Source: Planctomycetota bacterium (GTDB lineage: Bacteria; Planctomycetota; Planctomycetia; Pirellulales; Pirellulaceae). Taken from it: a DNA stretch of 38,728 nucleotides. This document shows positions 1 through 38,728 of this stretch, in pieces. How positions within the stretch are numbered: the stretch's first letter is position 1; every line of letters begins with the position of its first letter. The stretch spans positions 1 to 38,728 of the forward strand of contig JAJRWU010000096.1 in NCBI GenBank assembly GCA_024276655.1, given 5' to 3'. The position numbers were made by a program, and so were the translations under genes. The notes beneath the pieces are model-generated. The model did no database searches, was not told the origin of the DNA, and worked only from the letters and a program-made list of their open reading frames with translations.

Positions 1-140
1 GGGAAGATAAATTATCGAGGGTGTCGCCTGCTGCGGGGCCCACCAATAATTCAATCGAACTGCTCACCTACTTGGCAACCCTCGCCGGATAGTTCCCCAA
101 AAGTGCAAAACTGGAACTAAGGAATCGCTTTGAATTTACA
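1..140. other. Window edge, no gene recognised
   Basis: The first 140 bases contain no reading frame I can support and no recognised RNA. The stretch lies on the downstream side of the tex gene and its repeat array, so it is probably intergenic or the edge of a gene outside the window. Confidence 0.4.
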
Positions 141-208
141 GGCCGAATTAAAAGCCCGGCATTTTGAAAATGCCGGGCTTTTTTGAACGACAACCGGTAA
201 CTTATTTC
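141..208 (+). repeat. Palindromic element, long form, copy 1
   Basis: An extended element runs GCCGAATTAAAA, then the 33-nt palindrome, then a T run, a GAACGACAA-like spacer and CCGGTAACTTATTT. The same order of flanks and palindrome is found at 24909-24975 (same strand) and 32887-32950 (opposite strand), so the repeated unit is larger than the hairpin alone. It lies downstream of tex, pointing towards it. Confidence 0.7.
150..182. terminator. Probable terminator of tex (palindrome core)
   Basis: A perfect 16-bp inverted repeat (AAAAGCCCGGCATTTT and its complement) with a single central base. It is flanked by T on one strand and A on the other, so it could terminate from either direction. 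For tex, transcribed leftwards, it lies about 130 nt after the stop codon. The U-run on that side is short (four T). Terminator function is inferred from position and shape. Confidence 0.6.
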
Positions 209-248
209 AGAACGATTCCCCATCGCCTGCATGATGCGGGCGGATACC

Positions 249-323
249 GCAGCCCTAGTTTTTGCAGCCCTAGTTTTTGCAGCCCTAGTTTTTGCAGCCC
301 TAGTTTTTGCAGCCCTAGTTTTT
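249..323. repeat. Five exact 15-bp tandem repeats at the tex stop codon
   Basis: The unit GCAGCCCTAGTTTTT occurs five times without change. Read on the minus strand it is AAAAACTAGGGCTGC. The stop codon of tex (TAG, 315-317) lies in the first unit met by the ribosome. Because 15 is a multiple of three, every later unit repeats TAG in the same frame. No spacers exist, so this is not a CRISPR array. Confidence 0.9.
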
Positions 324-3300
324 ATTGTCGGCGTTGGCGTCAGGCGGATCTTGCGTTTTAAAGAATTGCTGCAAATCGCCGAAGGTGCGCATCGGCGCCT
401 TGCCCTCTTTCATCTGTTCGGTGATCGGCGGCGCTTTGACCGCTTTTTTCCTCGATCCAAAAGTTCGACTCTTCTTTGCCGGCCGGCTGCCGGCCGCCGA
501 ACTTCTCGCATGCCGCTGGTCCCGACGTTTCGACGGTTTGGGCTTGGCTGGCTGGCGGTCCGATTGTTTGTGGGAACGCCGAGGCGCCGGTTTTTTTTCC
601 GCGGCTGGATCAATCGCGGTGAGCGAAACGCGCCGCCGTTTCAAATCGACATCCACCACCCAGGTCGCCAGGTGTTGGCCCACGCTGACCACTTCGTGTG
701 GGTCGCTTACGTACCGGTTGGCCAAACGGCTAATATGCACAAGGCCGCTATCGCTGACGCCGACGTCGACAAACACGCCAAAGTCGACCACGTTCAACAC
801 CACGCCGGCAAGCTGCATGCCCGGCTTGAGGTCTTCTATTTTCATGATGCCGCGACGAAACATCGGCGGCGGCAATTCGTCGCGAGGATCGCGTCCTGGC
901 TTGGCGAGCGCCTTGAGGAGTTCTCGCAACGACCGCTCGCTCACACCCATTTCCTTGGCTGCCGCGACGACATCTAATTCGCTCAGCCGCCGCATGATCG
1001 AAACGCCCGCCGCGGCGCGCGATGCTTCACTGTTATCCGATTCCGCAACGCCCGGCGCGGCGGAAATCGATGCCAGGCTCTCGGGCTTTATCTCGCCGCT
1101 GTTAGTTGGCTCGCTGCTTGATGTTTCATCGCTTGTTGGTTCTTCGCCCGCCTCGCCAACAGCCGAAGATTCGTCCGCCAGCGGTGATTCTTGCGTTTCC
1201 AGCGGCGCGGGGCTCTCATCGACAGGCGGTGTTTCAACAGACGGTGTTTCAACAGACGGCGTTTCAGCAGGCGGCGTTGCTTCGTCGGCCGGAGGCGATT
1301 CACCTGCGGGCGTTTCTGGAATTTGTGCGGCAACCTCCGCGCCGGACGTTGCCGCGCCGGACGTTGACTCGCTCGGTTGTGCTTCCGGTTCTTGAACAGC
1401 CGGTTCTTGAACAGCCGGTTCTTGCGGCGGAGTTACTTGCGGCGGAGATGGGGAGCGAGGCAATAAACTTACTAACTCTTGCTCGGTCAGCCCCATTTTG
1501 TCGAGCACGGTTCGGGCGGCTGGGTAACTTTCAGGGTGGATCCAGGTGGCGTCGAGCGGCTGTTCGCCTCCCGAGATTTTGAGAAACCCGGCCGATTGCA
1601 AGAATGCCGCGTCGCCAAAACCGGCAACCTCCAAAAGTTGCTCCCGATTCTTAAAGGGGCCGTGCGTCTGGCGGTGTTCGTACACGTGGCGAGCGGTGAG
1701 CTGATTCAATCCCGAAACATATCGCAACAACGCCGGACTCGCCGTGTTGACGTCCACTCCCACATAGTTCACGCACGACTCAACAACGGCGTCCAGCGAT
1801 TCGCGAAGGTGCTTGGCCTTGATGTCGTGCTGGTACATGCCCACGCCGATATTCGCCGGGCTGACCTTCACCAACTCCGAGAGCGGATCAAGCAAACGGC
1901 GGGCCAGCGAAACCGCGCTGCGTTGTGCGGCGTCGAGTTTCGGCAGCTCTTCCCGACCTTGAGGACTGGCCGCATAGACGCTCGTCCCCGCTTCGTTGAC
2001 AAACACATAGGAGGCGTCCGACTGTTTGAGTTCGTCGGCCAGCAGATCGCTGACAAGATGCTCGGCGGCGCGCGAGGCGGCGCCGTTGCCGATCGCGATT
2101 GCCGCCACGCCGTGCTCGCCCACCAAGGAGGCAATTTTCGCGCGGCTGGCCTTGCGGCGACTTTCACTGCCCACCACATGAATACGGTCCAGGGCCAGGA
2201 TCTCCCCGAACGGACCGACCACCGCCACGGGGCAACCGCTACGGAAACCGGGATCGATGGCGAGAATGACGCGCTCTTTTACGGGTGGTTGCAACAAGAG
2301 TTTGCGTAAATTCTGGGCAAACACTTCGACTGCCTGCAGTTCCGCTTTCTCGGTCAGCTCGCGGCGTATTTCCCGCTCCAGACTTGGCAAAATAAAACGA
2401 CTGACGGCATCTCGAACGCAGGTCTTCAAAAAATCAGCATGGGGATGCTCCGGCGCGATAAGCATTTCTTCCGCATCGGCCAAGAGTGCGTCAAAATCGT
2501 ACTTCAGTTTCACTCGAATTGCTCGCGCCCGCTCGCCCCGGTTGATGGCCAGAATTCGGTGGGGAGGCAGTCCTGTGATTTTCTCTTCAAAGGCGAAGTA
2601 GTCCTTGAACGCCTGGTCGGACTTTTCTTTTTTGCTTTTGCCTTTTTTCTTTTTTTTCCGCCGGGCGGCGGCCTTGGCCTTTTTGGCTGGCGCTTCTGGC
2701 GGCGCCTTGCTGGCTGGAGCCGCGGCGGATTCAGTGCTGTCGGGTTCGGCAGCGGCGGGTTCGGCAGCGGCGGGTTCGGTTGGCGCTGAGGCCTTATCGG
2801 CGGGTTCGGCCGATTGTTCGGCGTCTTGAATTTCGTTGTTGTCGAAACCCGGCTTTTCCAAAAAGCCGGGTTTCTGATCTTCAGTCGCGTTTTCCGCGTC
2901 GGTCGCCTTCTCCGATACGGCTTCGCTGGTTTCAACGGGCGTTGTTTCAGCGGGTGTTGTCTCCGCAGACGCTGTCTCCGCAGACGCTGTTTCGGCGGGC
3001 GGGTCTGCCGTAGCGTGCTTTTCAGCCGACGGTTGGGGAGTTGTCGCCGGTTGCTGCTCCGCGCCGGCGGCGCTGTCTGCGGGCGTTTTTTCCTTTTGGG
3101 CTTCGCCGGCGTTCAGTTTTGCATCTTCGGGCGGCGCTTCGGCGGTGAGTTCGGGTGGTGGTTCGGGCGTTATTCGCTCGCAAACGATTTTCGCTGTTTT
3201 CCACAATTCGCGGCGCAGGCGCCCCCGTAATTCGGCATTCTCGGCGAACCGCTCCACCACCAGATGGCCGGCGCCGTGCATGACGTCGGCCAGATTGGAA

Positions 3301-3755
3301 AGATCCTTCAGCGGCACGATGAATTCGGTCGCCCGCTGTTCGAGGTCGTTGGCCTGGGGAAGGGCTTGAATCAATTCCTCCGCCAAGGGCGCCAAGCCTC
3401 GGTCGCGGGCTTGCGTGGCCAGCGACTGTTTTTTCACTTTGAATGGTAAATAGAGGTCTTCCAATCGGCGGGGCGATTTCGCCGACTCCACGGCGCCGCG
3501 GAGTTCGTCGGTCAGCGTTCCTTGCGATTCCATCGAACGCAAGATCGTGCGTTTGCGCTCCGCCAGCATCCGCCGCCGCTCAATGGTCTGCTGGATACGG
3601 CGAATTTGCTGTTCGTCTAACCCGCCGGTTTGGTCTTTTCGAAACCGCGTGATAAAAGGAACCGTGTTGCCTTCATCCAATAGTTGGACTGTTCGCGCAA
3701 CATCCTCTGTGGGGAGGCGTAGGTCTTGCGCGAGTTCACCGATATCCAATGCCAT
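315..3755 (-). CDS. tex: Tex-type S1 RNA-binding protein, enlarged by low-complexity insertions
   Basis: A 1146-residue relative of Tex, a cytoplasmic nucleic-acid-binding protein linked to transcription in other bacteria; the family is usually near 770-780 residues. Visible in order: the Tex N-terminal helices (RFRKDQTGGLDE), an Ala/Glu/Pro/Lys-rich insertion at about 195-380, the rest of the N-terminal core, a YqgF-like RNase H fold from about 497 (AIDPGFRSGCPVAVVG), helix-hairpin-helix repeats at about 660-725, a second Pro/Glu/Thr-rich insertion at about 765-920, a short helical segment, an S1 domain at about 975-1045 (GVVLNVVDFGVFVDVGVSDSGLVHIS) and a basic tail. I chose the ATG at 3755 because Tex proteins start close to this point; the frame stays open upstream to 3956 with family-unlike sequence. 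The insertions contain 15-bp DNA repeats and one palindromic element. Identity is firm; the role of the insertions is unknown. Confidence 0.92.
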   Translation of the reverse strand: MALDIGELAQDLRLPTEDVARTVQLLDEGNTVPFITRFRKDQTGGLDEQQIRRIQQTIERRRMLAERKRTILRSMESQGTLTDELRGAVESAKSPRRLEDLYLPFKVKKQSLATQARDRGLAPLAEELIQALPQANDLEQRATEFIVPLKDLSNLADVMHGAGHLVVERFAENAELRGRLRRELWKTAKIVCERITPEPPPELTAEAPPEDAKLNAGEAQKEKTPADSAAGAEQQPATTPQPSAEKHATADPPAETASAETASAETTPAETTPVETSEAVSEKATDAENATEDQKPGFLEKPGFDNNEIQDAEQSAEPADKASAPTEPAAAEPAAAEPDSTESAAAPASKAPPEAPAKKAKAAARRKKKKKGKSKKEKSDQAFKDYFAFEEKITGLPPHRILAINRGERARAIRVKLKYDFDALLADAEEMLIAPEHPHADFLKTCVRDAVSRFILPSLEREIRRELTEKAELQAVEVFAQNLRKLLLQPPVKERVILAIDPGFRSGCPVAVVGPFGEILALDRIHVVGSESRRKASRAKIASLVGEHGVAAIAIGNGAASRAAEHLVSDLLADELKQSDASYVFVNEAGTSVYAASPQGREELPKLDAAQRSAVSLARRLLDPLSELVKVSPANIGVGMYQHDIKAKHLRESLDAVVESCVNYVGVDVNTASPALLRYVSGLNQLTARHVYEHRQTHGPFKNREQLLEVAGFGDAAFLQSAGFLKISGGEQPLDATWIHPESYPAARTVLDKMGLTEQELVSLLPRSPSPPQVTPPQEPAVQEPAVQEPEAQPSESTSGAATSGAEVAAQIPETPAGESPPADEATPPAETPSVETPSVETPPVDESPAPLETQESPLADESSAVGEAGEEPTSDETSSSEPTNSGEIKPESLASISAAPGVAESDNSEASRAAAGVSIMRRLSELDVVAAAKEMGVSERSLRELLKALAKPGRDPRDELPPPMFRRGIMKIEDLKPGMQLAGVVLNVVDFGVFVDVGVSDSGLVHISRLANRYVSDPHEVVSVGQHLATWVVDVDLKRRRVSLTAIDPAAEKKPAPRRSHKQSDRQPAKPKPSKRRDQRHARSSAAGSRPAKKSRTFGSRKKAVKAPPITEQMKEGKAPMRTFGDLQQFFKTQDPPDANADNKN
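1225..1425. repeat. 15-bp minisatellites in the C-terminal insertion of tex
   Basis: Two short arrays with a 15-bp period lie inside the coding sequence. At 1225-1284 there are about four degenerate units resembling GACGGTGTTTCAACA, translated as VETPS-type repeats. At 1385-1425 there are two exact copies plus a partial one of CCGGTTCTTGAACAG, translated as AVQEP repeats. Each unit is five codons, so expansion or loss keeps the frame. Confidence 0.8.
2742..3000. repeat. 15-bp minisatellites in the N-terminal insertion of tex
   Basis: At 2742-2779 the 15-mer GGGTTCGGCAGCGGC is repeated (AAAEP peptide repeats). At 2941-3000 about four related 15-mers of the type GCTGTCTCCGCAGAC follow each other (ASAET/TPAET peptide repeats). 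Together with the arrays at 1225-1425 and 249-323 they show that this gene repeatedly gained five-codon expansions. Confidence 0.8.
2844..2874. repeat. Palindromic element inside the tex coding sequence
   Basis: A 31-nt perfect inverted repeat with 14-nt arms (GAAACCCGGCTTTT) and a 3-nt loop. It lies in the N-terminal low-complexity insertion and is translated from the minus strand as QKPGFLEKPGF. The twin element at 16097-16127 in the uvrA-like gene has the same arm length, loop length and reading frame (QKPGFLKKPGF). Confidence 0.9.
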
Positions 3756-4112
3756 AACATTTCCCAAGACCGCCCGAGCGGCAGAACGATTCTTCAACAC
3801 AACAAAACAAGAGGGGCTTCTATTTACCTGAGACGAAACATAGCGCTTTGACGTCGCAGTGTCAAGGATTTTCAGGCGTTGGGTGGGCGTCCGACTGGCT
3901 GTCTTTGGTCGACTCGCTGTCTTCACTATTTTTTCGTCGGCTGAAATCGCCTCCATTAAATTCGGCCTATTTTGTCAGAATGGCAAGAGTTTTCGAATCT
4001 TGCGACCGAAAGTGACGTTATTCCCAGCCTAACCCGTCGCACCCCCTTGTGCCCACGCCGCCGGCTGCCGGTTTCCTGGATCGATTGCCTCTTGCATATA
4101 GAGCGGTTGTAA
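3756..4112. other. Intergenic region between divergent tex and a small gene
   Basis: These 357 bases separate the tex start from the 92-residue gene on the other strand and should hold promoters for both. The tex frame stays open to 3956, so an N-terminally longer Tex cannot be excluded, but the extra residues look unlike the family. A short inverted repeat (GCAAGA...TCTTGC) lies near 3980-4000. I could not identify a convincing promoter. Confidence 0.4.
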
Positions 4113-4391
4113 ATGAGCGAATCTCGACTGCGATTATTTTCTGGATCCGACGATAACGTGCAACCAGAAGCGCCTGGCAACAAACAGGCTGAATCGGCTC
4201 CAGGCGGCCGTGAGGCGAACCAAAATACGACCGTGAAGGTCTCGCTGCGTCATATTCTGCCCCTGCTGCTCGACGCCTCTCTTTGCGACCGCACCTGGCT
4301 CTCCGATTTCCTGGACGACGAAATTGCCATTTCCGCCGATTTGTTCGACGTCATGGAATCGTACCGCGAATATCGCAACCGCGTCGCCTAG
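4113..4391 (+). CDS. Small hypothetical protein (92 aa)
   Basis: An unrecognised 92-residue protein starting at ATG 4113. The first 40 residues are polar and probably disordered. The rest (TVKVSLRHILPLLLDASLCDRT and an acidic DFLDDEIAIS segment) looks like a compact helical fold. No signal peptide, membrane segment or metal motif is visible. It stands alone, divergent from tex, and is followed immediately by an inverted repeat at 4399-4464. Composition and a clean start support a real gene; function is unknown. Confidence 0.6.
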   Translation: MSESRLRLFSGSDDNVQPEAPGNKQAESAPGGREANQNTTVKVSLRHILPLLLDASLCDRTWLSDFLDDEIAISADLFDVMESYREYRNRVA

Positions 4392-4398
4392 GGCGTGA

Positions 4399-4464
4399 GC
4401 CGTTGGAGTGTGAGCTTCAGTGTGTTTTCTTTACGAAGCAAGCTCAAGCTTGAACTCCAACGGC
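4399..4464. repeat. CCGTTGGAGT inverted repeat, copy 1
   Basis: An imperfect inverted repeat with outer arms GCCGTTGGAGT and ACTCCAACGGC and an internal GTGTTTTC. It begins 8 bases after the stop of the 92-residue gene, so it may act as its terminator. A second copy with the same arms and internal motif lies at 38298-38361, and degenerate arms occur at 13652-13831. Confidence 0.75.
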
Positions 4465-4479
4465 GCGGGCTGAAAAACG

Positions 4480-4509
4480 AAAACCCGGCCTGTGTGCAGG
4501 CCGGGTTTT
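4480..4509. terminator. Hairpin between convergent genes
   Basis: A 13-bp perfect stem (AAAACCCGGCCTG and its complement) with a TGTG loop. It lies between the ends of two convergent genes (4391 + and 4538 -). T runs on both sides fit a bidirectional terminator. The CCCGGC/GCCGGG core and a following GAACGAAC resemble the other palindromic elements of the window. Confidence 0.7.
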
Positions 4510-4537
4510 GAACGAACTTCAGGTTGGAGGCGCCCAT

Positions 4538-5053
4538 TCAGGCCGCCTTTTTCTTTTTGCCTTTTCCTTTTCTTTTGCCGTGTAAACCGGCTGCTTTGCG
4601 CTGCGCCGGCTCCAACACCGCGACAACCGCCTTGCGATAGGCTTGTTGCACTTCACGATTCGCCGCTTGAGCCGAAGCCAAGCTCTCTTTTTGCTCCGTG
4701 CTCAATTCGATGGCGGCATTGGCGGCGGCCTGAATTTCTTTACCCTTCTTACCCGCCTTGCGAGCAGCGGCCATCGCTTGGTTGCGTTTTTTGCGTAACT
4801 CGGGACTTAGAACCGCCGCCACGTTCTTCTGGGCCTCCCGCAATTTGGGCGTGTATTCCGCGTTAACGCCCTCGATTTTCTGTTGCTGTTCGGCGGTCAG
4901 GTCGGCCTTGGCCAACGACTTCGCCAGTTTGCTGATCGCTTGCGGGGCGCGGTTCGCTTTATTTTTCTTCTTTTTTTTCCCCGCCGCCGTCGCCGAAGAG
5001 GCGATCACGACCAGAAGCGCTAATACGAACGTCCATTTTGCCATACGATACAT
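4538..5053 (-). CDS. Small secreted protein with two LTxEQ repeats (Spy/CpxP-like)
   Basis: A 171-residue exported basic protein. Residues 1-24 form a signal peptide (MYRMAKWTFVLALLVVIASS, cleavage near ATAA), followed by a Lys-rich linker. The body contains two similar helical units of about 40 residues: 52-91, beginning LTAEQQQKI and ending in VLSPELRKK, and 117-156, beginning LSTEQKESL and ending in VLEPAQRKA. The LTxEQ pattern resembles the LTxxQ motif of Spy/CpxP-type periplasmic proteins; that assignment is inference. The start at ATG 5053 is preferred because CGGAG lies about 10 nt upstream and the signal peptide then begins correctly; the frame is open to 5083. It is the last gene after an ECF sigma/anti-sigma pair. 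Confidence 0.75.
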   Translation of the reverse strand: MYRMAKWTFVLALLVVIASSATAAGKKKKKNKANRAPQAISKLAKSLAKADLTAEQQQKIEGVNAEYTPKLREAQKNVAAVLSPELRKKRNQAMAAARKAGKKGKEIQAAANAAIELSTEQKESLASAQAANREVQQAYRKAVVAVLEPAQRKAAGLHGKRKGKGKKKKAA

Positions 5054-5199
5054 GTGCTGGAATCTCCGAGGTGGTCGACACAACGCAAGCGGGTCCTCAC
5101 TCGCGGGCCGCGGTAAAACATGCCCCCAGCATCTGGGAGCTAAAAAGCCGGCCTACCTCTCACTCGCATCCTGTCGCGCGGGGAGCAGGCGTTGACACA

Positions 5200-5931
5200 T
5201 TACTTTGCAGCGCCCTTTTTTGGGGACGTCTTTTTTTGGGCCCCCTTTTTCGAGGGCGTTTTGTTCTTTGCGGGTTTCTCTTTTCGCAACAACATTTTCA
5301 ATTGACGAGCGACCGACGTCTCGCGCTGCGCCTCCAGGTGTTTTCGTTGCGATTCAAACTTTTCCGCGCGCGCAAGAAATTTATCTCGGTCGCGGGCCAG
5401 AAGTTCGCACCGCAAATCGATCTGCTCCCGCAGCGCCTTTTCCAAGTTTTGGCGAATAGCGGGGTCGTCTGACATTTTCGCCTGGGCCGCCAGGAGTTGC
5501 ACGCGAGACTGCACTTTCCAAGATTGCAACGCGACTTCGTAACGTTCGCTATCGTTCTTCCGCAACTTCGCCAACCGCTCACTGACCGGATACATCTGCC
5601 GGATGGCCCGTGCATATTCACGAGGACGTTGGTCTTTGAGGTAGGCCAGTAGTGCGGTCAGGTCGGGATGGTTCTTTCGCACAAACGCCAACACGGCCGC
5701 TTCGCGTTGGGGAGAAACAGCGCCGCCGTTGCCCTTTTTTTTTCGCGGGGGCGTTCGTTTTTTGGGCGTTTGGGTTGTGCCGCCGTCAGCCTTTGCCCGC
5801 CCCTCGGAACGACGCGATCGAGAAGCGTCGCCTGAAGGGCCGCCCACCGCGACAGAAGCCCAGGCCAGCAAGGCGAACGCCGCCAGCAAGGCCAAACATG
5901 GCCGCATGGTTCGAGACTGCGAAGCGGTCAT
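5200..5931 (-). CDS. Secreted Lys-rich coiled-coil protein
   Basis: A 243-residue protein of no recognised family. Residues 1-31 are a signal peptide (hydrophobic CLALLAAFALLAWASVAVGG), followed by a basic, disordered stretch with poly-Lys at about 57-67. The middle (about 72-215) is strongly helical and charged, with long coiled-coil potential. The C-terminus is a Lys/Ser/Thr tail. The start codon overlaps the stop of the upstream anti-sigma-like gene (ATGA), so the two are very likely translationally coupled. It may be a periplasmic partner of the sigma system; that is inferred only from position. Confidence 0.75.
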   Translation of the reverse strand: MTASQSRTMRPCLALLAAFALLAWASVAVGGPSGDASRSRRSEGRAKADGGTTQTPKKRTPPRKKKGNGGAVSPQREAAVLAFVRKNHPDLTALLAYLKDQRPREYARAIRQMYPVSERLAKLRKNDSERYEVALQSWKVQSRVQLLAAQAKMSDDPAIRQNLEKALREQIDLRCELLARDRDKFLARAEKFESQRKHLEAQRETSVARQLKMLLRKEKPAKNKTPSKKGAQKKTSPKKGAAK

Positions 5932-6587
5932 GGGGATTCGTCTCCTGGGGTCTCGCTTCCCGAAGTTTCGCTATTGGCCAGTGTTTGCATGCCACTGAGG
6001 GCCACCAGCATCCAACCAGCATCCCCGGCGGCTTCTTCGAGAGCGGCGTAATCTCCGGCTCGTTCTTCTTCCACGAAAGCCGCGCCGCTGAGAGTTTCGT
6101 TGGCGGCGTCGGCAGAGAACACATCGGCGGAGGAATCGGCGCCGTCGACTTCCCAATGTAAGTCGATTCCCCAAGATAAACCATCGGCGTTAAAGGACGC
6201 GTCGGCCATCTCGGCGCCGGCTTCGGTCCAGGCAAAGGCCAACGCATGCAAGCGCGGCGTCGCCTCCCGCTCGCCGACCTGCCGCGACTTTTGAGGATCG
6301 AATTTGAAAAACGGAATAAGCATCGCAAAGCACACCGCGACCGCAACCGCAGTGGCGAAACCGGCCCACCGGAAAGATACGGCGTTCCTGACTGGAAGGG
6401 ATGTTTTCTGGAAACAAATCGTTACCGCCGCTTCCAGTGCGACCGCCTTGGCCAGTGCTTCGCGGGCTGCCTGATTCTCACCGAGCTCCCACTCAAACCG
6501 CGCGCGCTCTTGCTCCGACAATTCGCCCAGCCGATAACGAACGGCGAACCAATGGAGGTCTTCGTTATTGATGCACTCGCCACTCAT
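5928..6587 (-). CDS. Single-pass membrane anti-sigma-like protein
   Basis: A 219-residue protein with a short cytoplasmic N-terminal part (about 1-70; RYRLGELSEQERARFEWEL), one membrane segment at about 73-95, and an extracytoplasmic acidic C-terminal part. The segment LGELSEQERARFE resembles the anti-sigma domain of many ECF partners. However, the zinc HxxxCxxC motif is absent. The gene follows the ECF sigma gene by 33 nt and overlaps the next gene by 4 nt. The expected role is to hold the sigma factor at the membrane; this rests on context and topology. Confidence 0.75.
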   Translation of the reverse strand: MSGECINNEDLHWFAVRYRLGELSEQERARFEWELGENQAAREALAKAVALEAAVTICFQKTSLPVRNAVSFRWAGFATAVAVAVCFAMLIPFFKFDPQKSRQVGEREATPRLHALAFAWTEAGAEMADASFNADGLSWGIDLHWEVDGADSSADVFSADAANETLSGAAFVEEERAGDYAALEEAAGDAGWMLVALSGMQTLANSETSGSETPGDESP

Positions 6588-6620
6588 GACAGAAAATTCT
6601 CGCCGGGATTAATAGACCGT

Positions 6621-7151
6621 CTATTCAGACTCCAACCTTTGCCGCAATTTTTTTAATGCTGTTCGCATGCGAGCCAAGGCCGTGCCGATGGGAATATCGA
6701 GCTCGGCGGCTATCAGGCGAAATGTTTTGTTTTCGTACATGCGCATCCTGACGACATCGCGTTGGTTTTGCGGCAACTCAGCCAACGCCCGCCGCACGCC
6801 ATCTATGGTTTCTCGACTAACCAACGTTTCGGCGGCATCGTTTTGTATTCCGCTGGCTAACGACTCGCCATCCTTCCCGACTTGCTCCAGCACGCGTTTC
6901 CCCACCGCCTGCCGCCGCCGTACGGCCAACGCTTCGTGATAGGCGACGCGAAACAACCACGCCTTGCGCGACTCCGCACGCACGCCGCCGCCATGCGTTA
7001 GCAGCTTCGCGAAAGCGGCCTGAACACAGTCTTGCGCCAAGGGAGCATCACGCAGAACTCCGATCAAAAAACGACGTAACTCGTCCGCATGTTCGACATA
7101 CAAACGAGCGGAGGTATCGGAATCCAGCGAATTTGCCGTTGAACGAGCCAT
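6621..7151 (-). CDS. ECF-type RNA polymerase sigma factor
   Basis: A 176-residue sigma-70 family member with only regions 2 and 4, as in ECF sigma factors. Region 2 spans about 15-80 (AQDCVQAAFAKLL, AWLFRVAYHEALAVRRR). Region 4 spans about 118-170 (ALAELPQNQRDVVRMRMYE, then the helix-turn-helix IAAELDIPIGTALARMRTALKKL). ATG 7151 is chosen because it gives the normal ECF length; the frame is open to 7238 but the added residues are not family-like. No clear Shine-Dalgarno sequence precedes it. It heads the unit sigma, anti-sigma-like, secreted coiled-coil protein, LTxEQ protein. Confidence 0.92.
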   Translation of the reverse strand: MARSTANSLDSDTSARLYVEHADELRRFLIGVLRDAPLAQDCVQAAFAKLLTHGGGVRAESRKAWLFRVAYHEALAVRRRQAVGKRVLEQVGKDGESLASGIQNDAAETLVSRETIDGVRRALAELPQNQRDVVRMRMYENKTFRLIAAELDIPIGTALARMRTALKKLRQRLESE

Positions 7152-7433
7152 TCGTAACCGTGCGAAGTTTATCTGCTTCGAATCCCCCTCACGGTCAACC
7201 GCCTGCCTACAAAAGACAAGATGCGCGGGGGCCGACATTTATTGAACGCACCCGCCTATTTTTTCGTAGATCATATTTCAGGGCCGTGTTTACCGCCCCT
7301 CCGCCTGTAGCGGGGGCTGTGCAGCGAAGTATAATCGTTACATGTCCCGGCGACACGCGGCGTTTATGGCCGTGAGCATGCAGCCTTATTGAAAGGCGGC
7401 GCCCCCAATGGTGCGTCGCGGAGTTATATTACT

Positions 7434-9287
7434 GTGCTGATTGGTCCTGTCTTTACCCGCGAGGCGGTCACAAGTCCTCGCCGGCCAAAGCTTTACGTCT
7501 ACCGCACCCTGTATGTTACGGCGCTCTTCATTTTGATGTGCACCGCTTGGTTGGTGCTGGCCGGGGCGCAACTTATTCGCAATACGGGCGATTTGGCCCG
7601 ATTTGGCGCGATTTTGTTCCAAATATTGGCGCCGATTCAACTTGCGTTGGTGGTGTTTTTTTCCGCCCTGCTGGCCGCCAGCGCGGTTTCGCAGGAAAAA
7701 GACCGCAGGACGCTCGTTCTGCTGATGCTCACCCGCCTGACCAACTGCGAACTGGTGGTGGGAAAGTTGTTGGCGAGTTTGCTGAACGTGGCTGTCATGG
7801 TGGTGGCCGGTTTGCCGGTATTCATGCTGGTGGTGCTGTTTGGCGGGGTCTCGTTTGGTCAGGTGGGGCGTGTGTTTGGCGTCACGATGGCCACCGCCCT
7901 GGCGGCGGGAAGTTTGGGGTCGACGCTCGCGCTGTGGCGGGAAAAAACCTTCCAAACACTCGCCATGACGGCGCTCGCGATCGTGCTCTGGTTGGCGGTT
8001 TGCGAGGACCTCTTTGCGCAGAACGCCGTCTGGTTTGGGCGGTCGGCCCAACAATGGGCGGTCGGGCTTTCGCCTTTCCGCGCGGTCATTGCGGCGGCGC
8101 GGCCTGACTTTGGCGGCGGGGAATCGCTTTTGAACCTCAATGGCGCGGCGCTGTTTGTGGTGATCGCCCTTTCGGTTGCGGCGTTCTTAAACGTGCTGGC
8201 GGTGGTCATGGTGCGCGTCTGGAACCAGGGCGGAGTCCGACCGCGATTGGCGGAAGATAAAGCGGAGAGCATTTGGGGAGAGAACCACGATCAAACGCAA
8301 GGTGCATCAGACGTTGCCGCAGTGGCCGAAACGGCGCGCGCCGGGCATGTCGATTCCGGTTTGCGCGGCGCGAAGTCGCGCCTGCCCTCGCGCCAAGTGT
8401 GGGATAACCCGATTCTGTGGCGAGAAATGAAAACCTGGGCCTATGGCCGCAAGGTGCTCGTGATTCACGCCGTTTACTTGGTGCTCTTCGCGCTGGCGGC
8501 GGCGGGGCTCTATGCCAGCATCGCTTCGGGCGCCGCCACGACGCGCGGCGATGAACTGGGAACGGTCATGCCGGTGGCGGCTAAATCGCTGGCGCCGTTT
8601 TTTCTGGTGAGTTTGGTGGTCATCAACGCCTTGGCGGTCACCTGTATCACCACCGAGCGCGACGGCCTCTCGCTCGACCTGCTGTTGGTAACCGACCTCT
8701 CGCCCCGTGAATTTCTGTTTGGAAAACTCGGCGGCGTTTTTTGGATCACCCGTTTGATGGTCGGCCTGCCGTTGTTGATGTGCGGCTATCTTTGGTGGGC
8801 GGGCGGGCTGACCACCGAAAACCTCGCCTACCTGGTCTGCGGCTTGATCGTGATGGATCTTTACGTCGCGATGCTGGGCCTCCACTGCGGCATGATCTAC
8901 GCCAGTTCGCGCAGCGCGATTGCCGTCAGCATGGGCTCGGTGTTTTTCCTCTTCCTGGGCGTGGTCACCTGCATTCTGATGATGATCTCGTTCAGCGGCT
9001 CCTTCCAAGTGCAACTGGCGCCCTTCTTGGCGTTTATTCTAGGCGGCAGCGTCGGGCTGTACGTTTCGCTCGGCGTGAGGAATCCTTCGCCCGCGATCGC
9101 CGCCGCTTCGTTGCTGCTGCCGTTCGCCACCTTTTACGCGATCACTAGTTTCCTTTTGAACTACACCTTCGCGGTGTTTATTGTTACGGTCTCGACGTAC
9201 GGCTTCACCACTGCCGCCATGATGATGCCCGCGCTCGGCGAATTCGATATCGCGATGGGCCGCGGCGGCGCCGAAGATGTCGACTGA
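7434..9287 (+). CDS. ABC-2 type transporter permease, two-part
   Basis: A 617-residue integral membrane protein of the ABC-2 permease type with roughly twelve hydrophobic segments. It shows two halves, each opening with a similar amphipathic start: GPVFTREAVTSPRRP at the N-terminus and NPILWREMKTWAYGRK near residue 325. A polar linker joins them. I chose GTG 7434, which has GGAG about 12 nt upstream and gives an N-terminus of the form (M)LIGPVFTRE; the frame is open back to a TTG at 7389. No ATP-binding subunit lies next to it, so its partner must be encoded elsewhere. Substrate unknown. Confidence 0.85.
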   Translation: MLIGPVFTREAVTSPRRPKLYVYRTLYVTALFILMCTAWLVLAGAQLIRNTGDLARFGAILFQILAPIQLALVVFFSALLAASAVSQEKDRRTLVLLMLTRLTNCELVVGKLLASLLNVAVMVVAGLPVFMLVVLFGGVSFGQVGRVFGVTMATALAAGSLGSTLALWREKTFQTLAMTALAIVLWLAVCEDLFAQNAVWFGRSAQQWAVGLSPFRAVIAAARPDFGGGESLLNLNGAALFVVIALSVAAFLNVLAVVMVRVWNQGGVRPRLAEDKAESIWGENHDQTQGASDVAAVAETARAGHVDSGLRGAKSRLPSRQVWDNPILWREMKTWAYGRKVLVIHAVYLVLFALAAAGLYASIASGAATTRGDELGTVMPVAAKSLAPFFLVSLVVINALAVTCITTERDGLSLDLLLVTDLSPREFLFGKLGGVFWITRLMVGLPLLMCGYLWWAGGLTTENLAYLVCGLIVMDLYVAMLGLHCGMIYASSRSAIAVSMGSVFFLFLGVVTCILMMISFSGSFQVQLAPFLAFILGGSVGLYVSLGVRNPSPAIAAASLLLPFATFYAITSFLLNYTFAVFIVTVSTYGFTTAAMMMPALGEFDIAMGRGGAEDVD

Positions 9288-9325
9288 GGCGACGTCTTTG
9301 ATTTCATATCCCGGAGGGGATAAAA

Positions 9326-9544
9326 GCCATTAGCCGGTGGTCGAGCGCAGCGAACACCACCGGGGGATCGAAGCGCTGACATTCCGCATCCCGGCGGGAT
9401 GCCAGCCGCGTTGGCGGCGTTGTTTTGAGCGTTGTCGTTTCGAGGCGTTGCCAGAGTCGCTGCATCTGGCATCCCGCCGGGATGCATCGTTCGCTGCGTA
9501 GGCCTACCGGCGGTGTTCGCTGCGCTCGACCACCGGCTAATGGC
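9326..9544. repeat. 219-bp nested inverted repeat
   Basis: Outer arms of 38 nt (9326-9363 and 9507-9544) pair with one mismatch. Inner arms of 20 nt (9386-9405 and 9466-9485, starting GCATCCCGGCGGGATG) pair perfectly, and each contains its own small palindrome. Distances between outer and inner arms are 22 and 21 nt on the two sides, so the unit is nearly symmetric. No open frame or transposase signature lies inside. It resembles a non-autonomous mobile or cruciform-forming repeat. Confidence 0.8.
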
Positions 9545-9707
9545 TGGCAAGCCTCCGGCTTGGCGGGAATGACGGTGCGTTGGATTCCCGTCACTTATTG
9601 TCCTTGCGATGGGTCTAAAACCCTCGCCTTCAGGCGAATCCTTTAGGTTTTTCTTGAGGTGGCGGGGGTTTGGTCACCACGAAGAAATCCAAGTGAAAGG
9701 AAATGTA

Positions 9708-9770
9708 ACCACAGAGGACACCGAGAGCACGGAGATTTTTTAGGGCGTCTTTGTCTCGGTGCTCTGTGGT
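9708..9770. repeat. ACCACAGAGGACAC-type inverted repeat
   Basis: The left arm ACCACAGAGGACACCGAGAG and the right arm CTCGGTGCTCTGTGGT pair imperfectly around a T-rich centre. A similar design with different words (ACCACGGAT...ATCCGTGGTT) is found at 38496-38574. Confidence 0.65.
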
Positions 9771-9914
9771 GATTCTTCTTTTTCATTGGGCAGCCTTTTG
9801 AGGAAGGTTGCATGTTTTCTTTTGTTGGGTGCGAAGGACTTCAGTCCGTAGCTCACAACTTCTTTTGACGAACCTACGGCTTCCAGTCGGTAGTCGTTGA
9901 GTTTCCGGCCGATG

Positions 9915-11348
9915 CTAACCCGTCGGGATACGCGCGGGCCGGGAAAGAGATGGCGAATCTGGTGCAGGCGGTTGCTTGTTCCGTTTTTCTAAAATGACGC
10001 GGCAGCCGTGGCGGGGGCGAATGGCCATGTCGCGAGAGATTTCCAACGACGGCGCCTGGCCATCAGGCCGCACCGAACAACGGCTGAGAATCGTGGCCAG
10101 AATCATCGTGATTTGCGTGATCGCCAGTCGGCTGCCAATACACGCATGCGGCCCCAAGCCGAAGGGAATGTAGGCGTTTTTGGGAATGTCGTCGATGCGT
10201 TCGGGCGAGAATCGTTCGGGGTCGAATTTAAGCGGCTCTGGGAAAAATCGTGCATCGCGGTGGGTCACCCACGGGTAGATAAAAAGATAGCCGCCTTTTT
10301 CAATGCGGTAACCGCCGAGCTGTGTCTCGTGCAGCGCCTCTCGGCAAAACAGCACCCAGGCGGAGGGGAATAACCGCAGCGACTCCTGAATGACTTGCCC
10401 CGTGTACGGCAACCGCTCCATATCGGAGAGGGTGGGCCGCCCGCCGCCCACGACCTCTCGCACTTCGCCAACCACTCGCTGGTAAATAGCATCGTGGTTC
10501 ATCAACAAACACCAGATCCAACTCAGCGTGGCCGAGGTGGAGTGGTTGCCGGCAACCATTGCCGTGACGGCTTCATCGCGAACCAGCGGTTGCGGCATAC
10601 CCTGGCCATCACCTTCCTCGTCGACCACCGCCAACAACAACGCCAGCAAACAATGAGGATCGGCGTCGGGGTTTTTTCGAGTTTGTTCGATGGCCTTCCA
10701 AACATACTGGTCGATCGATTTCACGACGCGGCGTTTTTCAAACTTACTGGGCAGCGGCAGCCACTCGGGCGCCCGCAGCGGGTTCTCCATTTCCGAATTT
10801 AGAATATCGGCGCCGCGTTGGATCGCGCGCGCCAGTTGCGGCGCATTCGCCTCGGCCGCGATTCCCAACGTCGATTGAATCGAGATCTCCATCGTGAGCG
10901 ACGACATAACGCCCGCTAGATCGAGCGTATTCGTGTCCGGCCACTTGTTGATGTAGCCCTCGGTGTGAGAGACCGCTATTTGTGCGTAGCGCTCCATCGT
11001 GTTGTGGCGAAACACTTGCTGGATCAGCCTTCGTTGCCGCAGCCACTTCTGGCCGGAGCTGGCCAGCAGGCCATCGCCCACCACTTGACGAAGAATCTGT
11101 AATATCCACTCGGCCTTGCCGTAGTTTTCCCGCTGGCGAATCAGCACGTCGTGAATCAAATCGGGATGATTGACAATATAAATACGTCTTCGCAACACCA
11201 GAAACGAACTAAGATCGCCGTACCGCTTGGCCACCGAAGCTACAAACTCCGTTGGCCGCCGCCAAAGCATCAACAGATGGCGAACCGTCAGGCCGCACCA
11301 ACGCAACAAATTACGAGGACCGGGAGGATGTTCGAGTGGTGTAGACAT
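9915..11348 (-). CDS. Cytochrome P450 monooxygenase
   Basis: A 477-residue soluble P450, a heme-thiolate oxygenase. Landmarks: C-helix W102xxxR106; I-helix segment MVAGNHSTSA around 264-273; K-helix ExxR as E322-SL-R325; the PERF motif at 377-380; and the heme loop FGLGPHACIG with the proximal Cys at 403. No signal anchor is evident; the protein begins with the Pro-rich HPPGP that precedes many P450 catalytic domains. The I-helix lacks the usual acidic residue before the conserved Thr/Ser (NHST instead of a D/E-T pair), so oxygen activation may be unusual. No ferredoxin or reductase gene is close. It is the last of four minus-strand genes. Confidence 0.95.
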   Translation of the reverse strand: MSTPLEHPPGPRNLLRWCGLTVRHLLMLWRRPTEFVASVAKRYGDLSSFLVLRRRIYIVNHPDLIHDVLIRQRENYGKAEWILQILRQVVGDGLLASSGQKWLRQRRLIQQVFRHNTMERYAQIAVSHTEGYINKWPDTNTLDLAGVMSSLTMEISIQSTLGIAAEANAPQLARAIQRGADILNSEMENPLRAPEWLPLPSKFEKRRVVKSIDQYVWKAIEQTRKNPDADPHCLLALLLAVVDEEGDGQGMPQPLVRDEAVTAMVAGNHSTSATLSWIWCLLMNHDAIYQRVVGEVREVVGGGRPTLSDMERLPYTGQVIQESLRLFPSAWVLFCREALHETQLGGYRIEKGGYLFIYPWVTHRDARFFPEPLKFDPERFSPERIDDIPKNAYIPFGLGPHACIGSRLAITQITMILATILSRCSVRPDGQAPSLEISRDMAIRPRHGCRVILEKRNKQPPAPDSPSLSRPARIPTG

Positions 11349-11544
11349 TCCGACAGCCCCCAGAAGTTAAGCATGGTGGTTCACGTGCTTGTGCTGATAT
11401 ATCATCCCTGCCTTTAATTGTGATTCGTCCCCAGGTCAGTGATAGAGGGAAACCGAGAACATTTCCGCTATTGTGAGCCCTCCGATACAGGAAGCCCCGG
11501 CGAGAAAGGGAGTGATGGCAGCTTCCCGGTTGCTCCACGAAAAA

Positions 11545-11571
11545 AGCCCGGCATTTTGGAAATGCCGGGCT
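11545..11571 (-). terminator. Terminator of the ThiF-like gene
   Basis: A 12-bp stem AGCCCGGCATTT and its complement with a 3-nt loop. On the minus strand it is followed by six T. It starts 18 nt after the stop of the adenylyltransferase gene. Core and downstream CAACCGGGAAGCT link it to the palindromic element at 141-208. Confidence 0.75.
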
Positions 11572-11589
11572 GTTAGACGAGCCGATGCA

Positions 11590-12630
11590 TCAGGCCCCGA
11601 TGTATTTCGCGTACACGGTGCGCGCTTCCGACTCTTCCTCCGTGCCCTTGACGATCGCGCGGCCGTCGGGGAACACGGTGAGTTGGAAACCATCGACTTC
11701 AAAACGAAGCAGATACTCGTTGTTCGAGACGCGCCCCAAACCGGAAAGTTTTTTCGCCAGGGCGTCGAGCGATATCGGCTCTTGATTCGGGAAACTGAGT
11801 TGCACGGCGTTGCGTCCACACAGTACGGCGGCGTGGCTGCCGCGATTGCCGTCGAGCCAGGGATATTCCTGTTGGTGGCAGGCGGGGCAATCGCTGGAAT
11901 CTTTCAGGCCGTCGAGCCGCACTTGGCGAATGCGGTTATCCCAGATGTCAAAAACCGTCAAATCGCGGCTGATCGCTTCGGGATGCCCACTGAGAATTTT
12001 GAGCGCTTCGTTGGCTTCCAGCGAAGCGATGATATTGATAATCGGGGCCAGTATGCCGGCGGAATCGCAGGTGGGCGAAGAGCCGGGCGGCGGGGCGTCG
12101 CGCATCAGGCAACGCAGGCAAGGCGTCTCGCCGGGAATGATGGTCATGCTCTGGCCTTCCGCCCCGATACAACCTCCGTACACCCAGGGGATGCCGAACT
12201 TCAAACAGGCGTCGTTGAGCAGAAAACGTACTTCAAAATTGTCGGCCCCGTCGAGCACCATGTCGACATCTTGCAGCAGCGCGACGATATTCTCCGCGTT
12301 GACATCGGCGACAATCGCCTCGATTTCAATTTCGGAATTGATTTGCTTGAGCCGGCGCCCGGCGGCAACCGCCTTGGGAACGCCCTCCGCGACATCGGCC
12401 TCATCGTACAACACCTGGCGCTGCAGATTGTTGAGTTCGAGAAAATCTCGGTCGACAATCCTTAAACGCCCCACGCCCGAACGCGCCAACGTGTTGGCGA
12501 TCACGGACCCCAGCGCGCCGCAGCCGCAGATCAAAACACGACTCTCCAACAACCGTCGCTGCCCGTCTTCGCCCAACGGCGGATAACGCATCTGGCGGAC
12601 GTAACGATCGAGCGATGGTTTGGTGTTCAC
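11590..12630 (-). CDS. ThiF/MoeB/HesA-type adenylyltransferase (E1-like)
   Basis: A 346-residue E1-like enzyme expected to adenylate the C-terminal glycine of a small ubiquitin-fold sulfur carrier (ThiS or MoaD type). Nucleotide loop G36-C-G-A-L-G41; NNLQRQ at 67-72 with Arg71; the DGADN motif at 127-131; zinc cysteines as C171-x2-C174 and C248-x2-C251; and a cysteine at 188 (CDSAGILAP) in the place of the active Cys. The last ~80 residues form an extra domain that does not look like a rhodanese domain. The start is GTG 12630. No sulfur-carrier gene lies nearby, so the pathway (thiamine, molybdopterin or another) is not determined. Confidence 0.9.
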   Translation of the reverse strand: MNTKPSLDRYVRQMRYPPLGEDGQRRLLESRVLICGCGALGSVIANTLARSGVGRLRIVDRDFLELNNLQRQVLYDEADVAEGVPKAVAAGRRLKQINSEIEIEAIVADVNAENIVALLQDVDMVLDGADNFEVRFLLNDACLKFGIPWVYGGCIGAEGQSMTIIPGETPCLRCLMRDAPPPGSSPTCDSAGILAPIINIIASLEANEALKILSGHPEAISRDLTVFDIWDNRIRQVRLDGLKDSSDCPACHQQEYPWLDGNRGSHAAVLCGRNAVQLSFPNQEPISLDALAKKLSGLGRVSNNEYLLRFEVDGFQLTVFPDGRAIVKGTEEESEARTVYAKYIGA

Positions 12631-12681
12631 AGATCACTTTCGTTGCTGGGCGAGTGAAAGCCAATGCTAACCGCGTGGAGT

Positions 12682-13602
12682 TTATTGGCCGTCGATCAGG
12701 TATCCGGCCAGATCGTGGCTGGGGGCCAAGCTGGCTTGAAGATGATCGCAGGCCGCGCGGGCGAGCGCTAGTTCATCATATCCTGATGACGTCGTTACCG
12801 CGACGACCGGGCATTTCGCCCGCCGCAGGCTTTCCGGCGGCGCGGCGGTGTTTTCGACCTGCACGAAGGCCGCGTCGCGCCACTGTGCGGGTTGAACCGT
12901 TTCTCCAGGAGCAAACATTTGACCTAGCAAAACGCCGCTGGCGGCTTGGCGCAATGCGGCGGGGTCGGGCGGTTGGCGGTCGACCACAACAAAGCCAACG
13001 GCTGCAAATTGCGAGAGTTCCTCCGCCCGGGAGAGCAGGTCGGGGCGGTTGGCGGAGAGCCGGGCGACGATCAGCACGCCTTCGCGCGAGGCTTCGAGGC
13101 ACTGCGCGTCGGTCGGGTGGTCGACCAACATGGCTGCGCAGGCGTCGCGCCAGGAAGGCAGATCATTTGCCGGAACAAGGTTTTGTTGGACGCCGCGGAG
13201 CACCCAACGTTGGCCGTCGAGAAAAAAACTGTGGGATGCCGCCCGTAGCGGCCGAATGCCGTATTCGCAACAGAGCGCGCTGGCCGGCGGCGGACTGGAC
13301 TCTTGAGAGCAACTGTGCAGTGTTAGGCGAACGCGGTACAGCGCCGGCGTTTGCATCGTCCAATATACGGGGTCGATGATCGTGGCGCTGGCCAATACCG
13401 TGGGCCCGGCGCCCATGTCACGCCAAGGAAAAGTGGTTGGCAGCGTGGCCGCGAATTTGGAAAACGGCCCTTCAATGTTTCCCGACAGCCGCGCCGCCGT
13501 TTCGAGATCTTCCGGCAACGACGCCGACGCAAACACCTGCGCCGCCATCGGCCCAACCTGGCCCAGAGAAATTCGGATATTCGCGGCGTTTGTTTTTGTC
13601 AT
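12682..13602 (-). CDS. Truncated GH2-like beta-sandwich protein, probably non-catalytic
   Basis: A 306-residue protein without a signal peptide. Residues 72-96 (ASATIIDPVYWTMQTPALYR) and 113-141 (YGIRPLRAASHSFFLDGQRW then VLRGVQQN) match the pattern joining the beta-sandwich of glycoside hydrolase family 2 enzymes to their barrel (W.P..P.LY; G.R......F.LNG....LRG...H). What follows is only about 160 residues, far short of a complete barrel, and the usual catalytic glutamates cannot be located. It is therefore probably a degenerate or repurposed relative. I chose ATG 13602; the frame is open to 13842, but that part is occupied by repeats. It lies 51 nt upstream of the ThiF-like gene. Confidence 0.55.
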   Translation of the reverse strand: MTKTNAANIRISLGQVGPMAAQVFASASLPEDLETAARLSGNIEGPFSKFAATLPTTFPWRDMGAGPTVLASATIIDPVYWTMQTPALYRVRLTLHSCSQESSPPPASALCCEYGIRPLRAASHSFFLDGQRWVLRGVQQNLVPANDLPSWRDACAAMLVDHPTDAQCLEASREGVLIVARLSANRPDLLSRAEELSQFAAVGFVVVDRQPPDPAALRQAASGVLLGQMFAPGETVQPAQWRDAAFVQVENTAAPPESLRRAKCPVVAVTTSSGYDELALARAACDHLQASLAPSHDLAGYLIDGQ

Positions 13603-13651
13603 GAGGAAATCGATGATAACATCGGCGTTCCACGGAAGGTAGACGCTCCCG

Positions 13652-13831
13652 CGCCGTTGGAGTATACGCTTGAGCGTGTTTTTTTCTACGCACGCCAAGT
13701 ACCGCTCGATAAATAACGGTCGCATTTGTGTAGCCATCGTCGCCAGACGGTGAGTGAGCGGTGAACCATCCCACGCTCTGGCGAGCATGGCTACGACACT
13801 AATTATCCGCTCGATGCTAACGTGTACGCTC
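13652..13831. repeat. Separated CCGTTGGAG arms around another repeat
   Basis: The words GCGCCGTTGGAG (from 13652) and CTCCAACGGCGC (to about 13831) are inverted copies of the arm seen at 4399 and 38298, and the left one is followed by the same GTGTTTT motif. The inner space carries the GTAGCCAT inverted repeat. It looks as if one repeat was inserted into another; the right arm also codes the last residues of the uvrA-like protein. Confidence 0.5.
13730..13794. repeat. GTAGCCAT...ATGGCTAC inverted repeat
   Basis: A 65-bp inverted repeat with arms GTAGCCATCGTCGCCAGA and TCTGGCGAGCATGGCTAC, matching except for a CG/GC swap. It lies between the uvrA-like gene and the GH2-like gene and contains no frame of its own. 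Confidence 0.8.
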
Positions 13832-16741
13832 CAACGGCGCATGTTTTATGGCGGCAAAGGTTTCGGCCAGGTGCAGGCCGGTTTTGGAAAGGGGGTTTTG
13901 CGCCAGCTCCTCTGGCGTTCCTTCGGCCACGATGCCGCCGCCCGCAGGACCGGCGTCTGGGCCTAGGTCGATGATGTAATCGGCGGCGCGCATCAGTTGG
14001 GAATTGTGCTCGACAATGATCAGCGAATGGCCGACGTTCAAGAGTGCGTCGAAGCAGTCGAGCAGTTTGATAACATCGGAAAAATGCAGGCCCGCCGTCG
14101 GTTCGTCGAGCAAAAAGAGCGTGCGTTTGCGTTTGGAGGAAGAAAGATGGCTGGCCAGTTTGAGCCGTTTGGCTTCGCCGTCGGAAAGCGTGTTGGCGGG
14201 CTGGCCCAGGCGGAGGTATTCCAGTCCGACGTCGATCAGCCGACCCAGCTTGGCTTGTACTTTCGCCTGCCCGCGAAAGAAGGCGAAAGCTTCGCGAATG
14301 GTCATCTCGAGCACATCGGCGATGCTGCGGTTGCGGTAACGCACTTCGAGTATTTTCCGCTGGAAGCGGGCCCCGCCGCACTGCGCGCATTTCATGTAGA
14401 CGTCGGGCAGGAACTGCATGTCGATCTTGGTGAGGCCGTCGCCCTTGCAAGCGGTGCAGCGGCCGCCATCGACATTAAAACTGAAATGGCCGGCGGTGTA
14501 GTTGTGCGTGCGGGCTTCGAGCGTGGTGGCGAACACGTTTCGGATGTCGTCGAAGGCTTTGATGTAAGTGACCGGGTTGGAACGCGGCGAGCGCGCGATA
14601 GCCGACTGATCAATCGCCACGATTTCATCGATTTGCCCATCGCCGAATACGTCGTCGTAGGGCAACGCGGCCGGGGCCTCTTGTTTTTTTCGCCGCAACA
14701 ATGCGGGATACAGCGTGCCGTTGACTAAGCTGCTCTTGCCGGCGCCGCTCACGCCCGTGACCAAACACAACACGCCCAGCGGGAAGCGAACGGTGAGGTT
14801 CTTGAGGTTGTTTCCTCTTGCGCCTTGGAGTTGGATCCAGCCGCGCGTGGTCGGGCGGCGTTTGGCCGTGAGGCTGGCGCCCCGACGCCAAGTGAGATAT
14901 TCGCCCGTTAAACTGGCGCCGGGCGCTTGCAGCGCTTTAGGCTGGCCTTGAAACACGATTCGCCCGCCCCGCTCGCCCGCTTCCGGGCCCATTTCCACGA
15001 CTTCGTCGGCGGCGCGCAACATGCCTTCTTGGTGCTCCACCACGATCACCGTGTTGCCGCGATCGCGCAACTTCCGCACACATTCGATAATCGCCCGCAC
15101 ATCGTGGGGATGCAGGCTCACGGTCGGCTCATCGAGCACATACAGCATGTTCACCAAACTGGAGCCCAAGGCCGACGTCAACCGCACCCGTTGGATTTCG
15201 CCGCTGCACAACGTTCGCAAAGCGCGATTGATTTCCAGGTAGTCGAGGCCCACCTCTCGCAAGTAATGCAACCTTGTTGTTACCTGCCCCAGAAGCTGTT
15301 TTGAAATGGCCTCTTCGGCCGCCGAGAGTTCCAGCGTGTGGAAAAACTCTCGCGCCTCGCGCACCGGCAGCGCCGTGATTTCAGAGAAATTTTTATTGCC
15401 GACGCGCGTCGCGAGCGCCAGCCGATGCAACCTCGCGCCGCCGCAAGCGGGGCAACGCCGGTAGCTGCGCCAGCGACTGAGAAACACGCGGATGTGAACT
15501 TTGTATTTACGTTTTTCCAACCAGCGGAAGAAGCCGTCCAGGCCGCCAAAATCTCGCTCCGCGACACCCTCTTGAATCAGTTGCAGCGAACGGGCGTCTA
15601 GCTCGCAAAAAGGGAGGTCGGTCGGAATGCCGTAGTCGTCGGCTAGCGCCAGCAGTTCCTCTTTTTCATGGACATAGGCCGGCGTATTCCAAGGCGCGAT
15701 CGCGCCCTGGCGCAATGTTTTTCGAGGATGGGGCGCCACCAGGTTCATGTCGACGCCGACCACGTCGCCGAAACCTTCACAGGTGGGGCACGCGCCCAGA
15801 GGACTGCGCGCACTAAACAGACGCGGCTCCTGCGTGGGAAAATCGATCTGGCAGGTTTCGCAGCGGAGCGATTCACTAAAAGAAAGCCGGGCCCAATGTT
15901 GCCCCCCGATTTGACACACAATTGCCCGCCCCGACTGTTCCTCCGGCAGCGTTTCCGGTGTTGTGTTCACCAGCAACGTGCAGCGGCCTTCACTCTTGGC
16001 GTAGGCCGTTTCGAGGGAATCGCGAATTCGATTCTCATCGGCGCCGCCGCTGGTCAGGCGGTCGACGATGATTTGTAGCTGGAGCGCGGCGTCTGAGAAG
16101 CCCGGCTTTTTCAAAAAGCCGGGCTTCTGAACTGAGGCGTCGTTCAATGAAACGATATCTCCACTCGCCACCGCGCGGACAAAACCGTCTTCGCGCAGCT
16201 CGTCAATAACTTCCTGGAGCGATTCATCCGCCGCGACCGGGCGAGGAAAGGCGATCATGTATTTCAGCCCGGCGGGCCACGCGGTGATGACGCGAGCAAT
16301 TTCGTCGGGTGAAGCAGGTGAGACGGCGCTCCCGCATTGAGGGCAGAAAACACGGCCGATTTTAGCGAACAGCAGCCGCAGGAAATCGTCTATTTCGGTC
16401 ACGCCGCCAATCGTGGCGCGGCCGCCGCGCGTTAGCTCCCGCCGCCGGACCGCCACCGCCGGGGGGATGTTGTCGATGCGTTCGGCGGGCGGTTTTTCCA
16501 AACGCGTGAGAAACTGCCGCGTGTAGGCGGAAAAACTCTCAATATAACGCCGCTGCCCTTCTGCATGGAGCGTATCGAGCGCTAGGCTCGTTTTGCCGCT
16601 GCCGCTCACCCCGCAAATGGCAATCAGCTTCCGCAACGGCAAGTCAAGATCGACCTCTTGCAGGTTGTGCGTGGAAACGCCGCGAAGTTCTATAAAAGCA
16701 GACGACAACAATCGACTCCCGCCGACGAAAATACCTTGCAT
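13817..16741 (-). CDS. uvrA: UvrA-like excinuclease ATPase, divergent
   Basis: A 974-residue protein with the full UvrA layout: first Walker A G44-VSGSGKT51, the SAYTRQFL segment, a zinc module (CETCQ...CPTCEGFG), a further CPACGGARL motif, an NBD1 signature with LDEPTVSLH, a second Walker A (GVSGAGKSS), the large zinc module (CTACKGDG...CAQCGGARF) and an NBD2 signature with LDEPTAGLHF. UvrA scans DNA for damage and loads UvrB. The two ABC signatures are changed, LCSGE (511-515) and LSDGE (852-856) instead of LSGGE, so it may be a UvrA paralogue rather than the housekeeping copy. A palindromic element codes about residues 205-215. The start ATG 16741 is likely; a TTG a few codons later with GGGAG upstream is an alternative. 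Confidence 0.88.
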   Translation of the reverse strand: MQGIFVGGSRLLSSAFIELRGVSTHNLQEVDLDLPLRKLIAICGVSGSGKTSLALDTLHAEGQRRYIESFSAYTRQFLTRLEKPPAERIDNIPPAVAVRRRELTRGGRATIGGVTEIDDFLRLLFAKIGRVFCPQCGSAVSPASPDEIARVITAWPAGLKYMIAFPRPVAADESLQEVIDELREDGFVRAVASGDIVSLNDASVQKPGFLKKPGFSDAALQLQIIVDRLTSGGADENRIRDSLETAYAKSEGRCTLLVNTTPETLPEEQSGRAIVCQIGGQHWARLSFSESLRCETCQIDFPTQEPRLFSARSPLGACPTCEGFGDVVGVDMNLVAPHPRKTLRQGAIAPWNTPAYVHEKEELLALADDYGIPTDLPFCELDARSLQLIQEGVAERDFGGLDGFFRWLEKRKYKVHIRVFLSRWRSYRRCPACGGARLHRLALATRVGNKNFSEITALPVREAREFFHTLELSAAEEAISKQLLGQVTTRLHYLREVGLDYLEINRALRTLCSGEIQRVRLTSALGSSLVNMLYVLDEPTVSLHPHDVRAIIECVRKLRDRGNTVIVVEHQEGMLRAADEVVEMGPEAGERGGRIVFQGQPKALQAPGASLTGEYLTWRRGASLTAKRRPTTRGWIQLQGARGNNLKNLTVRFPLGVLCLVTGVSGAGKSSLVNGTLYPALLRRKKQEAPAALPYDDVFGDGQIDEIVAIDQSAIARSPRSNPVTYIKAFDDIRNVFATTLEARTHNYTAGHFSFNVDGGRCTACKGDGLTKIDMQFLPDVYMKCAQCGGARFQRKILEVRYRNRSIADVLEMTIREAFAFFRGQAKVQAKLGRLIDVGLEYLRLGQPANTLSDGEAKRLKLASHLSSSKRKRTLFLLDEPTAGLHFSDVIKLLDCFDALLNVGHSLIIVEHNSQLMRAADYIIDLGPDAGPAGGGIVAEGTPEELAQNPLSKTGLHLAETFAAIKHAPLERTR
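16097..16127. repeat. Palindromic element inside the uvrA-like coding sequence
   Basis: A 31-nt perfect inverted repeat, 14-nt arms GAAGCCCGGCTTTT, 3-nt loop. It is read from the minus strand as QKPGFLKKPGF, between two segments that align with UvrA (GDIVSLND before, LQLQIIVDRL after), so it is an in-frame insertion in an otherwise conserved region. It is twin to 2844-2874. Confidence 0.92.
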
Positions 16742-16755
16742 GCAAACTTTGCATG
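16739..16755. promoter_or_regulatory. Palindrome overlapping the uvrA-like start codon
   Basis: The 17-nt perfect palindrome CATGCAAACTTTGCATG covers the proposed ATG of the uvrA-like gene and lies in the 186-nt divergent spacer shared with the RDD gene. It could be an operator or a hairpin over the start. No matching regulator is known to me. Confidence 0.3.
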
Positions 16756-16927
16756 ATACGCTATTTTTCCCCGCCGGTGCAGCAACCGGCGCGGCCGGAA
16801 CAGTCAATCGGTTGCAGAGCGAACGCCGTTGGCGAATAATGGATGGTCTCTTCCCGATCTGCTCGGCTGAGCCGTTCTTGACGCCGAGGCAAGATGTCTG
16901 CTTGATGTTTTTGGTTTTGACGAGTAT

Positions 16928-17794
16928 ATGCCCGACATTCCACAACTCGACTCCACGATTTCCGTGGTCACGCCCGAGAATATCTCGTTCGACTATCGGG
17001 TGGCCGGTCCGTTCCAACGGTTGCCGGCGTATCTGCTCGATTTGATGTTGGCGGCGGTGTTGTTTTTGTTCATCCAGATTGGGTTGTCGCTGACCTTGGG
17101 CTGGCTGGGGAGCGGGTTGGCTACGGGTGCTTCATTGATTATCTGGTTTGCGATTTTCTGGTTCTATGGCGGAATCTTCGAGACCTGGATGAACGGCCAA
17201 ACTCCGGGCAAGCGTCTGATGGGGCTGCGCGTCTTGACGGTCGACGGCACGCCGATCAACGGCATGCAAGCCGTGATGCGGAATGTGTTGCGATTGGCCG
17301 ATTCCATGCCTTTGCTGTCGTTGGAGGTTTTGCAAATTCCCGTTCCGGTGTACGTCATTCCGACCTTTGTGTTGGGCGTTGCCGTGATGGCCGTGAATCG
17401 GCGTTATCAACGCCTGGGCGATATTGTTTGCGGCACGTTGGTGGTGGTGGAGGAGCCGTCTTGGCGGCTGAGCGGCGTGGCCAAAATCGACGATTCCCGA
17501 GCCGCCCAACTGGCTGAATTCATTCCGCCGAACTTTCGCGTCAGCCGCACGCTGGCCCGCGCGCTGGCTTCGTACGTTGATCGGCGCCGCTTTTTGAGCC
17601 GAGAGCGGCGGTCGGAAATCGCCTCCCCGCTGGCCGACCCGCTGTTGCAGCAGTTTCAATTGCCCCCCGACACCAGCCCCGACCTGCTACTGTGTTCACT
17701 GTATTTGAAGACGTTTGTGTCCAACCGCGTTGAAGGCGCCCCGCGGAAACGCGCAGCGAACGACTCGCCGTTCACGAACGCCGAATCGGTTTAA
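16928..17794 (+). CDS. RDD family membrane protein
   Basis: A 288-residue protein beginning at ATG 16928. The RDD domain occupies about 20-185: FQRLPAYLLDLMLAAVLF with the Arg/Asp pair, a second hydrophobic hairpin, GQTPGKRLMGLRV, and YQRLGDIVCGTLVV near its end. The last ~100 residues are soluble and Arg-rich. RDD proteins are small membrane proteins, some linked to ion transport. It is the first gene of the eight-gene plus-strand operon, divergent from the uvrA-like gene, and such proteins often lie beside SpoIIM and MoxR/DUF58 genes. Confidence 0.9.
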   Translation: MPDIPQLDSTISVVTPENISFDYRVAGPFQRLPAYLLDLMLAAVLFLFIQIGLSLTLGWLGSGLATGASLIIWFAIFWFYGGIFETWMNGQTPGKRLMGLRVLTVDGTPINGMQAVMRNVLRLADSMPLLSLEVLQIPVPVYVIPTFVLGVAVMAVNRRYQRLGDIVCGTLVVVEEPSWRLSGVAKIDDSRAAQLAEFIPPNFRVSRTLARALASYVDRRRFLSRERRSEIASPLADPLLQQFQLPPDTSPDLLLCSLYLKTFVSNRVEGAPRKRAANDSPFTNAESV

Positions 17795-17804
17795 AAAGGA
17801 ACGA

Positions 17805-17847
17805 TCATACGGAAGGAAGGAACATGCGGAAGGAACATGCGGAAGGA
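17805..17847 (+). repeat. Tandem repeats of a Shine-Dalgarno-like word
   Basis: Three related 13-mers follow one another: TCATACGGAAGGA, then (after AGGA) ACATGCGGAAGGA twice. They fill the space between the RDD gene and the SpoIIM-like gene. Each contains AAGGA, and the last lies about 8 nt before the TTG start at 17856. Confidence 0.7.
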
Positions 17848-17855
17848 ACAGAGCC

Positions 17856-18827
17856 TTGAAAGTTTCTGAATTACTCGAACAGCGCCGCGAGAACTGGCAG
17901 GAGTTGGAGCGGCTCTGTCTGATCATGGAATCTCGCCGCCGAAAAAGTTTGGGCGCCGCCACGCTGAGCCGCTTTGCGGCCTTGTATCGGGCGGCCTGCG
18001 CCGATTTGGCCTTGGCCGACGCATACCAACTGCCGACGAATAATGTTCAATATCTGCATTTGTTGGTGGGCCGCGCACACAACCAACTGTATCGGAGCCG
18101 AAAATTCGCCTTCGGAAAGTGGATCGAGTCGTTGCTGGTGGACGTCCCCCAGCAGATTTTTCAAGACCGTTGCGTGCAGGCGGTCTTCTGCCTGTTTTGG
18201 GGCGTCTTCACACTGTCGGCGGTGTTCGCTTCCTCGGAAGAACTCTGGCCTGGGTTTGCCGAGAGCATTATGGGCGAAGACGCTATCAGCCAGATGGAGG
18301 AAAGTTTTTCCGAGCCGATCGATGGCCGCAATCCCAACCAGGATTTCGCCATGGCCGGGTTTTATATCCAACACAACACCGGTATCGGCCTGCGCTGTTT
18401 CGCCCTGGGGATTGCCGTCGTGCCGGGAATCTGGACCACCCTCTTCAACGCCGCTTCCTTAGGCGCCGCCTTCGGTTTCATGGCCCGGCCCGACGTGCCG
18501 CAGGGCGTGAACTTTTTTAACTTTGTCACCGCGCACGGGCCGTTTGAACTCACGGCCATTGTGCTTTCAGCCGGCGCCGGGCTGCGAATCGGCTTCTCTT
18601 GGATCCACACCCAAGGCTGGACCCGATCGGCCGCGCTGCGCATCGGCGCCCAAAACGCGATGCCCATCATGGGCGCCGCCATGGTGATGTTTTTTCTGGC
18701 CGCCTTGATCGAAGGCTTCGTATCTCCTTCCGGATTTCCGCTCTGGTCGAAACAGGTCGTGGGAATCGTTTCCAGTGGTATGCTGATGTTTCATTTTCTT
18801 GTGCTGGGTTACCCGCGGAGGGCGTGA
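17856..18827 (+). CDS. Stage II sporulation protein M-like membrane protein
   Basis: A 323-residue protein of the SpoIIM-like family. The first ~110 residues are soluble and helical (ELLEQRRENWQELERL, LSRFAALYRAACADLA). The rest holds about five membrane segments with the family stretch GFYIQHNTGIGLRCFALGI and FVTAHGPFELTAIVLSAGAGLRIG, including the conserved HG.FEL motif. The start TTG 17856 is chosen over an upstream overlap with the RDD gene because AAGGA precedes it at 8 nt. Not evidence of sporulation: this family is common in non-sporulating bacteria beside MoxR/DUF58 genes. Confidence 0.9.
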   Translation: MKVSELLEQRRENWQELERLCLIMESRRRKSLGAATLSRFAALYRAACADLALADAYQLPTNNVQYLHLLVGRAHNQLYRSRKFAFGKWIESLLVDVPQQIFQDRCVQAVFCLFWGVFTLSAVFASSEELWPGFAESIMGEDAISQMEESFSEPIDGRNPNQDFAMAGFYIQHNTGIGLRCFALGIAVVPGIWTTLFNAASLGAAFGFMARPDVPQGVNFFNFVTAHGPFELTAIVLSAGAGLRIGFSWIHTQGWTRSAALRIGAQNAMPIMGAAMVMFFLAALIEGFVSPSGFPLWSKQVVGIVSSGMLMFHFLVLGYPRRA

Positions 18828-18828
18828 A

Positions 18829-19716
18829 TTGCAATTAGACAAAACGAGAATTGCCATCCGGCAGCGCGGAGTCCTAGATATTCTAGATGTATCGCTGCAC
18901 ATGTTGTGGATTTACGGCAGGCCGATCGGGGCGACGTTTATTCTGGGCGCGGCGGCGTTCGCCCTGCTGAACCACGCCCTGATTGGCTGGATGGCCGACG
19001 TCGAATATGCGGAAGAAACGCCCTGGCGCTACCTCTGGTACATGAGTGTTCTGGTGTATGTTGAAGCGCCGTTGGCGGCGGCGTTTTGTACGGCGTATCT
19101 GGGCCGAGTCGTTTTTGAGCAGAGTTGCCGTTCCGGGGAAATCATGTCGGACGTGCTCGGCATGTGGGGCCATTTGTTGTGGGGTTTCGTCGTACTGCGG
19201 GGGATTGGCTTGGTCTGGCTGCTGGTGTTGTCGGTCGAACACACCGAAGACCCCGCCTACGGAGTGCTGGCTCTGCTGTTTTTCTTAATGTTGTTGGTGT
19301 TTGGCTTGCGGGCGTCGCGGCCTTATCTCGGCGAAGTCATTCTGCTGGAGCGAAACCCGCTGTTGCGATCTCGTTCTGGCGGCATGACGATCGGCGCTCG
19401 CAGTCAGATGCTGCACAATCCCAACTCCAGCGAGTTGATCGGACGGGGCCTGGGCGGGGCGCTTATTTGCACTCTTTTTTTGCTCGCGATCGTCGCCACG
19501 TGTTCGTTTGTTTCGGGTGTTTTTTTTGGCGCCTGGGATTTCGGCCCAATTTTGGTTCAGATTTTCATACCGGCTTCAATGTGGGGCATGGCTATGTTTT
19601 TCTGCGTGGTGCGTTATTTGAGTTACCTCGATTTGCGCATTCGCCAGGAAGGCTGGGAGGTTGAGTTATTGGTGCGGGCTGAAGCGAATCGTTTGCAAAC
19701 GAGGAATATCGGATGA
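18829..19716 (+). CDS. Hypothetical multi-pass membrane protein of the MoxR/DUF58 operon
   Basis: A 295-residue protein with about six hydrophobic segments and an LERNPLLRSRSG loop in the middle. I do not recognise a named domain. The start is TTG 18829: a strong GGAGG lies 7 nt upstream, within the end of the preceding gene, and the stop of that gene is one base away. Its last codons overlap the next gene (ATGA). Position and coupling suggest that it works with the SpoIIM-like and DUF4129 proteins in the membrane. Confidence 0.8.
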   Translation: MQLDKTRIAIRQRGVLDILDVSLHMLWIYGRPIGATFILGAAAFALLNHALIGWMADVEYAEETPWRYLWYMSVLVYVEAPLAAAFCTAYLGRVVFEQSCRSGEIMSDVLGMWGHLLWGFVVLRGIGLVWLLVLSVEHTEDPAYGVLALLFFLMLLVFGLRASRPYLGEVILLERNPLLRSRSGGMTIGARSQMLHNPNSSELIGRGLGGALICTLFLLAIVATCSFVSGVFFGAWDFGPILVQIFIPASMWGMAMFFCVVRYLSYLDLRIRQEGWEVELLVRAEANRLQTRNIG

Positions 19717-20465
19717 GGCGCCTGGTGCTATTTCTCCTGCTGACGCGAGCATTCTGCGGGGGCGTGTACGCGCTGGCCGATGAGAACATCGAAGCGGGCA
19801 GGCGCGCGCTGCAAGAGGCGGGCGATTTCCCCTGGTACGACGCCGAAGCCGACCAACTGCGCCGGGTTCCGTTGAAGCCTATCGCGGAGCCGCAAGCCAA
19901 CTACAGCGAGTGGGAGGCGCCCGCCGGCCCCAATTGGCTGGCGAATTTTTTCGCCCAGTTAGCGCCGTTCATAAGGTGGTTTGTCTGGGCGCTGATCGTG
20001 GCCGCGGCCGTGGGTTTGCTGGCGTTGTTGGCGTATGCCTTGACGCGCCGTCAGGGCGGCGTCTCTCCGGGAGGGGCGGGCGTCGACGTCTTGGATCTGC
20101 GGCGTGAAGAAGAAAGCATCGAGAGGCTGCCGTTTCAATTGCGCCAACCGAAAGCTGATTTACTGTCCGAAATTCGCCGGCAGTACGAAGCGGGAAAGTA
20201 CAAGGAAGCGATTGTCTATTTGTTTAGCTACCAATTGGTTTTGCTTGATCGGTATCACCACATTCATCTCGCCAAGGGCAAAACCAACCGCCAATATTTG
20301 CGTGAAATGGGGGCGGCGGGCGAACTTCGCCGCTTGCTGCGCGGTACGATGTCTGCGTTTGAAGACGTCTTTTTCGGCGACCATTCGCTCGATCGTCAAG
20401 GATTCGAGGCCTGTTGGAAGTCGCTCGACGAGTTTCAACGTCTGACCGCCGAGGGCTCGCCATGA
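19713..20465 (+). CDS. DUF4129-type membrane protein
   Basis: A 250-residue protein: signal peptide at 1-21, a short exported part with FPWYDAEADQLRRVPL, one membrane helix at about 86-110, and a cytoplasmic helical domain at about 148-240 (YEAGKYKEAIVYLFSYQLVL, LDRYHHIHLAKGKTNRQYLRE) matching the DUF4129 pattern. Homologues commonly lie beside MoxR and DUF58 genes, sometimes fused to transglutaminase-like proteins; none is present here. ATG 19713 overlaps the previous stop by four bases and the next start overlaps its own stop, so translation is coupled on both sides. Confidence 0.85.
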   Translation: MRRLVLFLLLTRAFCGGVYALADENIEAGRRALQEAGDFPWYDAEADQLRRVPLKPIAEPQANYSEWEAPAGPNWLANFFAQLAPFIRWFVWALIVAAAVGLLALLAYALTRRQGGVSPGGAGVDVLDLRREEESIERLPFQLRQPKADLLSEIRRQYEAGKYKEAIVYLFSYQLVLLDRYHHIHLAKGKTNRQYLREMGAAGELRRLLRGTMSAFEDVFFGDHSLDRQGFEACWKSLDEFQRLTAEGSP

Positions 20466-21619
20466 CCAGCCAATCGTCGAACGGCTCACTCTTGCAGTGG
20501 CTGCGCGCGCAACGGCCCATGCTGGTGTTCGCGGCGTTGGCGGGCGCTGTCGGCTTGTTGTTTTACGCCCTGGTGTTTGCTCGACATAAATCGGCCGACG
20601 ATATCAGCGTGGTGTACGGCCAGCGCAATTCCGGCGATGGGCGGCTGAGCATCAATGGCACGGCGGTGCTGGCCGAAATGTTCGAAGACGCCGGGTTCCG
20701 CGTCAGCAGTTGGAACCGGCTCTCGCCAAAACTCCACCGGGCCAAGGTGATTATCTGGACGCCCGACGACTTCGCCGTTCCCACGCCCGAACAACGGCAG
20801 TGGTTGGAAGACTGGTTGTCTGAAGACTCTTACCGCCGGTTGGTTTACATCGGCCGAGATTACGACGCCGAACTCGATTACTGGCGAAAAACCGGCGCGC
20901 GGGCGCCGGTCGAGCAGTCGGCCGAAATCGACCGCCGAATCGCGAGAAAAAAGGCCGCACAAGATAACCCGGAACGAACTTTTTCCGTTTCACCCAAAGC
21001 CGCTCCGTATGACGAAACCGATGCCGAGTGGTTTACCAAGGAGCAAGAACCGAACAGCATGAAATTGGGCCGCCGGCCAAGCAAGCTTTCCGGCCCCTGG
21101 AGCGAAGGCGTTCACGCCGAAATCGCGGAACTGCGCCTCAACACATTGTTGCGAGCGCCCGAAAACGAAGAGCCCGATCCTGCCGCCCAAAAAAATAAAT
21201 ACGAATATGACTTTGGCTACGACTACGATTTCGAGGTCGATCCCGGCCCCCTATTCGCTGAAGTGCTGCTCCGCGTCGACGACGACGAATTCGTCACTCG
21301 GCTAACGCGAGACGATTGGTGGGAAGGCGAAATTTTAGTGGTGGCCAACGGGTCGTTCCTGTTGAATATGCCGCTGGTGAACTCCGAGCACCGAAAGCTG
21401 GCCGGAAAACTGATCGACGAGTGCGGTGAACCCGACAAACTCGTGTTCCTCGAAAGCGGCGTTGGCGGGCCGCCGATCCGAAAAAACGACGACTCGAATC
21501 GTCTGACCGGCCTGGAAATGCTGTTTGTCGCGCCGCTGAACGTTATTCTGCTGCATTTTCTCGCGATGGGCGTCGTGTTGCTGGTTTGCTATTTTCCCAT
21601 TTTTGGCCGCCCTCGCTAA
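20462..21619 (+). CDS. DUF4350-type membrane-anchored protein
   Basis: A 385-residue protein with a membrane helix at about 20-40 and a second at about 355-380. The region 62-105 (RLSINGTAVLAEMFEDAGFR then SSWNRLSPKLHRAKVIIW) matches the DUF4350 pattern of a Rossmann-like domain that follows the first helix. Acidic linkers rich in Asp/Tyr lie at about 230-265. It ends PIFGRPR at TAA 21617-21619. The same frame continues directly with a TTG and a further 139 codons, which look like the cytoplasmic tail normally found on this protein, so the gene may be interrupted. Confidence 0.85.
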   Translation: MTSQSSNGSLLQWLRAQRPMLVFAALAGAVGLLFYALVFARHKSADDISVVYGQRNSGDGRLSINGTAVLAEMFEDAGFRVSSWNRLSPKLHRAKVIIWTPDDFAVPTPEQRQWLEDWLSEDSYRRLVYIGRDYDAELDYWRKTGARAPVEQSAEIDRRIARKKAAQDNPERTFSVSPKAAPYDETDAEWFTKEQEPNSMKLGRRPSKLSGPWSEGVHAEIAELRLNTLLRAPENEEPDPAAQKNKYEYDFGYDYDFEVDPGPLFAEVLLRVDDDEFVTRLTRDDWWEGEILVVANGSFLLNMPLVNSEHRKLAGKLIDECGEPDKLVFLESGVGGPPIRKNDDSNRLTGLEMLFVAPLNVILLHFLAMGVVLLVCYFPIFGRPR

Positions 21620-22039
21620 TTGAAGCCGGAAAACGTTTCCGATTTCTCCAGACATATCGAGGCCATGGGCGAACAACTGGAAGCCATCGGGGAACTGGGT
21701 TACTGCGTGGGGAGGTTACGGTACTATAACGAACATGTCCGACAGGAAACCTCTTCTTCCACGCGCAGCGCGCCGGCCAATGTCAAGCGGCGCCCGCTGC
21801 ACATTCGAATCACGACTCCAATCGCGCCCGGCGCTCACGACCGCCGCGTGGTCGAGGATTTCGGCAAGCAGGTGCATGAGCGGGGCATCGGTCAGGTTCT
21901 GCACACCGCCTTCGACGCCGACGGAATCGAGATCATCCTTTCAACGCCCGCCGCCGCCGAGACGCTGGTGGAAATCCAAACCTTACTGGAAGAATTTCAG
22001 CTCGTCGACAACAGCATTGTTTCCGAACTGGCCCGTTAA
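21620..22039 (+). CDS. In-frame follow-on ORF after the DUF4350 gene
   Basis: A 139-codon frame that starts with TTG immediately after the TAA of the DUF4350 gene and in the same frame. Its first ~40 residues (VSDFSRHIEAMGEQLEAIG, YCVGRLRYYNEHV) look like the cytoplasmic C-terminal tail of DUF4350 proteins. After a Ser/Arg linker the second half (HIRITTPIAPGAHDRRVVED to the end) is a compact alpha/beta unit I do not recognise. No good Shine-Dalgarno sequence precedes the TTG. It could be a readthrough extension, a separate coupled protein (perhaps from ATG 21665), or a remnant of a fused gene. Confidence 0.55.
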   Translation: MKPENVSDFSRHIEAMGEQLEAIGELGYCVGRLRYYNEHVRQETSSSTRSAPANVKRRPLHIRITTPIAPGAHDRRVVEDFGKQVHERGIGQVLHTAFDADGIEIILSTPAAAETLVEIQTLLEEFQLVDNSIVSELAR

Positions 22040-22056
22040 CCATTTAGGCCCACAAC

Positions 22057-23481
22057 ATGAGCACGCCCCCAGGTTCCGAGTATCCTTCATCGCAGGCAAT
22101 TGAATTTGAGTGCCGGAAGTGCCGACGCAAATTAAAAGTGCCGACTTCGGCCACCGGGCGAAATGCGCGCTGTCCCGACTGCGGCGGGGTGCAAACCGTG
22201 CAAACGCCGGGCTCCATGGCGCCTCCGCCGCCCATGCATTTGGGGAGTGAAACGCCGGCGTCCTCGGGCTTGAGCCCCATGGAAATCGATCTGACAACGC
22301 CCGCGCCCGCGGGAGAGAACCGCCCCAAAATTCACTCCCTCGATATGCAGCCGCCCAGTTCGCCCAGCATCGCGACCGAGCCGAATAAGCCCGCAAAAGG
22401 CCTCACTCCGCTGCCGTTTTCCGAACCCCCGCAGGTTAAACCCGTTGCGGCTGAAAACCGGTCGGCGGCCACAACGCCCGATCAACCTTTGGTGTTGGAG
22501 CCAATCTCGGAAACCCGCCCCACCGCCAGCACGCCCACCGGAAAATTGTTCAAAAAAATCATCGACGAAATCGGCAAGATTTACGTCGGCCAGGAAGAGC
22601 TGGTGTTGGGAACGTTGGTGGCCTTGTTTTCCAGCGGCCACGTATTGATCGAGAGCGTGCCCGGCTTGGGAAAAACATTATTTGTCAGAACGCTCGGCAA
22701 GGTGTTGGGTTGCGAATTCGGCCGCATTCAATTCACCGCCGATTTGATGCCGTCGGACATCACCGGAGCTCCCATTTTCGACATGAAAACTCAAGACTTT
22801 CGCTTCCGCCCCGGACCCGTCTTCACACAACTGCTTCTGGCCGACGAAATCAATCGTTCGCCCGCCAAAACGCATGCCGCGCTGCTCGAAATCATGCAGG
22901 AGTATCATGTCACGATCGACGGCCAGAGCCACACCCTGACGCGGCCATTCCTGGTGCTCGCCACACAAAACCCGGTGGAGTCGGAAGGCACGTACAACCT
23001 GCCCGAGGCGCAACTCGATCGCTTCATGTTCAAGCTCGTGGCGAACTATCCCGGAGAGGCGGAAGAAGCCAAAATTCTTTCGTTGCATAGTCGGCAAATC
23101 GACGTCGAGGAACAACTCAAGCAAGATATCAACACGCTTACTTCGCCGGAGGAAATCCTCCGCCTCACGCAAGCCAACGCCAATATTCGCATTGATGATC
23201 GGCTGATCGATTACATCAACAAGCTGGTGCGGCTGACAAGATCTTGGCCGCAAGTCCACCTGGGCGCTTCGCCGCGAGCGGGAATCGCACTGATGCAAGG
23301 CGCCCGCACCCTGGCCGCCTTCTCGGGAAGAGACTACGCCACGCCCGACGACGTCCGAGAAATTTCGTTGCCCGCCTTGCGCCACCGCGTGGTGCTCACC
23401 GCCGAAGCGGAAGTCGAGGGTTACTCGGTGGATCAGCTCCTCACCGAAATGATTCGCTCGGTGGAGGTCCCCCGAATTTGA
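22057..23481 (+). CDS. MoxR-type AAA+ ATPase with N-terminal zinc ribbon
   Basis: A 474-residue protein. Residues 155-474 are a complete MoxR ATPase: VGQEE before the Walker A loop V201-PGLGKT207, DLMPSDITG, Walker B LLLADE (259-264), sensor ATQNP (302-306), LPEAQLDRFMF, and the C-terminal lid with SPRAGIALMQGAR. The first 45 residues form a zinc-ribbon-like unit with C19-x2-C22 and C39-x2-C42, joined by a ~110-residue Pro-rich linker. MoxR proteins usually begin near residue 155, so this addition is unusual. MoxR ATPases work as remodelling chaperones with VWA/DUF58 partners; the DUF58 gene follows with a 4-nt overlap. Confidence 0.95.
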   Translation: MSTPPGSEYPSSQAIEFECRKCRRKLKVPTSATGRNARCPDCGGVQTVQTPGSMAPPPPMHLGSETPASSGLSPMEIDLTTPAPAGENRPKIHSLDMQPPSSPSIATEPNKPAKGLTPLPFSEPPQVKPVAAENRSAATTPDQPLVLEPISETRPTASTPTGKLFKKIIDEIGKIYVGQEELVLGTLVALFSSGHVLIESVPGLGKTLFVRTLGKVLGCEFGRIQFTADLMPSDITGAPIFDMKTQDFRFRPGPVFTQLLLADEINRSPAKTHAALLEIMQEYHVTIDGQSHTLTRPFLVLATQNPVESEGTYNLPEAQLDRFMFKLVANYPGEAEEAKILSLHSRQIDVEEQLKQDINTLTSPEEILRLTQANANIRIDDRLIDYINKLVRLTRSWPQVHLGASPRAGIALMQGARTLAAFSGRDYATPDDVREISLPALRHRVVLTAEAEVEGYSVDQLLTEMIRSVEVPRI

Positions 23482-24887
23482 ACGCCCTCCAGGAATTCCT
23501 CACTAGCTCCAGAGCGGCTTGGTTTAACTTGGCGCTCTACACGGCGCCGTTGCTGGCGCTGGTGTATTGGAAGCGAATTTACCCCAACCTTCCGCTGGTG
23601 TTGGCGATGCTCGCGCCATGCCTGTTGAGCTTCGGCGTGGTCGTGCGGGCCGACATCATTCCCCTCGTATTGGCGTTAGACGCGGCGGTGCTTTTGGTCG
23701 CGGCGTTCGATCTACTCACGTTGCCGAAAAAAACGGCCTTCGCGGCGCGACGCCAAGTATCGCGAACCGCGTCGCTGGGAAAGCGGCACCCGGTCGAGAT
23801 TATGTTCACCAATTCCTCGACCCGTGCCTACGAGCTTTGGGTTCGCGACGATGCGCCCCAGGAATTCGAACGCCACCCCGAGGAATTTCATTTGCGTTTG
23901 CCAGCGCGGAGTCGGAGGTCGTTGCATTATGAAGCCACTTCGCACCGCCGAGGCGCGTTTCACTTGGAAACCGTTTACGTACGCGCGCGGAGCCGAGTCG
24001 GCCTTTGGAAGCGGTTTTTCGAATATCCGGCCGAGTCGACGATCAACGTCTATCCCGACATGAAACAGATGGGCGAATACGCGATTCTAGCGCGCACCAA
24101 CCGCTTGAGCCTGATGGGTCTGCGGCGCACGCGAAAGATCGGCCAAGACAACGAGTTCGAACGCCTGCGAGACTACACCCTGGACGACAATTACAAGCAT
24201 ATTGATTGGCGGGCCACGGCGAGAAGGAACCGCGTCACGGTCAAGGATTTCCAAGCCAACCAGAGCCAACGCGTGATTTTCATGGTCGATTGCGGCCGCA
24301 TGATGACCAACGAAGCCGATGGCATCAGTCTGCTCGACCACGCCTTCAACGCCGTATTGATGCTCAGTTTTGTCGCGCTGCGGCAAGGAGATTCCGTCGG
24401 CCAGATCTGTTTCTCCGACCAAATTCACAGCTTCACGCCGCCGCGCGGCGGCATGCGTCAGATGAATCAATTGTTGCATGCCTCTTTCGATCGGTTTCCC
24501 CGGTTGGTGGAGTCGCGGTACGATGAAGCCTTTCTGTATTTGGGTTCGCACTGCCGCAAACGAAGCTTGGTGGTGCTGATCTCGAACGTGATCGACGAAG
24601 TCAACTCGAACCAATTGGAGCAATATTTATCGAAGCTTGTGGGTCGCCATTTGCCGATTGGCGTTCTGTTGCGTGACCGAGCCCTGTTCGAAATCGCGGA
24701 ACAACCGAATCCTACTGAAAGCCAACTTTATCGCGCCGCGGCGGCGGCGGAAGTTCTCACCTGGCGCCATCAAGTGATCACCGACCTTACGCAAAAGGGC
24801 GTCATGGCGCTGGATGTGTTTCCTGATGAGTTGACCGCCAAACTGGTGAATCAGTACTTGGAAATCAAGGCCCGGCATCTCCTCTAG
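23478..24887 (+). CDS. DUF58 protein, VWA-like, MoxR partner
   Basis: A 469-residue protein. Two membrane segments at about 17-80 are followed by an exported or peripheral beta-rich part (88-200) and the DUF58 core: FERLRDYTLDDNYKHIDWRA at about 227-246, then a von Willebrand-type fold beginning VIFMVDCGRMM (266-276). The MIDAS-like DxSxS motif is reduced to DCGRM. The start is TTG 23478, overlapping the MoxR stop as TTGA, with GGAGG about 10 nt upstream; the frame is open to 23244 but that part is a shadow of MoxR. It ends the operon before the palindromic terminator. Confidence 0.9.
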   Translation: MNALQEFLTSSRAAWFNLALYTAPLLALVYWKRIYPNLPLVLAMLAPCLLSFGVVVRADIIPLVLALDAAVLLVAAFDLLTLPKKTAFAARRQVSRTASLGKRHPVEIMFTNSSTRAYELWVRDDAPQEFERHPEEFHLRLPARSRRSLHYEATSHRRGAFHLETVYVRARSRVGLWKRFFEYPAESTINVYPDMKQMGEYAILARTNRLSLMGLRRTRKIGQDNEFERLRDYTLDDNYKHIDWRATARRNRVTVKDFQANQSQRVIFMVDCGRMMTNEADGISLLDHAFNAVLMLSFVALRQGDSVGQICFSDQIHSFTPPRGGMRQMNQLLHASFDRFPRLVESRYDEAFLYLGSHCRKRSLVVLISNVIDEVNSNQLEQYLSKLVGRHLPIGVLLRDRALFEIAEQPNPTESQLYRAAAAAEVLTWRHQVITDLTQKGVMALDVFPDELTAKLVNQYLEIKARHLL

Positions 24888-24908
24888 GGAACAGTCTTGA
24901 ATTTACCC

Positions 24909-24975
24909 GCCGAATTAAAATCCCGGCATTTTGAAAATGCCGGGCTTTTTTTAACCACTATCGGTAACTTATTTA
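24909..24975 (+). repeat. Palindromic element, long form, copy 2
   Basis: Same arrangement as at 141-208: GCCGAATTAAAA, palindrome, T run, and CGGTAACTTATTT at the end. It sits between the convergent DUF58 gene and the large secreted protein gene. Confidence 0.75.
24917..24949 (+). terminator. Terminator at the end of the MoxR/DUF58 operon
   Basis: A 16-bp stem with one mismatch (AAAATCCCGGCATTTT against AAAATGCCGGGCTTTT) followed on the plus strand by seven T. It lies 30 nt after the DUF58 stop and 37 nt from the end of the convergent gene, so it can serve both. Confidence 0.85.
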
Positions 24976-24985
24976 CGGACGAGCT

Positions 24986-27900
24986 CTAAGGCGAGCGCGG
25001 CTCCAGCTTCAAGCGGGCGACCGACGGCTTGCCGCCGCGCAGCCAATGCACACTCACGATTTCGCCAGGATCGTGTGAGCTGAGAATGCGGTAAATGTCG
25101 CTCAAGACGCGCGTTTCCACGCCGTCCAGCCGCGTGATCAAATCATCGGCGCGGAGGCCCGCCTTCGCCGCCGCCGACCGCGGCGCGACCATCGTCACCA
25201 TACAGCCCGCCACGGTTGTTTCGATCGTGACGCCGAATGTCGGGCCGGCGCCGGAGGGCCAGGCTCCCCAAGTTTCGCCCTCTCGTAATCGGGCCAGCAC
25301 GGCGCGGCTGACCCGCTGGTAAAGAAACCCTCCGGCCGAATGCCGGCGACTGCGAATGCCAACCACCCGCGAATCGCGATCAAGCAGCGCTCCGCCCGCC
25401 TGCCATGGGGCGGTGTTGGAGGCGGTGGCTTTGGCGCCGTCGATCCAGATTTCGTTTTTCGTGGCTTCACGAATGCCGACAATCGGCGAGGCGAGGTTCA
25501 GCTTTCCCTGGGCGTCGGCCTGGAATGAAAAGTCGACATACAGTTGGTCGTCGGCGATTTTTCCGATACCGGCAATCGCCACATGCGGCTGTTGGTCCTG
25601 GCCATTGAGGAGGATATTGAGGCGGATCAGGCCCAGATCACCGTCGCGCGAGATAGCAACAACCCGCCCGTTCGCCGTGCGGCCATCGGGCAACACAGCT
25701 TCGACCTTTGCCGCCGATTTTCCCAGCACATGCCCGGCGGTCAACACGTCGCCGGCGGCGGAAATGAGAATGCCACTGGCCGGGCGTCCGCCGATACGAA
25801 GCGATACGGCGGTCGCGGCGCCCTTTTGCAACACCTCTTGGGCGAGCAAACGACGCGCCGCCCGGTTCGTGATTGCCGGGTCTGGGGCGCTGAGGAGTTG
25901 GAAATCATCGAGTTGGTTGGCGAAGTGCATGTGATCGAGCCAGAGCGATTCCCCACCCCTGGCTTCGACGACCAAACCGGTGAGGTCGGTCTCTCCCAGA
26001 TCGGCGAAGAGGTCGCGCGTGGCGACGATCCAATGGTCGGGCAACTCCAACCGCCAAAGAGTTATTTCGCCTTTTCGATTCGGCCCGCCCTTGCCGGCTC
26101 GATAAAAAGTTTTGCCCTTCGGCGCCGCTGCGGTTGTCATTCGCCAACGCACGCCGCCCCCGCCCGACTTCCGGTAGGCAAACCGCAGGTAGCGAAACTC
26201 ACCCACGTCGGGCGTCTGGCGAATCTTGCATGGCGAGGAAAAGACGATTTTGCAAACGCCGTTTTTCTGGAGTTGCAACGCGGATTTACCGTGAAAACGA
26301 ATGTCTTGGCGCCAAGTGTGCGTTTCAGGGGCAAGCAGCGCGGCCTGTGTGTTGTCGCCGGGCTCTTCCAAAATAGAATACAGGTAGGGCGGGTTTTTGA
26401 ACAACGCCAGACCGCGCCACGCCAAGGCGACGCCCGCCGGCGCCTCGATTTCGAGCTGCACTTCCTCACGGTTTTGAAAGGCTTCCAGCGATACGGCGAA
26501 ATGGTTTGCTTTTGCTCGCAACGGCTGCGGGGGGATGTTCCACTTGGCGATGATTTCGCCTTCCGCCCGCACCAGCAAATTCGTGGCGGCGGCAAGCGGC
26601 GATTCGATCTGCAACACCAGCCAACGTTGTTCGCTTGGCCGCACGCGGCGCGTGAGTTTCAGCGGTTCGTTTTCGGCGTACGGCAGCAGATGGAAGCCTC
26701 CGGCTTGATCGGAAACGGCCCGCCAGGCAATCGCGGCGGGGTTCGCCAAGCTCCAGCCGCGCCAGGCGGGCACGGTTTCGATGCGGCGCAGGTCGACCTG
26801 CCTTTTAAGTTCAGAGCGGTTGAGCAACAACGTGGGGTCCAACCAATTGACGATGTCGCGAATATCGAAGGGGTCGGCGTCTTGCGGCGCGGCGGGCGGC
26901 GCGGGGTCGATCTTCAACACCAACCGCCGGGCTTGCCGGTCGGTTCGAGGGAGCGGCGTTCGAGCGATGTTCGAGCTCGCCCGACCGCCGAGCAACACGC
27001 CGGTGTCGAAGAGCAACTTCTCGGGAGCAGAGGCAAAATAGCCAAGGGCTTGCACGCAACCCCCGTTGGCGGCGAGACGATCGAAGCCGACGCGCGTGGA
27101 AAAAGCGTCGGCGCAGGCCGGCAAATCGAAATGCAACTCCGTGGCGCCGAACACGCCGAACCCCGAGGCGTATTCTTTTCCGTCGGTAAACAGCCGGCCG
27201 CCGCTCACATTGCGGTTGGTTCGCGCCGGCCATTTGAGATCGCCCAGCAACGAGGTCTGTTTTTCCCGCACGGGGGAGAATAGAGAAAGCGGCGGCGCCA
27301 CCGCCGGAAAATACAGTCGCTCCGCGATATTGGCATGCGGAATCGGCAGGCTGTCTAGACTCCAAGCAGGCTGCAAATAGTGTAGCCAATTGACGTCCTG
27401 GCGAGGATCTCCCAGGGAGGAAGCCGCAAAACGGGCGGTTGAACTTGTGGCGATGAGGCCGTCGCGGGTGTGGATCTGGAGCAACGGCGTGACGGCGTCG
27501 GGCGAACGCGCCGCGAGCGTGTCGAAATACGCCCGCCACTGGTTCTGTTGGGGGAAATGGAGTTCGGCGATGTCGTCAAAGGCAACTTGCCGGGTTCCGA
27601 CGTCCAGCAGCAGGACGACTTTCCCGTCGGCCCATCGCAACGACCGATACGGTAGCGAACCGCCTTCCCGAAAGTAGAGCCGCGCGGGCGTGTAACGTTT
27701 TGCGCCGCCCGCCTTCAGACCCCGCCCTTGCCAGACAATGCGCCGCACATATTTCGAGAGCACGCGAACCGACTTGTGGTTCCTCAGCAAACGCAATTCG
27801 CAGGCCGGCGCCACGATAAAATGAGCGGGCGTCGGCGCCAGCGGCTGCTCGGAGGCGGCTTGCAATGCAGTCACGACGCCGGGGAGCCGGTCGCCGAGGC

Positions 27901-28261
27901 GAGTTTCGATAAAAGCCGGCGGCGATTTTTGCTCGGGTTGTTGCCGATCTCGCAGCCAACGCAATGTTCGCTCCGCCGTGAACAGGGGCGTGTTGTCGAG
28001 CCGAGGCGCGAGGGCGGCGGAATGCCAGTCGTGGAGTTGTTGCCCTTCGAGGCGGGCGCCATCGGAAAACTCCGCCAAATAACGACCTCGCACCTGGGCC
28101 GGCGTTTGTTGTGCGGTGGCGGCCAAGGCGCCAGCAAAAGCGGCCGTCGCGAACCCCGTCAAGAAGACAAACATCATGCCATTTGCCCAGACGGACGCCT
28201 TGCTCTCGATTTCGGGCGATGGGGCAACGTGTTTCACAATCGAAAAATATCTTTTTGCCAA
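24986..28261 (-). CDS. Large secreted NPCBM / trypsin-like pseudoprotease / PDZ protein
   Basis: A 1091-residue exported protein. A long basic n-region precedes the hydrophobic core at 29-48, which is why I keep the TTG 28261 start rather than the ATG at 28177. An NPCBM-like sugar-binding region lies at about 350-430 (GKEYASGFGVFGATELHFDL, VGFDRLAANGG). The last third holds a trypsin/HtrA-like domain: ASGILISAAGDVLTAGHVLG with His844, RDGDLGLIRL with Asp875, but QAGGALL with Ala955 where the GNSGGPL nucleophile Ser is expected. A PDZ domain ends the protein. It is therefore probably non-proteolytic, perhaps a binding or scaffold protein at the cell surface. Neighbours are unrelated. Confidence 0.8.
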   Translation of the reverse strand: MAKRYFSIVKHVAPSPEIESKASVWANGMMFVFLTGFATAAFAGALAATAQQTPAQVRGRYLAEFSDGARLEGQQLHDWHSAALAPRLDNTPLFTAERTLRWLRDRQQPEQKSPPAFIETRLGDRLPGVVTALQAASEQPLAPTPAHFIVAPACELRLLRNHKSVRVLSKYVRRIVWQGRGLKAGGAKRYTPARLYFREGGSLPYRSLRWADGKVVLLLDVGTRQVAFDDIAELHFPQQNQWRAYFDTLAARSPDAVTPLLQIHTRDGLIATSSTARFAASSLGDPRQDVNWLHYLQPAWSLDSLPIPHANIAERLYFPAVAPPLSLFSPVREKQTSLLGDLKWPARTNRNVSGGRLFTDGKEYASGFGVFGATELHFDLPACADAFSTRVGFDRLAANGGCVQALGYFASAPEKLLFDTGVLLGGRASSNIARTPLPRTDRQARRLVLKIDPAPPAAPQDADPFDIRDIVNWLDPTLLLNRSELKRQVDLRRIETVPAWRGWSLANPAAIAWRAVSDQAGGFHLLPYAENEPLKLTRRVRPSEQRWLVLQIESPLAAATNLLVRAEGEIIAKWNIPPQPLRAKANHFAVSLEAFQNREEVQLEIEAPAGVALAWRGLALFKNPPYLYSILEEPGDNTQAALLAPETHTWRQDIRFHGKSALQLQKNGVCKIVFSSPCKIRQTPDVGEFRYLRFAYRKSGGGGVRWRMTTAAAPKGKTFYRAGKGGPNRKGEITLWRLELPDHWIVATRDLFADLGETDLTGLVVEARGGESLWLDHMHFANQLDDFQLLSAPDPAITNRAARRLLAQEVLQKGAATAVSLRIGGRPASGILISAAGDVLTAGHVLGKSAAKVEAVLPDGRTANGRVVAISRDGDLGLIRLNILLNGQDQQPHVAIAGIGKIADDQLYVDFSFQADAQGKLNLASPIVGIREATKNEIWIDGAKATASNTAPWQAGGALLDRDSRVVGIRSRRHSAGGFLYQRVSRAVLARLREGETWGAWPSGAGPTFGVTIETTVAGCMVTMVAPRSAAAKAGLRADDLITRLDGVETRVLSDIYRILSSHDPGEIVSVHWLRGGKPSVARLKLEPRSP

Positions 28262-28439
28262 AGAGAGTAAGATAAGCGATCCATCCTAGCAGACGCTCGG
28301 TCGGCGGTCTTGCCTAGCGAGGGAAATCCTTCATAATACGCCGCAGTCGGCGAATGAATGAGAGTCGACCATGCGTTCAATGGCGCGTTGTTTTTCGCGG
28401 CGGCGTTTCCCCCGGTTCTGTTGGAAGTGGAACAATCTT

Positions 28440-29342
28440 ATGAGTTTGTTGGTAGTCGGCTCCGTGGCGTTGGATAGCGTTCGCACCCCAACCGACCAGC
28501 GCGATGACGTGCTTGGCGGCTCGGCCGTCTATTTTTCCTATGCCGCCAGTTATTTTGGGCCGACCCATTTGGTCGGCGTGGTGGGCGACGACTGGCCCGC
28601 CGAACATACGCAACTGTTGCGAAATCGGAAAATCGACACGCAAGGATTGCAAACCGTGTCTGGCGCGAAAACTTTCCGCTGGACCGGGAAATATCTGTCG
28701 AACATGAACGACCGCGAAACGCTGGAGGTGCATCTCAACGTTTTCGGCGATTTCGACCCCGTGCTCCCCGACGACTTTCGCCGGGCCGATTTCCTCTTTC
28801 TGGCCAACGGTTCGCCCAAGGTCCAGCGAAAAGTGCTGGACCAAATGCAAGGCCCCAAACTCACCGTGTGCGATACGATGGATCTCTGGATTCGCGAAGA
28901 GCACGATGAACTGCTCGACTTGCTGACGCGCATCGACGGGCTGGTTCTCAACGACAGCGAAGCCCAGCTCCTGACCGACGATTCCAACCTCGTTCGCGCG
29001 GGGCACAAAGTGCGCGAGATGGGGCCCAAGTTTGTCGTGATCAAAAAGGGCGAACACGGAGCCATGTTTTTCTCGGAACACGAAACCTATGTGCTGCCCG
29101 CCTTCCCGACGGAGCGCGTCGTCGACCCCACCGGCGCTGGCGATAGTTTTGCCGGAGGGATGATGGGTTACCTGGCCGAACAAGATAGTTTCGAGCCGGA
29201 AGTTCTCAAACGCGCCATGGGCTATGGAGTGGTCGTGGCCAGTTTTAACGTCGAAGACTTCAGCCTCGACCGCATGTTGCAGGTCGAACGAGCCGATCTG
29301 GACAAGCGGCTGGCGGAATACCAACGCATGTTGTCTTTCTAA
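28440..29342 (+). CDS. PfkB/ribokinase family sugar kinase
   Basis: A 300-residue cytoplasmic kinase of the PfkB family. N-terminal LLVVGSVALDSV; GGSA at 26-29, which usually contacts the substrate; NDSEAQLLT at 171-179; VIKKGEHGAMF at 200-210; and the C-terminal signature DPTGAGDSFAGG (229-240) with catalytic Asp235. ATG 28440 is preferred over the open frame from 28371, since it begins with the family sequence; a GGAA word lies about 8 nt upstream. The substrate (a sugar or nucleoside) cannot be named. It shares a divergent promoter region with the large secreted protein and is followed by thpR. Confidence 0.9.
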   Translation: MSLLVVGSVALDSVRTPTDQRDDVLGGSAVYFSYAASYFGPTHLVGVVGDDWPAEHTQLLRNRKIDTQGLQTVSGAKTFRWTGKYLSNMNDRETLEVHLNVFGDFDPVLPDDFRRADFLFLANGSPKVQRKVLDQMQGPKLTVCDTMDLWIREEHDELLDLLTRIDGLVLNDSEAQLLTDDSNLVRAGHKVREMGPKFVVIKKGEHGAMFFSEHETYVLPAFPTERVVDPTGAGDSFAGGMMGYLAEQDSFEPEVLKRAMGYGVVVASFNVEDFSLDRMLQVERADLDKRLAEYQRMLSF

Positions 29343-29366
29343 TGCCGTTTGCGGAAGAACGTTGCC

Positions 29367-29942
29367 ATGCTGCCGGTGCGCACCTTTGTCGCGATTGATA
29401 TGTCGCCGAGCGTCAACCGTGGGTTGGCCGCGCTGCTCGAACAAATGCAGAGCAGCGGCGCCGACGCACAGTGGATACGCCCGGAGAACGTCCACCTTAC
29501 GTTGAGCTTCCTGGGCGATGTCGACCCTCTCCATATTATCGACGTCTGTTCCGCCGTTTCGGCCGCGGCGAGTGAACATGACGCCTTTCGTTTGAGTTGC
29601 TGCGGCGTGGGAGCGTTCCCCGATGCGAGCCGGCCGCGCGTGGTGTGGGTCGGCATGGACGAAGGTCGCGAGGCGCTCTGTTCGCTGCAAGCGGCCATCG
29701 CGACGGCTCTTGATGAAATCGGCTACCCCAAGGAGGGGCGGCGCTACCAACCGCATATCACGTTGGGACGCGCCAAACGCGGCGCCGATGAGCACGCGCT
29801 TTCGCAAACCATCGAACAGTATTCTCGGCGCCCCGTGGGCGAAACGATGGTTGACGAAGTGTTGGTGATGTCGAGCCAATTAGAACGCGGCGGTCCGCGC
29901 TACGCCATTCTCGGCCGCGCCCCGTTGCGTTGCGATGAATAG
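29367..29942 (+). CDS. thpR: RNA 2',3'-cyclic phosphodiesterase
   Basis: A 191-residue member of the 2H phosphoesterase family (LigT/ThpR), which opens 2',3'-cyclic phosphate ends of RNA. Both HxTx motifs are present: H43-LTL and H130-ITL. The N-terminus RTFVAIDMS and the stretch WIRPENVHLTLSFLGDV are typical. The start at ATG 29367 is chosen because GGAAGAA lies about 8 nt upstream; a TTG at 29349 is also in frame. Length is normal. It follows the PfkB kinase by 24 nt. Confidence 0.92.
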   Translation: MLPVRTFVAIDMSPSVNRGLAALLEQMQSSGADAQWIRPENVHLTLSFLGDVDPLHIIDVCSAVSAAASEHDAFRLSCCGVGAFPDASRPRVVWVGMDEGREALCSLQAAIATALDEIGYPKEGRRYQPHITLGRAKRGADEHALSQTIEQYSRRPVGETMVDEVLVMSSQLERGGPRYAILGRAPLRCDE

Positions 29943-30288
29943 CGATGAACCGTAGCTTCGGCGAGTGGGATATGGGTTGCCAGTTAGGCGAGCGGCGGAA
30001 AATAACTTACCCGCACGCAGCGGGAATCCGCGAGGTTTTTTTGGTTCCCGCCTACGCGGGAATGACCGTTTGCTGATTCACTCGCTTGCGCTTCGGGCTT
30101 GTCTTTAGGTGGGTTTTCATCTGCCGTTCGCCTTAGCCGTGACAAAAAACATTTGCGGGCAGCCTGCTGGCCAACAGGCCGGCGGCATGCAATACAATAG
30201 GAGTAGGAGTGTGGGCCGGTTCCTCGGCTGGCTCGCGTATCTTTTCTATTTTGCCCTTCGCGCCGCACGGGCTGACACGGCGCCAAAA
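29943..30288. other. Intergenic stretch with small hairpins
   Basis: These 346 bases lie between thpR and the nucleotidyltransferase-HD gene. They hold a CCCGCACGCAGCGGG hairpin near 30010 and a TTCCCGC/GCGGGAA hairpin at 30045-30062. The frame of the next gene is open from 30109, but its first 60 residues look unlike a conserved protein and I do not count them. Confidence 0.5.
30045..30062. repeat. TTCCCGCCTACGCGGGAA hairpin
   Basis: A 7-bp perfect stem with a CTAC loop. This is the core of a very widespread REP-like word (CCCGCCTACGCGGGAATGAC). It might end transcription of thpR, although the T run (GTTTTTTTGG) lies before it rather than after it on the plus strand. Confidence 0.6.
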
Positions 30289-31398
30289 ATGAAGCATTCG
30301 AAGTTACGGCGGCAGATCATCTTTGAAGCCGCGCGGCTGATGTACGATCGCCAAGAGTCGGAGTATTATCGCGCGAAGATGAAAGCCGCGAGAAGGATTT
30401 GCCAAGGCTGGGTCAAACCTTCCGACCTACCCAGCAATGCCGAAATTCGCGATGAAATCCAAACCTTCGCACGGCTGCACGAAGGCGCGAAACGCGACCA
30501 CCGCCTATTCGAGATGCGTCTCGACGCGCTGCGCATGATGCGTCTGCTCCAGCGTTTTCGCCCACGCCTGATCGGCAGCGTGCTGACGGGGCGCGTCCGC
30601 CAAGGCTCCGATATCGATCTACACCTGTTTGCCGATCATCTTTCGGCTATCACGGCGCTGTTGGATGAACAGGGCGCCATCTACGACATCCAGCGGAAAC
30701 GCGTGCAGAAGAAGGGCGAAGAACGCGTCTTCACGCATATTCATGTGCAGGATCGGTTCCCGATTGAAATCACGGTGTACGCCTCGAATTTGAATCGGTT
30801 TACTTTTCAAAGTTCGATTACCGGCAAGGCCATCGAACGGGTGAGCACTGCGGAGTTGGAACAGTTTCTGCGCCAACAGTACCCGGATGTCGATCTGGAC
30901 GACGCTCTGGAGGCGGCCGAAAACGAACCCGATCCGCTGTTGGTTTATGAAGCCTTGCTGCTGCCGCTAGAGAACGTAAAACAAAACCCCGCGTATCATC
31001 CTGAGGGTGATGCGCTTTACCATAGTTTGCAAGTGTTCGACTTGGCCCGCGACGAACTTCCGTACGATGAAGAATTTCTGGCCGCGGCGCTGTTGCACGA
31101 TGTCGGCAAGGCGATCGAACCTCAGGACCACGTAACCGCCGCCTTGGAAGCGCTGGAAGGTTTTATCACGCCGCGCACCGCCTGGCTGATTGAGCACCAC
31201 ATGTTGGGCCACGCGATTGAGAACCGCAGCATTGGCGCCCGCGCCCATCGCCGGCTGCGGGAGTCGGAAAACTACGAAGACCTGCTGCTGCTTTCGCACT
31301 GCGACCGCGCCGGTCGCTGCGCGGGCGTTGAAGCGCCCGAACTGGACGAAGCGATAGCATACCTCCGCGAACTCGCCACCACGTTTGGTTGCCAATAG
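30289..31398 (+). CDS. Nucleotidyltransferase fused to an HD domain
   Basis: A 369-residue two-domain protein. The N-terminal helix bundle (KLRRQIIFEAARLMYDRQES) leads into a polymerase-beta-type nucleotidyltransferase: G96-S97, G101, then SDIDLHLF with Asp108 and Asp110 as metal ligands. From about 235 an HD domain begins: H245, H270-D271 (LLHDVGKA), H281, and an HCDRAGRC segment near 345. The fold combination resembles tRNA nucleotidyltransferase/phosphohydrolase or GlnD-type enzymes, but the protein is shorter and has no CCA-enzyme RNA-binding part. ATG 30289 gives the conserved N-terminus. Substrate unknown. Confidence 0.8.
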   Translation: MKHSKLRRQIIFEAARLMYDRQESEYYRAKMKAARRICQGWVKPSDLPSNAEIRDEIQTFARLHEGAKRDHRLFEMRLDALRMMRLLQRFRPRLIGSVLTGRVRQGSDIDLHLFADHLSAITALLDEQGAIYDIQRKRVQKKGEERVFTHIHVQDRFPIEITVYASNLNRFTFQSSITGKAIERVSTAELEQFLRQQYPDVDLDDALEAAENEPDPLLVYEALLLPLENVKQNPAYHPEGDALYHSLQVFDLARDELPYDEEFLAAALLHDVGKAIEPQDHVTAALEALEGFITPRTAWLIEHHMLGHAIENRSIGARAHRRLRESENYEDLLLLSHCDRAGRCAGVEAPELDEAIAYLRELATTFGCQ

Positions 31399-31447
31399 GC
31401 TCCCTATAAGACATCAAAGATGCCTGACTTCCTTCGATCTGGCCGGT

Positions 31448-32836
31448 TTATCTTTCCGATGTCGGCGCCGGGGCGGCGACTGGTTCGTTCGATTCAATTG
31501 GCTGCTTCGCGCCGGGCTCCAAGGCGCCGGTGGCGGCTTTTGCGGGCGCCGGCGCCGATAGCTTATCGCGAATTGCCAGCGATGTTTTCACGGCCAGCAC
31601 GACGGTCACCAAACAACCGATCGCGCCCATGATTTTTAGCCACGCCGGAACGGTTCGTTCGCCGGTCAAATCGGGGCGGGTGGCGAGAAACAGCATGGAA
31701 AATGCCAAAACTGGTACGCCGATGACGGTGATCGCCTGGGCGAAAATGATCAGATTCACCGGGCTTTCGCCGCGAAGAATGGTGACAATCGCCACGCTCA
31801 TACCGGTCAGCAAGACGATTACCGTACCTAGTTTCGGGCCGATCTGGTCCATGCGGCCGCCCAGTCCGAAGCCGTCGGTCAGGAGCACGCCGCCGACCAT
31901 GGCATTGACCAAAAAGGAGCTAAAGGCGCCGGCGAAAATGCCCAAGCAGAACAGAATCATGGCGAAGGAGCCGAACAGCGGTTCGAGTTGGAGGGCGATA
32001 TCCGCCGCTGATTTGAGATCGCCGGGAGCGATTCTGCCGTGCAACACCGCCGCCGATGTGGCCATGATAATCAGCGTGATGCCCACCAGCACCGTCACGC
32101 CGGCGATGGAGTCGGTCAGGCCTTGTTTTAGGTGTTTGATGGTCCAACCTTTTTCGCGCACCAAATAACACTGGTAAAAAGCGGCGCCCACGGAAAACGT
32201 GGTGGCGAACAAACCGAGCAGCGGCCAAATCGACTCGCCCAGGGAGTCGCCCTTCGGGAGTTTGGGAACCAGCCCGCCGATGATTCCTCCCAATGAAGGC
32301 CGGGCCATGAACAGGTTCACCGCGAAGCCGAGCATCATGACGAAAACGAGCAGCATCATCAGCCGTTCGATTTGCTTGTACAGGCCGCGCACTCCGAACA
32401 TCGTGGTGATGATCAACAAATTGAGGACCAGCAGGCAGCCGATTTTTGCTGTCTTGACGAGGGATGCGTCGAGCGATTCCAAAAAAGGTTCGACCGCCGC
32501 CACCACGCCCAGGTTGTTGCTGAATTGAAAGCAAGCCGCGATCAGAAACAGGCTCATACCAACCAGCGCCGCTGCGGGCCTTCCGAGCCGGCGCGCTAAC
32601 TCATCGCAGGGCGTTCCCTCCAGCGTAACACCCAAGCGGGCGCCGAGCGCCGTCATGCTAACCATCAGAATGCCGGCCGCGGCCAGCACCCAAGCCATGC
32701 TGTAGCCAAATTGCACGCCGACCTTGGAACTGGTCAAAATACTGCCCGGCCCCAGCACGACCGAAGCGATGATAATGGCCGGCCCCAGAGAGCGAAAAAG
32801 GCCGCGTTGTTTTGGCTCCGCCGTTGGTTCGTTCAC
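31448..32836 (-). CDS. Nramp-related metal transporter lacking the usual metal motifs
   Basis: A 462-residue membrane protein with about eleven membrane segments. The opening RSLGPAIIIASVVLGPGSIL then VGVQFGYSMAWVL matches Nramp (Mn/Fe transporters), but the TM1 DPGN motif reads GPGS (29-32). In TM6 the MPH motif is replaced by GAAFYQCY (217-224). The start is GTG 32836, with GAGGA about 9 nt upstream. The frame runs on to 33193, but that part is only repeats and the end of the next gene. An Nramp-related carrier for another ion is likely; ordinary Mn/Fe transport is doubtful. A Pro/Ala-rich cytoplasmic tail ends the protein. Confidence 0.85.
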   Translation of the reverse strand: MNEPTAEPKQRGLFRSLGPAIIIASVVLGPGSILTSSKVGVQFGYSMAWVLAAAGILMVSMTALGARLGVTLEGTPCDELARRLGRPAAALVGMSLFLIAACFQFSNNLGVVAAVEPFLESLDASLVKTAKIGCLLVLNLLIITTMFGVRGLYKQIERLMMLLVFVMMLGFAVNLFMARPSLGGIIGGLVPKLPKGDSLGESIWPLLGLFATTFSVGAAFYQCYLVREKGWTIKHLKQGLTDSIAGVTVLVGITLIIMATSAAVLHGRIAPGDLKSAADIALQLEPLFGSFAMILFCLGIFAGAFSSFLVNAMVGGVLLTDGFGLGGRMDQIGPKLGTVIVLLTGMSVAIVTILRGESPVNLIIFAQAITVIGVPVLAFSMLFLATRPDLTGERTVPAWLKIMGAIGCLVTVVLAVKTSLAIRDKLSAPAPAKAATGALEPGAKQPIESNEPVAAPAPTSER

Positions 32837-32886
32837 AAGTGTTTTCCTCAAAGCTGTGTTATCAAGAAGCGGGGGGGCGCAGATGA

Positions 32887-32950
32887 ATAAGTTACCGGTC
32901 GCCCAGCGAAAAAGCCCGGCATTTTCAAAATGCCGGGCTTTTAATTCGGC
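32887..32950 (-). repeat. Palindromic element, long form, copy 3
   Basis: Minus-strand copy of the unit at 141-208: GCCGAATTAAAAG, palindrome, T run, GACCGGTAACTTATT. Its first flank is also part of each 30-bp repeat that precedes it, so the tandem array seems to have grown out of the border of this element. Confidence 0.75.
32910..32942 (-). terminator. Terminator between the esterase and the Nramp-like gene
   Basis: A perfect 16-bp stem AAAAGCCCGGCATTTT with one central base, followed on the minus strand by five T. It lies about 150 nt after the esterase stop, past the tandem repeats, and about 75 nt before the Nramp-like start. Confidence 0.75.
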
Positions 32951-33090
32951 AACTACTATTCGGGGTGCTTTTAATTCGGCAACTACTATTCGGGGTGCTT
33001 TTAATTCGGCAACTACTATTCGGGGTGCTTTTAATTCGGCAACTACTATTCGGGGTGCTTTTAATTCGGCAACTACTATTCGGGGTGCTT
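32941..33090. repeat. Five exact 30-bp tandem repeats at the esterase stop codon
   Basis: The 30-bp unit starting TTAATTCGGCAACTACTATT occurs five times without change and ends directly at the TAA of the sialate O-acetylesterase (33091-33093). Read in the esterase frame, each unit contains TAG, TAG and TAA, so the stop is repeated many times. In another frame the array reads KAPRIVVAEL repeats, which I consider not translated. Confidence 0.9.
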
Positions 33091-34650
33091 TTAATGGCTG
33101 TTGACGGTCAGCCCCGGCCAATCGTCGGTTCGAAAGGGCGACGCCGGCAGTCCGGCCGTGTTCACCAAGTTGCAGTCGGGGTTTTCGGCCCAACCATATC
33201 GAACCGCAACCGGGTTCGCCACCTCAGGATGCGAAACCGTAACCGTGGCGCCGTCGGTCGTGGCGTTGGCCCACACAAACTTTTTGTCTTCCCCGGCAAT
33301 GGCGAAGCCTTTTAGCGGCTGGCCGGCCCGGGCTTGAAGCCCGCCGGCGATATGTTGGAACCGTAGTTCGATTTTATCTTTCTGGATTTCAAACGATGTG
33401 AACCGAGGACTCAACGAGACGCTGCTTTCGCCGTAGGTTCCGGCCATCGCGCATAACGCCAATCGCAGGCCGACGTCTTGTTTGTTGCGGGGATGGATAT
33501 CGTTCGCGTCGCCGATATCAATCGTGACGGCCTGCGCCATGTTGGGCAAGGTGGCCAACGTCATCGACTGTGCTTCACGCAGTTCCGCCCACGCGCTCTC
33601 TCCCGGCTGCGGCGCCGCTTGCCGGAAGTTCGCCAGTTGCACAAACAGAAAGGGGAAATTGCCCTGCCCCCAAACGCGGCGCCAATCGCGGACCATGGTC
33701 GGGAAGATGGTTCGATATTGGTAGGCCCGCCCGGCGTTCGATTCACCCTGATACCAAATGGCGCCGCGAATGGAAAACTTCGTCAGCGGCGCGATCATGG
33801 CGTTGTAAAGACTGGCCGGACGATGGGCGCTGGCGGCCGGGCTTTGCGGAGGACGGGGCCGCGCCGGCGGCGTTTTTCCCTCGGCCTTCGCTTTTTTCAC
33901 CGCTTCCCGCCAACGCGTGAGCCGGTTGGCGAACAGCGATTCCGCTTTTTTCGCGTCGTAGTTCGTTATGGCTTGTTCCCACCGCGCAAGCAGCGGCTGC
34001 AACGATTCCTCGCGTTCCAAGGCGCCGTGGCTGGTCCAGGCTTCGGCCGGCGTGCCGCCGTACGACGTATTGATCAAGCCAATCGGCACACCCTCTCCCA
34101 GATGCACGGCGCGTCCAAAAAAGTAAGCCACGGCGGAAAAATTCGGTACCGTGTCGGGGCCGCACACGCTCCATTGCCCCTCGAAGTCGGCCTGCTGATC
34201 TTCCTGCGTTTTTCGAGGCACGGTGAGCAGACGAATTTGCGGATAGGATTCCGAATCGGCAATTTCCGCCTTGGCGTTGTTGGAATTTCGCACCGGCCAA
34301 GCCATGTTCGATTGCCCGGAACACACCCAGACATCGCCCACCAGCACATCGGCTACTTTTGTTTCGTCGCCCGTGGAAGTTTTCACCGTGAGTTCGTACG
34401 GCCCGCCAGCCGCTAGGGGCGGCAAGGCAAGGCGCCAATCGCCGTCCTGATTTGCCGTCGCCGTGGCGTTGGCGCCCGCGATGGCCACTGAAACGCCGGC
34501 GTTCGCATCGGCCCGGCCCCAGACCGAAATCATGCGGTCTCGCTGAAGCACCATGTGGTCGGTAAACAAACTGGGGAGCTTGAGTTCGGCCGAAGCAACC
34601 GCTTGCAAGGCCAGAAAAACCAACAGCGCCAAGCATGATTTTCGCAGCAT
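33091..34650 (-). CDS. Sialate O-acetylesterase family protein
   Basis: A 519-residue exported SGNH-type esterase predicted to remove O-acetyl groups from sialic acids or similar sugars. Signal peptide at 1-21 (LALLVFLALQAVASA). It then shows LPSLFTDHMVLQRD, the nucleophile motif CSGQSNM with Ser114, INTSYGGTPAEAW, GAIWYQGESNA, and the late DIHPRNKQDVG with His386. The C-terminal part is a beta-sandwich. Length is normal and the start ATG 34650 is clear. Such enzymes are abundant in planctomycetes that degrade host or algal polysaccharides. The stop codon touches a tandem repeat array. Confidence 0.92.
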   Translation of the reverse strand: MLRKSCLALLVFLALQAVASAELKLPSLFTDHMVLQRDRMISVWGRADANAGVSVAIAGANATATANQDGDWRLALPPLAAGGPYELTVKTSTGDETKVADVLVGDVWVCSGQSNMAWPVRNSNNAKAEIADSESYPQIRLLTVPRKTQEDQQADFEGQWSVCGPDTVPNFSAVAYFFGRAVHLGEGVPIGLINTSYGGTPAEAWTSHGALEREESLQPLLARWEQAITNYDAKKAESLFANRLTRWREAVKKAKAEGKTPPARPRPPQSPAASAHRPASLYNAMIAPLTKFSIRGAIWYQGESNAGRAYQYRTIFPTMVRDWRRVWGQGNFPFLFVQLANFRQAAPQPGESAWAELREAQSMTLATLPNMAQAVTIDIGDANDIHPRNKQDVGLRLALCAMAGTYGESSVSLSPRFTSFEIQKDKIELRFQHIAGGLQARAGQPLKGFAIAGEDKKFVWANATTDGATVTVSHPEVANPVAVRYGWAENPDCNLVNTAGLPASPFRTDDWPGLTVNSH

Positions 34651-34933
34651 GATTTCTTCCGTGGGCGAAGGTAAGAGGGTGAGTTCCGCGGCTGCTACAC
34701 CGTGAGGCCGGCCGGTTGCGTTCGCTTCGGCAAGATCAAGTGAACGCGCCGGACTGGGAGGTTGGGCGCAAAACGGGGCGACAAAAGTTTTCGTTTAGCA
34801 TAACGACTGCTCCGTTCATTTGCAGCGCCGCATGCAGCGCCGCAGCCGCCGATTTCTTGCTCGCATGCAGGCCTCGCTATTAGACAGCCTGGACGAAGCG
34901 TATCATGAGAGGCAATGAGTGGACGCCACTAAC

Positions 34934-36466
34934 ATGCAAACTAGCAGCGACAGGCGAACGTATTCCCAATTGAAAAAGAAAAACACACAACCCACGGCGC
35001 CCTCTGCTTTAACGCCGCCCGGCTGGCTGCGTCGGTGGGACGGCCCTGCCGAATCCTGGAGGCTGCCAGCACTATTGACGCTCTTGGCCGTCTTCGGCTT
35101 GGCGCTGCACGCCGCAACATGGCCGCTGTGGTTACCGGCGTCAGTGGGGTTACCGGCGTCAGTGGGGTTACCGGCGTCAGTGGGGTTACCGGCGTCAGTG
35201 GGGTTACCGGCTTCAGGGGGGCAATCGGCTTCGGCGGCCTATCCTCAAGTGCCCTTGATATGGGGCGTCCAGAACACTCCCGCGTGGTTGGAATTGGCGG
35301 CTGCCGCGGTTTGTATTTTGTCGCTTGTGGTTCTTTTGGCAACGCGTTCCACCAAAGGCTGGGGCGGCCGCTGCTTGGCGAGTTATCTGCTGGCGGCGGG
35401 CTTCCTGATGCTGCTCGACCAACACCGCATTCAGGCCTGGACCTACCAGTTCTGCTTGCTGGCGGTGGTGTTTTTGTTGGTCGACGCCCGCCGTGCTCTG
35501 GCCATGGCCCGCCTGCTAGCGGTGAGCATTTATCTGTATTCCGCCTGGAGTAAGTTCGACTACGTTTTTCTTCACACCGTGGGCGTGGAGTTCGCCCGTA
35601 CGCTGCTGGCGTTCGTCGTCCGGCCTGATACGATTGCACGCGTCGCGCCGAACATGGCTTGGTTGTTTCCCGTGGGGGAACTGGCGGTCGGCTTGGGTTT
35701 GTGCTTTCGCCGTACGAGAACAATCGCGCTCGCCGGCGCGATCGTGATGCATCTGGCCTTGCTCCTCATTCTCGGTCCTTGGGGTTTGCAGCACCAAAAC
35801 GGCGTGTTGCTCTGGAACGGTTTTTTTCTCGGCCAGGCTCTGGTTTTGTTCGCTGGGCGGAGGGGAAAGCACAACCCAACGGAAACGGAGGCAACACGAA
35901 CCACGGAGCCTACTGGTTTGTGGCGATGCCAAGCAGCTCAGTGGGCGGCGGCGTTGGTGATTGGCGGCGCGGTGCTTGCGCCGTTGGGGGCGCCCTGGGG
36001 ATGGTGGGACCGCTGGCCCGCTTGGTCGCTTTACGCGCCGGGAGGAGAACGGCTCACGATTCTGATTCACCAGGAAGGCGCCGCGAAACTACCGGCGGCA
36101 TTGCAGCCCTACCTGCAAGAAAGCGAAGGCCCCTGGCGCCGCTTTCGGCCCGACTTGTGGTCGCTGAACGCGTTGCACGCGCCGGAGTATCCTCAAAACC
36201 GATGCCGCTTGGGCGTCGCGATTTATCTAGCCCGCGGCTACGAATTGGGCCCCTGGATTCAAACCGTTGTTTCCACGTCGGCCAACCGATTTACCGGGGA
36301 GCGGCGAACTCATCGGTTGGTCGGCGTCGAACAGATGGAGTCGGCCTCCGCACGTTTTGTTTTCAACGCGCGGCCGCGTTTGCCGCGAACGGCGAGCGGA
36401 AATACGCCCACCACGCCGGCCAAAACGCAAAACGCCAAACAGCAGGCGGCGGGAAGATCGCCGTAA
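34934..36466 (+). CDS. MauE/DoxX-like multi-pass membrane protein
   Basis: A 510-residue membrane protein with about eight to nine hydrophobic segments. The part around 200-290 (LYSAWSKFDYVFLHTVGVEF, WLFPVGELAVGLGLCFRRTR, LLILGPWGLQHQNGVLLWN) resembles MauE/DoxX-type proteins tied to redox or methylamine pathways. After about 350 a soluble C-terminal part follows. Near residue 70 a LPASVG hexapeptide is repeated, from 18-bp DNA repeats. ATG 34934 is chosen; a GTG at 34919 is possible. Its 3' end overlaps the opposite-strand lnt gene by 157 nt. Function is unproven. Confidence 0.75.
   Translation: MQTSSDRRTYSQLKKKNTQPTAPSALTPPGWLRRWDGPAESWRLPALLTLLAVFGLALHAATWPLWLPASVGLPASVGLPASVGLPASVGLPASGGQSASAAYPQVPLIWGVQNTPAWLELAAAAVCILSLVVLLATRSTKGWGGRCLASYLLAAGFLMLLDQHRIQAWTYQFCLLAVVFLLVDARRALAMARLLAVSIYLYSAWSKFDYVFLHTVGVEFARTLLAFVVRPDTIARVAPNMAWLFPVGELAVGLGLCFRRTRTIALAGAIVMHLALLLILGPWGLQHQNGVLLWNGFFLGQALVLFAGRRGKHNPTETEATRTTEPTGLWRCQAAQWAAALVIGGAVLAPLGAPWGWWDRWPAWSLYAPGGERLTILIHQEGAAKLPAALQPYLQESEGPWRRFRPDLWSLNALHAPEYPQNRCRLGVAIYLARGYELGPWIQTVVSTSANRFTGERRTHRLVGVEQMESASARFVFNARPRLPRTASGNTPTTPAKTQNAKQQAAGRSP
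35131..35220. repeat. 18-bp tandem repeats in the MauE/DoxX-like gene
   Basis: Four exact copies of GTTACCGGCGTCAGTGGG and a fifth changed copy. Translated as LPASVG repeats in a loop after the first membrane segment. As with the other arrays, the unit is a multiple of three bases and the copy number is about five. Confidence 0.9.
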
Positions 36467-38151
36467 TGCAAATAGACGCTATCGCGTGGGTTCCGCCGAA
36501 GTTCAGCCACGATATGCGCGGCCTGCATGCGCGGCGTTTGCTGCACGATTCTGCCGTTGTTATCGATCCAGGCGGAGAGCCCGGTGTTGGCGGCCACCAA
36601 CATCGGCCGCCGCAATTCCACGGCGCGAAACACAGCGCAAGCCAAGTGGAGGTCGAGAATGTTCGACCCGCGAAACCAGCCATCGTTGGTGATGTTGAGC
36701 AAAAAATCGGGCGATTGGCCGAACGCGTCTAGATCCACGACCTGCCGGCGGAGCAAGTGCGGCACGGTGCTCTCAAAACAAACACTCGGCGCCGCCCGCA
36801 ACTCGCCCACTTGAAAAACCTGCGGCGCTTCTCCCGGCGTGAGCCCCGACGCCAAGGGCATCAACCGATACAGCCAGGGGAAATAGCCGGCGAAAGGAAT
36901 GTATTCGCCAAACATCACGGGATGCATTTTGTTGTATCGGCCGATGAGGTCGCCGCTCTCGTTCAAATACACGGCCGCGTTGTACGACAACACCCCCTCG
37001 GCGCCGTAGTGCAACGCGCCCGTACCGGCCACCAGCGGCGCGCGGAAATCGAGCGCGGCGGCGAGTTGCGATGTTTTGGCTTGAAAGGTGAGCGCGGCGG
37101 CGTCGAGCTGCGTTGCAATATCGGGAGGAAGTTCGACGCCCGGCGGCGGTTTGATGACGTCGTCGTGGGTGATCAGCGGCGGTTCGATATTCAGCATCGA
37201 CTCCGGCCAGACGAGCAGTTGCACATCGGGCGATGCTTGCAGCAACAGCCTCGATTCCTCAATATATTTACTCAGCGATTTTGCGTTGCGCTCGCGGTCG
37301 TATTCGAAGATCGTTTCGATCGAACGTTGAACCAGCCCCACCTTCACCACCGGCCCCGTCGCAACCTGTTCCTCATCCAAACGCGAATAGCCGTACGCCA
37401 ACATTGCCGCCAGCGCCGCCAGCCCAATGCCCGCCGCCGCCAGCCGCGCCAGTTTCGGCGGAGGGGTTTCTTGCAGCTTCATGAAGTAACAGGGAATCGT
37501 GGCCGTCATCACGATTAAGAAGCTCAAGCCGTAGCCGCCGGCAAGGTCGGCCAGTTGGATAACCACCGGTAAGGAAACTTGCGAGTGCGCCAACAAGGCC
37601 ACCGAAAAACCGGAGGCGAAATAGCTGCGCGCCAGTTCCAGGCCGGTCCAGATGATGGGCGCCGCCAGGAACAACGGCAGGCGCATTCGATGCACCGCGA
37701 CGCGGGTCAGTCCGACAAACAACGGCAGGTAGCAGGCCAAGTACGCCGCCAGCACCACCCAACCGAAATACGTCGCCCAGTGCGCCAGTCGCACACCCTG
37801 CAACAACAGCATCCAATGCACGAACCCGGCCAAATAAATGGCCCGATAGAAACGCCCCGGCGGTCGTTTGGGGAGGGCCGCCAAAACAATCCAACACGTC
37901 GGCGCGACCCACGCCAACGGCCACCAGCCGAGCGGCGGGAAGGCGGCCCAGAGCAATAGCGCCCCGGCCATCGCCCAGCCCCACACCCAGCGCGGCAGCG
38001 GCGGAGTCGCCCTTCGTTGGGCGGCCTGTTGTTTTTCACCCCGTTGCTTGCCATTGACCGACGACTCGGCCGCGCCGCCGGTTTTTCGCTGGCGGGCCTT
38101 GCTTCGCCGTATGCTTGGGGTGCTGCTGGGAGTCACAAGTTTTAGCTGCAT
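36310..38151 (-). CDS. lnt: Apolipoprotein N-acyltransferase
   Basis: A 613-residue enzyme that adds the third acyl chain to the N-terminal Cys of lipoproteins in the cytoplasmic membrane. A basic, disordered N-terminus (about 55 residues) precedes six or so membrane helices (WAAFPPLGWWPLAWVAP, ARSYFASGFSVALLAHSQ), then a nitrilase-like domain: E317 in LVWPESML, K408 in YNKMHPVMFGEYIPF, and C458 in SVCFES, the expected Glu-Lys-Cys triad. A last helix (ACCLAFCVLAGVVGVFPLAV) follows. ATG 38151 is preferred; the frame is open to 38298. Its 3' end overlaps the convergent membrane protein gene. Confidence 0.93.
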   Translation of the reverse strand: MQLKLVTPSSTPSIRRSKARQRKTGGAAESSVNGKQRGEKQQAAQRRATPPLPRWVWGWAMAGALLLWAAFPPLGWWPLAWVAPTCWIVLAALPKRPPGRFYRAIYLAGFVHWMLLLQGVRLAHWATYFGWVVLAAYLACYLPLFVGLTRVAVHRMRLPLFLAAPIIWTGLELARSYFASGFSVALLAHSQVSLPVVIQLADLAGGYGLSFLIVMTATIPCYFMKLQETPPPKLARLAAAGIGLAALAAMLAYGYSRLDEEQVATGPVVKVGLVQRSIETIFEYDRERNAKSLSKYIEESRLLLQASPDVQLLVWPESMLNIEPPLITHDDVIKPPPGVELPPDIATQLDAAALTFQAKTSQLAAALDFRAPLVAGTGALHYGAEGVLSYNAAVYLNESGDLIGRYNKMHPVMFGEYIPFAGYFPWLYRLMPLASGLTPGEAPQVFQVGELRAAPSVCFESTVPHLLRRQVVDLDAFGQSPDFLLNITNDGWFRGSNILDLHLACAVFRAVELRRPMLVAANTGLSAWIDNNGRIVQQTPRMQAAHIVAELRRNPRDSVYLHYGDLPAACCLAFCVLAGVVGVFPLAVRGKRGRALKTKRAEADSICSTPTNR

Positions 38152-38297
38152 CGGTTCACGAATGGATGGCAGCCAGACGCCGATGCCTGGAACGCCATGG
38201 CGTACTGTTAAAATCATACGGCATACCCGTGCTTCGCTCAATTGCGATTTTCGGCTGCTTTTTTGGTCGTGGGAGTGGGAACGCACTTTGCCGACCA

Positions 38298-38361
38298 CCG
38301 TTGGAGTTCACCTTTAGCGTGTTTTCGTCTCGGACGCATGCTGAAGCGTGAACTCCAACGG
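38298..38361. repeat. CCGTTGGAGT inverted repeat, copy 2
   Basis: Arms CCGTTGGAGTTCAC and GTGAACTCCAACGG with a GTGTTTTC motif inside, as in the copy at 4399-4464. Pairing extends imperfectly to about 25 nt on each side. Confidence 0.8.
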
Positions 38362-38495
38362 CTCCTTAAGCACCGCTCGCGAAATTAGTGACGACTTGCG
38401 ATTTTGAATTGTTAAACTCATTGCCGTGCAACGGCGTGATTATTCCTCAGTGCATCCCGTCATTTCACGAGCGGCCCTAACCGTGTAATAAATGA

Positions 38496-38574
38496 ACCAC
38501 GGATGGCACGGATCACACGGATGAAGAAGAGTCGTGGCGGCCGGCATCCGCGCCCATCGGTGTTATCCGTGGTT
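38496..38574. repeat. ACCACGGAT...ATCCGTGGT inverted repeat
   Basis: Arms ACCACGGATGGCACGGATCA and a degenerate complement ending TTATCCGTGGTT. The word style is that of a repeat seen widely in intergenic spaces of planctomycetes and related groups. Confidence 0.65.
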
Positions 38575-38648
38575 AAAATACTTCAGACTCGTCCGCCAAT
38601 TGATTTTTGGCGTCGGTTATGGTTTCTCTGTTTCTTCGGTAGTTCATG

Positions 38649-38712
38649 GTCATTTGTCATTGGCCGTCTGTTTGCTCGCATCTTTGTTTCTCTTTCTCCA
38701 ATGACAAATGAC
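38649..38712. repeat. GTCATTTGTCATTGG inverted repeat
   Basis: Perfect 15-nt arms (38649-38663 and 38698-38712) around a T/C-rich 34-nt centre. It could fold into a strong hairpin. Confidence 0.75.
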
Positions 38713-38728
38713 TAATGAAAAATAACTA

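Follow-up and report, generated by a model that had tools for sequence, protein, structure and literature searches.

Does the large protein encoded at this planctomycete locus, in which an HtrA-type trypsin-like domain is joined to domains of the sugar-binding type, still cut peptides, and what might its protease fold do if it does not? The gene lies on the minus strand of the window, the whole 38,728-nucleotide stretch of DNA that was analysed. An earlier note, made from the letters alone, had described an HtrA-like pseudoprotease joined to an NPCBM-like region and had suggested a binding protein of the cell envelope.

Domain organisation of the protein

24986..28261, minus: whole ORF, 1091 amino acids, TTG start; full-length homologues exist
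28112..28174, minus: hydrophobic signal-peptide-like helix, residues 30-50 (helix in the AF2 model, low confidence there)
27302..28084, minus: beta-rich N-terminal region, residues 60-320 (AF2 pLDDT mostly >85)
26816..27304, minus: NPCBM domain with CBM51 fold, residues 320-482 (Pfam, VIA-align and profile matches)
25874..26392, minus: second CBM-like beta-sandwich, residues 624-796 (VIA-align)
25268..25861, minus: trypsin-like (HtrA-type) pseudoprotease domain, residues 801-998 (Pfam, DegQ match, VIA-align)
25004..25240, minus: PDZ domain, residues 1008-1086 (Pfam; carboxylate loop F-G-V retained)

Another possible start of the ORF is an ATG pair at about position 28177. The N-termini of homologues also contain signal-peptide-like stretches, as judged by eye, and the protein is probably exported. 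The VIA-align rows barely reach residues 60-320. Profile comparison gave no signal for internal repeats in residues 60-322, nor any sign that the mid, NPCBM and second CBM segments are homologous to one another. Foldseek matched the model of the N-terminal part to Cry toxins, with TM scores near 0.1, and these matches were taken as spurious.

The NPCBM domain was confirmed by Pfam (PF08305, residues 345-432, E 1.4e-6, 28.8 bits against a gathering cut-off of 23.9), by profile matches to 8pvs and 2vmg, and by the CBM51 fold of residues 320-482, which VIA-align superposed on 7jrm (Z 20.9, rmsd 1.7, 140 aligned). Between it and the pseudoprotease lies the second CBM-like domain, of which the earlier note made no mention; it aligned to 7t7y (CBM8) with Z 13.9 and rmsd 2.8 over 141 residues, and to CBM29 entries with Z 11 to 12.

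Pfam Trypsin_2 matched residues 828-969 (E 2.7e-11), and VIA-align superposed residues 801-998 on 3tjo, the catalytic domain of HtrA1 (Z 21.7, rmsd 2.1, 172 aligned). The protease and PDZ domains together aligned to HhoA 5t69 (Z 21.8), and the best PDB sequence match was DegQ 4a8a (E 2e-10). The PDZ domain, said to be kept, was indeed found (PDZ_2, residues 1008-1086, E 3.5e-10). No metallopeptidase was among the Pfam matches of the ORF. AF2 confidence is high across most of the protease-PDZ unit, and pLDDT falls below 50 at residues 943-951, just ahead of the L1 loop, so the conformation of that loop cannot be read from the model.

The active site and its loss across the family

25730..25732, minus: codon of His844, the triad His (alignment)
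25637..25639, minus: codon of Asp875, the triad Asp (alignment)
25397..25405, minus: Trp953-Gln954-Ala955 (TGG CAG GCG), replacing Gly193-x-Ser195 (alignment)

His844, Asp875 and Ala955 were all found at the residues given previously, and Ala955 aligns with the catalytic Ser of DegQ and of ten stand-alone planctomycete HtrA relatives. The replacement of Gly193, an oxyanion-hole residue, by Trp953 had not been remarked upon. No alternative Ser is in register, as the L1 stretch reads APWQAGGALL. Compared with the defining features of HtrA/Do proteases (S1C), the protein has a trypsin-like domain followed by PDZ, and it lacks both a complete His-Asp-Ser triad (Ala955 at the Ser position) and Gly193 (Trp953); it scored 55.3 bits with the NCBIfam Do-family model TIGR02037, below the cut-off of 416.2. 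That the protease domain is inactive is well supported by these residues.

The family set comprises 33 members from 18 genera, the window protein included. Ser195 is retained in 4/33 and Gly193 in 1/33. The two occur together in 0/33 members and in 10/10 of the stand-alone planctomycete HtrA relatives compared, a difference that gives no probability, the 33 rows being related to one another, and that applies to close stand-alone relatives and not to every planctomycete HtrA-like gene. Outside those ten are the inactive-type L124 and L126 and also L129, the own-genome counterpart of L022_1; the latter row, an HtrA-like ORF matched in its PDZ only and without GDSGG at the usual place, was removed before the count. 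GNSGGP, the stretch that the earlier note had proposed looking for in orthologues, was present in 0/33 of the family members examined.

Whether the alanine is itself conserved has a divided answer. It is common to G001 (93% identity), G032 (40%), G019 (34%), G807 and G789, and occurs in five genera (g1, g32, g19, g420 and g416), but the four members with Ser depart from it and the replacement residues vary across the family (A, V, I, L, P, G, T, R, Q). A single mutation or sequencing error was ruled out, since Ala is shared with relatives at 93, 40 and 34% identity and Gly193 is also gone. The earlier proposal of an HtrA-like fold that lacks the machinery for catalysis is supported, and the loss is common to the family members examined.

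Several features of the sample bear on these counts. Rows L111, L112 and L043, which are among the 33, are fragments with incomplete N-termini, and L054 (G106) has no trypsin-profile match and was counted through alignment with its own genus. The L1 alignment is uncertain for the g60 rows, G009, G020, G821 and G553, because these are very divergent, and the tree is resolved only in part, with 22 of its 40 internal branches starred and 11 open. Profile A2 was built from six family sequences, none of which has an intact site, and fusions that are active but distant may therefore be under-sampled. The check for a trypsin part covered the fetched loci, a set that does not include places such as G046:C258, G035:C89, G024:C38 and G888:C20.

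Retention or decay of the protease-PDZ unit

The protease-PDZ unit could be a decaying relic, carried as a passenger while the CBM part does the work, and we consider this unlikely. It would suit the variation of active-site changes by lineage and the degenerate state of the region in genus g60, where PDZ is gone and the entire triad lost. The trypsin part was also not found in 20 further homologues that were fetched, some of whose loci end at contig edges. As g60 has lost so much and a protease region cannot be recognised in many homologues, the pseudoprotease is, on this comparison of sequences, inessential to the core role of the family. A relic is however harder to reconcile with the 23 members in which the trypsin-like region and PDZ are recognisable, the frame being open in 22 (in the remaining one, G069, a TAG lies in frame upstream of the trypsin-like region), with the retention of the triad His in 21/33 and Asp in 19/33, or with the confident AF2 model over most of the unit. 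The PDZ carboxylate loop is hydrophobic-G-hydrophobic in 21 of the 23 PDZ-bearing members, judged by eye with Ala and Cys taken as hydrophobic.

Selection on the trypsin part points both ways. In genus g18 its dN/dS is 0.10-0.14 (four pairs), which is purifying selection and speaks against decay; G788/G787 gave 0.115, near saturation. In the genus of the window protein itself, the comparison of G000 with G001 gave 0.46 for the trypsin part versus 0.18-0.28 for the other domains. Constraint there looks weaker, and the value fits relaxed constraint, as a relic would predict.

Gene neighbourhood and other HtrA genes of the genome

28371..29342, plus: PfkB-type sugar kinase, divergent neighbour (Pfam; membership of a system is not claimed)

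PfkB lies beside a homologue in 6/21 neighbourhoods and LigT occurs in 6/21, the window included in both cases; in L074 LigT is about 5 kb away. Some of the 21 neighbourhoods contain homologues without the protease part and some contigs are short. A functional link is not claimed, and the neighbourhoods offered no partner candidate beyond PfkB.

The dead domain might instead regulate another protease, by forming mixed oligomers with an active HtrA or by being bound by one, somewhat like MamO, the only bacterial HtrA-type pseudoprotease with a described function found in the literature searched. Possible partners exist, as 8 of the 12 Trypsin_2 places in the genome retain Gly193 and Ser195 and a three-gene HtrA cluster (C326) combines one active-type and two inactive-type genes. 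According to the part of PMC4794232 available, MamO stimulates the proteolysis that depends on MamE by way of its transporter domain; activation of MamE there requires the TauE domain, the protease domain being insufficient. No HtrA-like ORF was found among the window neighbours (nine ORFs scanned with Pfam, six with NCBIfam), and regulation would leave the CBM-rich N-terminus unexplained. Such a role is rather improbable. Besides a stand-alone HtrA (C31), the genome also has inactive-type HtrA genes without the NPCBM scaffold, so catalytic loss need not depend on the scaffold.

It is very unlikely that some members are still proteases, with the window protein as one recently inactivated copy. 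The full set of His, Asp and Ser is found in 2/33 (G388 and G818), and G818 with Ser belongs to the same genus, g32, as G032 with Ala; G388 and G818 nevertheless have a non-Gly residue at 193 (Ile and Trp) and no GHPGG-type stretch such as the stand-alone relatives possess, and the spread of Ala over five genera speaks against a recent event. A metal-binding pseudoprotease like MamO is more improbable still, for despite similar L1-loop changes and a His before the triad Asp in 5/33 members, at the place of one of the two MamO metal ligands in the available part of its description, the window protein has Gly874 there and no His in helix 986-993, which we equated with MamO helix 2.

The NPCBM domain and a metzincin-like branch

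In the window protein Phe371 takes the place of the His in the CBM51-type GIGTHA stretch, and that His is present in 22 of the 47 rows having a residue at the position, so sugar binding by this NPCBM copy is uncertain. The His occurs in 8/24 rows with the pseudo-HtrA part and 14/23 without it, too few independent rows for inference. In other planctomycetes (family f17) the same NPCBM scaffold is joined to a metzincin-like domain, in which the catalytic Glu is missing in 6/9. The motif is an intact HELGH in G212 and G392 and reads HQLGH in G381.

A tentative, wider reading is that an exported planctomycete NPCBM/CBM family acquired two or more peptidase folds unrelated to each other, the HtrA protease-PDZ unit at the C-terminus and the metzincin at the N-terminus, and repeatedly disarmed both, so that peptidases directed at glycoproteins became peptide receptors guided by glycans. 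If true, the family would have formed pseudoproteases recurrently and not by an accident of one gene.

A proposed protease-derived binding protein

Our best explanation, held with about half of full confidence, is that the protein is an exported glycan- and peptide-binding adaptor derived from a protease, acting as a glycan-anchored adaptor or holdase; a chaperone-like role perhaps belongs to it. Export would proceed via the N-terminal helix, and the NPCBM/CBM51 domain and second sandwich would hold the protein on a carbohydrate or glycoprotein. With Ala955 the HtrA-type unit would have no nucleophile and stop cutting, Trp953 at 193 would block the active oxyanion-hole conformation, and the remaining peptide cleft and PDZ would take hold of a peptide in extended form or of the C-terminal end of a protein. 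As relatives lost catalysis by different routes, the protease-PDZ unit now probably binds rather than cuts.

The adaptor is favoured by Gly193 with Ser195 in 0/33 as against 10/10, by the PDZ loop in 21/23 and the g18 dN/dS of 0.10-0.14, by the CBM51 fold (Z 20.9) and second CBM-like fold (Z 13.9), and by the same scaffold carrying a metzincin-like domain without its Glu in 6/9. It also draws on an L1 loop altered much as in MamO (PMC4794232, in part) and on the effects of DegP S210A on aggregates and of inactive HtrA variants on stress phenotypes (PMC11642142, in part). Against it stand Phe at the NPCBM His, the dN/dS of 0.46 in G000/G001, g60 without PDZ, the 20 homologues without a trypsin part, neighbourhoods that offer only PfkB in 6/21, inactive-type HtrA genes of the same genome without the scaffold, and a model that is unsure at 943-951.

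Comparison with known systems

The protein shares its fold and trypsin-then-PDZ order with DegP, DegQ, DegS and HhoA (HtrA, Do family), and differs in the altered nucleophile, oxyanion Gly and GHPGG-type stretch and in the added N-terminal CBM-type domains. In the accessible portion of a review (PMC11642142), DegP S210A lowers the amount of aggregates, and stress phenotypes are relieved by HtrA variants that lack activity.

An NPCBM/CBM51 domain carried on a peptidase recalls the O-glycopeptidases AMUC_1438, a metzincin with NPCBM (PMC9513282, as far as available), and ZmpB. The f17 homologues share the metzincin-then-NPCBM order of AMUC_1438, a likeness by description only, while the peptidase domain of the window protein is HtrA-type and inactive-type, not zinc. 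NPCBM domains have also been proposed as invader sensors in intracellular systems with Death-like domains (PMC8195603, in part); NPCBM beside bacterial signalling or peptidase effector domains is common to both, but the window protein looks exported and Pfam found no Death-like domain in it.

In an earlier survey, which covered 91 prokaryotic genomes and five families, 42 of 966 serine proteases were counted as putative inactive homologues, and a single Streptomyces trypsin is named as carrying a CBM_5_12 module; the available part of that paper (PMC2605481) contained neither an NPCBM fusion nor a fusion with an HtrA-PDZ pseudoprotease, nor a family from planctomycetes. No published description of the present NPCBM-CBM-pseudo-HtrA-PDZ architecture was found in the open literature searched.

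The closest counterpart is MamO. According to the available part of PMC4794232, its nucleophile position is occupied by Thr, with Trp at 192 and Glu at 193, and it carries a di-His metal site as well as a TauE transporter domain; the presence of a residue other than Gly at 193 works against the active form there, and bound peptide is diverted by a Trp. Both proteins have an HtrA-branch Trypsin_2 fold, a non-Gly residue at 193 beside a degenerate triad, the combination taken from that source as MamO-type, and a Trp in the L1 loop. Unlike MamO, the window protein has Ala, Trp at 193, CBM-type domains and PDZ, and no di-His motif, and it scored 14.3 bits with the NCBIfam MamO model NF040961 (cut-off 800). 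It is of a kind already known, the HtrA pseudoprotease as in MamO, and here a new variant. Within one phylum the NPCBM pseudo-HtrA family presents His, Asp and Ser without Gly193, His and Asp only, all lost, and PDZ lost; this graded loss, tied to carbohydrate-binding-type domains, makes a post-catalytic role of the protease fold testable by comparison, with the parallel metzincin-like branch, which has intact and disarmed motifs, as a natural control.

Domain architecture and active site of the window protein

The window (contig C15 of a 5.96-Mb genome) encodes the pseudoprotease in the following gene:

24986-28261, minus strand: pseudoprotease ORF, 1091 residues

NPCBM, Trypsin_2 and PDZ each scored above the Pfam cut-off. 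A single named relative was identified, the MAG Planctomycetaceae bacterium SZUA-33, whose homologue has 92% identity over the protein. The AlphaFold2 model of the whole protein (28 aligned sequences) had a mean pLDDT of 83.5 and a pTM of 0.67, with residues 943-951, immediately before the active-site loop, below 50; that of residues 31-800 (49 sequences) reached 89.0 and 0.85. Using VIA-align 2, residues 320-482 resembled CBM51 modules (7jrm, Z 20.9, rmsd 1.7, 140 aligned), residues 624-796 resembled CBM8 (7t7y, Z 13.9, rmsd 2.8, 141 aligned) and CBM29 (Z 11 to 12), and residues 801-1090 resembled both the HtrA protease 5t69 (Z 21.8, rmsd 7.2 across two domains) and the HtrA1 catalytic domain 3tjo (Z 21.7, rmsd 2.1, 172 aligned).

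The earlier note had read the triad as His844 and Asp875 with Ala955 at the nucleophile position, and the same residues were found here. Chymotrypsin numbers were assigned via alignment to the GDSGGP of ten planctomycete HtrA relatives that stand alone, without the NPCBM scaffold. The active-site loop (L1) stretch is PWQAGG, placing Trp at 193 and Ala at 195. In family members the GHPGG-type stretch does not read as it does in the stand-alone relatives, of which the one from the same genome has GHPNG. The PDZ carboxylate loop PTFGV is retained in the window protein. For MamO, an HtrA-type pseudoprotease of magnetotactic bacteria, PMC4794232 describes an L1 whose active conformation is made unfavourable by a residue other than Gly at 193, with Trp at 192 diverting bound peptide. 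By analogy with MamO, Trp953 and Ala955 would make proteolysis by the window protein very unlikely.

Active-site residues across the family

Searches with the full-length profile A2 in overlapping genome sets gave matches in 94 of 396 genomes of the order (1e-40; many via stand-alone HtrA genes), 24 of 392 of the phylum (1e-70) and 37 of 241 of the family-level set (1e-100). The 33 members examined, one per genome and including the window protein, are fetched loci with a trypsin-like region or remnant, and span 18 genera by hand count. His is retained in 21/33, Asp in 19/33, Ser in 4/33 and Gly193 in 1/33; Gly193 and Ser195 occur together in none of the 33. The full triad is present in two (genomes G388 and G818), both with a residue other than Gly at 193. 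In genus g60, the nine members are also without His, Asp and the PDZ, all lost, and the PDZ loop is absent in 10/33 rows. Twenty further homologues, fetched as their loci were still lacking, gave no match to the trypsin profile. In the G069 homologue an in-frame TAG lies between the CBM and pseudoprotease parts (L043:2509-2511).

Stand-alone HtrA genes and gene neighbourhood

All ten stand-alone relatives are intact at each active-site position; they were chosen as window-protein matches spanning trypsin and PDZ regardless of active site, and L022_1, matched in PDZ only, was dropped. An intact site is not universal among stand-alone HtrA-like genes. Within the window's own genome (G000), Gly193 and Ser195 are both kept at 8 of 12 Trypsin_2 places but not at the other four, which include the window protein and L129; L129 failed to align at those positions. 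Three HtrA-like genes are adjacent at G000:C326:29990-33265 (L121, L126, L124): the first has GNSGGP intact, the second and third have Ala and Tyr respectively at the nucleophile position and both lack the triad His, and the third has a long additional C-terminal region. Both L116:1315-3528 (G000:C31) and L022 (G021) show an active-type HtrA gene with another HtrA-like gene behind it; in the latter, the PDZ apparently lies within the trypsin domain, and DCGGP occurs late in the sequence at the place expected for GDSGGP.

A plus-strand run (SpoIIM, weakly CopD-like, DUF4129, DUF4350, MoxR AAA, DUF58) occupies 17715-24887 of the window and ends facing the pseudoprotease gene; the SpoIIM-to-DUF58 order is the same in the sister genome, G001. 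A PfkB kinase and a LigT-like gene (28371-29942) are divergent from the pseudoprotease gene, and each type is found in 6/21 neighbourhoods, counting the window.

History and selection

In a tree of the trypsin region built without active-site columns, the 33 members split from the ten stand-alone HtrAs with support of 100/100. The minimum number of changes was four for Ser/non-Ser, four for His and five for Asp. Repeated loss of Ser would be the simplest reading as every outgroup row has Ser, gain and loss being inseparable on this partly unresolved tree. Two sister genomes of one genus, G032 and G818, carry Ala and Ser respectively, and their trypsin-part dN/dS comparison is saturated.

Trypsin-part dN/dS was 0.10-0.14 in four pairs of genus g18 (N-terminal part 0.08-0.09) and 0.115 for G788/G787 (dS 1.8, near saturation), versus 0.46 for G000 and G001 (other domains 0.18-0.28). 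By these ratios, constraint on the trypsin part is evident in g18; it is weaker for the genus of the window, where there are few changes to go on.

Possible function

Inactive HtrA variants elsewhere retain chaperone-like effects, according to PMC11642142; this, the kept PDZ loop and the improbability of proteolysis make binding the likeliest role of the window protein. Rival explanations are that it regulates an active HtrA, or that the protease-PDZ unit is a relic. Under the binding role, the CBM-type domains would anchor the protein to a glycoprotein or carbohydrate, leaving the pseudoprotease-PDZ unit to grip a peptide or C-terminus. For this copy, sugar binding is uncertain: Phe371 takes the place of an NPCBM-region His that is present in 22/47 family rows and in the sequences of CBM51 and 8pvs. 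The observation in the earlier note is confirmed and extended; its interpretation, a binding protein using the protease fold for recognition, is plausible in outline, its glycan and ligand part being putative.

Comparison with known systems

Nine homologues of the NPCBM part in the planctomycete family f17 have in common an N-terminal domain that carries a metzincin-like zinc motif, an assignment based on the motif itself plus Peptidase_M10 or M12 matches below threshold in two (L060, L061) of three scanned:

L060, L061, L093, L130, L131, L135-L137, L140: metzincin-like NPCBM homologues

The motif is HELGHWLGAVH in G212 and G392 (one genus) and HEFAHWLGAFD in G152; the catalytic Glu is lost in the other six (HQLGH, HSLGH or HSFGH: G381, G379, G052, and G119, G216 and G124 of one genus). 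A tenth long homologue (G237) does not align at the zinc motif and was left out. G379 (79% complete, 4% contamination) has both the HtrA-type and metzincin-like fusions. The same metzincin plus NPCBM layout is described for AMUC_1438, an O-glycopeptidase, in PMC9513282. The window protein itself belongs, as a variant, to the known HtrA-pseudoprotease kind.
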